From Priapulus caudatus (taxonomy: Eukaryota > Priapulida > Priapulimorpha > Priapulimorphida > Priapulidae): DNA of 64,000 nt. Position 1 is the stretch's first letter; every line of letters starts with the position of its first letter. The DNA is taken from contig NW_014578153.1 in NCBI RefSeq assembly GCF_000485595.1, forward strand, positions 9,131 through 73,130, written 5' to 3'. Positions 1 to 64,000 of the stretch are shown one piece after another. The notes under the pieces are model-generated. The model was not told the DNA's origin and ran no database searches. It saw nothing but the letters and a program-made list of their open reading frames with translations. The position numbers and the translations under genes are program-made.

Positions 1-393
1 ACAAGTCGATCTAAACCACTCATACTTTTGCAGACAGGGGACACTGTTCGTATGCAAACAGCGAAAGGTTATGTCAAACTAGGCAACGTTGTCAAATTGG
101 CGGACGAGCCAAGATTATACAATGTTAAATCTACAGAAGGGAGAGAATACAGAAGAAACCGGCGCCATCTGCTTAAGGTGCCAGCTGTTTCAGCAACACC
201 AAATGCTGACATGCTTTCCACTTCAACAACCGTGAGTGCACCAACAGGTACAACCAACTCGACGGAAGCTAGGTGTGTCAACCCGGAGACAATCGCAGAA
301 GGCAGTCCCAAACCTGTGCCAGATCCCGGAGGCATTACCAAAACAATGAGATGTGGGAGGATGATCAATCTTCCAGTACGATACAAGCAGTAA
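1..393 (+). pseudogene. Gypsy retrotransposon pol, C-terminal tail only (Gypsy1)
   Basis: The frame is open from the first base of the window to a TAA at 391-393, so this is the end of a longer gene whose 5' part lies outside. It reads as the post-integrase tail of a Gypsy polyprotein: a short hydrophobic start, a GDTVRMQT-like segment, the EGREYRRNRRHLLK basic motif, a Ser/Thr/Pro-rich linker, and a closing INLPVRYKQ-type motif. That layout is typical of Mag-like Gypsy elements, where the tail follows the integrase core. No catalytic residues are expected here. The downstream polypurine tract and LTR support the assignment. The tail itself shows no stops; whether the rest of the element is intact cannot be seen. 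Confidence 0.8.
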
Positions 394-703
394 AGATCGC
401 GTTGCTAATGTAATAATGTAAACAATCGTGAAAAACGAATAATCGTGCTAAAGATAATTGAAATTTGTGTCATGGTCATTTGCATGATCCAGAAAGTTGT
501 GTTAACATTTTAGAGATTTTCTGTTAATCTGTGGTGTTAAGACACAGAAGCAACTTGTGTTAGATTTCACTAGAGAATGTACCAGTTGTGTGAGAGCGAT
601 TTATTTCTTTATATAGCCGACATAGCTATCCTATAGTAGAGACTTATTTTGTTGTATTCTATATAATTTGTACAAGAGTACTATTGTTCTACAAAGGGAA
701 GGA
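394..703 (+). other. Gypsy1 3' untranslated region ending in a polypurine tract
   Basis: AT-rich non-coding stretch between the pol stop and the LTR. It ends in a purine-rich run (about 692-703, AAAGGGAAGGA) directly against the LTR start, which is the expected position of the plus-strand primer for reverse transcription. No other feature is seen. Confidence 0.6.
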
Positions 704-886
704 TGTAGATTGGCCTGCGTGCTTTGTGTATACGTGGTTATGTGACCAGATCGAGTTGTGTATGAATTCCGATAGGAGTCGCTCGCTCTCTCGGCTCGCT
801 AATGTGTAAAGTTAATAAAACGTGTTCCAGTCCTGTCATAACAAAGTACTGTTATAGACTATAAATATGAAGTAACAAAACTTACA
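704..886 (+). repeat. 3' LTR of Gypsy1
   Basis: 183 bp that begins TGTAGATTGGCC and ends AAAACTTACA, the usual TG...CA ends with short inverted termini. It contains AATAAA-like sequence (near 814). A second copy lies at 1990-2169, which confirms both boundaries. The 5' LTR lies outside the window. Confidence 0.75.
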
Positions 887-1989
887 AAACTTGCTGTTTT
901 TAGTTAATATCAAAATGTTAACTTTGGAGCAATATAACTTTATTGTTAGAAAAGCAATAAACTTGAGCTTTTGCGGCAATATTAACCAAACATATGGGCA
1001 GTTTTGTGAAAAGTTTCAATTCATTACTCAAAAGGGCTTTTGAAATAAGGAGAAAAATGTATTTTGGTGCAATTTATATTTTGGGGAAAAATGGTAAAAA
1101 ATCACATTTTTGGCCCCAAATTGTCATTAAAATAAATACCAAGCCCATTAAATGTGGTATCGTCTTGTAGAGAATTTAATTCCTTTTAATATGATACCAC
1201 ACGCATGGTGAGAGGAATTAAGTTCTATTCAAACATTATCTTAAAAATTGATCATCATTAGTTACGTACACACGGTGGCCATTTTTCAAAATGGCCGCCA
1301 TTTTTTTTAAGCAGCATATTTTCAAGGTTGTCCACCTGGAAGTTGTTCAGGGAGGTCCACTGCATGAACACGTTGATACCAAACAACCTTTTATAGCATC
1401 CCGGTACTGTATTACCCCAAAAATGGGGTTTTGCCCCCTGCATGGGTATATATAGACCGCGCAACTAAATGAGTTCACATGACTTGTTACTGTATTTGTA
1501 TTTGCATTTATATACCAGGAGCGTATAATGACAAATATTTGTCATTATACGCTCCTGATTATATGCAATAAAGCTTTACTAATAAATTTACATTCATGAA
1601 TGAATTTCCCTCCCCCCGATATCTATGAGGCAACTGAATAATTTATGGCATCAGCTCTCGTTATGTAACACGGATATGGTAATGATCGATACAGTACACA
1701 TTTGAGGAATTTGGCAGTGGGCATAATTCACACTTCCCCTTTAGTAGTGTTCAACTTCAGTAAAGCACTAACCAGGCAAACAGCCCTGCAGTCATGCGCA
1801 GGCATAACCACTATGCGCATAATGACGACCCTGCGTTACACATTTCTCTATGCACGGAATGTGCCGCTAGAATCAGTCGACCAGACGGCCGGAGTTGTCA
1901 ACATTGAGAAAATGTTCAGGGAGCACTGACGTCACGCAATAGCGGTTCTGCCTCCCGAATAGAGGGCGTTACTGCGTCAAAATGGCGAC
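887..1989. other. Non-coding interval without recognisable gene
   Basis: AT-rich sequence. The short ORFs (for example 1258-1464 minus and 1702-1929 plus) show no protein-like composition. The only clear structure is the palindrome at 1516-1557. A possible internal pairing around 1140-1200 (GGTATCGTC / ATGATACC) is weak. Confidence 0.5.
1516..1557. repeat. Perfect 42-bp palindrome
   Basis: The left half starts CAGGAGCGTATAATGACAAA and the right half is its exact reverse complement, with no spacer (centre at 1536/1537). It could be a very short foldback element or a cruciform-forming site. Related CTCCTGATTATA words occur near 38118-38215, so it may be part of a small repeat family. Confidence 0.85.
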
Positions 1990-2169
1990 NGTAGATTGGC
2001 CTGCATGCTTTGTGTATACGTGGTTATGTGACCAGAGTTGTGTATGTATTCCGATAGGGGTCGCTCGCTCTGTCTCTGCTGGCTGGTGTGTAAAGTTAAT
2101 AAACGTGTTCCAGTCCTGTCATAACAAAGTACTGTTATAGACTATAAATATGAAGTAACAAAACTTACA
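1990..2169 (+). repeat. Second copy of the Gypsy1 LTR (probable solo LTR)
   Basis: Near-identical to 704-886 with a few substitutions and small indels. The first base is an N at 1990 where T is expected. No internal element sequence adjoins it, so it looks like a solo LTR. The flanking 5-mers (GCGAC and GTACG) do not match, so a target duplication is not preserved. It abuts the foldback element that starts at 2170. Confidence 0.7.
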
Positions 2170-2735
2170 GTACGGTTCGATATATCGGAAAGTACCTCAG
2201 AGTACTATTATACTATACGATATGTCGCTGCGTACCATGCATTGTCCCACTGCACCCTGACTTTCAGCCAACTGATGTCGTAATACATACACTCTGTCAA
2301 GTTACCACATCACATAGAAGAAACCTCAAAACATCGCAATCCAATAAAAAAGTATGCTATGTTTGACTATATTTTTCTTTTTCCTTTTTCATATTTCATA
2401 TTTTCATTTTCATATTCATTTTCGTGTCATTTATATATTCATGAACTGAGAGAAATCTTTCCAAATGTACACCACCAACGGGCACAACAGTGCTATCAAC
2501 CTGCATTTTGCATAATTACACGGTGATACATACAATTTCCAGAATAAATGCGAATACTGAAACGAATATTTTGCGGGAACGGACCGGAAACAAGGAACGG
2601 GAGCATAAAGTCAGGGTACGGTGGGACAATGCAGGGTACGCAGCGACATATCGTATAGTACACCGAGGTACTTTCCGATATATCGAACCGTACCCAGGGT
2701 ACCCTCCGATAGTACCATGGGGGACATAGACCCTA
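2170..2735. mobile_element. Foldback element with ~90-bp inverted repeats
   Basis: The left arm (2170-2265, starting GTACGGTTCGATATATCGG) is repeated in reverse complement at about 2605-2695. The right flank 2694-2735 (AGGGTACCCTCCGATAGTAC) recurs inverted at 11802-11848, so the full element was longer and its left end has been lost. The interior is AT-rich, without a coding region. A non-autonomous DNA transposon is likely; the superfamily is not clear. Confidence 0.6.
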
Positions 2736-3049
2736 TCAGAATTACTATGCCACTCTTTACATGCTAAAGCAGGCATAGTATAGCAATAGCGGGGCTCAGG
2801 TCACCGTATCAGGCATACACATGTAGATGCGTACACGCGTTCATTGTATCAAGCGCGCTAGACAATGTGTCTAGACATTGTACGTTCCATCGCCGCGGCA
2901 ACTAGTCGAGTCGAGTAGGTACTGTCATCTTCTTCTTCTTCCTTTACTGCACAGACTCTAATCATGTCACGATGATGCAGGCGCTTGACCGCACTTGTAT
3001 TTAACTTCATTACGGCACATACGTAAGCGTTTTAAAGTTTTTTTAAGTA
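2736..3049. other. No feature recognised
   Basis: Short unique-looking interval with a CTT trinucleotide run near 2930-2942 and the small inverted word TGTCTAGACA near 2870. No coding region or repeat membership was found. Confidence 0.4.
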
Positions 3050-3376
3050 TGGCCGACCAAAAAATTTCCTTTGGATTGGGTCCCCCGCCCGACTTCACAT
3101 TTTGGAGTGAAAAATGTGCGACTGCGGTCACTTTTAGAGGGTTTCAAGAAAAAATATAATTCAAAGATACCGCCTGCATCATACATGTCATACCCGATCA
3201 TACATATTCAAATATCCGACTCTTGTCATTTTATTTACCTAAAGAGAGTTCCAAAATATTTTTAACAACGTGAAACAGTCGTATAGAGTCTGGGCCGGCT
3301 ACTTCATAAACAGAGGCTGAAGGTCGTATGGCGTGGCGGCCGGCTTTGATGTACGCGATCGATCACGTACTATATA
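3050..3376 (+). repeat. Left half of interspersed repeat R1
   Basis: This stretch is the reverse complement of about 58775-58990, with divergence. The other half of the same repeat is at 15130-16080. R1 reads continuously in the copy at 58450-58990, so here it has been split at 3376/15130. No coding region. Confidence 0.7.
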
Positions 3377-3420
3377 AGCTACGTCTACACGACGAACCTT
3401 AACTCGAGTTAAGCGTGTAC
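3377..3420. repeat. Left terminus of an XhoI-palindrome TIR element
   Basis: Starts AGCTACGTCTACACGACG, followed by TTAACTCGAGTTAA. The reverse complement of 15110-15127 matches the first 18 bases at 16 positions. The element continues at 4184-4330 after a nested foldback element. Confidence 0.65.
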
Positions 3421-3422
3421 TA

Positions 3423-4181
3423 TGGCAGGCGAGGTGGGACATAAATGGTATTTAGTGACAGTCATATATTCGAATTAATGTCTATCATATATTCTATTTA
3501 GTGATAATCATTAAATCAGCCAATCATAGGCATGGAATTATTGTCAAACACTAAATGATTTAATGACAGACACTAAATGATTTAGTGTCTGTCACTAAAT
3601 CATTTAGTGTCTGTCATTAAATCCCCGTTGCTACCAATCAGAGCCAACGTTACAAAGATCCGCTAGGCGGCGCCAGCTACTTCCGTACAAAAATCTCTAC
3701 CACCGCGGCGGCGCCATGTTTATGTGTTCAACCTATGTTGGCGCCATGTTTATGTATCAAACCTACGCGCCATTTTGGCATGTAGGATGTAGGCCTAGAC
3801 TGGTTCTTCTACCATGTCACATGCAATGCAATGAATGCATGGACAGCAGACAGCAGGACCGGAGACCGTCTATACCTGCTATTTTTGTACGGAAGTAGCT
3901 GGCGCCGCCTAGCGGATCTTTGTAACGTTGGCTCTGATTGGTAGCAACGGGGATTTAATGACAAACACTAAATGATTTAGTGACAGACACTAAATCATTT
4001 AGTGTCTATCATTAAATCATTTAGTGTTTGACAATAATTCCATGCCTATGATTGGCTGAGAAAAAATAAGTTGTATCTGATTGGTTGATTTAATGACATT
4101 CACTAAATAGAATATATGATAGACATTAATTCGAATATATGACTGTCACTAAATACCATTTATGTCCCACCTCGCCTGCCA
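3423..4181. mobile_element. 759-bp foldback MITE with TA target duplication
   Basis: Long inverted repeats run inward from both ends: TGGCAGGCGAGGTGGGACAT at 3423 and its complement ending at 4181. Arms of about 280 bp contain several copies of an ACTAAATGATTTAGTG-like palindrome. The flanks are TA on both sides (3421-3422 and 4182-4183), and joining them restores the XhoI-palindrome repeat. The 185-bp centre is GC-richer and non-coding. The TA duplication suggests Tc1/mariner-like mobilisation. Confidence 0.8.
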
Positions 4182-4183
4182 TA

Positions 4184-4330
4184 CACGAGGGCCTTAACTC
4201 GAGTTAGCGTTAACTCGAGTTAGCTTAACCTCGCCAGTTGATCGAGGTTAAGCTAACTCGAGTTACCTTAACTCGAGTTAAGGCCGTGTAGACGCTTAAC
4301 TCGAGTTAGCTTAACCTCCACGATAGGCGG
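4184..4330. repeat. Cluster of TTAACTCGAGTTAA palindromes
   Basis: Several tandem or inverted copies of a 14-bp palindrome with a central XhoI site (CTCGAG), mixed with GTGTAGACG words. It continues the element begun at 3377 and lies directly before the ACGC array. A related block with two longer repeat units is at 14975-15128. Confidence 0.75.
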
Positions 4331-4339
4331 CAGCACTAG

Positions 4340-4473
4340 TACGATGTACGTACACACGCACGCACGCACGCGTACTTGCACACGCACGCACACACTCATG
4401 TACGCACGTGTACGTGCACACGCATGTGTACGTGCACACGCACGCACGCGCGCACGTGTACGTGCACACGCAT

Positions 4474-4507
<34 letters not shown>

Positions 4508-5532
4508 CTACGTGCACATGCACACGCGCGCACGCACGAACGTGTACCTGCACACGCGCGCACTCACGCACGTGTACTTGCACACGCACGCACACTCATG
4601 CACGCACGTGTACGTGCACACGCACGCATGTACGCACGTGTACGTGCACACGCACGCACGCACGCACGTGTACGTGCACATGCATGCACGCACGCACGCA
4701 CGTGTACCTGCACACACACGCACGCACTCACACATGCACAAGTGTACCTACACAAGCACGCACGCACGCACGAACGTGTACCTGCACAGGCGCGCACACG
4801 CACGCACGCACGCACGCACGCACTTACGCACGTGTACCTGCACACGCGCGCATTCACGCACGTGTACTTGCACACGCACGCACACACTCATGCACGCACG
4901 TGTACGTGCACACGCACGCATGCACGCACGTGTACGTGCACACGCACGCACGCACGCACGTCTACGTGCACATGCATGTACGCACGCACGCACGTGTACC
5001 TGCACACACACGCACGTACGCACGCACGCACACATGCACACACGTGTACCTACACAAGCACGCACGTACGCACGCACGCACGTGTACGTCCACGCGCACG
5101 CACGCACGCATGCACGCACGTGTACGTGTACGTGCACACGCACGCACGCACGCACGTCTACGTGCACATGCATGCACGCAGACGCACGCACGTGTACCTG
5201 CACACACCACGCACGTACGCACGCACGCACACATGCACACACGTGTACCTACACAAGCACGCACGCACGCACGCACGCACGTGTACGTCCACGCGCACGC
5301 ACGCACGCATGCACGCACGTGTACGTGCACACGCACGCATGCACGCACGTGTAGGTACACACGCACGCACGCACGCATGCACGCACGTGTACGTGCACAC
5401 GCACGCATGCACGCACGTGTAGGTACACACGCACGCACGCACGCATGCACGCACGTGTACGTCCACACGCACGCATGCACGCACGTGTAGGTACACACGC
5501 ACGCATGCACGGACGTGTACGTGCACACGTAT
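4340..5532. repeat. 1.2-kb ACGC-type tandem array (clean copy)
   Basis: Tetranucleotide ACGC repeats interspersed with GTGTACGTGCAC and GTGTACCTACAC words, giving an irregular higher-order pattern: the words ACACATGCACA and CCTACACAAGCACG recur near 4730, 5030 and 5230. Nearly every step alternates purine and pyrimidine. The long ORFs in all six frames (Thr-His-Ala-Arg repeats) are by-products of a stop-free 4-base repeat and are not genes. Confidence 0.9.
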
Positions 5533-5601
5533 ATTATATAATCACTTGACGATGGTGGTAGTGGTAAAAATCGCCAAGGCAATTACAGCTCTAGTAGGGA
5601 T

Positions 5602-5994
5602 TAGGGCTGTAACGATACACAAGCCTCTTGATTCGATCCGTATCTTGATAATAGCCTCTCGATTCGATTCCCAAAATATTGAAATGTTATCTTATTTTTT
5701 ATATTTTCATTATTTTGCAATAAAAACTCTTCACCAACTATTACATTCTTTCTTTTTTTCTCAATTTTATTTAACAATTTGGCATAATAGTAGTACTAGT
5801 AGTAGTATAGTAGTAGTAGTAGTAGTAGTAGTAGTTAGGTAGGCGTATTTAACAATTTGGCGTAGTGCCGCCATCTATTGGAGGAAAAAAGTGGTATCAA
5901 AGTGGAATCGAAAATACGGGGAAAAATATTGAGGATCGGATCGAAGGAAGAGAATCGCGATCCGATTCAATTTTGGTGGATCGTTACAGCCCTA
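5602..5994. mobile_element. 393-bp hAT-like MITE with 8-bp target duplication
   Basis: The ends are TAGGGCTGTAACGAT and its complement ATCGTTACAGCCCTA. The flanks carry the same 8-mer GTAGGGAT (5594-5601 and 5995-6002), the hAT signature. The interior has a GATTCGATTC-rich subterminal region and a TAG trinucleotide run (about 5790-5836). Removing it restores the BEL1 gag reading frame. A second, truncated and inverted copy lies at 11849-12092. Confidence 0.88.
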
Positions 5995-6374
5995 GTAGGG
6001 ATGGTGGTGGTGACCAGTTTCCGGTGAAGTGTCCTCTGCACCTGCGGAGCTCCAACCACTATATCAAGGGTTGCCATGAGTTCTGCTCATTGTCGCAAGG
6101 AGAGAAACTTGATCTCATGAAGACAAACAATATGTTCCAACAATGTGGACATAACAACTGTGTTGCTAGTAAATATCCATATAACTACGATGAGTGTCCG
6201 TTTATCTTTCCATGTTCAATCCCCACCTGTAGCGCAGATACACACTTCGCATATATTTGTCCTCGTGTGTATGGCACAGAAGGCCATAGACATTTCGAGA
6301 GAAGATCAAGCAATTTTGCAAATAGTAGAGACTTAAATACCAGTGCCCGTGAATTCCGTCCGACACACAAGTGA
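5995..6374 (+). pseudogene. BEL1 gag zinc-finger region
   Basis: The frame after the MITE encodes the Cys/His-rich end of a BEL/Pao gag: CPLHLRSSNHYIKGC, then QQCGHNNC, and further paired Cys/His motifs ending near YICPRVYG. In this family these residues form zinc-binding knuckles that bind RNA. The matching segment of BEL2 is at about 26075-26330 and aligns throughout. Coding stops at 6372, where the protease region is deleted. Confidence 0.75.
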
Positions 6375-6376
6375 CG

Positions 6377-7420
6377 ACGATCCATTTGCCTCAAGGTGTT
6401 CCCTTGGCTGGTATCTGCAAGGTGGTAAAGAAGATAACGAAGCTACAGTGAACACCGCTGTGAACTTCACCCAAGTCACTGCCATCAGTGAGATAGAGGA
6501 CTTTCTGGGTATCGAATGCATGGGGATCGAACCGAAGATATGTAAATGTGCAGCTGAGAAGATGGACAGGCTGGCGACAGATTCCATGCAACAGAGTGTC
6601 ACCAGTTTGAATGATGGAACATATCAGATGAGCCTACCTTGGAGGAAGTCACCGGAAGAACTCCCAAACAACTATGACTATGCTGTCAAGCAGCTCCTAA
6701 ACCTCGAGAAACAGTTACGAAACCATCCAAAGGAATGGGGAACCTACTGTGAACAGATGAATGACCAACTTTCCCGAGGCGTCGCAAAACTTGTATCCCA
6801 AGACGAAATGGCAGATGACATAAACAATGGTAGAAACATGTGGTTCCTCCCCCACTTTGGTGTTCTGAAAGACTCTAAGACCACCCCAATACGAGTAGTC
6901 TATGATGGAAAGTCACGATGATCGAATTATCTCAACGATTATCTAGCCAAAGGTGATAACATGAATAGCAATCTCTTTGACGTTGCCCTACGCTTCAGAG
7001 AGTATGAAGTGGGAGTGATTGCTGATATAAGTCAAATGTTCCAGGCTGTTAAGATGGCACCTGATGATGCAAGGTACCACCGTTATGTGTTTCGACAGAA
7101 TCCAGAGGACCCAATCGAGGTGTACGAGCTGACAACGGTAACCTTTGGCTATCGTTGGCAACGATCACCAACAGCTGCTACTATCGCCCTCTGGCATGTT
7201 GCTTCAGCAAACGCACCAGATGATTCAGAGATTTAGCGTGTCATTACCAACCAATTTTATGTTGACGACCTGAGTGATTCCCAGAAATCTCTTGACGATG
7301 TAAAACATCTGAAGTTTAACCTCACCACTGCCTTAGAGAAGGGTAACTTCAGAATTCGGAAATGGCTGTCGAACGAACAAGAGCTCTGCGACACTGACTA
7401 TAGTCTATTATCCTGTTGAT
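6377..7420 (+). pseudogene. BEL1 reverse transcriptase region
   Basis: Starts in the CSLGWYLQGG motif that precedes RT in BEL/Pao elements and continues through NMWFLPHFGVLKD, the VYDGKS motif, the DISQMFQAVK motif and FYVDDLSDS, the RT active site. Stops at 6919 and 7234 interrupt it, and the reading frame is lost again near 7385-7410. It aligns along its length with BEL2 26920-27920. Confidence 0.8.
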
Positions 7421-7474
7421 GGCAAAGCATCAGTACTTGGTACCCAGTGGGATCTACACAGCGACACTCTGAGT

Positions 7475-7894
7475 GTGAGAGATGTGAAGTTGGGAAATTT
7501 CACACTGACAAAGAGAAATATCCTGAAAAGAACTGCTTCTTACTATGACATCTTTGGGATGCTGTCTGGAGTGCTAGTTCGACCAAAGATATTGCTACAG
7601 AAACTGTGGCAGTTCGATATCGATTGGGATACTCCTATCAGCCGTGAGAGTGATCTCTACACTATGTGTGAAGTAATAGAACATAACCTCACAGACCTCA
7701 ACAAGATCGAAATCCGACGGTGTCTTATACCACGCAAGTACCAGGGCCAGAAATCACTGCCAAAGGTCTCCCTACACACGGCTAGCGATGCTTCTGAAGA
7801 TGCCATGGGAATAGGGGTATGGTTGAGATGGACAGACGGAGAAGATGGCTGTGGTGACGTGACCTTTGTATGTGCAAGAGCAAGACCCCGCTGA
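7475..7894 (+). pseudogene. BEL1 RNase H-like region
   Basis: Encodes the BEL/Pao connection and RNase H-like segment: SYYDIFGMLSG, a long helical stretch, and TASDASEDAMGIGVWLRW, whose Asp is the expected first catalytic residue. The frame is lost after the FVCARAR motif. It matches BEL2 28040-28420 and keeps the Tyr codon that is a stop in BEL2. Confidence 0.7.
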
Positions 7895-8459
7895 AACAGT
7901 CCAGCATGCCTCGTAAAGAGCTACAAGCTATTCTACTCCTGTCCTGCCTGATGTCCACTGTAAAAAAGTTGGCTCTGCGGTCAGTCAAAATCTTTCCGCT
8001 CATATGTGGCCTGCCGTGTCGGAGAGATAACCACAGAATTTGACCCTATCAAAGACAAAGCCTACGTTCCCAGTGAACACAATGTTATTGATCTGGTCTC
8101 ACGAGGGGGTCAAAGCCAACGACATGCTGAAAGTTACTGAAGGGCCTGTCTATCTAAGACATCCACCCGACATGTGGCCAGTCACACCAACCAACATTCC
8201 TGTTGTTAAAGATGACATCGAACGGAAGAAATTCCATGTAAAGAACACCAAAGTTCTTGCAGTTAACTTGACAACTGACGAGCCAATACCAGACTCCTCA
8301 TGGTAACTGCGCGAATATTGTCCTTAAAAGACTTGCCGAAATGCCTATGGTTGAAGCAGATGACGACATAACTATGCGAGTGGCCTTCCATGAAGCGGAT
8401 CAAAGAAGGTGAGACATACTGAATCCGACAAGCCCAGAAAGACATAAACTTCGACAATC

Positions 8460-9709
8460 ACCAGATAATGAAGTTGTATCCCTTCCTAGACGTGAAAGAG
8501 AAGGTGTACAGAGTTGGTGGTCGCATCCACAGAGCACCCCTCTCATATGATATACGGCATCCATACCTTCTCCCAAAGAAGAGCTACATCAGTCTGCTGA
8601 TTGCCCGTGAGAGACACTGACATGCTCTCCACGGTGGACATCTTCGAACTGCTACTGAAGTCCAAAAGAACTATTGCATCATAGGGGATACTAACTTATG
8701 TCGTCAAGTCGTTCTGGAATGCAGTTTGTCGACGCTATAAAGGAAAGCCCCTACAACAACGGATGGCTGACCTGCCTGACTTCAGAGTCAAACCGTGTAC
8801 TCCGCCCTTCCTGACAACTGCAGTAGACTATCTGGGACCAGTTAATGTCAAACTTTCTCGTAATACGGTCACCAAGGGCTACTGTGCAGTTTTCACATGT
8901 ACTGTAACTCGAGCAGTTCATCTCACCTGTGTTCAAGATCTGTCGATGCAAGATTTCATCCAGGCTCTTGAACGCTTTGTTAGTATTCGTGGAGCTGCCA
9001 GACTTATCATGTGACAACGCTACGTGCTTCCGGGGAGCAGACAATGAGATCAGAGAGTTACAACTACACTTAGACCAGTCACAGGTTCGGTGTAAAGTTT
9101 AATAAGGAATGGATGTTTGGACCTCCTGGAGGACCCCATCATCAAGGTACTGTAGAAAGAATGGTCCAGGAGATCAAAAAGTCGATGTGACATATGGTCC
9201 AAGCCGACAAGCTCACCTTCGTTGAATGGGAAACGATCTTCACTCAAATCTCAGGATTACTCAATAGTTGACCACTAACTGCCTTGTCCTCATCTCCACT
9301 TGACGACCAGCCAATTACACCAAACCACTTCCTTATTGGAAGGGGCGATCTTCCGTGTCCACAAGTACCCTGTGAGGATTACATTGGCAATACCCGTAAG
9401 CGACGCGATCTCTGTAATTCCATGGTTGATGGGTTTTGGAAACGGTGGATGAGCAACATCCAGAGATTGTCACCACGACACAAGTGGTCATCAGCTAGAG
9501 AGAACATTACCAAAGGTGACATTGTGCTTATTATTGATGATAACACCAAACACGGCCAGTGGAAAATGGCTGAAATAACTGAGGTGTACTATGGACAAGA
9601 CAATCTCGTCAGAGTTGTTGAAGTGAAATTATCTGATGGACATGTGCTGAAACGTCCTATCACCAAACTGATCTTACTTATGAAGAACAATGAGAGACTT
9701 GATAATTAA
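8460..9709 (+). pseudogene. BEL1 integrase and C-terminal domain
   Basis: Fragments of integrase: VDYLGPVNVKL (first Asp, about 8825), CDNATCF (second Asp, in a shifted frame near 9012) and GTVERMVQ (Glu, about 9150). These are followed by ITPNHFLIGRG and a DUF5641-like domain ending at 9709. The last 141 codons (9284-9709) are uninterrupted; upstream parts have stops and shifts. This protein would join cDNA to the genome, but this copy is dead. Confidence 0.75.
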
Positions 9710-9710
9710 T

Positions 9711-9935
9711 CAGTGTGATGTGACTTGTGATGTATGATTCTAAAGTTTGTGTAACTCTAAAGTCCACTAATCTCGCTTTAAGGATCCTGAATATGGACTT
9801 TCATTTTGAGTTTATATAGTTGAATATCTTGTTTCTGAAAGCTAATTGTGGATTGTTTAACTATTTAGTATGTGCCGATTAATATAGAATTACAAATTTT
9901 TTATCGACATCCCTGTCGTGTGATGTCCCCTGGGA
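9711..9935 (+). other. BEL1 3' untranslated region
   Basis: AT-rich sequence between the pol stop and the putative LTR. It ends with TCGACATCCCTGTCG and ATGTCCCC, words that also precede the BEL2 3' LTR (about 40399-40425), so it is element sequence. Confidence 0.55.
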
Positions 9936-10099
9936 TGTTATGACTTGTCTGATTTTCTATTCATGAAAGAGGTTTAATTTGTCTCGCCGCCGATAGATAG
10001 CTCTGTGGCGGGTTCAAGATGGCACTGTATGTATGAACACGGTTGAAAAATATTAAACAGATTAAAGTTGGACAAAAACGTGTATTCGTCATGACTACA
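9936..10099 (+). repeat. Putative 3' LTR of BEL1
   Basis: The start (TGTTATGAC) is set by analogy with BEL2, where TGTTGCGG follows the same upstream words. The end (GACTACA) is a guess from the TG...CA rule. No 5' copy is present to confirm the boundaries. Confidence 0.45.
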
Positions 10100-10119
10100 A
10101 TCCAATTATTTAACGTGGT

Positions 10120-10524
10120 GAACCCTTAACACTATTAGTCTTAATGTTTCTCTACTCCCTATTATTGCTGACAACTTCCTTAAATTTGCCTTCCAAATGC
10201 TCCTCTGCAACACACAGTACACGGCACGCACGCCGCTGTGCACAAACATAAAAAATAAAGAGCAAGCATGGGAAAGAGTGATCATAAAATTCGTACGACG
10301 CTCGCTTCGTTTCACACTATGACAGCACAAATGCACCAACAAAGCCTCCATTTTGGTATAGATCTATGCGTAGCTAAATGTTCACTTGTTCGATTTATAA
10401 GTGCCTTTTGGTCCTGCCTACTCCAGCCAGAGATATCTCGTATCAGATACTTCGCACTCCGCAAAATTGTAAGTTATGGGACGAGGTGCTTGTATATCTA
10501 TTGTTTTGGCCAATGAACCTAGTC
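10120..10524. repeat. Interspersed repeat Z
   Basis: Contains words that recur, often inverted, at 22010-22130 plus 22615-22960, 31440-31620, 32635-32928, 41560-41890 and 51950-52220: TTGCCGACAATTTCCTG-like, CTGCAACACACGCTGGC-like and CCAGAGATATCTCG. No coding region. A family with at least six partial copies here is probably a DNA transposon relative; the ends are not resolved. Confidence 0.6.
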
Positions 10525-11640
10525 CAGTGCTGCCACTCAGGATATTACAAAAAAAGTATAAAATCTGTCCAGAAAAAGTATCAAAATTGTCTAAAAAAAG
10601 TATTAAAAAAGTATAAATTTGTATCAACCTACCATTTGTAGTCACTTGTTACCCTATACCTTATTATCGAATACATTATAGCCTATGTGCAGCATGTAAA
10701 CAAGCTTCAGGAATGATGTGTGCAATGTCCTGAGGAGTTGTCTCTTGAACCCTCAGTTTGGAATATGCAATGCAGTCCCTTGGCGAAAAAGGTCTGTGAG
10801 GCAGTAAATTTGTGTGTGGTGTTTGTGTGTTTCAAGATCCTAGCAAAGCAAGGAGTGCATGTGCTTGGCAAGCTAGAGGGGTGCCGGCGGGATGTCCCCC
10901 CAGAAAATGTGTGTAAAAATTGTGCAATTCGCTGCATTCTGGACACATTGTATGAGACTCTTGAATCTCTTTTTCTAGTTGCCAAATGTTTCGTCAGCAA
11001 GGCGGTTTTTTTGACAAATTTCAGTGAGGCAGCTCAGAATTTGAGCGAGGCGGCCTGCCTCGCTCGTGTCAATACAGGGAAAATACTGCAATGCTCTGTC
11101 ATTTGGTCACTGACAGCAGAGAGCTGAGGCCTAAATTAGAATATCGTTTGTTTGCCCTTACCCGACCGACCCACCAAAATCGGCCTGACTCAAATGATTT
11201 TATTTCAATTTTCAGAAATTTTTTTTTATTTACTCACATTCTTTTCCCCCATGTACGTCTCTAAGCGGGGCTTATGTCACCGGCGATTCACCGCGATTCA
11301 ACGCAACTGAAAGCAACTGAAAACCCACGCACGCGCTACTAGCCGCACGCGCTACTAGTACTACTCGCCGCAACTAGCATCTGGGCAACGGTAATCCACT
11401 GGGCAACGAGCGCTTTAATATGTCGATGCAACCATAGTTATTTATAGATTTCTATGGATGCAACTGGCATTGATCACATGATATGGGGAGTGCATTTGAT
11501 CGGCTGATTGTTTTTAAGTTCAACATCAACATAACAGCACGTACGTCAAGTAACAGTAACATAAATGTCTGGTTGCTCGGGTAGGCTGCTAGTCCTAAAA
11601 TCTGATTGCCCACCAAAATGTTTTGTTGCCCACCCACCGA
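10525..11640 (+). mobile_element. Element starting CAGTGCTGCCACT, right end unresolved
   Basis: Begins CAGTGCTGCCACT followed by AAAAAAGTAT repeats. An inverted relative ends AGTGGCAGCACTG at 21905. Shared sequence extends to the GTTTGTTTGCCCTT region (11144-11260 against 21590-21660 inverted). It contains a 135-codon ORF (10720-11127) with no recognisable domain. The CAG...CTG end suggests a hAT-like element. The right end and target duplication were not found. Confidence 0.5.
10720..11127 (+). CDS. Unrecognised ORF inside the CAGTGCTGCCACT element
   Basis: A 135-codon open frame with 12 or so Cys residues and no zinc-finger spacing I can assign. It lies wholly within an interspersed element and has no homologue elsewhere in this window; the copy at 21280-21905 lacks it. 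It may be a captured or chance ORF. No function is proposed. Confidence 0.2.
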   Translation: MQCPEELSLEPSVWNMQCSPLAKKVCEAVNLCVVFVCFKILAKQGVHVLGKLEGCRRDVPPENVCKNCAIRCILDTLYETLESLFLVAKCFVSKAVFLTNFSEAAQNLSEAACLARVNTGKILQCSVIWSLTAES

Positions 11641-11799
11641 CCAATAAATAGTTGTTTAATCCGACTCTACTTGTAATTTATTTACACTAATATAGTAATT
11701 TTTCATTGCAAATTCATAAGCATCTTCAGATAAGCCACCAGGCGCAGGCACCCACATTATCATATGTCTCATTGCTAGCATGTATCCATTACTATGGCT

Positions 11800-11848
11800 G
11801 ATAGGGTCTATGTCCCCCAGGGTACTATCGGAGGGTACCCTGGGTACG
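11800..11848. repeat. Fragment of the foldback element seen at 2170-2735
   Basis: Inverse copy of 2694-2740 (GGTACCCTCCGATAGTACC and GACATAGACCCTATCAG). It stops exactly where the truncated hAT-like MITE begins, so the two were joined by recombination or nested insertion. Confidence 0.6.
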
Positions 11849-12092
11849 ATTTAACAATTTGGCATAATAGTAGTACTAGTAGTAGTATAGTAGTAGTAGT
11901 AGTAGTAGTAGTAGTAGAGAATTGAGAAAAAAGAAAGGAATATTTGGTTAAGTTTTTATTGCAAAATAATAAAAATATAAAAAATAAGATAACATTTCAA
12001 TATTTTGGGGAATCGAATCGAAGGAATCGAATCGAGAGGCTAATATCGAGATACGGATTGAATCGAGAGGCTTGTGTATCGTTACAGCCCTA
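11849..12092 (-). mobile_element. Truncated inverted copy of the 5602-5994 hAT-like MITE
   Basis: Shares the AACAATTTGGCATAATAG segment, the TAG trinucleotide run, the GATTCGATTC region and the terminus ending ATCGTTACAGCCCTA, but lacks the opposite terminus. Inverted relative to the first copy. Confidence 0.8.
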
Positions 12093-12415
12093 GTATGTAC
12101 ACGAATCATTGCTATATGCATGAAAATTGGTTTCCTTTCCAGCTAGGCTGACCCCCTTGGGCTCCTGCACTAAACGTGTGTCATTAAGTTTTATAAAAGA
12201 TAATAAAGTATTATTATAATTATTATAAGTATTATAGTATAATTAATTAAACAAGCATCAAGGCAATGATATGTCATCTGTATATTGGAATCAACGGTTT
12301 ATACATAAAAAGACTGGTCATTTACCTCAACTAGTGAATGAGCTGTTAGCAGTACACTGGTGTATGCGCTAATAATTGTAATTCCCTGTCTGTCAATACT
12401 GTAGTTGTAATATAG

Positions 12416-12798
<383 letters not shown>

Positions 12799-12884
12799 TA
12801 GGTGCAAGTAAAAATTATTTTTTCAAGCCCTAACCCTGTAAGGGGCGGAAAAACACCACCCGGCAGGAAAGAGGGGTGGCCCGN

Positions 12885-14186
12885 ACGCACGCACGCACCC
12901 TGTGTAAGCCGTCACGCGCACGCACGCACGCATGCACGCACGTGTAGTGTTACGTTGCACACGCACGCACGACGCACTTATCTTACGGTGCACATGCATG
13001 CACGCACGCACCCGCACGTGCCTACCTGCAACACACATCGCACTAACGCACGCACGCAACACGATAGCCACACGTGTTACTACACAAGCACAGCACGCGA
13101 CGCACGCTCACGCAACTGTGTAACGTCCCACGCGCCACGCACCGCTCACGCATGCACGCACGTGTTACGTTGCACACGCACACGCATGCCGCACTCCTCC
13201 GCGTGTAGGCTTACACACCGCCGCACGCCGCACGTCCATGCATCGCCACGTGCTACCGTGCACACGCACGCCATGCACGCACGTGTTTAGGTACACCACC
13301 ATCGCACGGCGCACGACGTCTACGTTGCACATTGCATGTACGCTACGGCACGCACGTGTACCTACACACACACGCCACGTACGCACGCACGCACACATGC
13401 AACACACGTTTGTACCTACACAGCACGCCCACGGTGATCTGCACCGCACTGCACGGGTACAGCGTCCACGCGCACGCTACGCACGCTACTTGCACGCACG
13501 TGTACGTTGCACGTGCACACGCCACCACGCACGGCCACGTCTTACGGGCACATGCATGCCACGCACGCACGCACTCGTGTACCTGCACACACACGCACGT
13601 ACGCACGCAACCACACATGCCCACAACGCTGTACCTACACAAGCACGCACGGCCACGCACGCACGCACTGTGTACGTTCCCACGCGGGCACGCGACGCAC
13701 GCAATTGCACGGCATCACGGTACGTGCAAACCACGGCATGCACCGCACGTGTAAGGACACACGCACGCACGACGCGATGCACGCACGGTCCACCCGTCGC
13801 CCACGACCACGCATGCACGCACGTGTAGAGGCAACCGCACGCCCACGCACGTCATGCAACGCACGGATGTACGTCACACGCACCGCATGCCACGCACGTG
13901 TATACACACGCACGCATGCACGGATCGTGACCGTGCACCACGTGTACGTAACACGCACGCACGCACGCCACACGCCACGTCTACGTGCCCACATGCACAC
14001 GCGCTTCACACACGCACGCACGCACGCCAGCGTTACACGCACCGCACTGCACTCATGCACGCCACGTGTGCGTGCACACGCACGCATGCACGCACGCTGT
14101 AGAGTGGTACACACGCACGCACGCACGCACGTGTAGGTGCGCACGCACGCCACGTGTACGTTGCACATGCGACGCACGCACGCATT
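12885..14186. repeat. Noisy 1.3-kb copy of the ACGC array
   Basis: Same words as 4340-5532 in the same orientation (for example GTGTACCTACAC with ACACATGC), but broken by many single-base insertions and deletions. An N sits at 12884, just before it. The contrast with the clean array suggests uncorrected long-read sequence. The ORFs within it are artefacts. Confidence 0.85.
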
Positions 14187-14974
14187 GAAGATGAAGATTG
14201 AAAACAGGTTATTTGTGCTAAGACATACATAAATACAGAAGTACATCGCTTATAAAAGAAACATAATTACATGTAAGAAGTCAATTTTAATCAGTTAAGC
14301 ACGGAGTGGCGAAGGACACTTAAGTCATCTAGTCTGCCACCCCCAAGGGTAGATTAAACGTAAACAGCGCCGAATAACATAATGGTAATGCAAGAATTTC
14401 ATATAAGCAGCAATTAAGTGGAGAGCACGTTATGTCAAATTCAAGCAGTAATAGCCAAGCAGTTTAAATCAATGAGAAAAAGTGTAGGTAAACAAATATG
14501 TAATGAAACAAATATACAATGAATATAGAATGAGCAAGGAGATACTGTACAACTTTAAGGATTATGCAAGATACATCAAGTTAAAACATTCAACAAGCTC
14601 AAACATAAATTGATCAAATTAATAACAACAAAACATAGCAGGAAGAAGCAAAGAATGCGGAGGATACAAAACAAAAACAAAAGACTTTTCACATATGTAA
14701 GCATAGCGAAATTATCACAGTAGATGCCATTAATTATTTAATACCATAAAAAGGAACTCATATATTGTACAGGAAGGTTGCGTACAAAAAATACGTAGGT
14801 TAGTGAAAAAACACGTGGACAATAAATAAAATTCAATAATAATATAAAATTATATAATAATATAAATAAACAAATCAGTGAAAATGATAACGCATGCACT
14901 CACGCATGCACGCACGCACGTTTACATACGCACGCACGCACGCACGAATAATAAATCGGTAATAATCGCTATCG
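14187..14974. other. AT-rich interval, no gene recognised
   Basis: Non-coding AT-rich sequence with a short ACGC patch at 14893-14946. The words near 14300-14345 (GACTTAAGTG... on the minus strand) resemble 3' ends of some non-LTR elements, but too weakly to call. Confidence 0.4.
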
Positions 14975-15129
14975 GGTGTTGTCGTGTAGACGCTACATAA
15001 TCGCTAACTCGAGTTAGCTTAACTCGAGTTAAGGTTCGTCGTGTAGACGCTACATAATCGCTAACTCGAGTTAACGCTTAACTCGAGTTAGCTTAACTTG
15101 AGTTAAGGTTCGTCGTGTAGACGAGGCTA
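14975..15129. repeat. Tandem XhoI-palindrome repeats and right terminus of the TIR element
   Basis: Two units of about 65 bp, each holding GTCGTGTAGACGCTACATAA and CTCGAG-centred palindromes. The end (15110-15127) is the inverted match of 3377-3394 (16 of 18 bases). TA at 15128-15129 matches TA at 3375-3376, the likely target duplication. Confidence 0.65.
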
Positions 15130-16085
15130 GTATACGCATGCTATCGTGCTATACGCAGCCGCAGAGCCGTTCACACTTCGGTTACTCGCTCGTTCAAAGG
15201 GACAATTAATCTAGCTCCGTTTTTGAAGCGATTCCTAACACTACTATCCAGGTGTTCACATTTTGCAACAATCGAAAAATATCGATTGTTTAGTATACTA
15301 TCTGCGATAAATATCGTGTTTCACTTTACCATCGATGCATTGCCATCGAGACAAAAAATATAGATAGTTATCGATAGTTCGATGCATCGTTACACCCCTA
15401 ATAAAAATGTATTGAAATGAGATGCCCTACAGAAAAAAAGTTTACTCATTTGAAAATGTCCATGTAGTACTATGTATGGATGTCCATCAAGAGAATTAAT
15501 ACACAATATCCACAGAGTATTTTCAGATTCAGAATTTTGTCTGTGTCCATGTATTTTATTCTTCCTGCTCTTCTGGATCTGCCAGTCCACAATTTTGGGG
15601 TTCTAGTGTTTTTGGTTTGGCATGTCTTGACAAACGAGTCTCGTCCTCTCCTTCCCAATCTCTGATTCCAGATGACACCATATCAGGTTGTGGGATCCAA
15701 ATTGGCATTCCTGAATCTTCTGTCCTGAAGAAAGACTTTGTACAATGGTAGCCCTCATTTTCCCCAAACTTGGGACTGGGCTACCCTTTCCATTCCTTGT
15801 GAAGTTTACAATTTTTGTCCTCTGTCTTCTTTGGCTGTCACAAAAACAATGTCATGACTTGCAGCAATGGTACATGCAGCTGCAAGTCATTTGCATCTCG
15901 TGGCTCCTGCATTTCAAGCTGTATACCCTATATTTAACTTGTGAAAAGAAAAAAAATTATATTCCTACCTACCCATGTTTTTGCAGGAAAGAAATTTTTT
16001 TTTTTAATACCTACCTACCTACCCTAATTTTCACAATCCATGTGACCCGAACCAAAGGTATTTTTTTGTTTGGCCTAAGCGTTAC
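15130..16085 (+). repeat. Right half of repeat R1 with an internal insertion
   Basis: 15130-15285 and 15898-16075 together are the reverse complement of 58450-58775. Between them is extra sequence whose first part ends ATCGTTACACCCCTAA at about 15402, a hAT-like terminus. The remainder, to about 15890, has no recognised feature. Confidence 0.6.
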
Positions 16086-16189
16086 GTACGTAAGCGTACG
16101 TAAGCGTTTTATTACGGTACGTACGGACTCGTTTTTTTACAAATGATTGATTCTTTTATGCGTGTCGATGGAGCAAGATCACGACAAAG

Positions 16190-16434
16190 TTGGTGACAAA
16201 TAGAATAATAAAAAAATCAATTAAGCAAAGGTGGATAGATGTTGTCGATCTTGTAACCGGCGGTGTCAATGTATCCACAGAAGTGGACGATGCCTTGGGC
16301 GGCGGGCACGTCAAAGTTTCGCTGAGAACAAGAACTGGTACAGAGAGCTTTGAAGCTCACTACGATGATCCAATATCAACAACTTATGAATTTGAAAAGG
16401 ACTTAAAATATGCTAAAATTGTGGTAGATATTAC
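16190..16434 (+). CDS. Unrecognised coding-like segment cut by Gypsy2
   Basis: An open frame of about 81 codons with balanced protein-like composition (DVVDLVTGGVNVSTEVDD, then a Gly-rich turn and alternating beta-like segments). The Gypsy2 target site falls inside its last codons, and joining the flanks would continue the frame into sequence after 21224, where a G|GTAGGC donor-like site follows. I do not recognise the family. It may be an exon of a host gene disrupted at its 3' edge, or a chance ORF. Confidence 0.3.
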
Positions 16435-16626
16435 TGTTGATAACGTGTAGGTTCAACAAATAAAAGGACGAACACAGATCCCGAGTCAAGTCTTTACGCC
16501 ATGTTTACTCCGAATCCCTTTAGTACATCGCTATGCATTATGGGACTGACAGGTACATTTATATACCGGAACCACTCTGGACAATGAAACGAAACTACAA
16601 GCATACGTTTACACAGTATATCAACA
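16435..16626 (-). repeat. Gypsy2 3' LTR
   Basis: 192 bp. In element orientation it starts TGTTGATATACTGTG and ends ACGTTATCAACA. The upstream polypurine tract (16627-16639, AAAGAAAAGGGGA on the minus strand) lies directly against it. Confidence 0.88.
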
Positions 16627-16873
16627 TCCCCTTTTCTTTAGGTTTAAAGTATTTCTAGAACTTTAAAAGAAAAATAAACTTTACCATAAAGCTAAATGTA
16701 ACAATAATGCACGTTATTGAATTTCTGCACTGTGAACCAAACATTACGTGAAATATAACAAATAAACTTCAGTCTTTGCACCAAATTCACGATGCTTCAA
16801 ATATTGTCACTGATTAACAAAACTCACTGTAAAATTAACTCACTGTCAAATTCAGTACAAGTCTTTTCCACTT

Positions 16874-17344
16874 TCACTGATATGAAATACTAAACATGAA
16901 AACACAAACATATTCACATGTCATGTCCACTACTTGTAGTACACGAGTATACCATGCATGAAAGTTACTGAACATAGTCACTCTAGTCAGATAAGAGGGT
17001 TTTCTCACCGCTCGTTTGGGTCTGAAATTTGCATTACTCTCTGGTATGGGAGTACTGATTACCAGTTCTTGCTTGTTCTCACTAGTACCAGTGCTACTGT
17101 CATTTGAGTTTTCCTGCATGTTCGTCACCACTGTAGTCGAGTTATCAGGACTGGTTGTTACCGGAACGGCATTCTCCTCGCGCATGATGCTCCGATAGGG
17201 GGATCTGTCACGTATTTTTGGTGTCGTGTCGATCATCGTTGGTCTCATATGTATGCGATTCCGCCTATAAATAGCACCATCGGGACCTTTCACCTCGTAC
17301 GTCCTGGGACCCACGGGGAATTCACAATCTTTCCGGGTTTCCAC
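16874..17344 (-). CDS. Gypsy2 pol C-terminal tail in a shifted frame
   Basis: Overlaps the end of the pol frame and encodes the usual Gypsy tail: DGAIYRRNRIHMRPT, then a Ser/Thr/Asn-rich stretch and RPKRAVRKPSYLTR. In relatives this tail is continuous with integrase, so a single frameshift near 17300 most likely separates them here. The N-terminal Met is arbitrary. Confidence 0.7.
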   Translation of the reverse strand: METRKDCEFPVGPRTYEVKGPDGAIYRRNRIHMRPTMIDTTPKIRDRSPYRSIMREENAVPVTTSPDNSTTVVTNMQENSNDSSTGTSENKQELVISTPIPESNANFRPKRAVRKPSYLTRVTMFSNFHAWYTRVLQVVDMTCEYVCVFMFSISYQ

Positions 17345-20319
17345 TGCATGCTTCCTTCCAGGTGTTGGAAGAATACTGTGTCGTTGACGTTCAACGTTGA
17401 GAGTTTCTTCGCTTTCGCGTCATGATGTTTCTTTACGGACTTCTTTCTCAGGAGTCGTCTTTCTTCCACCTTTCTTTTGTCTGTGGGTTGTCGGTTTATG
17501 CTTGGCAGAAAACTTCTTGTTTTCCGACCAAACATCATTTCTGCTGGGCTGAGCAATATATCCTGACGGGGTGTATTACGTTGCTCCAGTATCGCTTCAT
17601 ACGGATCTCCTCCATCCTTTTGGGTCTTCGTGAGAAGATTTTTCATCACCTTCACGGCTGCTTCCGCTTTGCCGTTGGCACTTTGGTGCATGGGAGACGA
17701 TGTCTCGTGTCTGATTCCCCATGTCTCGACAAAATGTTTGAATTCCGCACTAACAAATTGCGGACCACCATCTGACATAATCAGCTGTGGTATTCCAAAT
17801 CTTGCGAATTGTCTCTTTAGAATCTTCACAATTCTGGCACTTGTCATTGATTCTACTGGCTCAACTTCTATGAAACCTGAATAGTAGTCGACGACCACTA
17901 AGTAGTGTTTCCCTAGAACTTCAAATAAGTCCATTCCCACCTTTTGCCAGGGGGCATCTCCATCTTCATGCTGTCGCAATGGTTCTCGCGAGTTTCTCGG
18001 CTTTCCTTCTTGACATGTTTCGCATGTGTCAGCTAATTGTTTTATGTCACCAGCCATCCCTGGCCAGTATACAGTTCCACGGGCTCGTCTCAACATACTG
18101 TCATAGCCCAAATGTGCGCTGTGGAGTCTCGCCTTTATACTCGGTCTCAGTTTTGATGGGATTACAATTGCTTCACCTTTGACTATAATTCCGTCCACAC
18201 AACTTAGTGAATCACGGAGGTCAAAATATGGTAATGCACAAGAAGGAATGTTCGTCTTCTCAGTTGGCCATCCTTCACGTATCAGCTCAATGATGACTTG
18301 TAAACTGTCATCAGAATTTGTTGCTTCTCGAATCTCCTCGAGACGTGCATCAGGTATATTGCCAAACACTTGCACTGCCATGATGCGTAGACGATCGTCA
18401 TGATTTCCCTGTTGAGAATCCAGGTGTGCTCGACTGAGTGTGTCTGCCAATACCAAGTTCACGCCTTTTATGAACACAAACTCGACGTCATATCGGTTGT
18501 ATCTCATCATGATATCTTGGAGTCTCTTTGGCGCCATGCTGAGTGGTTTCTTCAAGATTGAGGCTAGTGGCTTGTGGTCATTCTCCACCTTTACTGGTCT
18601 GCCATAGGTGTATTGGTCAAAACGTTCCAGACCAAACAAAACTGCCAAAGCTTCCTTCTCGATTTGTGCCCACTTCTGTTCACTGGGTGTCAGTGCACGC
18701 GATGCGTACTCTATTGGACGGCCATCTTGCAAGAGTACAGCGCCAAGACCATGTTGACTACTGTCCACTTGTATCACTACTTCTTTAGATACATCAAAGT
18801 ATGCCAAGCATGGAGCTTCGGTCAGGCTTCTTGTCAGAGTTGTAAATGCGTTCACACACTCTGGCGACCAGATGAACTCTGTGCCTTTCCGTGTCAGGGC
18901 TCTGAGTGGCTCAAGTGTTCCGGCCAAATCTGGGACGAACCGGGACATATATTGGGCCATCCCACACAGACGTCTAACACCCGCAATGTCAGTCGGTGCA
19001 GGCATGTCACGCACTGCTTGTACCTTCGACTCGTCTACTTTTACACCTTCACTGGTGATTCGATGTCCATGGAACACAATTTCTCTGAGGCCCGTCTGTT
19101 GCTTGTCTGGGTTCAGGAGTATGTGCTGTTCTGCACACCTCTGCAAGACTTTCTCCAGTTTTCTCTTGTTGTCACGCTCCGCTTCTTCTTGGCTTCGACC
19201 ACATCCGGCGATAATGATGTCATCCACAATGCTGAACACACCGTCTAGATCACCCAAGGCTTCATCCAATTTCCGTTGGAAGATTTCTGAAGATACCTTC
19301 AATCCAAAAGGTAGTCTGGTCCATCTATAGCGACCAAATGGTGTGATCATTGTTGTGAGAATGCTCGATGCATCGTCTAGTCGAACATGCCAGTATGCTT
19401 CCTGTATGTCTAACTTGCTGAACACACGTGCGTTTTTCAGCTTTGGCAGGACGTCGTCAAGAACAGATAGTCGGTAATGTTCACGCTTCAGGGCGGTGTT
19501 CAATGGCTGGGGGTCTATGCACAAACGCAGTTTTCCGTTAGACTTGTGCACAACGGCCATCTGACTTACCCACTCACTGGGTTCAGTCACTGGAACTAAA
19601 ACACCTTTGTCGACTAGTCTGTTTAGCTCCTCCTTCACCGGCTCCTCTATAGCGATAGGTATCTTCCGACATGGGAGTACTTTCGAGGGTACTGTCTTGT
19701 CGATGGTCAGGGTGGCTTCCCCTATATCACCAAGTTGTGGAGTTTTGACCTGAGAGATGAAACAATCTTCATTTATGGTCACAAAACCAAGATCCTGAAT
19801 GGTCTTCAAACCAAGCAGATTGGTCAGTCCATTTGGAACCACGATGAAAACGACATCTGATTCTTCGTTCGTGCGACAGTTCTTGACTTTCAGAGTACAT
19901 TGTCCACGAGGTTTCACCTTAGTCTTGTTCCACATGTTCAACTGAATTTTGGTTGGGCCGACTTGGTCTTTTCTCACATGCTTCTGACAAATCGTGTTGA
20001 CGTCCGCCGCACTGTCTAATTGGAACTTCACTTTATTGTCATTCACTAGCATGGTTGCTGCAACATGTTCCTTCTTGTTCTTGAACGCCATCAACCACGC
20101 TTCATCATGTTCCTCATCATATTCAGGGGATTGGGCTACAGCATGTACCCTCCTCTTACACTTTTTCCTGAAGTGGTTTCTCCCCTTACATTTGTCACAT
20201 ATTTGTCCCCAAGCCGGACACTTCTCTCTCCCTCTCTCGTGGTCATAGCCACAAAAATCACAGTTAATTATGTTCGATTTGTCTGCAGGCCTATTACCTT
20301 TCCGGTGTTCTGTGTGCAT
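17290..20319 (-). CDS. Gypsy2 pol polyprotein
   Basis: An uninterrupted 1009-codon frame. Domains in order: paired Cys motifs of a zinc knuckle (residues 20-54, CDKCKGRNHFRKKC), aspartic protease with LDSAAD at 101-106 (Asp-Ser-Ala in place of the common Asp-Ser/Thr-Gly, as in many Gypsy elements), reverse transcriptase (about 215-390) with LPFGL at 336-340 and the catalytic box IVDD at 364-367, RNase H (about 510-630, Asp 519, NDHKPL, ADTLSR), integrase zinc finger (His 733/736, Cys 766/769), and integrase core with Asp 797, Asp 850 and Glu 886. All expected catalytic residues are present. The frame gives way to a second one (16874-17344) at the C-terminus. The ATG used is only the first in the open frame; translation may depend on gag-pol fusion or a frameshift. 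Confidence 0.9.
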   Translation of the reverse strand: MHTEHRKGNRPADKSNIINCDFCGYDHERGREKCPAWGQICDKCKGRNHFRKKCKRRVHAVAQSPEYDEEHDEAWLMAFKNKKEHVAATMLVNDNKVKFQLDSAADVNTICQKHVRKDQVGPTKIQLNMWNKTKVKPRGQCTLKVKNCRTNEESDVVFIVVPNGLTNLLGLKTIQDLGFVTINEDCFISQVKTPQLGDIGEATLTIDKTVPSKVLPCRKIPIAIEEPVKEELNRLVDKGVLVPVTEPSEWVSQMAVVHKSNGKLRLCIDPQPLNTALKREHYRLSVLDDVLPKLKNARVFSKLDIQEAYWHVRLDDASSILTTMITPFGRYRWTRLPFGLKVSSEIFQRKLDEALGDLDGVFSIVDDIIIAGCGRSQEEAERDNKRKLEKVLQRCAEQHILLNPDKQQTGLREIVFHGHRITSEGVKVDESKVQAVRDMPAPTDIAGVRRLCGMAQYMSRFVPDLAGTLEPLRALTRKGTEFIWSPECVNAFTTLTRSLTEAPCLAYFDVSKEVVIQVDSSQHGLGAVLLQDGRPIEYASRALTPSEQKWAQIEKEALAVLFGLERFDQYTYGRPVKVENDHKPLASILKKPLSMAPKRLQDIMMRYNRYDVEFVFIKGVNLVLADTLSRAHLDSQQGNHDDRLRIMAVQVFGNIPDARLEEIREATNSDDSLQVIIELIREGWPTEKTNIPSCALPYFDLRDSLSCVDGIIVKGEAIVIPSKLRPSIKARLHSAHLGYDSMLRRARGTVYWPGMAGDIKQLADTCETCQEGKPRNSREPLRQHEDGDAPWQKVGMDLFEVLGKHYLVVVDYYSGFIEVEPVESMTSARIVKILKRQFARFGIPQLIMSDGGPQFVSAEFKHFVETWGIRHETSSPMHQSANGKAEAAVKVMKNLLTKTQKDGGDPYEAILEQRNTPRQDILLSPAEMMFGRKTRSFLPSINRQPTDKRKVEERRLLRKKSVKKHHDAKAKKLSTLNVNDTVFFQHLEGSMQWKPGKIVNSPWVPGRTR

Positions 20320-20348
20320 TCTGATGTTTCTCTTTAGCAGGCCTAGGG

Positions 20349-20880
20349 CTAGGGCCTAGGCCTAGGGCCAACTTTATTTACCCTCTGTGCACCGGAAGTA
20401 GCATCACGAATTTCCTTCACATGTTTGTTAGACCGTTCAAACGCTCTACATATCGTGATAGCTCTGTCAAGTGTCAATTTCTCTTCACGTAGTAACAGTT
20501 CTTGTAGCTTACCAGTTACGCTGAAAACGATCTTGTCTCGTAGCATCCTGTCAGTTTCCTTGAAGTTGCACATCGATGCACGTGTCCTCAAATCTGTCAA
20601 GAATTTGTCGAACGGATCTTGAAACGGTGCGTTCCAAAATCTGTGTGACTCGAGCACCTCGTTGCTACGGGGGTTACAATATGTCGCCTAGGCGTCCAAC
20701 ACTTTCACGGGGTCATCTTTGTCCCCAGCCTCTCCCCATGTTAACTGATCATAGATCTCGGAAACTATACGTCCTGCACAGTTCAAAATTATAGGCCGTT
20801 TGAACTGGTTTGTCCTTTGCGTCCGCACGGAGGCTGCCAATAGAGTTGCTAACTGGCGACGCCATTTCTTGAAATTTTCC
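20349..20880 (-). pseudogene. Gypsy2 gag, broken
   Basis: The minus strand encodes a Gypsy gag in more than one frame: an N-terminal helical part read from about 20880 to 20700, then LESHRFWNAPFQDPFDKFLT, KETDRMLRDKIVFSV, the LLREEKLTLDRAITICRAFE motif, all typical of the capsid region. A stop or frame change near 20690 divides it. The boundary with pol (20320-20350) is a CCTAGG-rich low-complexity run, where the two frames part. Gag would form the particle; this copy looks inactive. Confidence 0.7.
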
Positions 20881-21023
20881 GGGACATTGCCAGAACATCA
20901 CTCTACTAAGGTGGTGGTATCTGAAAATTTGCTTCGGCCATGGCCGTTGGAACGCCGACTCACTTTTCCTCATATTGCGCTGTTCCAGCGCTTGTTTGTT
21001 GTGTGTGTGTGGTGTGTCCCCAT

Positions 21024-21219
21024 CGTTGATAACGTGTAGGTTCGAACGCAATTAAAAGGAACGAACACAGATCCCGAGTCAAGTCTTTACGCCATGTTTA
21101 CTCCGAATACCTTTAGTACATCGCTATGCATTATGGGACTGACAGGTACATTTATATACCGGAACCACTCTGGACAATGAAACGAAACTACAAGCATACG
21201 TTTACACAGTATATCAACA
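21024..21219 (-). repeat. Gypsy2 5' LTR
   Basis: 196 bp, near-identical to 16435-16626. Its last base pair is changed: the element-strand end reads ATCAACG instead of CAACA. A standard primer-binding site is not obvious in the bases that follow. Confidence 0.85.
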
Positions 21220-21279
21220 ATCACGGGTAGGCCTAGTACTAGTCAAACAAAGCCTGAGTCTGTAGATGCCACCGGACCG

Positions 21280-21905
21280 AACGTGTTTTCTACCATAATT
21301 TCAGCTGTAGGGAGAATGCTTCTCTGATCCATAATTACACAGCATCTGGACAGTGGGTTCACTTTGCAAATCAGCATGCTTAACGCAACACATGTAAAAA
21401 AAAACTAGTCAATAGAACATTATATACAAATAAATTTTTATTGAAATACCTTACACAATATGCATGCAAACTAAGTGTGGTGAATGTATACATTTGGAAA
21501 CACAAACACATCAGATGAACAAGTCTGAATTAACACTAACATTTAATGTGTACTTACTCAGAAAACAAAATAAAATAAAATAATTTACCTACCTACCTAT
21601 ACCCACTACAAAAATGGTGAGTCGGAAAAGGGCAAACAAACAATTTTTTAATTTAGGCCCGAGAGCAAAAACACTCCACTGAACAGAGCACACCATCACT
21701 TCTGCAACAAGACTAGCAAAGCACATCTTTAATCTCATCTAATATAGTGTACCTAAATGCGAAGTCAGAAGACTTTTGACCATCTTTGGCAAAAAAAAGT
21801 ATGTGAAAGTGTTTTTGCATGAAAAAAGTATGAAAAAGGTATAAAAAGTATATTTTCTAAAAAAAAGTATAATACTTTTAACAAAAGTATAAAGTGGCAG
21901 CACTG
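21280..21905 (-). mobile_element. Inverted relative of the 10525 element
   Basis: Ends AGTGGCAGCACTG at 21893-21905 with AAAAAGTAT repeats inside (21790-21890). 21590-21660 matches 11130-11200 in inverse orientation. No coding region. Confidence 0.5.
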
Positions 21906-21949
21906 CTAGTCGCATGTGTGGCATCATGCCCACGCCTAGTATACTTGGC

Positions 21950-22960
21950 TTGGGAGCCACAAAATGGAGCTCGGAGGCAGGCATCAGCTCATCCTGGCAT
22001 GCAATGCGCCGCCATTATTCGCATATATTTAAACAGGCACCTCGTCCCATTTACAATTTCGCGGAGTGGAAGTTTTGTGCCGGAATTCACGAGATATCTC
22101 TGGCTGGAGTAGGCAGGACCAAAAGGCAGCGTTCAGGGGTCGAAATTAGCGGTATCCCGATATCTGCGGGATAGTAGATTCTTGTGTTGGATACCAGATT
22201 TCAATGCTTGGTATCCGCCAGGATAGTAAAAAAAAATCGTCAAAATCGGGATAGTGGTTGTTGAGTTATCAACTTTATACGGCAGCGCATCTGAGCGAGT
22301 GCACGTAGAGCAATTGCGCGCGATCTGATCATAAATGTGATGTCTATACATTGTATCAAGCGAACCAGACAATACGTCTGCAGTGTACTTGTCTGTGCAT
22401 ATCTGTGAATCTGTTTTCATGTTTTTATATAATAATTACATTACATATTAATAATTTTCAAATGCTATTATTGCATATTTAAAGATTTTGGATACCAACA
22501 TTGTTTAAATTACTATCCAAAAAATGGGATACCAGATCTTTGGGGGGGATACCAGATTTCAATACCTGGTATCCCGAATGGATACCATAATAAAAATCAA
22601 ATTTCGACCCCTTGGCGTTATAAATCGAACACGTGAACATTTAGCTACGCATAGATACCAAAAGGGAGGCTAGCTGTTGTTGGTCTATTTATGCTGTTAT
22701 ACTAGTGTGAAACGAAGCGAACGCTGTGCGAATTTTGCAATCACGCTTTCCCACCTGCTCTTTATTGTTGTTGCTTGTGCACAGCGGCATGCGTGCGTGC
22801 GGTGTACTTGTGTGTTGCAGAGGAGCATTTGAACGGCATTTACAAGAAGTTATCGGCAATAATAGGTGAAAGACAGTAGAGAAACATATTAAGACTTTAG
22901 TACCTACTAAATACATTTCGTGTTTATTGACCATATTTCTTTTATTGAAACATTCCAAGG
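21950..22960. repeat. Repeat Z copy split by a 481-bp element
   Basis: 21950-22128 and 22620-22960 together correspond, inverted, to 10120-10510 (CGAGATATCTCTGG, CTACGCATAGATACC, GTTGCAGAGGAGCATTTG). The split point is the insertion at 22134. Confidence 0.6.
22134..22614. mobile_element. 481-bp hAT-like MITE with GCGTT target duplication
   Basis: The ends are CAGGGGTCGAAATT and AATTTCGACCCCTTG. GCGTT flanks both sides (22129-22133 and 22615-22619). Subterminal GGATACCAGATTTCAAT words occur in both halves. No ORF. CAG ends and a 5-bp duplication fit one group of hAT elements. Confidence 0.75.
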
Positions 22961-23300
22961 GCTGTGCTGTAAGTGTATGACATGCGGCTAAACAGAGGAA
23001 TTGTTCCGACCTGTGATTGGAAGATAAAAATAGAATTCGTGACGTTTCTCAACACTGTCAATATTAGATATCTCACCGACTGTACTTACATGATGGTTTA
23101 TTTTCAAAAGATTACAACGTTTACACTCTTCATAGAGGTCCTTAAAGTTGCATAACCTCGCAGCTAAATGCATATATAGACCTACTGTGAGCTCGTCTAT
23201 GTTGCAAAAATTCACTAGAACTCATTTGTATTGCTACTTTCAGAACATTTCTTCTCAAAATCTAAACGAAATTACTTCTCTTACGAAAGTAGCACCACAG

Positions 23301-23880
23301 CAGGCTTTCCAGCAGTCCTTGACAACTTTTTTAGGGCTAATTTTAGGGAGAAATTCTGTTTTTTTAGGGCTATTTTAAGGATTTTTAGGGATGAATCGAA
23401 ACATTTTAGGGATAAAATAAGTCACTTACCTTTCATAAACATCAACGTGTTAACTTACAGATACAGTTCTATGTGGTATGTGTCCAGTCTACCAGCTATT
23501 CCTATCCTCCAAGTCCTCAATACGACTGTACATCATCAGGTTTCATGCAAATTAGGCATGTCTTGTACATCCAGCCAGGAACAGGGTCGTATAATCAGAC
23601 ACTGAAGCTTGGGAATCACTGGTAGACTGAGTCACAATACTCACTCTGTATAAAGATAACTAGAAAACATCCATTACTGATTAGACATAATTACAAACCA
23701 AAAGTTCATCATCTCATCACCAAAAACTCCAAACATATCTGTGAATTTTTTGTTTAGGAATTTGAATAAAATTTTAGCCCTTTTTTAGGAATTTATACAT
23801 TTTTAACGTTTTTTAGAAATTTTAGGACTAGCTCAAAATTTTAGGAATTTTTAGGAATTTTATGGCCGCTGGAAAGCCTG
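23301..23880. mobile_element. 580-bp hAT-like MITE with CCACAG target duplication
   Basis: The ends are CAGGCTTTCCAGC and GCTGGAAAGCCTG. CCACAG lies on both sides (23295-23300 and 23881-23886). Subterminal TTTTTAGG repeats are inverted on the two sides. Non-coding. Confidence 0.8.
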
Positions 23881-23886
23881 CCACAG

Positions 23887-24596
23887 TGATGTTTACACAT
23901 CCGGGACACAGCGGAGTGATCGTTAATATTTCTTTTCTATAATAAAACAAGTTATAATTCATTATTATATATGTTTATTCAGTACTACAAAATTGTGGAA
24001 TTTGTTTAAATCATGAATATCGTTATCTATATTACTTGTGCAATAAGGAAACAAATATAGTGTTTTCGTTCCAGGAACTATTTGTGCTAGCGTAGCTGTT
24101 AGCTGTGTGACATAGCAACATCAGACGTAATTTTGAAATCCCAATATTTGTAGCACTTCTCTGGCTCAATGAGAACATTTCGTGATGTTTGCACACTGCA
24201 AGTATGCTCACAGTACCAGTAGGTCTATATAGGCTTTTTGTTGCGAGGTTTATCCATTTTAAGAGACGAATATCCGAATATATGCTAACTTTCGCGAAGT
24301 TTCTTGTTCAAGTAGTGTATGTGTTGTATTAGGAGCAATTCCTCCGTTTACGGTTTAGCCGCTGACTGGAAACATCACTCCAACCTCTGATTAGCTCAAA
24401 AACATCAGCTGATGTTACGTTTTGACACGGGAAGCCCAGCATATGGGAAGAGGGAGGGAAGAAGAGAAAAAGAAACGAGAGGGGCTAGGTTTTACTATCA
24501 ATCAAGTTGTATGTGTCTCATATCTTGCAGGGGCGTAGCTACCATAACGCAGATATGCAGTTGCGTACACATCATTTCACCAAACATTTTTTTTAT
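23887..24596. other. No gene recognised; scattered repeat words
   Basis: AT-rich. AGGAGCAATTCCTCCGTTTA (24332-24351) matches, inverted, words near 22995, 35625 and 41140. CAGGGGCGTAGCTACC at 24528 resembles the ends of the hAT-like element at 46369. No coding region. Confidence 0.35.
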
Positions 24597-24632
24597 TGCA
24601 GAGAGAGAGAGAGCGAGAGAGAGAGAGAAGGC

Positions 24633-24661
<29 letters not shown>
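24597..24661. repeat. GA dinucleotide repeat
   Basis: Interrupted GAGA run with GCGA breaks. ORFs crossing it are Arg-Glu repeats without meaning. It lies about 80 bp before the 5' LTR of BEL2. Confidence 0.95.
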
Positions 24662-24664
<3 letters not shown>

Positions 24665-24741
24665 GGCAAAGCAGGTTACAACCCTTTTGCAGCTTTTTCA
24701 CAATTCCAAGAGTTTTGCTGTCGCCCTCATCCTAGCGGTGG

Positions 24742-24942
24742 TGTTGCGGCATTCCACCGGAGTACGCATTTTCTTTTCGGTATCGCCCGCTAGGGGTGCT
24801 TATGTTTTTGTAAACAATGGAAATGGCGGCGTGTTCATGGCAATGTGAATCTTCCACGATTGAATAATATATCACTGTTTCACGAGTACACACGTCTTCA
24901 TTATTCAATGTGTTCAAATTATTCAAAGTAAGCACAGTCACA
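24742..24942 (+). repeat. BEL2 5' LTR
   Basis: 201 bp, TGTTGCGGCATTCC...CGTCACA-type ends (here AGTCACA). It matches 40431-40633 nearly base for base. Confidence 0.88.
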
Positions 24943-25206
24943 GTTTATTCAATCACGCTGTGTACCACGCCAATGCCGAATTACGACAAGAGATGAACTG
25001 TAACTGTAACTGTTAGTGCCGGTTCGGCCCATAACCACACTGCACGCCGTTGATACGACACCTACAATTAGAGAACGTTACGGCTGCATGGTTGCCACGC
25101 ACCGACGTATTTTAGAGGACTGTCTTTGTTGTGAATCGTTGAATGGTCATCCTGCGGACAGTTTATCTTACCACCGAAAGAGGGCGCCACAGAACAGTGT
25201 AAAATT

Positions 25207-26430
25207 ATGGCAGCAGCAAAGGTCAAACCGTCCCTGACTGAGAGCAGGCCTGAATCTGCCAAGGAGGCTAAGGCCATAAGAGCTGTTTCGAAACGAAAGG
25301 TCACCATCCTAGTCAAAGAGGGAGCTGCGCTCTTAGGTTATACTGGCATGCCGCATACGGAATTTAAAAAATCACTCGGAACGCATTCGACAACAACTGG
25401 ACGACCTGCAAACGATAAATTAGCTATTCATAAGGCTGAAGTGCGGTGAATTAAGAGCAGAGAATTATGCCACCGAAAATGAACGTGAAATCGCGGAGGA
25501 TGAGGAGGCCTACATCAACGAGGTGTTGGACAGCGCATGGCCAACGATACACGAACTTCTCGGAAAATCCGAACAGGCAAAGCCTAGTCCACCGGAACCT
25601 ACCAGGACTAGACCCCCTTCTTCTCGTCCTTGGGAAGATAAGTCCACCACACGTATGGCGAAGTTGAGATTTCCAACCTTCTCTGGCGACCTGCGGGATT
25701 ACAGACGTTTCAAGGAGCTTTTCACAGATTTTTCCAGGCACCGAGAGGAAACTGAACTATTTTACCAGCTTGTTGAATCGATGGTGAGGAAAACCGAGAG
25801 AAACAAGATAAAGTCTTGCATTGATACCCAAAGAGCATGGGAAATCTTGTTATTGTATCCGTACCCAGTCTCGTTAGATGGTTACATTCTCTGTTAGTGC
25901 TCCTGCAGAAAGCCAAAAATTCTGCTGAGCACCAACAGTCCCAACCTGCAAGTACACTGAACAAGAATCACAAATCGACCAGTCATTCTACGATGTCCCC
26001 CGGAGAGGGCAAAGACGTTGGTGAGAAGAAGAACTTTGGTACGCAGAGGGAAAGCACCGATCGCCTACCGCCGAAATGCTCACTGCATCCTAAGACCTCG
26101 AATCACTTCTTGAAAGGCTGTCATAAATTCTGTACGCTCCCGCAAAGTGAGAAATTCGACATCATGAACGCTAATAATATCTGCCATCGCTGTGGTCATA
26201 ATAATTGCATCTCAGGAAAACGGCCGTTCAACCACGATGACTGTCAATTTGCCACAAACTGTCAAATACCCACGTGCGGTATGAACACTCATTTCTCCTC
26301 GGTCTGCCCGAATGTTTACGGCCGAGATGGGTATCGTCACTTCGATAAGAAGCTCCTATCTTCTGGTGCAGGGAATAGCAAGGGTCTGAACGTCAATAGG
26401 CGGGAATTCCAATCAGCAGTACAAAGGAAC
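25207..26430 (+). pseudogene. BEL2 gag
   Basis: Starts at ATG 25207 (MAAAKVKPSLTESRPESA). Three frames carry it: 25207-25446, about 25440-25830 and 25880-26430. The middle part has the DUF1759-type gag core (LRFPTFSGDLRDYRRFKELF, HREETELFYQLVESMV); the last part has the CSLHPKTSNHFLKGC, CHRCGHNNC and further Cys/His motifs of the zinc-binding end. At least two frameshifts separate them. Gag forms the particle and binds RNA; this copy could not be translated as one protein. Confidence 0.8.
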
Positions 26431-26483
26431 TCTAACCCCACGCTCGCAGTAGGAAGCAACATGCGAGATAACGATCGAATCAC

Positions 26484-27941
26484 ATGTGCACTGCCGGCCG
26501 TCATGGCTACATACGTTATGGTACTAAGAAGACGATGGTACGAATTCTACTCAACACAGGCAGCCAGATATCGCTTTTACGTGAAGGAATCCTTCCAAAG
26601 TCTCACGGCGGTCAAATGCAAGACTTCAGTCTCACCACAGTTGGAGGTGACACCCTCGCCTGCAAGCTTCGTGTAGTAGATTGTACGCTAGAGAGTCTAG
26701 ATGGTTCGTTCCAACGTGTTCGTCTTACTGAGATGAAGAGACCATGCGGCGACGCCCCCATCATCGGTAATGCTCAAATCCGACAGTACCCTCATCTTGA
26801 TGATATCAGTATCGTTGAAGCTAAAGACAAGACGATCGACATTCTGCTAGGCGTCGAGAACGGAGACGTACTAACAGCAGATGAACGTATCCTGGGTACC
26901 ACAGACAACGATCCTGTTGCCGTCAGATGTCCATTGGGATGGTATGTCCAAGGTGGCTATAGCTCGAGTGAAGTTCTTTGCAACGCTACCATACAATTCA
27001 CTCAGGTGACAGCCATCAGCGAGATGGAAGATTTCCTGGGAATCGACCGTGTAGGTATCGAGCCGAGACGTTGTAAGTGTACCATGGAAGACCAATATAA
27101 GATAGCAACCGACTCAATGCAGCAAAGCGTAACCAGGCTAGAGGATGGAACCTACCAGATTAGTCTACCAACCTACCTATTAGCCTAATTTTTGATTGGA
27201 GGAAATCACCTCAGGGTTACCGAACAATCACGATTATTCTGTCAAACGTTTCTTAAACTTGGAGAAACAGTTCAAGAACAAACCACGTGAATGGGAAGTC
27301 TATTGCTAGCAGATGGAGGACCAAGTCAAACGCGGCGTAGCATGGGCTGTATCGGCAGATAACATCGCAAAATGTGGTTTCTTCCACACTTCGGAGTACT
27401 TAAAGACTCACAGACTACACCAGTTCTTGTTGTGTATGACGGAAAGGCAACCTACCAAGGACCCTCACTCAACGACTACCTCGCTAAAGGAAACAACATG
27501 AACTCAAATCTATTCGAGGTTGCACTACGTTTTAGAGAATATGAAGTTGGAGTAATCACCGACATTAGCAAGATGTTCCAAGCCGTTAAAGTTCACCCAG
27601 ATGACGCTAGGTTTCACCGATACATATTCCGTGAACGACCAGAGGATCCGATCCAAGTTTACGAGTTAACCACAGTTAGCTTTGGGGATAAGCCATCTCC
27701 AGGTGCAGCTATCATTGCTCTTCGCCATGTTGCTAAGGAAAACGCACCCAATGATCCTGATGTCAAACGTGTCATTGCGGACCAGTTCTACGTTGACGAT
27801 TTGACTGACTCTGAGCGGACCGTGGAGAAGACAAGTCGACTGAAGGAGAATCTTACCGCTACTCTAGGGAGTGGAGGGTTCAGAATCCGAAAGTGGCTTT
27901 CGAACAAGGGAGAAATCTGTGACAGAGTACTACCCTGCTGA
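26484..27941 (+). pseudogene. BEL2 protease and reverse transcriptase
   Basis: The first frame (26484-27186) holds the Pao-type aspartic protease (DUF1758): the active-site motif reads ILLNTGSQISLL, with Asn in place of the catalytic Asp, and continues to PLGWYVQGG, the link to RT. A TAA at 27186 ends it. RT continues in 27372-27941: MWFLPHFGVLKDSQ, VVYDGKATYQGPSLNDYL, DISKMFQAVKVHPDDARFHR, FGDKPSPGAA and the catalytic FYVDDLTDS. A further frameshift follows at about 27920. Protease is therefore predicted dead by point mutation, besides the frame breaks. Confidence 0.82.
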
Positions 27942-28080
27942 TGGTAACACGACAGTACTGGGAACGAAGTGGAATTTGACGGACGACACGTTGCAAGTCA
28001 AAGAAGTCACGTTCGATGACTTTACGCCAACAAAACGGAATATTCTGAAGAAAACCACTTCGTACTAAGACATCTTTGGA

Positions 28081-30134
28081 ATGTTATCCGGGATCCTCGT
28101 GCGACCAAAGATACTGCTTCAGAAACTTTGGACATTTGATAACATCGATTGGGACACTCCTATTCACTCAGACAGTGATATCCACATTATGTTGGAAGCT
28201 GTGAAGGAAGACCTAAAGGACGTTAACACTATCAAGATAGAACGTTGCCTTATCCCAGAAAAGTTTCGCGGTAAATCACCATTGCCTAATGTTTCACTCC
28301 ATGGAGCCAGTGACGCCTCTGATGACGCCATGGGAATGGGAATATGGCTGAGATGGTCCGAAGCAGAAGACGACGATGCAGAACTGACGTTTCTCTGCGC
28401 TAGAGCACGACTAACTCCGTTGAAACAGCTAAGCATACCTCGTAAGGAGCTCCATGCCATTCTACTCTTATCTCGATTGATGACCACAGTGGAGAATGCA
28501 CTACGACAGGAGATTGCCCATAGGAGGATATGGACAGACAGCATGACGGCTATCAGCTGGCGAAGGGGACAATCGAAATCATTTTGCTCATACGTTGGCT
28601 GCCGTGTTGGTGAGAGAACTGCAGACTTCGACCCCAACGATGATATCCAATACGTGCCCACTGACCAGAATACCATAGATCTCGTCTCACGCGGAGTTAA
28701 CGCCACTGAAATGCAGAAAGTTATTGATGGACTGACATTCCTGAAAAAAACCACTAGCTTATTGGCCCGAGACTCCCAAGAATGTTCCAGTAGACATGGA
28801 AGATACAGAGCTGAAGAAGTTTCACGTCCGGAATGCCAAGGTTCTTACGCTACAGCTGTCCAAGGCTGAACCCTTTGTTGACCCGAAGAAGTTTTCCAGC
28901 TGCTCTCGTCTAGTTATGGTGACCGCACGTATATTGTCGCTGAAAGATCTGCCCAAGAGCCAGTGGATGAAGGAGCTTACCACCAAGATTTCTCAATGGC
29001 CGTCACATAAGAGGATCAAGGAAGCAGAGATATACTGGATTCGCCACACCCAAAAGGAGATCGATTTTAACGATAACCACATCATGAAACTACAACCGTT
29101 CCTGGACGAGCAAGGGGTCTACAGAGTCGGAGGTGGCCTCCACAATGCACCGCTTTCATACGACATACGACACTCGTACCTTCTTCCAAAGAAGAGCCGT
29201 ATTGGTCTACACATAGTACAGGAGAGATACAGACACACACTACATGAAGGGCATCTGAGAACGGCCGTGGAAGTTAGAAAGTCCTACTGGAGAGTTGGTG
29301 ACATTTACCTGTGTAGACGAGTTGTTCACGAATGTACCATCTGCACACGATACCGTGGGAAGCCGCTAAAACAACGAATAGCTGACCTACCAGTCTTCCG
29401 AGTGATGCCCTTCAAGCCTGCATTCAGTACAACGGTAGTAGATTACCTGGGCCCAGTCCTCGTCAAGTTGAATCGCAATACAGTTACCAAAGGATACTGT
29501 GCCGTCTTCGTTTGTGCTGTCCTTCGTGCTGTTCACCTGACCTGCGTCCAAGATTTGTCCACATCAGCGTTTCTTCAAGCCTTTGAACGTTTCGTTAGCA
29601 TCCGTGGAGCACCTGCGCTCGTCATCAGCGACAACGCAACTTGTTTCCGTGGAGCTGATAATGAGATTCGTGAACTGCATTTACGCCTAGATCGAGCACA
29701 ACTCCAATCCGAGACCGTGAGACTGAAGGTTGAGTGGAAGTTTGGACCGCCGGGTGGACCCCATCACCAAGGCTTAGTGGAAAGAATGGTGCAGGAAGTG
29801 AAGAAGTCGATGGGACACATGGTTAAGGCAGAGAAGCTGACGTTTGTAGAATGGGAGACTGTCTTCTCCCAGATCTCCGGACTCCTGAACAGCCGACCTA
29901 TCTCCGCAGTGTCTTCATCACCGTTAGACGAGCCGCCTATCACCCCCAATCACTTCCTGATTGGGAGGGGTAGTCTCCCGAGCCCACAAGTACCCAACGT
30001 CGTGAACTATGCAATACGATGGTCGATGGTTTCTGGCGACGTTGGATGACGAGCATCCATAAGCTATCTCCACGCCAAAAATGGAGTAAAGCTGAAGACA
30101 ACCTGACCGAAGGAGACATCGTTCTAGTCGTCGA
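28081..30134 (+). pseudogene. BEL2 RNase H, integrase and start of C-terminal domain
   Basis: 28081-28869 has the RNase H-like region (HGASDASDDAMGMGIWLRW; RKELHAILLLSR; IWTDSMTAISW). Just upstream a Tyr codon is a TAA at 28066-28068 (BEL1 still has Tyr). 28796-30049 carries the integrase zinc motif (HEGHLRTA, HECTICTR) and core: VVDYLGP, ISDNATCF and GLVERMVQ supply Asp, Asp and Glu. The ITPNHFLIGRG and DUF5641 motifs follow in a shifted frame. Coding ends abruptly at 30134 at the inversion breakpoint and resumes at 39488 (or, inverted, at 37223). Confidence 0.85.
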
Positions 30135-30620
30135 GTGACCTACGCATTTTTATGGCTTATTTGAAAGGACATGAAATATGCTTTCGCACTGACATGCGAA
30201 GAGTAAGTGTCGGATAACCTTTTGACCCTCAAGAGGAGGGTTAAACATTGATTTGTTGACTGTTAACAAAGGACTGAACTGCTTTTGCTATTATTAGAGC
30301 CCATACCTGTGTCAATGTGAGCTACAGTTGCACAGTTTAATTGCAAAGGCAAATGTTTGTTGAACAAGGTTTACGCTCCTTGAAATCATATGATGTTTCT
30401 AAAGCAGTCTGTTATAGCACCCTGCCCCTGGGCGAAGGCTGAATGATGAATCAGTGAATGCTTGCATGAGCGCAACAAACACGGGCAGCGCTTCTAATCA
30501 TAATTGTTGCCTGCCAAACCTGCAATGCACGTGTTAACTCACAGCTGAGCGAAATTATCGCCTGCCTGAATATACTTACTTGGATTTTAGCCTGTACCTA
30601 CTGTAGGATTTCAGAATGAG
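30135..30620 (+). repeat. Right half of repeat Y (inversion junction)
   Basis: GTGACCTACGCATTTTTATG and GACATGCGAAGAGTAA align with 32087-32470 (right half of a Y copy). Non-coding. Confidence 0.7.
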
Positions 30621-31439
30621 GGCAGATGCCATTTTTGATTATGATTACACTTGCACGCCGCCATCTCGCGGCAACTATAGGCCTAGTTTAAATTAGATTT
30701 TATTCTCATGTAACTTGTTAAACGAATAGATAATAACTAGTACCATTAATATATAATATTTACTTTCTTCATCTTGAATCTTAACATATATCATGTAGCT
30801 ATGGCCGTGCGTATCCATTTACCAGTTATGCGAACATAAGCTGTTACCATAGAAATATTAGGGTGGCGGGGGCTGGGGCGGAATTGAGGGGCAGTAAAAG
30901 GCATCATCGCTGGGTTTCNNNNNNNNNNTATATATATAATATACCGTATAGAATATGTACATAATTGACGTCAGTCACACAGCCTGGTCGGGTTAAGCCA
31001 TAACACTGACACTGTCAGTCTGTCACTGAGCCACTTTGCATGGTTACAAGTAAAGATTTTGGCAAAATTACGTTTGTAAACAATATATATACTTACTGCC
31101 ATAAAGCTTGAAACGAGTGAAGTTTTTACATCGTTGCACTGGTGATATATTCCTGTTTGCGGCCCTCATTACGTTTCTTTTTTACGATAGCACCGCATTG
31201 AAACACGCTAGAAGCCCGAAGGCTTTCTGCCAACCAGAAAGTGCGCATGCCCGCCAAAATGACGTAGTTTGTTTACCAACTTGAACGCCGCTATAGTAAT
31301 ACTAATAGTAATACACTAGGCCTATACAGTAATAGTATTATACAGTATACCGGTACTACTTTACTAGTCTACTCAGACTACTGCCACTTACTGCCACTGG
31401 CACCCAGGCACTTGGAAGTGCTCTTCATAAAAGTATAAT
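30621..31439. other. No gene recognised; contains a 10-N gap
   Basis: AT-rich. Ns at 30919-30928, followed by a TA microsatellite. No coding region. Confidence 0.6.
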
Positions 31440-31630
31440 GCTAAAATAATACGGAAATCTATTTGCCTACTAAAGTCTTAATGTTCCCTACTTTCTTTCA
31501 CCGATTATTGCCGACAAAATTTCCTGCTAAATGGCCGCAACAATGCCATCATCTGCCAACACACGCTGGCCGCCGCACGCTACTGCTGCACGCTGACACA
31601 TAAATATATGTTGTTTATGTGTTTATGTGT
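31440..31630. repeat. Repeat Z fragment
   Basis: Shares CACCGATTATTGCCGAC and CAACACACGCTGGCCGCCGC words with 41620-41700 and 32860-32915. Confidence 0.6.
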
Positions 31631-31639
31631 CAGTGTCAG

Positions 31640-32470
31640 TTATTAGCTCATCTGACGTAGTCAGGTGCAGCTTGTAGAATCGCATGATCGTCCGTCCCGT
31701 CCGGCCGTCTCGTCCGTCGCCGATGCGTCCGTCCGTCAACAGTGGCACAAATCTTAAGCCGCTCGACGTACGGGCACCGATATTTGGCCCACAATTGGGG
31801 GGGATCGTCAAAACGAGTTGGGATGTTCGAAGCTGGGGGAGGTCATAAGGTCAAAGTCAAGAGGTGTAAAAGAAGGAGGAACATTCACTCCCTAACTTAG
31901 TATAGGGGGAAATGCAGAATTGCGGCACAAAATCTAAAACGGCCGTCGACCTAGGCCTCGTGATAGTGGTGTCTATAGCATCATGGCTGGAAAAGCCATC
32001 ACTGTGCAGCGGCAGATTCTTTAGACATTTTTCTGAGCGACATGGTCTGACGGAGGACTTGAAAAAACTTTTGTTTCAGCCGGTGACCTAGCATTTTATG
32101 CATTATTGCGCGAAGGACCATTGAAATCACTTCTGCTGACATGCGAAGAGTAATGTCAGATAACCTTTTGACCTCAAGAGGAGGCTTAAACAAGATTTGT
32201 TGGACTGTCTGTTAGGAAGAATATTGACTGGCCGGGTTTTCTAGCTAGCAATCTATACATGCTGGAAATGTAATGAGCTACAATTTCACAGTTTGAATTT
32301 CAAAAGCTAAATTTGGTTAAGAAGGTTTATGCTCCTTAAATCTTATATTCTCATGGCATTCTGTACTGTCAGTTGTTACATGTAACGCCCTATGCCACAT
32401 GCCCAGTGGCTACTGCCAGTGCATGTGTTGGTGCGTACTGCTTAGTTTTTGCCTGCCTTAATTGCGTTAC
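31640..32470 (+). repeat. Complete-looking copy of repeat Y
   Basis: Contains GCAGCTTGTAGAATCGCATG, CGTCCGTCCGT runs, AAAACGAGTTGGGATG, the AGGTCAAAGTCAAG words and the GACATGCGAAGAGTAATG region. The left half matches 37224-37680 inverted and the right half matches 30135-30300. Non-coding; class unknown. Confidence 0.65.
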
Positions 32471-32634
32471 AGGTGGGCAGACTCTCTATGCAGCCCTGTA
32501 GGCTTGCGTAGTTAAATGGGATGTGCCTTACCTATTCTGTCTTGCCAAATTAGTTGTTGCTACTAACGTACGATGGGAAGCTGCCATCTTAATCTGAAGA
32601 CACTTAAACGTACGCGCCATCTCGTGGAACTTTC

Positions 32635-32928
32635 ATAACGATTCCCAGCGAACAGTCCTTTGAGAAGGTGTTACTGATATTATCCCCTGTGCATTCCTGT
32701 TTCGGCGGGTATGTGAACACATTGGGACTAACAGGTTTACTAGAATCCCACCACTCCACCACAGAGTCACCGCAGTAGAAGCGTTAGGATGAGCGCTGTC
32801 GCTCCGCGCACTTGTATTATGTGTCAGCGGCCAGCAGCTAGCGTGGGCAGCCAGCGTGTGTTGCAGATTGAGCATTTGGACGGCATTTACAGGAAATTGT
32901 CGCAATAATAGGTAAAGAGAGTAGAGAG
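32635..32928. repeat. Outer end of inverted-duplication arm A (repeat Z)
   Basis: Reverse complement of 41892-41600. It includes GATTCCCAGCG, ACTCCACCACAGAGTCACC and the Z words. It ends at the target site of the hAT-like element. Confidence 0.8.
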
Positions 32929-35156
32929 CAGCCTGAAAAAATTAATTTGTTTCTTCCGGGCTCTTTTTCGCAAACCCCCCCAAATTTCGGGGCGTACTTT
33001 TCATTTTTCCAGGGCTCTTTTCCCACTTTTCCAGGGCGGAGCTGAGTTTTTTCAGGGCAGGCCATTCTTCACGTCAAAGTGTCATGTAAAGACGCATCAA
33101 AAGATAGCTACTTCACTGCTAAGTTAGCTACCTCTAAATGCGTGCATAAAGAAAAACTCCTCCTGCGGCGCTACACACCACATCAACGGTCACACGCTGG
33201 ACTGACGCTCACATGAGTACCGCTCCACGCACAGGCCGATCCAAAACGCCTAACAACACTAAACCTACACATACCATCAAACAACACACGAACACACAAC
33301 ACACACACACAGAGACACACACAAATCACTCTAAACCGCAGGAGATTCGGATATTCACACTAATAGCCCTGTAGTAAATTTCTAGGCTTATTGCACTGCC
33401 CTCGGACAGTTTGATTCATGATAACTCCCTAGCCCTAACACTTAAAATACATAGTTTGTATCTAACATATTAGATCAAGTTGCTCAAAGCTCAAGTCGGG
33501 AAGCCGCAACAACAAATTGCACCGTTTTAGAGATTATATACATGGCAGTAAGGCTATTTGAAACGTTGTGCCCGTCTGACTGACATGTGCTGTTACCTAT
33601 GTTCCGAAAACAATGGTTGTTCCTGCAAGGGAAGAATAGATAGAAATACACGATCCAGTTCTAGCTTCATAGTACACCCAAGTTACACCTATTCACGGAC
33701 TAATCGCAAAATAGTTGGAATGTCCTTAGAAGTCCATAGTAGGTAATTCGAGCGAGGACGATCGTCCACTTGATTGTATGAGACTGGCCGAAGTCTCTTC
33801 GGCTGGAGGTCCAAGGCCCGCGATATAGGCGTGAACGCCTGTATATGTGTCAGGGCCGCGTGTGTCATTTTTTCAGTCTATCCGTAAAAAGAGCGACCGC
33901 GCCCCGGAGGCACGAACTGTGACATCATAGCTTTGTGCTATCTGATTGTCCTAGCGCGCCTCCCGCGCATCCTTACCGCTCTAGAAGAACATGCCGTGAG
34001 CTTGTACGTAATGCGGCGTGCATGATTGCAAGTTTTATGGGGGTACACGGCCTCTCACGCTTGATATAAATAACTAATCGATATAATAGAGGATCGGGCT
34101 AGCAAGATAATGTCAAATTCAGCGTAGTGGTAATAACTAATAAAATATCAACTATCAATTAAAAAATATCTCAAAATCTTAATCATAATATACATAAATA
34201 TAGATGAAAAAAGTGTATTATATGGGTTACGAATAAGTGGCTAATAATTGGCTGGAAATATTATTGTATTAAAATATGGACGCGTTTAGCCCGAGCAGGC
34301 AGACACTCTTTCGGGGATATTGACAAAAAAGTAACAAGTCGGTGCAAGTGACACACGGGGAATGGCGTGATGTTGGTGACCCACACTGCGTAGGGGAACA
34401 CAAAATATCCGGTATAGGAGGTGAATTTTTGCAATGGTCACGGATGTCTCCCCGATGCGAGCGAACATTACCGTCTCGGATATCCTACGCGGCGTGTTCA
34501 CTATAGCAATACCTTAACTGGCATGTCCTGCGTACCCGATGCTTAACATCCGAAGATCCCCTGCCGAAATCCGGCAGACCCACACCCGCACACCACGCAC
34601 GCGACTGGCCGCTAAACATCGTGCCCAAGGACCGCCCGTGGCTGCCGGATCCGCGCCCACCCTCCCCACCGCCCGACAAGGCGCTGAACATGCACCGCGC
34701 GCAGGCACACACGACAGCACCAGCCCGCAGGCATACACCGGTCACAACAGGCACGCACGCACCACGCCACGCATCGCGCCAGGCACACAAGCAAGCACGC
34801 CCGCAGGCCACACGGCCACGCACGCACGCGCGGAGGCACACACGTATATATACGCGCGGGAGGCGGCGCAGCGCTTGATTTGAGTATTGCAATACAGTAC
34901 GCAGTACACACATGCATGCTTTAATGATAAACACTTGACAGCCACACCGTACAGGAATTCTACCACACCGTGGAACCGGCTTGCCGCTAGCGGCAGAGGC
35001 CGAGCGAGATCGCGCAGAGGGCGGGACCGACCTGGACAATCGATTTCCAGGGCGACTTTTGCTTTTGGGGTCGCCCCCGATATCATGTTTTCGGCGGGCT
35101 CTTTTTGCATTTCGGGGCGAAATCGCCCGCCGCCCCCCGTGTATTTTTTTCCCCTG
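32929..35156. mobile_element. 2.2-kb hAT-like non-autonomous element in arm A only
   Basis: The ends are CAGCCTGAAAAAATTAAT and (complement) CAGGGGAAAAAAATACAC. GTAGAGAG lies on both sides (32921-32928 and 35157-35164), an 8-bp duplication. The empty site is seen in arm B near 41600. Subterminal GGGCTCTTTTTCGC and GGGGCG words occur at both ends. The interior has a GC-rich segment (34500-35110) and no convincing coding region; the ORFs there are Arg/Ala/Cys-rich and low-complexity. Confidence 0.8.
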
Positions 35157-35164
35157 GTAGAGAG

Positions 35165-36120
35165 TACTTTTGGTAGTAAATAGATTTCATATTTATTTGC
35201 GTCGTGGCTATTCTTACGACCAGTCGTAACAATTATTTATGGACTATTCTTACGACGTGCCAACACATGATACTACGCATATCAACTTCCGCATCAGACT
35301 TTCCGTTTATCAAGGAATGATGGCAAAAAACTAACCCTAGCCTCAATCCCAATGCTAAAATCCAACCCTAACCCTAACACTAACACTAACACTAAAATAT
35401 AAACCGACTAAATCATTTATATATATACGGGTATTGTATCGCAAACACTATCTATGGTGTATGTTGCATGCCGTAAGATAGTCCATAAATAATTACCTAT
35501 TTACCTACAATATTTATTAGCATTATATTTTTATTGAAACCGCCAAGTGCCTGTGACTGCTACTGCGTGAAGTCGAACTTGGAGTCATAGTGACTCATGC
35601 TCTACAATTACATGCGGCTTTTAAACGGAGGAATTGCTCCGACCTGTGATTTGAAGATAAAAAATAGAATTCGTGACGTTTCTCAAGTCTGTCAAGACAG
35701 GGGCGTAGCTAGGGTGAAATGGATGTGTACGCACAGAGGCGGGGGTCTGGGGGTCCTTCCCAGAAAATGGTTGAAAATGTAGGTCGCAGGAGATGGTATT
35801 TGAGGCGCTTATGAGTAAATGTACAGCCTTCATTCTGACTACAAACAATTATCTTTTAGTAGAACTATTCTCTTCATGAGCAACAATATGTGATCACTAA
35901 AGATCACTATAACTAATCAGTAATTTTCGTTTTATTATCAAGACATGTAACTAACGCACATTCTTAAACTCTCTTCTTTCTCTCTCTCCCTCTGTGTGCA
36001 TGCGTACGTGCGAGCGAGCATATGCACTGTTGGGCGCGTGTGTGTGCTCAAACGCACACATCACTCATTGCACATCACATCACATCACGGCATTGTTTAA
36101 GTCACGTTCATTATTCAATG
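35165..36120. repeat. Arm A, flank of BEL2 (inverted)
   Basis: Reverse complement of 40655-41600. It contains a telomere-cored inverted-repeat element (35229-35507), the GACCTGTGATTTGAAGAT region shared with 22990-23060, and a CAGGGGCGTAGCTAGG terminus at 35699. Confidence 0.75.
35229..35507. mobile_element. Telomere-cored MITE, family T1 (arm A copy)
   Basis: Inverted ends AATTATTTATGGACTATTCT and its complement near 35480-35505. The centre (35336-35397) is CCCTAA-like with variants CACTAA. The arm B copy is at 41268-41540. Confidence 0.7.
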
Positions 36121-37223
36121 TGTAGGGGTGACCACCTGTGACGGTGCCTACTTTTAATAATTTGAAACACATTGAATAATGAAGACGTGTGTACTCGTGA
36201 AACAGTCGTATATATTATTCAATCGTGGAAGATTCACATTGCCATGGAACACGCTGCCATTTGCATTGTTTACAAAAAACATAAGCGCCCTAGCGGGGCG
36301 ATACCGAAAAGAAAATGCGTACTCGGTGGAATGCCGCAACATTCCGCGGGGACATCATTCGACAGGGATGTCGAAAGCGCAGACCATAGTATCTCAATCC
36401 ACGTGACAACTTAGTAACTTTCACAAAACGCTGATAACATTCTCACAACTTAGATTAGAACGCGGAGTAACGAGTATGCGCGCGATTGTCGAACAATGAG
36501 TGAGCGTGATTGTCCTGATTGTCGAAAGACAAAGTTCAAACAGTCCTCTAACCAAATTACTCGAGCTATATGATAATCTTTTACGAATAATGAATCACCA
36601 GTAATCCTTTTCGAACAACGAATGTTTAGTCCTTGTGTACGCGATGATCACAAGTCCGCTGGACCAGTCCGCGTCGCTACGCAGCAGGGGGCCAGCAGGG
36701 GGCAGTTGCCCCCCTAGAGATTTTCAGAGTATGCCTTTTAATGGACAAATAGGGGGCAATAGAGGGCGTGGGAGTACCTTTGCCCCCCTACAGAAAATTT
36801 CCTGCGTATTTTGCCCCCCTACAGAAAATTTCCTGCGTACGGCCTTGCCTGCTGGACAAGCGCAAACGAAACGACAGTCCTTACCAAGTAAGTGTCCTTG
36901 TTCCAAAACGTAAATGAACAACAGTCCATAAGAAAACACTAAAAGTCCATAACATGAACCAACACAACATACACAGTCCGAGGTGAATGATACTAATAAT
37001 ACACACACAAAACAGTCCAATAGTCTATTGGCACTCTTGCCATTCAATCCTAAACGTCGAGTCTCTCGGACTTCTTCATCAAGAGATGAGTTTTCGTTAT
37101 CGGTCGTTTGAAGACGGTTCCATCCGCGTATTTCACGTCAACAACTCGGACAAAAATCGTTGTCACCGAAGTAGACTTGGACGATCTCAGGCCATTTTCC
37201 AATGTCCACGTTTTACTTTGTCG
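36121..37223 (-). pseudogene. Inverted second copy of BEL2 3' end
   Basis: On the minus strand: the DUF5641 tail of BEL2 pol (37223-37050, ending KSERLDV and stop), 3' UTR, a 185-bp MITE (36665-36849), LTR (about 36346-36142) and the flank GGTGG. It shares BEL2's target duplication, so it is a duplicate or allele of 39488-40638, not a separate insertion. Confidence 0.8.
36665..36849. mobile_element. hAT-like MITE copy in arm A
   Basis: Inverted counterpart of 39863-40110, with two instead of three copies of the internal 31-bp unit. The flanks are CGCTGGAC and TGCTGGAC. Confidence 0.7.
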
Positions 37224-37680
37224 CGCTGAAATAAAAAAGTTTTTCAATTGCTCCGTCAGACCATGTCCTCAGAAAATGTCTAAAATCTGCCCTGTGCCCA
37301 TTGACCTTTGACCTGTGACCTCCAATTTCGGCACAGTGATGGCTTTTCCTACCATGATGCTATACACCGACTATCACAAGCCTAGGTCGAGCCGTTTAGA
37401 TTTGTGCCGCAATTCTGCATTTTCCTCCCTATACCTTAAGTTAAGGGGGGGTAATCCGAAAACGAGTTGGGATGTCGAAGCTGGGGGTCGAAGGTCAAAG
37501 GTCAAGATGTGTAAAATAAGGGGGAACATTCACTCCCGATATTCGGGACGTAACAGTTGGGCACAAATCTTAACCGCTCGACGTACGGTCAGCGTCCGTC
37601 CGTCTCGTCCGTGCGTCCGTCCGTTTATGCGATTCTACAAGCTGCATCTGACTATGTCAGATGAGCTAAAAAACAACGTA
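37224..37680 (-). repeat. Left half of repeat Y, inverted (inversion junction)
   Basis: Reverse complement of 31640-32085: CCATGTCCTCAGAAAATGTC, CAAAACGAGTT-like, CGTCCGTCC runs and the GATTCTACAAGCTGCATCTG end. Confidence 0.75.
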
Positions 37681-38256
37681 AAGATTTAAATCCATTATTG
37701 ACACTCCAACCACATTTATGCATACCTACATACATGACTAATTATGTTTTCAATTTAAACAAATGCCAACAATAGTCTTTCATGTTGACATGTATTATGC
37801 AACAATATTCCTGCCTACATGTACGTATTCTCATTGACAGACTTGGCAAAACATGCAGCCACGTAGCAGCCCTGCTATTCAAAGTCGACGTCATCAACTA
37901 GTCGGGCATGTGAATGGAATAAATCATTTCGCAAAGAAGTAAGTATACTGAAAATAAATATCATTTGTTTCTCAATTGGCCGACCTACTTCGTAAATGTT
38001 ACTAAAACATATTCCCATTACACTATTAAAATGATTTATATGTATTTTGACAGTACGTCTAATCGCTTACTACATCGTTGCTTAAAAATACATTATCTAT
38101 TATCTACAAATCTATTATTATTCACTCCTGATTATATCAGGAGGCTATCAATACTACTATTACTATTACTATTACTATCAATAATTTACTACTATATACT
38201 ACTATTGATAGACTCCTGATTATATTGTAGTAGTTTATTTTAATAGGTGCATTTTA
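37681..38256. other. AT-rich interval without recognised gene
   Basis: Contains a small hairpin with CTCCTGATTATA words and ACT trinucleotide runs at 38123-38225. No coding region. Confidence 0.5.
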
Positions 38257-38613
38257 ATGTTACAGTTACAGCCAGTTACCATCGCAGATTCACAGGACAT
38301 TTTAAAAGGTGCCAGAAGGAAGAATGTAACTTCAGTGTCTGGAACAGAAAAAGCTCAGCTTTCGAGTGATGCTGTTCTCCTTTCCTTGAAGCAGGCATGT
38401 TTGAACGCCATGTTCTTTGACACGATCCACCCTGTCGGCAATGATGGCGAGGAAACTGACAGTGCTGACAAGGAGCAGTTCGAGACCTATAGATCCCCTT
38501 ATCTCACGTCCTTTTATATTGACTTTATTGTATGGATAAAATGCGAGTTGCACGTGGAGAGGATTACGTACGATGAAAAGTTCTGTCGGCGAGCAGTACG
38601 TATACTGCTATAG
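38257..38613 (+). CDS. Unrecognised ORF, possible exon
   Basis: A 118-codon open frame with ordinary protein composition: SQDILKGARRKNVTSVSG, a helix-like LSSDAVLLSLKQACLNAMFF, an acidic GNDGEETDSADKEQFE stretch and a hydrophobic SFYIDFIVWIKCELHVE. Possible acceptor sites (TTACAG near 38262, ATCGCAG at 38287) and a donor GTACGT near 38595 are present, so it could be one internal exon. It lies in a repeat-poor spacer between the two arms. I do not recognise the family. Confidence 0.35.
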   Translation: MLQLQPVTIADSQDILKGARRKNVTSVSGTEKAQLSSDAVLLSLKQACLNAMFFDTIHPVGNDGEETDSADKEQFETYRSPYLTSFYIDFIVWIKCELHVERITYDEKFCRRAVRILL

Positions 38614-39427
38614 TACTGTGTAGGGATTTGTTCATGCGACACATACTTCCAGAGTTAATTACTTATACTATTAATTACTAGCATACTTATATTATTGGCT
38701 TTATATAGGTAATTTCTGTGTATTGATCTACTTGGGTGATTATGTGTATCTAACAAAGATATTACTAATGTATACGTACTGTGTATAACACATTTTTAAA
38801 TTTGAAAATTATAAATGATCATAGGTTTTTCTAATTGAATGCACCTACGTCAGTTAATAGATGTTGCTTATTTCAGCTAACAAAACTGTCCATACATTCA
38901 TGTTTGCTGATTTTGTGAGCTTGTGATTAAATCCGAACCGTGAATTGACCATTTACTGCTACAGGTTTCTAAGCTAGTTGTCATAACTATAGCAAATGCA
39001 GATATAACTAGAGGCACTACGGAGTGCATACCTCTGCCAAGGACATACGCCATACGACTCACGAACACACGAATAAGCTAGGCAGAGTGCACTGACGGAG
39101 TGCATATGTGTTACGAGCTGGCTCGCTGCGTTGGCTCGCTGGCTAACGCGCTAATATCGATCGCGCGAACACACGAACACTAGACTGGTACCTGGTCCCA
39201 CCTCTCGGCTTAGTTACTCGATGGGGGAATCGAGGTGGGAGCGAGTACCAGTCTAAGGCAAACACACGAGAGCGAAAACATAACCTCCTCCAACTCCGTT
39301 GGGCGGAGGTAATGAATGTATTAGGTAATGAATAGGTAGGAATGAATTGTATTAGGTAAAATAAATTTTTGATTGACAACTTTTAGTAATTATTGTTAGT
39401 GATGGGAATCGGCTGGAATTTCATAAT
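38614..39427. other. No gene recognised
   Basis: AT-rich sequence with an imperfect palindrome at 39181-39256 (TAGACTGGTAC ... GTACCAGTCTA). It ends at the junction with BEL2 sequence at 39428. Confidence 0.5.
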
Positions 39428-39658
39428 AAAAAATGGAGTAAAGCTGAAGACAACCTGACCGAAGGAGACATCGTTCTAGTCGTCGACGACAAAGTAAAAC
39501 GTGGACATTGGAAAATGGCCGAGATCGTCCAAGTCTACTTCGGTGACAACGATTTTGTCCGAGTTGTTGACGTGAAATACGCGGATGGAACCGTCTTCAA
39601 ACGACCAGTAACAAAACTCATCCTCTTGATGAAGAAGTCCGAGAGACTCGACGTTTAG
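39428..39658 (+). pseudogene. BEL2 pol C-terminal domain (DUF5641) end
   Basis: Encodes the C-terminal chromatin-targeting-like domain of BEL/Pao pol: EGDIVLVVDDKVKRGHWKMA, EIVQVYFGDNDFVRVVDVKY and LILLMKKSERLDV. The frame is open and would continue 28796-30134 (after its frameshift) if the intervening sequence were absent. Confidence 0.85.
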
Positions 39659-39862
39659 GATTCGAATGGCAAGAGTGCCAATAGACTATTGGACTGTTTT
39701 GTGTGTGTATTATTAAGTATCATTCACCTCTGGACTGTGTATGTTGTGTTGGTTCATGTTATGGACTTTTAGTGTTTCTTATGGACTGTTGTTCATTTAC
39801 GTTTTGGAACAAGGACACTTACTTGAGTTAAGGACTGTCGTTTCGTTTGCGCTTGTCCAGCG

Positions 39863-40110
39863 CAAGGCCGTACGCAGGAAATTTTCTGTAGGGGGGCAAA
39901 TACGCAGGAAATTTTCTGTAGGGGGGCAAATACGCAGGAAATTTTCTGTAGGGGGGGCAAAGGTACTCCCCACGCCCTCTATTGCCCTATTTGTCCCATT
40001 AAAAGGCATACTCTGAAAATCTCTAGGGGGGCAACTGCCCCTGCTGCCCCCTGCTGCGTACGGCCATGGGGGCAACTGCCCCTGCTGCCCCCCTGCTGCG
40101 TACGGACCTG
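39863..40110. mobile_element. 248-bp hAT-like MITE in BEL2 3' UTR
   Basis: The ends are CAAGGCCGTACGCAG and CTGCGTACGGACCTG, with GTCCAGCG on both sides (39855-39862 and 40111-40118). It holds three tandem copies of a 31-bp unit that starts TACGCAGGAAATTTTCTG. Inserted before the duplication of the arms, since arm A has it too. Confidence 0.8.
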
Positions 40111-40430
40111 GTCCAGCGGGACTTGTGATCATCGCGTACACAAGGACTAAACATTCGTTGTTCGAAAAGGATTACTGGTGATTCATTATTCGTAAAAGAT
40201 TATCATATAGCTCGAGTAATTTGGTTCAGAGGACTGTTTGAACTTTGTCTTTCGACAATCAGGACAATCACGCTCACTCATTGTTCGACAATCGCGCATA
40301 CTCGTTACTCCCGTTCTAATCTAAGTTGTGAGAATGTTATCGCGTTTTGTGAAAGTTACTAAGTTGTCACGTGGATTGAGATACTATGGTCTGCGCTTTC
40401 GACATCCCTGTCGAATGATGTCCCCCGGAA

Positions 40431-40633
40431 TGTTGCGGCATTCCACCGGAGTACGCATTTTCTTTTCGGTATCGCCCGCTAGGGGCGCTTATGTTTTTGT
40501 AAACAATGCAAATGGCAGCGTGTTCATGGCAATGTGAATCTTCCACGATTGAATAATATATACGACTGTTTCACGAGTACACACGTCTTCATTATTCAAT
40601 GTGTTCAAATTATTAAAAGTAAGCACCGTCACA
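40431..40633 (+). repeat. BEL2 3' LTR
   Basis: 203 bp, TGTTGCGG...CGTCACA, followed by GGTGG. The inverted second copy is at about 36346-36142. Confidence 0.88.
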
Positions 40634-41267
40634 GGTGGTCACCCCTACACATTGAATAATGAACGTGACTTAAACAATGCCGTGATGTGATGTGATGTGC
40701 AATGAGTGATGTGTGCGTTTGAGCACACACACGCGCCCACACGTGCATATGCTCGCTCGCACGTACGCATGCACACAGAGGGAGAGAGAGAAAGAGAGAG
40801 TTTAAGAATGTGCGTTAGTTTAACATGTCTTGATAATAAAACGAAAATTACATGATTAGTTATAGTGATCTTTAGTGATCACATATTGTTGCTCATGAAG
40901 AGAATAGTTCTACTAAAAAGATAATTGTTGTAGTCAGAATGAAGGCTGTACATTTACTCAAAAGCGCCTCAAATACCATCTCCTGCGACCTACATTTTCA
41001 ACATTTTCTGGGGAAGGACCCCCAGACCCCCCGCCTCTGTGCGTACACATCCATTTCACCCTAGCTACGCCCCTGTCTTGACAGACTTGAGAAACGTCAC
41101 GAATTCTATTTTTATCTTCCAATCACAGGTCGGAGCAATTCCTCCGTTTAACCGCATGTAATTGTAGAGCATGAGTCACTATGACTCCAAGTTCGACTCA
41201 CGCAGTAGCAGTCACAGGCACTTGGAGCGTTTCAATAAAATATAATGCTAAATAAATATGTAGGTAA

Positions 41268-41540
41268 ATAGGTAATTATTTATGGACTATTCTTACGGCA
41301 TGCAACATACACCATAGATAGTGTTTGCGATACCATACCCCGTATATATATAATGATTTAGTCGGTTTATATTTAGTGTTAGTGTTAGTGTTAGGGTTAG
41401 GGTTGGGATTAGCATTGGGATTAGGGCTAGGGTTAGGTTTTTTGCATCATTCCTTGATAAACGGAAAGTCTGATGCGGAAGTTGATATGCGTAGTATCAT
41501 GTGTTGCACGTCGTAAGAATAGTCCATAAATAATTGTTAC
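41268..41540. mobile_element. Telomere-cored MITE, family T1 (arm B copy)
   Basis: Inverted ends AATTATTTATGGACTATTCT; the core at 41377-41440 has GTTAGTG units grading into GGGTTAGG. Inverted counterpart of 35229-35507. Confidence 0.7.
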
Positions 41541-41892
41541 GACTGGTCGTAAGAATAGCCACGACCAAATAAATATGAAATCTATTTACTACCAAAGTAC
41601 TCTCTACTCTCTTTCACCTATTATTGCCGACAATTTCCTGTAAATGCCGTCCAAATGCTCATCTGCAACACACGCTGGCTGCCGCACGCTAGCTGCTGCC
41701 CGCTGACACATAAATACAAGTGCCGCGGAGCGACAGCGCTCATCTAACGTCTACTGCGGTGACTCTGTGGTGGAGTGGTGGGATTCTAGTAAACCCTGTT
41801 AGTCCCAAATGTGTCCACATCCCCGCCGAAACAGTGGAAGGCACAGGTATTGTATCAGGAACCTTCTGAAAGGAATGTTTGTTGGAATCGTT

Positions 41893-42336
41893 NNNNNNNN
41901 NNTATTGATACACTCCTGGTATTATAGCAGCTATAATACTAATATTACTAATATACTAATATATTAATATACTATATTTAATATATATTAATATATTGGT
42001 ATAAATATTATATATATATATATATAATAATATATATATATATATATCATATAAATCATATAAATCATATTTTATATATAAATATATAATATTTATATGA
42101 TCCTTGAACCCATATGAGTATATATTATAATAGTAATTAGTATACCGGTATATAATATATATACTACAGTACATGTATATAATACTAATAAGTAATATAC
42201 TATTACTAGCTGCCGCTATAGCTATAGTATAGTATAGTGACAATACTCAATACTCAATTTCAATACTATGGTCTATAGACTATACTATAGTCTCGACAAT
42301 GGTCAATGGGACAATACTCAATAGTCTACTCTATAC
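41893..42336. other. 10-N gap and AT microsatellite
   Basis: Ns at 41893-41902, then TA-rich sequence with ATATAT runs (about 41940-42245). No coding region; the remaining exons of the gene at 42337 are not seen here. Confidence 0.7.
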
Positions 42337-42408
42337 CTCAATAACACGTTCTTTCTTTTTCTCCACTGTCTTTTTGCTTGGACCAGTATCTTTTTTCTTT
42401 GGTGGCAT
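42337..42408 (-). CDS. ZC3H15: Probable ZC3H15-like first coding exon
   Basis: On the minus strand, ATG at 42408 opens a 24-codon exon reading MPPKKK, then DTGPSKKTVEKKKERVIE, and then a GTATAG donor in phase 0. This start (Met-Pro-Pro-Lys-Lys, a Lys-rich stretch, and Ile-Glu before the intron) is the N-terminus I know for ZC3H15/DFRP1, a CCCH zinc-finger protein that binds and stabilises the translation GTPase DRG1. The zinc fingers themselves lie in later exons, which should be at lower coordinates but are not found between the gap at 41893 and this exon. The call rests on a short Lys-rich peptide plus the splice position, so it could be another MPPKKK-starting protein. Confidence 0.5.
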
Positions 42409-42989
42409 TTTGAAGGCTAATAAACTAGCTATGTGACGATCGAGTGTTACTAACGAAATCTTAATTACGAAACACCTAAACCTAACACTTCACTCATATG
42501 ATATGGAAGTTGTACCACGATGGGAAGAAAGTGGTAGCGCGAGCATTAGCGTCTGCTTCACTTGTCACGTATTATATTATTTTAGTAATTATATATTTTT
42601 ATTTTATCAAAAAACAATGATTTAATATAAAGTTCTATGTGGGAGAAAGCCGATATCAACTGTGTTGCTGCGTGACAAATAATTTACTAATTTAACAAAA
42701 TAAATTGGAATAGCAGACTCTCTCACGTGAATGGTCTTTTGTTTATCAATGAGCATCATCTGCTTCACTACTGCCACTGGCAATATCGTGAATGCGTATT
42801 TTATAAGCATATATACCTAGGCTATTATACGTAACGTGCTAGTAGTACGTAACTAGCAAATGAACGTATACATCTAATGGACGCGTGTTGGGTTAAGGTA
42901 ATGGATCTAGGCGTCAAGGGCCGCATATATTGAAATATCAATCAATTCGCAGTGCCAGCATCACTGGCACACTGCACACACGGCCCAAT

Positions 42990-43170
42990 GATAGAGAACA
43001 GGGGTCCCAATAAAACCAATGTGCCTAAACCTAACCCTAACCCTAATTCTAAATTAACCCTAACCCTAATCCTAACCCTAACCATAATCCTGACCTATTA
43101 TATTGATATAATATTATATTTATATTGATGTAAATGACATTGGTTTTATTGGAACCCATGTTCTCTATCC
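42990..43170. mobile_element. Telomere-cored MITE, family T2
   Basis: Inverted ends GATAGAGAACANGGGTCC and CCAATAAAACCAATGT with their complements at 43140-43170. The core (43028-43088) is CCCTAA repeats with variants, followed by an AT palindrome. A second copy is at 59810-59998. No clear target duplication was identified. Confidence 0.85.
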
Positions 43171-43738
43171 TTGAACCGCACACACTGATTAGGAACGTGA
43201 CAATGTAGTGCGCAGCGCAGCTTGAAAAGTAACAGTGTGACTGCGCCAGCAATTACGAGGACGGAGGGGCACCCCCTAGTAAAAGAGAGGGTTCTGATTG
43301 GTTCTATGGTGTTTTCCCCACTACGTCATAACTATGAGAGCATTGAGGACTCGGCCGACCATCTTTAAAAAAAATTCGAAATTCTGCTACGTTTGATGAT
43401 CGTACGAGCTACTTTAAAGTTAGACTTATATTGAGGGACTGTTTAATACAGATTGCAAGTTTTGCATCTCCTAAAAAAGTATCTGCATCATTTCTTTAAC
43501 ATCTTAACTTGTTTTTGGTGAAATTTTATGGAAATCTGATGATGCGAAAGTTGTAATTTTTTTCCCGGAATGTTGACTCTGTGGAATTTTTGCCTAAATC
43601 CCCGCCGCCTACCGTGTCGCTGCGACGCTGCGCACATACAGTAACATAGATACAATAATGTAACCCAAACCCAAGAGGATACCTAGGGTTACAAAGTCTC
43701 CCTATCCTTTTCTGCGGAGGAATGCCCGAGTGAATCAA
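43171..43738. other. No gene recognised
   Basis: Mixed sequence with short ORFs only. TTACGAGGACGGAGGGGC (43250) and the Gly-Arg ORF at 43526-43738 minus are not convincing. Confidence 0.4.
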
Positions 43739-44179
43739 GGATGCAAATTAACAGTGGCAGAGCAAATAGTGATGATGTTGTCAGCATGGGGAAACATATT
43801 CATTGACATGATGGTGATGAGGACTTTGACATGTTTGATTCGCTCAATCGCACGTCCAACGTGGATACAGATGCCAGCAAGCTTTCTCGTTTTTTCGACG
43901 TCTCTCTGACTCGACTGTTTCTGCATGGCCGCGAGTAAATGCTAATATTAAAAGGGATGCATTTCTTGCTGCTGAATCCTCACTTATAAGAAACCCCCCG
44001 TTAGCTAACACTAAGTCACGATACTCAATAAGATCCGAAAATCATAATCTCTGTGTGATTACATTGTCGGATGTTCGACCACCACATACACGTGACATAA
44101 AAATCACCAACCCAGTTGGAGATATATATACCCACAATTTGCACAAAGATTTTGAAAGTGTTATTGTGCTTGTGATTTG
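43739..44179 (+). pseudogene. Possible broken coding remnant
   Basis: One frame (43738-43937) encodes SGRANSDDVVSMGKHIH, a TGA, then DGDEDFDMFDSLNRTSNVDT and SKLSRFFDVSLTRLFLHGRE before TAA. A second frame (43935-44179) is open for 80 codons without a Met (NANIKRDAFLAAESSLIRNP, then LCVITLSDVRPPHTRDIKIT). The switch of frame at the point where the first stops suggests one gene broken by a frameshift. I do not recognise it, and it may be chance. Confidence 0.25.
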
Positions 44180-44497
44180 ACCATGTCTAGGCACGACTAG
44201 TTAGGTTGCCATGCAAGTGCGCTCAATAAACACCTCGGCACAATCAATGATTACTCTAGCATCTGAATAACGTGACCCCCTAAACAATTTTGGTAATGTA
44301 CACTGAACATCTTGCTTGTCAGACCAATGGATCAAAAATGCTAACTTGCTGGCCAAAATTTCCAAGTCGGCAAACTATTATATGTGCGGAACGAATGGTG
44401 GTAACAAGTTAAATATGTAATTTCACATCATGCACTTGCCTAATAGTAATAATCTAATATAACATGAAACAGGGTAGTATTGCTTTCATCTATTACT
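44180..44497. other. No feature recognised
   Basis: AT-rich non-coding sequence. Confidence 0.4.
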
Positions 44498-44558
44498 ATA
44501 GCCCGCGTACAGTGACTGCCGCAGGCAGTCATTGCGGCAGTCACTGTACGCGGGCTAT
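44498..44558. repeat. Perfect 26-bp inverted repeat with 9-bp loop
   Basis: Left arm 44498-44523 starts ATAGCCCGCGTACAGTGACT; right arm 44533-44558 is its exact complement. The loop GGCAGTCAT repeats part of the arm. A strong hairpin, perhaps a minimal foldback element. Confidence 0.9.
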
Positions 44559-45036
44559 GCCTATACTATATATAGTACTAGAGCTATCATCTATATAATA
44601 CTATTACTAGATTGTGTTTCACTGGATATTTTGATTTACTAGGTATTCTATGAAATGAAACACCTTTCCCCATTCGATGTCGATCACTACATCCTATTAT
44701 AACGCATTATAAAATGGCTCGGATATTTTATGCATCATGATTGGTCAAAACGCGTCACGTGACACGCCGTTGTTGTTGTTATAATGCACGCTAAACCGTG
44801 TAAAAAAGCGCGCAAAAAAAAGTTATATTGCACGCTCGCGATTATGTTAACATTTACAATAATTTTAAAAGCATCAAACTGAAATTTTCGAGATGTAGAT
44901 TTACTATTGATTTTCTAGATTTTCTAGACTATTTATCTAGACTGTTTATCTAGACTTACTGTTAAATTGTTATAGTGTGTGTCAGAAAATAAATAGTAAG
45001 GCTAGATCTCGAAAATTTATTCCAGCCCCGAAAGTC
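44559..45036. other. No gene recognised
   Basis: AT-rich. Contains repeated TTTATCTAGACT words (44925-44955). No coding region. Confidence 0.4.
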
Positions 45037-45127
45037 AAAAACAAACACATTTACAGTTGATTAAATTGCAATTTAATTTTAGCTTTTATTAATAGCAATT
45101 TAATCAACTGTAAATGTGTTTGTTTTT
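45037..45127. repeat. Perfect 33-bp inverted repeat overlapping the transposase stop codon
   Basis: Left arm 45037-45069 and right arm 45095-45127 are exact complements (AAAAACAAACACATTTACAG at the outer end), with a 25-bp loop. The right arm covers the last codons and stop of the transposase. It may reflect local inverted duplication of the 3' end. Confidence 0.85.
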
Positions 45128-46368
45128 ATAAAACACATAGGATTCTAGTCCCTGTGGCCTGATCTGGTCATCATTTGAACCATCGGCTGTCATAAGGCAG
45201 CCAGTTTTCTCAAACAGTTTCTTGCATAGGCCTTTATTAGTTGAGAGTTCCCTCCAAGCCTGAGCAGTCCACTGTGTCATGAGAATCCGTCTTCTTTTGG
45301 CACTTAATTTATCATGCCATTCCTCTAAATTAGCCTCTTTCTCCAACCACCCTTCCATTGCCTCTCCTACTTTAGACTTTATCAATTTCCCATACCCAGC
45401 ATCTATAGGCTGTACCTTGTCAGTTTGGTTCTCTGGCAGGAGATAGACAATAGCATTTATTTCCTCCCTGCAGGCCTCATGAAATTGCTTTACCTGCTGA
45501 AATCCAACATTGTCAGCGAAAATTACTTTCTCGTTTGGTGAGTTGCCTACTCCAGGTAGTAAAGTTCCAGATACCCATTGCATGTTTATTTCAGAGTCCA
45601 TCCAAGCACATCTCTGGAAATACACATCCACGTCTCTATCATACTCTGCTCTTACAGCACTAGACACGTTGCCTTTACCCCTAAACACAATAGCTGGCTT
45701 CACACGCTGTTCCCCTTCTGCCCGTATACAAAGCTGAAGAGTGGCCTGCCTCTTATCCAGACCAGTTGAGGGCTGAGAAACCCACACCTGCTTGTTGCCT
45801 GTGACATCATAGGTTTTATCCTGATCAACCACGAAAGGGAGGGGGACTTGATCAATGTTATATCTATTCTCTGGAGACCAACGCCCATATTTAGCATCCA
45901 AAGTTGAACTACTTCGCCTTCTCCTCGACTTTACCGCCTTTCGCAAATTTCGGTGAAATCTTTGAATGGTTTCACGCCCATCATCTGCAGAATTCTGCTT
46001 CTTGTTTGATCTGTGTCGAAACGAAATGTTGTGGCGCTTCTTAAATCTTTGAAACCAGTTGCTGCTTCCTCTGAATTTAGCAGCCTCTTCTTTTCCATAA
46101 CATAGCTCAATATTTGCTTTCATCTTCTGTTTTAGCCAAAGCTTTGATACTTTACAGCCGTTGGCTCTGCGAAGCTTGAATTCAACCATTAGACGCTGGG
46201 CAGCTAATGGATACTTCTCGCTTTTCTGTGCTTTCTCGTGCACAAGTTTCCTCCTTTGTCGTGCCGCCTTCACACCTCCTGCGTTTTTCTTCCTCTTGTT
46301 GAGGTCAAGTTCCGCCCGCAATTTGTCTCTGTTCTTGTTCCACTTTATTACAAGCGACGTACTAACGC
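45104..46368 (-). pseudogene. pogo/CENP-B-type transposase, C-terminal part
   Basis: The frame encodes the second half of a helix-turn-helix (GVSTSLVIKWNKNRDKL), a CENP-B-like DNA-binding region (about residues 80-155 of the local frame, WLKQKMKANIEL, SSNWFQRFKKRHNI) and a DDE_1-type catalytic domain: NIDQVPLPF (first Asp), IFADNVGFQ (second Asp) and VQPIDAGYGK (third Asp), giving a DDD triad as in pogo/Tigger proteins. It would cut and rejoin transposon ends. The frame is uninterrupted to the stop at 45104, but a 461-bp insertion at 46369 separates it from its N-terminal exon, so this copy is disabled unless the insert is spliced out. No transposon inverted termini were identified around it, so a domesticated gene is also possible. 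Confidence 0.8.
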
Positions 46369-46829
46369 CAGGGGCGTAGCCAGTATGTAGCACTGTAGGC
46401 CCGGGCCTACACTTTTTTTGGCCAATTAAGTTATCTTTTTTTTTTAAACACCCATAATTCAAATCCATAAGCTTGCTGGACGAGTTTAAGAGTCTAGGCA
46501 GGAAAAACTATTGAAATGAACGTAGCAAGAAACTACTCTACCCGCCGAAAAAGACTAGGATCCATTCTTGTCCGTTTTTTAACATTTTAACTCGTTCGTA
46601 ACACTATTTTAACTCGTTTGTGTTTTTTGGGTTTAAAAGTGATATTGAATTAGTTGTCTCAAGTTAGCAAGAGGTCAGGGAACCAGAATGAACACTCGGG
46701 AAGGGCCGTTTCCGGCCATCTGGGGGTTTGTAAAACCAAAAATTTTCTTGTACGCTCCGCGCCAACCGATGGTGGCGCTCCGCTCAGATAGTCGTGCCTA
46801 CAACTTTCAAAATCCTGGCTACGTCCCTG
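46369..46829. mobile_element. 461-bp hAT-like MITE with AACGC target duplication
   Basis: The ends are CAGGGGCGTAGCCAG and CTGGCTACGTCCCTG, one mismatch in 15. AACGC flanks both sides (46364-46368 and 46830-46834). Removing it and one duplication restores the transposase reading frame exactly at the helix-turn-helix. Confidence 0.88.
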
Positions 46830-46834
46830 AACGC

Positions 46835-47318
46835 CCCTTTCTTCTGCAACCTTTTGCCACTTCTTCTTAGTCTTTGTTCCTTTGAGGGAATCTAGGAGTT
46901 CGATAGTTTTTACCTTAAATTCTACTTTATAGGATTTCCTCTGATTACGGCCCCGTCTGTTGTCAGGTTTCTGGGGATTTCTCTTGGTCTCTATAGTTAT
47001 TTCGTCGTTAGTTTCTTCACCTTCTTTGCTGGTTGCCTTTTTCGCATGCAACTCGGTACTCTTCGATAAACCACTATCGACATGGTTATTACAGAACGAC
47101 GAATCTTTGCCAAGGTTGAATAGATTAGAGTTATGCTTGAATCGAACGTGGGTTCGAAGGTACTTTTCTGCCGTGAACAATCCATTGCAAATCTCACATT
47201 TAACATGTTTCTTGGGCAACTCAATGGACTTTGGTAATGTTGCTGTAACATCCAACAATCGACCGTTCCTCGTTTCCACTTCTCTCTTGATCCCACAGTC
47301 AAATAAAGTTCGATTCAT
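46835..47318 (-). pseudogene. Transposase N-terminal part with C2H2 zinc finger
   Basis: MNRTLFDCGIKREVETRNGR opens the frame, followed by one C2H2 finger (CEIC, 12 residues, H, 4 residues, H), an Asn/Lys/Glu-rich linker with bipartite basic motifs (nuclear import likely) and the start of a psq-type helix-turn-helix (YKVEFKVKTIELLDSLKG, KKWQKVAEERGV). It is in frame with 46368 downstream once the MITE and duplicated AACGC are removed. The frame is open upstream of the Met (to about 47376), so the true start may be further 5'. A paralogue of this part is at 47692-48021. Confidence 0.75.
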
Positions 47319-47394
47319 TTTCTTGTAGCATTCCTGGACATTGCCAAAGTCGAACTGTAAGCGTTGCTTGTTTGTTTTGGTAACTAGGTGGTTA

Positions 47395-47598
47395 CAGGGG
47401 AGAGATAGTGATCCGCTAAATGGCGCATTATTAGTGTGTTGTGGATATAGAAATCAGTTAACCCTAACCCTAACCCTAATCCTAAACCTATCCCTAATTC
47501 TAAAATAAAACAAAATTAGCCAAAAATAATAAAAAATAAATATGAGATAAAATTAGCCAATCAGAGCCGTCCCCTAGCGGATCACTATCTCTCCCTTG
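47395..47598. mobile_element. Telomere-cored MITE, family T3
   Basis: The ends are CAGGGGAGAGATAGTGATCC and its near-complement CGGATCACTATCTCTCCCTTG. The core at 47459-47502 is CCCTAA repeats. It lies between the two C2H2 paralogues. Confidence 0.8.
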
Positions 47599-47691
47599 TG
47601 CAAATTTTTTGAAAGACTGACCGCCTTCTTGCTTTCAAATACTGTAGTCGATTTTTTAGAGCTCACGTTTCGTCTTAAAGCTTCACCAACT

Positions 47692-48021
47692 TCAACGCTT
47701 CATCCAGAAGATTGCAACAATAGTCGATGCATTCCTAGATTCTGAGCCATTGCTGTTCGAGTTCTGTTCAGCAGAAGCTGGTTGTTTGAATTGTACATGG
47801 GTGTCCAGATATTGTTGACCTGTGAACGATCTGTCGCAGTGTTTGCATTTAACTGTGGCGCTGCTCAGTTTAACTGTCTTTTCCAATGTTGTTGTAATGT
47901 CATACAGTCTGCCATCCTTCAACTCTACTGATTTTCGTAAACCACAATCGAATAAAGTACGATTCATCTTCCACAACTCATCAAAATTCCAACGAGAGTC
48001 ACTTCTTTTTCCCGATCCCAT
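47692..48021 (-). pseudogene. C2H2 paralogue of the transposase N-terminus
   Basis: ATG at 48021 opens MGSGKRSDSRWNFDELW, then KMNRTLFDCGLRKSVELKDG, aligned with 47318-47100. The finger reads CKHC, 12 residues, H, 4 residues, Gln: the last zinc ligand is Gln, not His, and the frame ends soon after. No helix-turn-helix or DDE region follows, so it is a truncated duplicate. The two genes are in tandem, same strand, with a MITE between them and another upstream. Confidence 0.65.
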
Positions 48022-48074
48022 AATACCTTGCACGCCCAAATTACCCAAAAGGCATTTCGAGTGAGGGAAGCACC

Positions 48075-48302
48075 CGGCAGTTAGATGCGATATTATATGA
48101 CTACTAGGCACTTAGGATATGACTACTAGGCACTTAGGATATGACTACTAGGCACTTTAAAAAAAAAAAAAACCCTACCCTAACCCTAACCTAACCTAAA
48201 CCCTAACCCTAACCTAACCCTAACCCTAACTTTTTTTTATTTAAAAAAAATTAAATTAAATTAAAGTGCCTAGTAGTCATACAATATCGCATCTAACTGC
48301 CG
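48075..48302. mobile_element. Telomere-cored MITE, family T4
   Basis: 39-bp inverted ends starting CGGCAGTTAGATGCGATATT with one mismatch between the two. The left half has three tandem GATATGACTACTAGGCACTT units. The core 48165-48232 is CCCTAA repeats beside poly-A and poly-T runs. It lies between the C2H2 paralogue (minus) and the HIRAN gene (plus). Confidence 0.88.
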
Positions 48303-48387
48303 AGTGCGTGAGGGAAAGTGAAGCTTCCATCTTGAATTTCTCTTGGGGAAAGTCAGCTTTCGGCACAAATCAAACTATAAGTATAAA

Positions 48388-48804
48388 ATGGCAGATGAAT
48401 ACGAAGTCTATGTTCAGGCAAGCGTGCGTGGGTACCATGCCTATTTTAAAGATTCAACGGTGTATATTGGGGAAGTTATGGACTGCGAGATGGAACCGGA
48501 GAATGACCATGACAGTTATGCATTGGCCGTAAGAAATAAAGACGAGAAGATTGTTGGACACTTACCAATCGAACTATCCGAGATTTTTCATATGTTTTTG
48601 TCAGAGCATATGGGCAAATTGAGGCGGAATGTATTGGCAGTAGATTTAACACAGGCCAAGGTAAAGGACTTGAGCTTCCAGTTGACTATAGACTTTAAAT
48701 TGTTGGGAATGCTCTACTTGAGAAAGCTGATTACAAGGTTACAGAAGAAACATGAGAAAGAAGGGTCAGATTGGAAAATCAGTGACCTACGAAAATGTGT
48801 TTGA
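48388..48804 (+). CDS. HIRAN-like domain protein, intact intronless ORF
   Basis: A 138-residue protein. ATG at 48388 is preferred because the in-frame start upstream (48343) adds a non-conserved stretch. It reads as one HIRAN-like domain: the opening YEVYVQASVRGYHAYF, then VYIGEVMDCEMEPENDHDSY, ALAVRNKDEKIVGHLPIELS and a C-terminal basic helix rich in Lys/Arg. HIRAN domains (also in HLTF and Rad5) bind 3' ends of DNA or damaged DNA; short stand-alone versions with this VRGYH...EPxNxHDxxAVAV pattern are common in some invertebrate genomes, with unknown role. The usual Rad5/HLTF helicase and RING parts are absent. The frame has no defects, unlike its neighbours, suggesting it is in use or recently so. 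It sits divergently to the transposase genes with a MITE in the 5' interval. Confidence 0.7.
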   Translation: MADEYEVYVQASVRGYHAYFKDSTVYIGEVMDCEMEPENDHDSYALAVRNKDEKIVGHLPIELSEIFHMFLSEHMGKLRRNVLAVDLTQAKVKDLSFQLTIDFKLLGMLYLRKLITRLQKKHEKEGSDWKISDLRKCV

Positions 48805-48907
48805 TTTACCATGAAAACTAGAACAGTTCAACTGAAAGGTCAGGAGTTCGGAGTTGTAAAATTAATAAATTTAATGTCAGCATGTTAACGTTGTGTCTGC
48901 AGCAAAT

Positions 48908-48992
48908 TAAAAATGTGATTGACAGAAGGTAAGAGTCATTTAGTTTATACATCAATTAGCCAAGTCTAAAAACAGTTGCTAAATGTACCCTG
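48908..48992 (+). repeat. First copy of an 84-bp direct duplication
   Basis: AAAAATGTGATTGACAGAAG and following bases recur at 49362-49444. Together they bracket the family T5 MITE and about 150 bp of unique sequence. Confidence 0.8.
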
Positions 48993-49140
48993 GAAATTCC
49001 CATGTACCTGCTGCGAAACTCTATATGTGCAATGCCTAGCACATAAATTCTTCGTACTGTATGCTTATAATAATATGCTGTATGCTATATATGTATGCTG
49101 TATGTACTTAGTAGCCTACTGTACACTTAGTAAAGCAGAT

Positions 49141-49348
49141 GGGGTCGTTGTCATGTCAGGTACTACAGATATGTACCCGAGATAGTTTTAGGTTGTTTAG
49201 TATTATGTTTATATTTTTATATGAGGTGTGTTTAGGGTTAGGGTTAGGGTTAGGGTACACTTCTGTAGTACAAGTCTGGTACACTTTGTGTATACATATC
49301 TATGTACCTCGGGTACATATCTGTAGTACCTGATACGACAACGACCCC
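49141..49348. mobile_element. Telomere-cored MITE, family T5
   Basis: Inverted ends of about 42 bp starting GGGGTCGTTGTC and including TCAGGTACTACAGATATGTA, with two or three mismatches. The core 49231-49256 is four GGGTTA units. The only family here in TTAGGG orientation besides the 41268 copy. Confidence 0.85.
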
Positions 49349-49361
49349 TTCAGCCTTAGTA

Positions 49362-49444
49362 AAAATGTGATTGACAGAAGGTAAGAGTCATTTAGTTTAT
49401 ACATCAATTAGCCAATTCTAAAAACAGTTGCTAAATGTACCCTA
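49362..49444 (+). repeat. Second copy of the 84-bp direct duplication
   Basis: Matches 48908-48992 with one or two changes. Confidence 0.8.
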
Positions 49445-50110
49445 ATTTTTTTTTTATATAAGAACAATTTTTATTTTTCAGGCTGAATATGTTCTTATGT
49501 ATATGCAATTTTTTGACCGCATTTCAGCCTGAGTGTTCTTAATCGACGTGTTCTTTTATGCGGGTTTTTACTGTATATGTAAATAATGCAGTACTGTGTC
49601 TCAAGAACAATGCCAGGGTGCTGGCATTGTTATTGTTGAGCATTGGCATTGTTATTGCATCGATATTGTTGAGCTCGTCTTTTTTATTTTACCTGTGTTT
49701 CTTTTTAAGTCTTCATCTGCATGGAAAATTAAGAACCTACTTTAAAATCTTAGCCTAAAACAGGTTCTTATGTAAAGGGGTCTAAATGGGAAATTTTAGC
49801 CTAACATGTTCTTAAAATCTATGTTCTTATACGCGGGTAGTACCCGGTCGAGAGTTTGACACGCTACACTACGTCAGTGTAGCGCGCTACACTACGTCAG
49901 TGTAGCGAAGGATATATGCCGGAGTGAGGTGGCGAACGGGTACCAGTCTTCTATGCATATAGCCTCGATGCGCCATCTAACGCACGCCATATGTACTACA
50001 CTGATGTACACTGATGTAGAGTCATGTCAACAAAAAAGTTAAACTCCGTTTTTTACAGCAAACAAAGTGCGCCGAGGAATTTTCGAGGCAAATTTCTAGG
50101 AAATGTCTAG
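49445..50110. other. No gene recognised
   Basis: Contains a tandem pair of CGCTACACTACGTCAGTGTA (49861-49910) and GGCATTGTTATTG repeats (49620-49665). No coding region. Confidence 0.45.
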
Positions 50111-50113
50111 CGA

Positions 50114-51806
50114 CCTGGGGCCGGATTCATCAACGTTGCGTAAAGTGTATTGCGTACACCGAGTTTCTACGAAGTACGTACGCAAAGCTCGTAGGTGCGA
50201 TTCATCAACGCAGCGTAGCACCTGCGTACGCAAATGTTGATGAATTCCAGTGTAAATCCACTACGCCATCGTGGCTGCTGGCTGTTGAGAGGCGTGCCTA
50301 GCATAAACCAATCACACTGTGCGACACATACCGATAGGAACCAAACTGACGCCTCTCTGTCTACATGAGTGCTGGGGGATGTGATAGTGTCCACATTTTC
50401 GTTTGTATGATTGCGTTCAACACTCGTGAAAGCAGCGACACGTACACATGCGTGCGTGCGTGTGTACGTACACGTGCGTGCGTGCGTGGCTGCGTGCGTG
50501 TGCACGTACACGTGCGTGCGTGCGTGCGTGCGTGCATGTGCACGTGTGCGTGCGTGTGTGTGCACGTACACGTGCGTTTGCGGTGCGTGTTGGCACGTAC
50601 ACGGTGCGTGCGTGCGTGTGTACGTACATCGGGCGTGCGTGCGTGTGTACGTACACGGCGTGCGGTGCGTGCGTGTGTACGTCACACGTGCGTGCGTGCG
50701 TGTGGAACGTACACGTGCGCCGCGTGCGTGATGTGCACGTGTGTGTGCACGTACACGTGGCGTGCGTGCGTGTGCACGTACACGTGCGTGCGTGCGTGAG
50801 TTTGTATGTACACGGCCGCGGCGTGCGTGCGTGTGGCAGCGTACACGTGCGGCGTCGGCGTGGCATGTGCACTGCGTGGGCGTGCTGTGTGCAAACGTAC
50901 ACGTACGTGCTTGTGGCAGCGTACACGTGCGTGCGTGTGTAACGTAGCACGGGCGTGCGTGCGTGTGCAACGTAGACGTGGCGTGGCTGATTGTGGGGCA
51001 GCGTTGTGCGTGGCGTGGCGTGCGTGTGTACGTACACGTCGTGCTGTGCGTGTGTACGTACACGTGCGTGCGTTGCGTGTATGCGTGGGCGTGGTCCGTA
51101 CACGGTGGCGTTGCGTGCGTGTGTACGTACACGTGCGTTCCGTGCGTGTGCACGTGCGTACGGCGGTGCATGTGCACGTGCAGGTGCATGTGTGTGTGGC
51201 AGTACACGTACGTGCGTGCGTGCGTGCGTGTGTACGTACAGCGCGTGCGTGCGTGTGCACGTACACCGTGCATGCGTGCTTGTGCACGTGTGCGTGGCGT
51301 GTGGCACGTACACGTGCGTGCGTGTACACGTAAACGTGCGTGCGTGTACACGCGCGTGCGTGTGCACGTACACGTGCGGGCGTGTGCACGTACAGGGCGG
51401 CTAACTACGAACTCGCTTATAATGCAAAACAATGCCAAGCTATGACAAAAGAGCGTCAAAGGCGCCGCCTGTCTGTGTAGTATGGTAATTATTTATTAAT
51501 TTTTTAGTTGAGTAGTCAATTTATAATGTTTTCTCAATAAAATAATGTATGCTGCGGTATGCTGGAAACACCTTGCGGAAATTTCGAGTGGTTTACGGCA
51601 CTCGTCAGCTCGTGTAAAGTTCGCAAAGGTTTACGTGTAAATTTTAGCTTGATGAATCGCACCTAAAACGGCCTCGCTTGCGTACGCGAATCGTACGCAA
51701 TTAGCTAATATAGCTGTGTTGATGAATCGCAACTAAGCAACGTCGATTGCGTACACAAGCTTTACGCAAAATATTTTGCGTACGCAGCTTGATGAATCTA
51801 CCCCCT
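50114..51806. mobile_element. 1.7-kb TIR element with a GTGC array inside
   Basis: Imperfect inverted ends with GGATTCATCAACGTTGCGTA on the left and, complemented, AGATTCATCAAGCTGCGTAC on the right. Subterminal TTGATGAATC and TACGCAA words repeat inside both ends. The core is a noisy GTGC array. Terminal boundaries and target duplication are not certain. Superfamily unknown. Confidence 0.65.
50436..51398. repeat. Noisy GTGC (ACGC complement) array
   Basis: GTGCGTGC and GTGTACGTACACGTGC words with many single-base disruptions. It is the reverse-complement type of the arrays at 4340 and 12885. ORFs across it are artefacts. Confidence 0.88.
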
Positions 51807-51949
51807 GGGTAGTCAAACCCATCGTGCAATGGCCAGAACTGCTCAATTCAGCGATTGCATGGCTTTTGCATCTATAGTGGACCCGTTGGAATTGCTATTC
51901 AATCAGTGCAGCGTAGTTGTGTTAGTGTGCCGCTACGCTGCGTTTTTCG

Positions 51950-52220
51950 CGCTTTGCGCGATATCCGGGCTGCCGATTCTCCAGCCACCTCCGTGTAGGT
52001 ATCTATGAGTAGCTAATTGTTCGCTTGTTCGAATGATAATTTTGGCAACTGGTAGTGGTACTGCACACTGTACCCAGAGATATCTGGTAAATTCCTGCAG
52101 AAAACTCCCACTCCGCCAAAATGTAAATGGTAGCAAGTGCATGAGTAATGGTGCCGCATTGCATTCTAGGTTCAAGCCTCCCTGCTTCTGAGCTCCATTT
52201 CGTGGCTCGCTAAGCCAAGC
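51950..52220. repeat. Repeat Z fragment
   Basis: CCAGAGATATCTGG, ACTCCCACTCCGCCAAAATG and CTGAGCTCCATTTCGTGG recur, inverted or direct, at 10410-10500 and 21955-22110. Confidence 0.55.
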
Positions 52221-52225
52221 TAAAA

Positions 52226-52688
52226 TGTAACGTTGATGTACGTTTGATGTATAAATGAGGAAGAAATCCAAAATTTTTGTAGTAAACTGAATAACTTTAA
52301 TATCTGCTTACGTATAGTCACATCTCCTTGCACACAGAGACACAGAAATGCACTTGCGCGACCACAACCAGACTCCTCGACTCCCTGACTCCTACATCTC
52401 TCCCCTCTCGCTCTCTCCTCCCTCTTCTATATATTCCTTCCCTGCCTACCACACAACTGCCCCCGACATATGTCACTAATCCACAGCCCTATGTGCCTAC
52501 CATCATTTCACAATGACCCTAGAAACGCCCGAGCTAAAACACGTTTACCATTCTCCCTATAAAATCAATGTAGCAGTACAAGACGCGCAACGATCTGTCT
52601 ACATAGATTACAACTAAAACAACCCCGAGTCTAGCTGCACTCCGCGTCTCTAACTAATTTATGTAACATCTGTAAATCATATGTTACA
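52226..52688 (-). repeat. 3' LTR of the non-coding LTR element
   Basis: 463 bp, TGTAACGTTGATG...ATATGTTACA. Its first 150 bp match 54371-54545. Confidence 0.65.
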
Positions 52689-54370
52689 TTTCTCCCCCCT
52701 TTTCATAACACGATGCCCCATCATGATTTCGGACTCCTGGCCGATCTAAACTATATTTTCAACTTTACTGAATCATTTACTATATTTTTACTCTACAAAA
52801 CAAGTAACGATAAAGTTCGATCATCATACTAGTCAGAAATTTAAAACATTTGGCAGTGAACATTTTGATATCGCTGCAATTACTCTCCCTCTTGCGTCTT
52901 TTTAGGTTGTAACGTACGTGGCATATGCATATACCGACACGCATTGTTCTGTTCACCGCAGCAGTATTTATGTCGTTGTACAGTACGTTTAGTATTTTAC
53001 CCGTTTGAATAATCAGTTTAGTAGTGAGGGCGCCACACGTTTGATTCCCGCGTTTATATAGTGTAATCTTTGTATGTAAAGCCTTTTGCTTCGCGCGTTC
53101 ACTACTGTTGGTGTCACCGCTACTGTGTGTCCCGTCGAGCGTCGGCATGCCAAAATGTAAGTCTATTTAGTCCTAACGTTCTACTGCAGTGTTATTATAA
53201 CTTCAGAAAGCATGTGTCATATTCATAGTGTTAACGTAGATGTAGAATAGGTGTACGTTCAATTTGATAGCTAAATTACATTCAATTGTAGTTTATATTA
53301 TATTCGCGCGGGTTTCTAAGAGAACAATGTTTACATAGGGTACAGCTGTACTACTGTAGCATGTAGTAAGAACGTATTCTCTGTATTTTCATTTTTAGTT
53401 TTCACTGAATAAACTACTGAATACGAGACCTTCTGCCTTTCGTCTCTATCTGATGACAGTAAACGCATTACCGAAACCACGTTTAAATACATCTAGCCAT
53501 GTGTTTCATTATATATCATATTCATAATCCTCATTTAAACCTCTTAATCCCATTATTACACACAGCACCGATGTGGACCTGTCACTTCCACACATCATAC
53601 AGCCAAAAAAAAATACGCAAAACTGATTTCATATTTTCGATTAAATGTTTTAGGCCTATCAAACTCTAATTGAAGAATGTGTTTAGCAGTCTGACAATAT
53701 AGCGTAAACGTACCGTTACCACAAATTCAAGAAAACGATCACACATTCCCACGCAAAGTTTCACACAAGATTTTCCCACACAAAGACAAATGGTCACAAG
53801 CATCTACTATGAAAAAATACCGCGTACATAAAACAAAGAAAAACAGATAAATATTCACATTCTTGATTATGTCACACTTTCACGTCCAGTTTCGACGGTA
53901 TGAGATTGAAGCTTTCCACCAATTAAATTCTAGAATTTCCTGGATTTTTTTTTGCCATTACAGTTCGCAATTTATCTTTCACGTTTTCTGTCTCTACTCT
54001 GTCAGCCTTGCCTTCTCTGTTCTGCTATCCTCTCTCTCTCTCTCTTGCCCTCGCAGAATCACGGATACAACACGGGCCCTTCCTAGCTTCCTTCACGCTT
54101 ACTTACAGTAGTTCTTATACCGCATATCCACCGTTCTCTCTCCCGCGTCTTGCTCTTTCCGTCCGTCTCTCTCTCTCGCTCTCCGTCATTCTTTGTCTCT
54201 CTCGATCGCTATCCATCGTTCTTCGTTTCTCCTACTCTTGCTGATGTTCTCGTCTCTCTCTTTCTCTGGTTCGTTGTTGAATCACTGGCCTGTAGATCGA
54301 CATAGTGGAGTACCTTACGTTGCGTCCGCAAAGGAATACCCAGGTTTTGGACTTGTCACTGGCTCCAAGA

Positions 54371-54555
54371 TGTAACGTTGAAGTAGGTTTGATGTATAAA
54401 TGATGAAGTAATACAAATTTGGGAAGTAAACTGAATAACTTTAATGTCTGCTCACGTATAGTCACATCTCCTTGCACACAGAGACAAAGAAAACGTGCAC
54501 AAGCGCGTAAGCGTGTGTGCTTACTCGCGCGACCGCAACCAGACTCCCCTCACAT
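54371..54555 (-). repeat. Truncated 5' LTR of the non-coding LTR element
   Basis: TGTAACGTTGAAGTAGG, then GTAAACTGAATAACTTTAAT and CACGTATAGTCACATCTCCT as in the first copy. Similarity stops near 54555. The minus-strand bases after it (TCTTGGAGCCAGTG) are a possible primer-binding site. Confidence 0.6.
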
Positions 54556-54872
54556 TTTAGCCCTAACCCTGCATTCTGGTACAGCACATTCACACTGATG
54601 TGTCAAACTGCTAGATCTATACAAAAGATGCAAAAGATCAATAGTCTCTGACTACGTGAATAAACAGCTGTTACACTAGCATAATGTCATTATGTGCATG
54701 GGAATAACGTCACATACACAACTACGTTCATTGGCAGAAACTAGATATTCCTGCGGACTGTGAGTGTTTCGTGATGTACACTTAGTCAGGAAAACAGAAC
54801 AGGAGTGTGTACGTGTATTCAGACATATAGGTTTATTAAGTTGCAAATTATAATCTCAGCAGAAATGACGAC

Positions 54873-54982
54873 TGTAGTATTCTGCTATCAGACGATGACT
54901 GCTCTAATTGTTATGTGCAAACAGTTGCATTGTGGGATCGAGGCTCTGAGAATAAATGGCTGACCAGCGAGCAGTTATTACA
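54873..54982 (+). repeat. Gypsy3 5' LTR and primer-binding site
   Basis: TGTAGTATTCTGC...AGTTATTACA. It is followed by CTGGCGACGAGGATAAA, a common primer-binding start in Gypsy elements of the Mag type. Confidence 0.82.
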
Positions 54983-55012
54983 CTGGCGACGAGGATAAAA
55001 GATTAAATTCGA

Positions 55013-55847
55013 GTGACAACTCAAGCTACAGCTGACGAGATGTCTTTCCTGCAACAGCTGGATGTAGGATTATTTCCTGAGTTTGATCTGACGGGGGATC
55101 CTTCCAGTGTTGGTCCCAGATGGGCAAAATATTTGAAAGCCTTCAGGCGGTACGCTAATGCAAGAGGTGTCACTGATGTGGGGGTCAAAGGTTACAAGAT
55201 TTATATGACACCCTACACCCAGAAGACTCCGAGGAGGAAGAAGGGGATGGATATACAAATGCCAGCCAATCTGCCAGAGATGGTGGAGGAGAAGGAGCAG
55301 CGCAGGTAGTGGTGAAAGACAGGTTTAAAGAGACTGTTGAAATATTGTCAAAGCATCTTGTGGTGCAAGTTAACGTGCCATGTAACGTTCGAGAGACATA
55401 TTTAAGAGGCTACTACCGGAGGCAAATGAGCCTATAAGCCGCTACATCACACGGTTGAGAGAGAGAGGTCTGCCAACTGCGAATTCATAGATGAGGATGA
55501 CCAAATCAGAGAACATATTATCCATACGTATGGGTCCAGGAGTCTGCGTAGGAAACTCCTACAAACCGGAAAAGAGCTGACATTGCAAGAGATTGCTTGT
55601 GCCTATGAAGCTGCATGTAAAGACTCAGTTGGAAGAAATGCGTCCAAATGACACTGTCCATAGAGTAATGGGTAAACCGCAAAGGGATAAACCGATTAAA
55701 GGTGACAAGGACCGAGTGTATCGGAAGACACCACGACCATCCCAAGGTGTGTGTTATAGATGTGGACAAAGCGGACACTACGGCAAAGATGTAACTTGTG
55801 CCAGAAAATATACCACTTTTCGAAAGTTTGCAAATCCAAGCATGTGA
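55013..55847 (+). pseudogene. Gypsy3 gag
   Basis: The first frame (55013-55309) begins MSFLQQLDVGLFPEFDL at its second Met, with RWAKYLKAFRRYANARG; it then loses the frame. Pieces with RLLPEANEPISRYITRLRER and an REHI-type motif follow at 55390-55530 in other frames. The zinc knuckle CYRCGQSGHYGKD is at about 55747-55790. Several frameshifts; inactive. Confidence 0.7.
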
Positions 55848-56235
55848 ATGCGGTGCATACAGATGTGAGTGAGCAGAGTGAGAACAGCGGCGACCGAACA
55901 AGGGCTAAGTACGCATTTAAAATAGGTGACGCAAACACGGGGCGAGTGAAAGTACATGTGGGTGGCGTGCCACTGCACATGTTGGTAGACTCGGGAGCCA
56001 GTGTCAACGTCATAGACAAAGAAACGTGGACCGATTTGAAAAGTCACGGCGTCATTTGTGTCTCCAGTACTGCCACACCCGCCAAATCACTTTTTGCATA
56101 CGGGTGCAAGGAGCCACTGAAAACGATCGGAACATTTACATCCGAAGTTTCAATAGGAGAACAAAAGTGCGAAGCAGTCTTTGTTGTGATCGACGCCAAG
56201 GGTATTCCCTTATTAGGTCTGAAAACGGTGCCTAC
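55760..56235 (+). pseudogene. Gypsy3 second Cys motif and protease
   Basis: Continues gag-pol in a new frame: a CNLCQKIYHFSKVCK zinc-like motif and then an aspartic protease with VDSGASVNVID (intact Asp-Ser-Gly) and LLGLKT near its end. At about 56235 the sequence switches to the minus-strand gag of Gypsy4, so the protease ends there and everything downstream in pol is absent. Confidence 0.75.
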
Positions 56236-56239
56236 CTCG

Positions 56240-56955
56240 ATCGGCTCTCCTCGCTTCATGACCCCAACCATGTCAGATCCGTCCATTGCTCTATTGCGTA
56301 GTCGCATTGCCAGCCCCGCTCCTATGAATGCTTCATCAGCAGCCAATTTAATAGCGTGGGACAGGGTTTGCGGCTTGACAGCAAGGAGCATCTTTTGCGT
56401 GGGGACGGAGAGGAGGCCGTCTAGGAACGCATCAGCGAGTCTCTTTTGTACATCGTCGGTTCGAATCTTGTCCAACGCCATCGCCCGTGTTGTGAGAGAT
56501 TGTAACCAATCTCCATACTGTCTAATGTGCTCCTCCCTTTGCTAACGAAAATACTTAAGCTCATAAAGTGCTTGCTCCTCCTGTAATGAATTGGCGAATC
56601 GCTTAACCAGCTTAGCACTAAGGTCTTTCCAAGCAATCGTAGGTGCTTCTAGCAACGTACGTCGAGAAAACTCTGCGGCATGCCCTCCTACCGTGGACAA
56701 AGCGAACTGCTTTAACGCAGCAACTGGTAAACTTAATTCCACTTGCGCCCATTCTAAAGCGGCGCGCCAGTCAGCAAATGTCGGTCCCACTATGGCGCGA
56801 TCTCCCATAAAACGTGGTATGGATTGTCTAACTTCTGAGACCCGTAAAGCACGATTGAAAGTACTGGCAGCAGTCTCTATAGACGGCTGAAGGGAAGTTG
56901 TAAACAACTGTGTGAGTTCGTCTAAAGTAAAAGGATGGGTGGGTGGGAGAGCCAT
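56240..56955 (-). pseudogene. Gypsy4 gag, minus strand
   Basis: ATG at 56955 starts MALPPTHPFTLDELTQLF. Capsid-type sequence follows (WRAALEWAQVELSLPVAALK, EAPTIAWKDLSAKLVKRFAN). A TAG at 56542-56544 replaces a Gln codon; the same frame then continues through DKIRTDDVQKRLADAFLDGL to about 56240, where it is cut by the junction with Gypsy3. Pol is missing. Confidence 0.75.
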
Positions 56956-57185
56956 GCCGTGAGCTTCGTAGTAGCAATAAAACTTAACGTCCGTTCATTA
57001 CTATACGACTAGCATTACCCATGTACCCCGGGGCGAATGAAGCGATATTAGCATTATCTCTAGCCACCGATAACTTACGCTGCTCACTTACCTTGGCAAT
57101 TTTGCCTGTAGATCCGTGTCGAATAGCAGTAGCACTAACACGCGTGCAACACAAAACCACAAGTTCCTTAGGTTACGGCGCCAAA

Positions 57186-57591
57186 TGTAACCTCGTACTT
57201 AGGTTACTTAGGTGAGGTAGGCAGCGGGTAAGGGAACATGGTAGAAGGTGCGCAAAGACATAAAACAAACACGAACTAGCGAAATAACGTACCACAAGCG
57301 ACTGTATTGTTAGCCATAATAATAACGAGTACAACACGTAGCGTACAAATGTAGCGTGGCAAGGCAGAACACAGGGAGAGAGAGATTCGAGTGCCGCTCG
57401 CCTTATATAGCTAGGCGATTCCTGTGCCCGCCATCCGGGCATTATCCTGTCACCTCTTGGGTTTCTCCAGGTTCCCATTCTGCCGACTCCTTCTTGCGAG
57501 GGCCGCATCTTATGATGTCGCGTGTCACGTACCACTCTCTCCGCTCTCTAAGTGACCATTCTATCTAGTCAGTCGTTTGACACCTGTAACA
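57186..57591 (-). repeat. Gypsy4 5' LTR with primer-binding site
   Basis: In element orientation it starts TGTTACAGGTGTCAAACG and ends CGAGGTTACA, followed by TTTGGCGCCGTAACC, a typical TGGCGCC primer-binding start. The other LTR was lost with the deletion. Confidence 0.75.
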
Positions 57592-58048
57592 CCTGTGGCC
57601 CCGCTACCAGCTGTCGCCCGCCTCGCTCACTCGGCAACATGCCTAAGTAATGAGCTTGAGCGCAGCAGCGCTACAATAGTATGTATTTCATGCATGCAAG
57701 TAACTATTGTATTTCATTGCACAAATTGTACGTGTGTATTGACATGTTACGCTACGTGCTACCTATAGTAACAGAATGACTAACAAGAAGCTATCTTGTG
57801 TTTACGTTTAATTACTTTGTGTTAATATTTATAAGGTCAGAGTTGCTAAGACTGATCAGAGTAAATTGCGAAGAGACTTGTGCTTAAAGTGTACCACGGG
57901 CTGTTGTAACAGTTATTATGGACACCTGCCGTGTGACTGTAAAATCACAGAGTGTCTTATACCGGAACGGTAATTGTGTTTGATTATGCCTCTAAGATCT
58001 ATATACAGCACATATAGTATTTCTCATCCGAGAAAAGGAGAGATGTAG
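57592..58048 (+). other. Probable 3' end of Gypsy3 before its LTR
   Basis: No clear coding sequence. It ends in GAGAAAAGGAGAGA, a polypurine tract, followed by TGTAG, the first bases of the 3' LTR. Confidence 0.5.
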
Positions 58049-58449
58049 CAGTCTGCGAAATTAACCACTGGCCCGGTATCCGAGGCTAGTAAATTTTCCT
58101 TGGGACCAATGAAACTGGTCAATGAACAAGCCCGTTGGGCCAGTGGAAAAAAATGGAGTAAATGGTCTATTAATGATATTTCAGCTTCTTTATGTGATGA
58201 TCAGTCTGAGAATTTACCGAAATTTCCGATATTTTGTATGAAAATTTACTGATATTTACCGATAGGGCATCATATTCACGATCTTAAGTAGGGGAAGTAA
58301 CTAGTCAACACCATGCATGTTTGTCGCCGCTAGAGGTCGGAACAACTTCCGTTTTCTGGTTCTGGTTTTCAACGTGTCCTTGAACGTGTTGGCTAAGTTA
58401 TTGTTCGAAGTCGAAATGAGCTTTCTGATTATGAATGAGCGTGATGATG

Positions 58450-58990
58450 AGGCCAAACAAAAAAATACCTTTGGTTCGGGTCACATGGATTGTGAAAATT
58501 AGGGTAGGTAAGTAGGTATAACTTTTTTTTTTCCTTTTTTTTCTGCAAAAACATGGGTAGGCAGGAATTTTTTTTCCCACAAGTTAAATATAGGGTACCG
58601 TATTGGCGTATACAGCTTGAAATGCATTTTTCGATTGTTGCAAAATGTGAACACCTGGATAGTAGTGTTAGGAATCGCTCCAAAAACGGAGCTCGATTAA
58701 TCGTCTCTTTGAACGAGCGAGTAACCGAAGTGTAAACGGCTTTGCGGCCGCGTATAGCACGATAGCATGCGTATACTATATAGCACGGAATTGATCGCGT
58801 ACATCAAAGCCGGCCGCCGTGCCAATACGACCTTCAGGCTCTGTTTATGAAGTAGCCGGCCCAGGCCGTATGATCGGCAGACGGTATCTTTGAATTTTAT
58901 TTTTTCTTGAAACCCTCTAAAAGTGACCGCAGTCGCACATTTTTCACTCTGAAATGTGAAGGGGTGACACGAACGAAAGATAATTTTTCG
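58450..58990 (-). repeat. Continuous copy of repeat R1
   Basis: Reverse complement of 3050-3376 plus 15130-15285 plus 15898-16075 in that order, without the breaks present there. It is the reference that shows those pieces belong together. Non-coding. Confidence 0.75.
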
Positions 58991-59809
58991 GTCGGCCTGA
59001 TGAATACGATGGCCGTGACAATGAAATGGGGGAGAGGAGTGGATAATTTTTTGTTCAATTTCATGAAAGAATAAATCTCTAAGAATACACCAAAGAGTTC
59101 TGTGTCTCTTTTCATAATACTAGCTGAAACCTGCGCTAGGCGCAGGCTTAGTGACTGTGATGCATGTGTTACCAGTACAGTAGTGTTATGTGTAAGGTGT
59201 TACCGGGTATATGGAGAGTTTAGTTGTTGCACATGTTTTTTTTTTATGGTTGAGATATGTCAATAGAAATACATGTACATGCAATCATGCTAGCTTACAC
59301 GTAACACATTAACCATTTGTTTGGCAAGTACACAGTGAAATAAACACACCCACACAGAAATGTTTTATTGTATGCTATGTACTGGTTGATGATACGGAAT
59401 CCAAAGTTAGAATATAGATAGATCTGAATCAGTGAATGGGCTGGTAGGTCGGGCGACTGATTAACCTCTTGGCTGCGTAGCACATAAATTAATATTACGT
59501 GCTTCGCATGTTTCCACTGTGTGCGGACCATGTCATATTGCGTGGTTGTGATGGCTTATTTCTACGCATGTTTGCACTCTGTGCGGACGACGTAATATTA
59601 CGTGCTTGTGATCGGACTGCTTGTGACAGCTCGCTGTTCACGACACCCGCACAGCATAGCAGACTTCCAAAAAAAAAATCTGCTCTGATGAAATTCAACT
59701 TGTACATCTCATATGGGAAACTATGGCGAAATAGCTACTGAATATTTAACTTCATTATTACATGGTTCGATCTACTTACGTTATTGGGCTTACAAAAATC
59801 TCGGCCCAA

Positions 59810-59998
59810 GGATAGAGAACATGGGTCCCAATAAAACCAATGTCCCTAACCCTAACCCTAACCCTAATCCTAACCCTAACCCTTACCATAAGCCTAACCA
59901 TAAGGCATAACCATAACCCTAACCTATTATATTGATATAATATTATATTTATATTGATGTAAATGACATTGGCTTTATTGGTACCCATGTTCTCTATT
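59810..59998. mobile_element. Telomere-cored MITE, family T2 (second copy)
   Basis: GATAGAGAACATGGGTCCCA ends and a CCCTAA core (59849-59925), about 190 bp, closely related to 42990-43170. Both are preceded by CGGCCCA. Confidence 0.85.
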
Positions 59999-60360
59999 TT
60001 TGACCCAAAATCCCAGACACACAGACACAGAACAAAACGAAATACAAACAGAACGAAAACAAAACAGCGCCCCCTATTTTTAGGCAAATATTTACCTTTT
60101 TTAAGACCGAACAAACGATTTTCAACCGAGTATAGTTTAGAACCCGTCCAGTGTATTCATCGATCTCTTCTGTGAATTTGGCGCTATTTGGATCCAAACT
60201 GACGGAGCCTTTCATTAACATACATACATACAACATTCGCCAAATTATAGTAAGATGATGATCATTGATTCGGACCTGTAAAACCTAGTGTGGGCCAGTG
60301 AATTATACATTTCACAGGCCCGCAGGGCCAATGAGGGTTGAAGTTTTTCATGCAGACTGA

Positions 60361-60470
60361 TGTAGTATTCTGCTATTAGACGATGACTGCTCTAATTGTC
60401 ATTTTCAAACAGTTGCATTGTGGGATCCAGGCTCTGAGAATAAATGGCTGACCAGCGAGCAGTTATTACA
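60361..60470 (+). repeat. Gypsy3 3' LTR
   Basis: Matches the 5' LTR with about five differences. Its first bases also occur at 58044-58048, because a hAT-like element inserted after TGTAG. Confidence 0.8.
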
Positions 60471-60739
60471 GCGACTCTTCATATCTTAGCAGTGTTTTGA
60501 CTAATCACGCCATCTGTCGGTAAGCATATTTAAACCAAATAAACAGTACCGTGGCCTAGTCGGCTATTCACGTAACACATATTGTGCTTTAAAACTTGTG
60601 GCAAGAATGAAAAAAATTCCTAAAATGAAACATAAGATTAAAATTCTGTGCAAATAAAGAACCATAACTCATAAAAGATGCCAATTAATAACAACGCCTA
60701 CGTGCTTTTTTACAGCAATGTAACATAAAACAGAAACAA

Positions 60740-61849
60740 AACATTAAAACAGGCGATTTTTTATGGATCTTTGTTCATTCCTAACACCAGGACTTTTCCT
60801 GTATGCATATGACCTCTGCATTGATTCACAGAAACAATCATTTAAAGAAGTCGAACAGTCCCTCACCGATGATCTCATAGGTCTAACCACTTACTACACT
60901 GCAAACCATTTTTGTGCAAATCCCTGGAAAACACAAATGAGTGCCTTCCATCTAAAGAACAGGGAATCAAATCGTTAACTGCAGAAAGTCAAATGGTATG
61001 AGAAATGGCTGACACATACTTATAGCCTAGTCTACCTAGGTGTTACTTTAGACTGCTCTCTATAACTTACAAGGATCACATCATCAGTCAAGACAAAGGC
61101 CAAGGTGGGTGCAAGAAACAGTATTCTGAAAAAGCTGGCCAATATTAAATTGGGAACAGATGCCAGGACAATCAGAACCACTCCTGTCACCCTGTGCTAC
61201 TTTGCGGCTGAGTATGCATGCACTGTCTGGAGTACGTTAATTGCCCCATGCTTCAAAAATTGACCCAGTTTTGAACACTGCCTGCAGAGCCATTTCTGGA
61301 TATTTGAGACCAACCAGAGTATATGACCTCTACTTGTTCTGGGGCATTGCTGCTCTACACGTTAGACAAATGGCTTCATAGCAAGTAGAGAAATTTTTCT
61401 CAAGAAAATAACCCTCGCCATACCCTCTTCCAGCATGAAACAGTACAGAAGAGACTAAAGTCCAAGCACACTTTCATCCACGCGGTTCAACCCCTGGATG
61501 GCAACCCCAAAAAATACAGGACTGCCCTATGGTCAAAGCATCTTCAGGCAAGCCAACAAGCTTTCACTCATCCCTCAGGAATCCCTCCCACCCGGAGCCA
61601 TTGAGGCATGGCCTACCTAGCTGGCTATACCTAAATCGTCCCAAGACAGGGGTTGGTCCATTGAGGGCACTAGTGCAAAAATGGTGCTACATTGAAGATG
61701 GCCCAATCAAACGTGACTGCGGGGAGGACCAATCTATGGGACATCTCCTGGAATGCCCCCTATTACCAGAGCCATGTAGGCCTGGGGACCTTGAGGCTTT
61801 CAACCACCGTGCCAGGTCCTGTGTGCTGCAGTGGCTAGGTCAAGTGTAG
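60740..61849 (+). pseudogene. Non-LTR retrotransposon RT, 3' fragment
   Basis: 60763-60978 encodes part of a Jockey/CR1-like reverse transcriptase: FLTPGLFLYAYDLCIDSQKQ. The catalytic box reads Tyr-Ala-Tyr-Asp, so the first of the two Asp residues is lost. Degenerate sequence continues (DHIISTKTKAKVGARNS-like, VHAVQPLDGNPKKYRTALW) to 61529-61849, which ends in a CGEDQSMGHLLEC motif typical of the C-terminus of these elements. Many stops and shifts. The 5' part, with the endonuclease, is missing. Confidence 0.7.
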
Positions 61850-61859
61850 TGTAGTGACC

Positions 61860-63062
61860 CGAGAAGAAGCCCACGAGGGACATCACGGCATAGTGAAAAC
61901 AAAGCAACTCATGAGAGTGGTTTTGTGGCAGGAATGCTATAGTTGAAGAAAGGTGTAGAAGCTGCATAGCTTGCTAAGCAGCCACACCATCAAAGATACA
62001 TGCTCCACTTCACATGTCTGAACTTCCCACAAGCACCTGGCACTCTTGTGTGCATACTTTTGTGAACCATTTACATACGAAAGTTACTTACTATTTGTGA
62101 TGGATGAATATTTCCGGTTTCCAGTGGTTGACATTGTAAAATTTATATCCGAACAGAGCACAATAAACAAACTTGTTGCTATCGTTGCAATGTTTGGCAT
62201 ACCACACATTCTCAAAACAGACAACGGTCCACCTGTTACAATTCAAGTATTTGAACATAATTGCTCTGATGGGGATTCATCATTGTCAGATTATGCCATA
62301 CTGGCTGTGAGCCAACGGCGAGGCTGGACATTGTATGAAGACACTCAACAAGTCTATTAGCGCTTCCGTTGAAAACGGTCGTGACTGGTAAAATTAAAGA
62401 CCTGAACAGATTTCTTATAAATCATCAAGCTACGCCACACACTACAACTAGCATTCCTCCAGCTGAGTGTATCGATCTTTGCCAAGAACATTTGAATAAA
62501 ACTGCTAGAGGTCCCACATTATCAAGATTATGATCAGATGAGAAACAGAGACATAACCGCGAAAGCAAAAAATGTAATCCAACATGGAACCGCTACTTAC
62601 CAAGCAACAAACATTGAAGGAGGGAGATTATAAAGTGCTACTCTGACACCCTCGACAAAACAAAATGTCGACACCATTTGATCACCAGCCTTTTGAAGTT
62701 GCCGCAAATTAGGGATCAATGGTCACAGCTAAGAATGATGGTCAAGAAGTAAGTCGGCAGTCGACTTTCTTACAGCTGCTTAAACTTATTGTAATGAGAA
62801 GCCAGTAGGTGCTATGTTGAAACCGACTGATCCCAAACCGACACCAACAGTAGACCACGTGACACCAACTGTTGTCCAATATACGATGACAATGCAAGCA
62901 GCAACGAGCACCGTACGTAGACAGATTCCCGAAATGTCATCATCGTCAACCATTGTACCAAAAATTATTTTACCCGATTTCTCCTCAGCCGACGTAACAA
63001 CCTCTTGTGTGCAGAGAGGGAGGCCCAGTGTGCTAGCAATATGGTTACCACACGTGACATAA
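61860..63062 (+). pseudogene. Gypsy integrase and pol tail, decayed (Gypsy5)
   Basis: Read in several frames: HHGIVKTKQLMR (integrase zinc-finger region), YESYLLFVMDEYFRFPVVDI (first Asp region), FGIPHILKTDNGPP (second Asp), ANGEA (the Glu motif, about 62315), then HTTTSIPPAE and the tail at 62640-63062 with KPVGAMLKPTDPKPTPTVDH. Numerous stops. No RT was found and no LTRs are recognisable. It directly follows the non-LTR fragment. Confidence 0.65.
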
Positions 63063-63504
63063 ATAAATACTAATGGTAATGTTAGGCACAGTGGTAAAGC
63101 AATCAAACATCCTTCATATCTGAAACACTGCAATCAATATGTGAAGAATATTTCAGAGGGTTGATCTATAATAGATACGACTTGATGTGTTTACATTTAC
63201 AGTAGTTGTGTAGACATACCAAACACGCAAGATACATATTTGCCAAGACATTCTGTGACAGTTAACTTTATTCAGACAGAATGTAAGGACCGTTTTTTTG
63301 GTTATTTTCACTCAGTACTATACTGTAACTGCGAAGTGTATTTAGATTGAATATAATTATTGTTTTATTTTTAGGACCAGTCCATTATAAGAAGAAGTTG
63401 ATTAGCTGTAGAGGATTTTAATTTGGGTTTCTACATGTATTCAGAATCATTCATTTAATACTAGTCGACTAGTCAAGAGTGTACATATGCACGAGATAAT
63501 GGTA
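63063..63504. other. No gene recognised
   Basis: AT-rich non-coding sequence. Confidence 0.4.
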
Positions 63505-63508
63505 ACAT

Positions 63509-63874
63509 CCCAGTTGGCCTACTCCTATTTCGCCTACACCCATTTCACCTAAGTCCCATTTCGTCTACTCTCAGAATCGGCAATATTCCGATTTCGCCTA
63601 CTCGATTATGCTACTGCATTTTCTATTCTTGTCAAGTTGTGTTCACATTATTTGGACCTATGTTTTCTTCTGATTCCTGTAGTCTATGTATACCAATCAA
63701 AACCATATTTTATTATTTATAAATGATTAATTATTTAGTGAACAAACCGATCGTAGACGAAATGGGAATGGGGTAGATTTTGAGCGTAGACGAATTGGGA
63801 GTAGACGAAATGGGAATTTTGCTGTAGGCGAAATGGAAATTTTGCCGAAATGGGAGTAGGCCAACCGGGAATAA
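63509..63874. mobile_element. Foldback element built of ATTTCGTCTAC-type subrepeats
   Basis: The left arm (63509-63610) has CCCAGTTGGCCTACTCC followed by several CATTTCG(C/T)CTAC units; the right arm (63750-63874) has the complementary GTAGACGAAATGGGA units and ends GGAGTAGGCCAACCGGGA. The loop of about 140 bp is AT-rich. Non-autonomous; the superfamily is not clear. Confidence 0.75.
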
Positions 63875-64000
63875 AGCGAGATAATATGTAGTGTCCAATA
63901 CCTCAGCACTTTATAATGGTATATATCATATATATGTAGTTCTAAGACACAGATACGGAAATGAGCTGCTTGTCGGTACAGTATAGGTAAGAACAATGGA

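Follow-up and report, generated by a model that had tools for sequence, protein, structure and literature searches.

Telomere-like cores in the window

The window, a 64,000-nucleotide stretch of the Priapulus caudatus genome (contig NW_014578153.1), contains seven loci at which inverted arms enclose a core of TTAGGG/CCCTAA repeats, a structure that the preliminary description had claimed for all seven and that every interval displays. They carry five sets of terminal inverted repeats (TIRs), with two copies each of A and B and one each of C, D, and E. Element A lies on the reverse strand at 35231–35494, with arms of ∼35 bp and a CCCTAA/CACTAA array at ∼35340–35395, and on the forward strand at 41274–41535, with arms of 34 bp and a TTAGTG/TTAGGG array at 41373–41437. 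The first B copy (42982–43177, forward) has arms of ∼42 bp, a core at 43024–43095, and the target site duplication (TSD) GCACACAC at 42974–42981 and 43178–43185; the second (59803–60006, forward) has its core at 59844–59924 and the TSD pair AAAATCTC/AAAATCCC. Element C (47394–47599, forward) has arms of 25 bp around a core at 47459–47504. Element D (48070–48307, forward) has arms of 44 bp, 22-bp tandem repeats at 48095–48157, a core at 48171–48230, and the TSD GTGAGGGAA at 48061–48069 and 48308–48316. Element E (49135–49354, reverse) has arms of ∼50 bp, a core of four TTAGGG units at 49232–49256, and the TSD CTTAGTAAA at 49126–49134 and 49355–49363.

Arm lengths across the seven elements range from 25 to 58 bp (the 58 bp being those of E with its TSD counted in), and each core has two to six exact hexamers plus variants. 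TSDs are found at four of the seven loci: 8 bp at both B copies (perfect in the first, one mismatch in the second) and a perfect 9 bp at D and E. None was found at the second A copy or at C, where we searched for one. On one side of the core, starting at its edge, 330 bp of sequence are 95% the same in both A copies; since this likeness extends past the arm and no TSD was found, A may belong to a more extensive repeat. The number of families in the window should be read with some caution: E is related to F, which is a large family, and for neither A nor C was a TSD found.

The three exact (CCCTAA)3-type runs in the window (from 47462, 49232, and 59844) all lie inside these elements, and seven of the window's 10 complex-armed inverted-repeat elements of 100–620 bp have at least two exact telomere units in the core. 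On structural grounds the elements are classed as short nonautonomous TIR elements (miniature inverted-repeat transposable elements, MITEs), of many families, with an interior TTAGGG/CCCTAA array.

Telomere-like arrays across the genome

Exact (CCCTAA)3 matches number 9,015 in the P. caudatus genome (4,536 + 4,479), compared with 2 + 0 for the reversed control. In a census of TTAGGG-like arrays within contigs, 31 out of 44 lie between inverted repeats, against 6%–16% of control sites (at score 16: 13% for mismatched flanks and 16% for same-locus controls, both inflated by shared families, and 6% for random window sites). The preliminary description had staked its reading on such arrays being mostly flanked, and a majority of those in the census are. 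The count includes the first array of L045, entered as bounded even though a different repeat supplies the arms. The left half of L045 matched none of the other sequences in the analysis.

When homology to a family is also accepted, the census figure rises to 39 of 44, and five arrays lie in no demonstrable element (L007, L040, L044, L054, and L058). This figure was 41 before two loci were dropped from the family count: L007, G-like by eye, and L054, F-like by eye, both proved no better than shuffles. One 40-bp match between L007 and G remains. In a second set of arrays, 13 of 20 are bounded by inverted repeats, a figure that leaves out L088, which scores as an inverted repeat but is of low complexity; 19 of 20 are accounted for once homology is added. 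In a third, hand-picked set, the tally is 11 of 12. Most sampled telomere-like repeats within contigs sit inside short TIR elements of many families.

Cores of this kind are not general to inverted-repeat elements, since only one of the four such elements in the fetched loci outside the window, excluding the arrays for which those loci were fetched, has one. Random stretches totaling 36 kb (24.2 kb of it N) held neither an array nor a qualifying inverted-repeat element in the usable 11.8 kb, too small a sample to be informative. The assembly is rich in gaps, and two census arrays adjoin gaps, so that single junctions (those of L035 and L045) could be misassemblies. An origin by telomere fusion, which predicts head-to-head arrays, was rejected: within the census, exact arrays of both orientations within a single element occur only in L047, the palindromic M.

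Families of terminal inverted repeats

About 18–19 TIR sets have a telomeric core, which makes such cores more general than the preliminary description had them; several sets were seen once (C, H, I, P, and U). B arms gave 588 matches (control, 0), and F makes up 11 of the 36 arrays taken first in the census. We compared the TIRs of 16 families in 120 pairs, each against 300 shuffles. No shuffle equaled E/F or G/O; one equaled K/O and one P/R, and five equaled G/K. Among the window's A to E no relation is detectable, and no pair within that group is among the best 14 of the 120; E/F is one of these 14, and F is absent from the window. These comparisons support the earlier claim of several families in the window, whose TIRs did not turn out to be those of a single family.

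Perfect TSDs were found in B (8/20), F (3/9), D (2/3), S (3/4), and R (1/2), in the window E, in L042 and L094, in the E elements of L112 and L057, and in N and M; checks of A, C, I, K, O2, P, and U gave none that is convincing. Their length is 8 bp in B and in two S copies and 9–10 bp in D, E, F, and R.

A small number of old MITEs with telomeric cores, perhaps a single one, might be ancestral to all of these families, the arms having diverged past recognition while the core is still recognizable. The related arms of E and F, the poly-T arm motif common to G, K, and O, and the subterminal sequence common to U and D all speak for such descent, but the arms of the remaining groups have no detectable relation. 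The difference in TSD length also counts against it, although one Mutator-like transposase can, in the system outlined in PMC5225508, produce both 8-bp and 9-bp TSDs, so that length does not separate transposases. The sharing of modules next to the array (see below) is moreover confined to one side, and the groupings disagree: on the left A goes with M, on the right with R and O2. We regard common descent as unlikely to be the main explanation.

Inheritance of the core in family B

Family B is the sole family that we sampled by arm sequence, independently of the core. The core is present in 19 of 20 copies picked in this way, at one place, in one orientation, and with family-specific variants, from which it follows that the B core is inherited. 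Its length varies from 14 to 146 bp, often in 6-bp steps (whole hexamers); 12 of 18 lengths equal 2 modulo 6, a recurring frame (L061, L067, L078, and L041, not caught by the length pattern, are left out of the 18). Core length within a family was one of the comparisons suggested at the outset.

As one of two possibilities, the preliminary description had proposed that the repeats are added at hairpin tips or breaks. In a fuller form of this idea, each family would have gained its repeats separately, through telomerase healing such sites or through telomeric DNA filling them. The occurrence of the core in many families is compatible with this, as are two R copies (L051 and L095) that have similar arms and unlike inner flanks and yet both hold an array. 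In primate evolution, telomeric repeats have reportedly been inserted at breaks. Against such addition stand the B array, found at the same site and in the same direction in 19 of the 20 copies and keeping its family-specific variants, and the frequent flanking of arrays by modules shared with other families. We judge it quite unlikely, although it may have had a part in the first origin of arrays. Of the reading first put forward, the sharing of a telomeric core by TIR families with no detectable relation is supported, while de novo addition at tips or breaks is left unsupported by the fixed core of B.

Selection offers a different explanation for retention: A telomeric core might aid propagation, for example by binding a telomere-repeat protein or by delaying forks, and so be kept and enriched. 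Its retention in 19 of 20 B copies and its presence in 7 of 10 inverted-repeat elements of the window agree with this. Set against these are the one in four among nonfocal elements outside the window and the B copies that have TSDs but only one or two units (L061, L066, and L074). Selection seems to us improbable as the main cause, though it is compatible with the exchange between families considered below.

Modules shared between families

The sequences adjoining the array are common to families with unrelated arms, which the preliminary description had not foreseen. There are three such groups: A, M, and U share a module on the left of the array; G, K, O, and P share one on the right; and A, R, and O2 share another on the right. 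The shared blocks start 0–14 bp from the array edge. Element A has the M-type module on one side of its array and the R/O2-type module on the other. To the right of the array, G (L046) and P (L056) are 86% alike over 304 bp, whereas the left arms of G (L002) and P show no likeness beyond shuffles (91 of 200 are as good). L035 has an M-type flank and an F-type flank with telomeric repeats between them, and a B copy has inserted into this array.

Three copies have E arms around F-type inner flanks (L042, L090, and L094), and perfect 9-bp TSDs in two of them indicate that this form has transposed. Its F-like flanks are only about 16–17 bp per side, and because the arms of E and F are themselves related, this apparent hybrid may be an intermediate lineage, as common descent would have it.

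The G-K-O-P module and L058 contain, by eye, a motif like a tRNA B box, which raises the possibility that SINE-like elements with TTAGGG 3′ tails have inserted into MITEs and that the arrays are those tails. Telomeric Penelope-like elements ending in TTAGGG exist in a fungus, according to the account in PMC4522978. Yet ARAGORN found no tRNA in eight loci and Rfam none in six (E up to 0.1), and other families match the G-K-O-P module only weakly and in AT-rich sequence. We consider this origin very improbable.

The extension of shared modules right up to the array points to the array as a joint. We lean modestly toward a reading in which each family passes on its array and elements of different families trade parts there, probably through template switching. 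A stalled or broken element copy would switch template to the array of another element, or be repaired from it; switching at arrays would yield new combinations of arm, module, and core, which transposases supplied in trans would then amplify. There are precedents: Pack-TIRs gain interiors by template switching (as outlined in PMC8277862), and interstitial TTAGGG repeats in yeast slow forks and expand (as outlined in PMC9272169). Exchange evidently does not homogenize the arrays, because their variants differ between families (CCTAA units in D; CCATAA/TTCTAA in B).

Several points weigh against the array as a joint. Arms could have been replaced around an old core, the array never being broken; five of the 44 census arrays lie in no demonstrable element; just one of the four nonfocal inverted-repeat elements outside the window has a telomeric core; and single junctions may be misassembled. 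The possibly intermediate E/F form, together with the production of both TSD lengths by one transposase, takes weight from exchange and gives it to common descent. More speculative, and in our estimation somewhat doubtful, is the extension that telomere arrays serve the class II elements of this genome quite generally as a joint for recombination: template switching among an estimated ∼4,000 arrays would reassort arms and inner modules, and core exchange, perhaps between elements of different transposase types, would give rise to new MITE families.

Comparison with known systems

The origin of MITEs is usually ascribed to internal deletion of one autonomous element. In Priapulus, MITE families appear to trade their interiors, a simple repeat acting as the joint. 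A literature search of titles and abstract openings found no report of MITEs with telomeric cores. No publication in the collection searched combines Priapulus with telomer- and TTAGGG.

Like interstitial telomeric sequences, the arrays are internal TTAGGG repeats of variable length, but most of those sampled in Priapulus lie inside TIR elements. Such elements supply interstitial telomeric DNA by a route besides chromosome fusion and the healing of breaks, which bears on how telomere FISH signals are read. Telomeric Penelope-like elements and Terminons are likewise transposable elements with telomeric repeats; as outlined in PMC6431247 and PMC4522978, they are retroelements with the repeats at their ends, located at telomeres, whereas the Priapulus elements have TIRs outside and the arrays internal.

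Nonautonomous Mutator-like elements, the Muta1 derivatives of Aedes, resemble the Priapulus elements in their TIRs, TSDs of 8–9 bp, shared arms with heterogeneous interiors, and subterminal tandem repeats (as summarized in PMC5225508). The TSDs of 8–10 bp fall in the range of Mutator-like elements (9 bp in D, E, and F), although the 8 bp of B and S also fits hAT; the Priapulus interior is telomeric, and the likeness is one of structure. With Pack-TIRs and Pack-MULEs the elements would share the gain of a new interior between TIRs, by template switching and followed by transposition (as summarized in PMC8277862). In Priapulus the interiors are shared with other elements, and what is gained would be a telomeric array together with its modules, which several families have in common, instead of fragments of host genes.

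Pearl-type elements resemble those of Priapulus in form, with TIRs around a tandem-repeat core, the feature on which they were compared. Pearl/CvA of bivalves, Xstir on Xmix of Xenopus, miDNA4, and the lepidopteran (GTCY)n mobile microsatellites are all short, have TIRs, and carry a tandem array along as they spread, as outlined in PMC9659126 and PMC6947457. Unlike in these, the repeated unit in Priapulus is the telomere hexamer, and it occurs in about 18–19 TIR sets of one genome with modules shared across families. What is new relative to the known MITEs with tandem-repeat cores is that the modules adjoining the array are shared by families with unrelated arms.

Elements with a telomeric core in the window

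All seven window intervals that the preliminary description had marked as hairpin elements with a telomere-like centre were found, by reading and by an inverted-repeat (IR) scan, to have complementary arms (TIRs) of 25-58 bp around a TTAGGG/CCCTAA core including variants. The count of five TIR sets among them also stands, because two loci are family A and two are family B; C, D, and E have one each. A core of at least two exact telomeric units is present in 7 out of 10 qualifying window IR elements (complex arms, 100-620 bp long), a share biased upward because this feature is what drew attention to the window. The count is one out of four in 30 loci fetched from elsewhere in the genome (target arrays left out) and 8 out of 14 for both combined (165.7 kb).

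A DDE_1/Tc5-type transposase-like ORF lies on the minus strand of the window (45104-46507) and a HIRAN-domain ORF on the plus strand (48322-48804); element D stops 15 bp ahead of the start of the latter, and element C overlaps the upstream end of a minus-strand ORF (46659-47453). Across 88% of the query, the DDE_1 transposase-like protein has 100% identity to an annotated protein of Priapulus caudatus; the window belongs to contig C1093 of the assembly. A perfect 26-bp palindrome (ATAGCCCGCGTACAGTGACTGCCGCA, 44498-44558), parts of which were seen again by eye in loci L045, L062, and L063, is another short repeat family. Two long CACG/TGCG-rich minisatellite blocks (4355-5529 and 50440-51324) are mutually opposite in orientation.

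Interstitial arrays in the genome

Exact (CCCTAA)3 has 4,536 + 4,479 matches in the genome (385,217,808 bases, with long N stretches in the assembly), against 2 + 0 for a reversed control; array starts without a preceding A number 695 + 780. Since the first 100 of the (CCCTAA)3 matches listed group into 44 arrays, we estimate a total of about 4,000.

The census comprises 44 arrays, those among the matches listed on contigs C1, C2, and C3 up to 774,688. Arrays were expected to lie mostly between inverted repeats, and this held: 31 out of 44 are IR-bounded when a local-alignment score of 16 or more is required between the flanks (24/36, L008 with wider flanks, and 6/8). This figure includes both copies of an F element duplicated in tandem, both arrays of L047 as separate entries, and the first array of L045, whose bounding arms belong to another repeat. 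Controls at this score gave 6% for random window sites (n = 600), 13% for mismatched flank pairs (n = 500), and 16% for other sites in the loci (n = 679). Eight further census arrays without a scored IR match a family or module (L001, L005, L031-L034, the second array of L035, and L043, which abuts a gap), and five (L007, L040, L044, L054, and L058) are neither IR-bounded nor family-homologous, L054 abutting a gap.

The second set consists of 20 arrays, every fourth entry past C3:774,688 among array starts not preceded by A, and is therefore biased to these; 13 are IR-bounded and family matches add six (L085, L087, L088, L090, L091, and L094), giving 19. A third set, picked for G or C ahead of the array to find families and hence not a sample, has 11 out of 12 IR-bounded; the three sets pooled give 55 out of 76.

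Among individual loci, L101 holds a long degenerate telomere-like run without inverted repeats, different from the MITE cores. The L058 array adjoins a tRNA-like sequence (A and B boxes by eye) for which ARAGORN and Rfam returned no tRNA call. A complete U2 spliceosomal RNA match (L032:1763-1954, E 3e-38) adjoins another array; since L033, compared with L032, is 92-95% alike on either side of its array, this array may lie within a U2 locus that is repeated.

TIR families and target site duplications

We labelled 18 TIR sets (A-K, M, N, O, P, R, S, and U), plus one nested in L057; C, H, I, P, and U occur once each. When 16 sets (S and U left out) were compared in 120 pairs with 300 shuffles, E/F and G/O scored above all shuffles, K/O and P/R above all but one, and G/K above all but five. 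U and D have sub-terminal sequence in common.

Perfect 8-bp target site duplications (TSDs) flank B in 8 of 20 rows, S in two of four copies (a third has 9 bp), and N and M in one each. Perfect 9-bp TSDs occur in D (2/3), R (1/2), window E, L112, and L057, and F has perfect TSDs of 9-10 bp (3/9); for A, C, I, K, O2, P, and U the search gave none that was convincing. Length classes alone are no proof of different transposases, because a single Mutator-like element can yield 8-bp and 9-bp TSDs alike, according to PMC5225508.

Inheritance of the core in family B

The telomeric core is inherited within family B. The B arm has 588 genomic matches at up to two mismatches (control, 0). From the 100 arm matches listed, every one exact, 20 copies were chosen by place, blind to core, and in 19 the core contains telomeric units. 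A script matched both arms in 17 of these; L063 has a gapped arm, and L078 a 2.6-kb insertion in its core. The other copy, L062, has a single arm and zero units. The comparison of core lengths within one family, proposed earlier, was made on the 18 B cores caught by pattern (16 arm-selected and two from the window): these span 14-146 bp, 12 of the lengths being 2 mod 6. Their first unit is TGCCTAA in 17 and the terminal units are CCATAA-CCCTAA in 11. F-type core strings have lengths of 5 mod 6 in 16 out of 29, the rest starting at another prefix or having indels, and the F arrays range in size from 2-3 units up to about 22.

The L078 insertion is an element with CAGCG-like ends and an 8-bp duplication, ATTCTAAC (by eye), and L035 has a B copy inserted within a different telomeric array; telomeric cores may be insertion targets.

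Modules common to different families

Different families have modules in common next to the array. Aligning 110 bp on each side of arrays between families gave 70 out of 4,548 comparisons that score at least 18 and beat 150 dinucleotide shuffles (simple shuffles were also run). Beyond arm homology, these form three groups, A-M-U on the left and G-K-O-P and A-R-O2 on the right, with homologous blocks starting 0-14 bp from the array; A has an M-type module on its left and an R/O2-type module on its right. This test supports A-O2 and the links of K weakly (z 3.8-6.9); their support comes from longer alignments of K to G, O, and P, which show 66-71% identity across about 325-345 bp (scoring 93-127, where shuffles reached at most 34-41), and from R-O2, with a z of 8.6. 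To the right of the array, G (L046) matches P (L056) at 86% across 304 bp; to its left, G (L002) and P are unrelated. Weak pairs of AT-rich or repeat-rich flanks (B with G or P, I with O or G, D with O, and those involving L101, L044, L040, or L110) were not counted.

In L042, L090, and L094, E-type arms enclose F-type flanks that are short, about 16-17 bp on each side. This form moved as such, since L042 and L094 have perfect 9-bp TSDs; it could represent an intermediate rather than a hybrid, given that the arms of E are related to those of F. L051 and L095 have similar family R arms (by eye) and entirely different inner flanks, with a telomeric array in both, reflecting either independent array acquisition or interior replacement. 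A small palindromic insertion (AGAGCATATAAATCAA...) is common to an F and a G element (second array of L009, and L034).

Relation to known systems

From where homologous blocks end, within 110-330 bp next to arrays, we infer that the array is a joint for exchange. Fork slowing at interstitial TTAGGG repeats and template switching, followed by transposition, would fit as parts of a mechanism: earlier reports describe such repeats slowing forks and expanding in yeast (PMC9272169), and TIR elements gaining interiors through template switching and then transposing (PMC8277862).

No earlier report of MITEs with telomeric cores was found among the titles and abstract openings searched. The kind is not new, because tandem-repeat cores have been described in MITEs before (PMC9659126 and PMC6947457). 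What is new, compared with those, is that the unit is telomeric, that it recurs across many families of one genome, and that modules abutting the array are common to several of these families.
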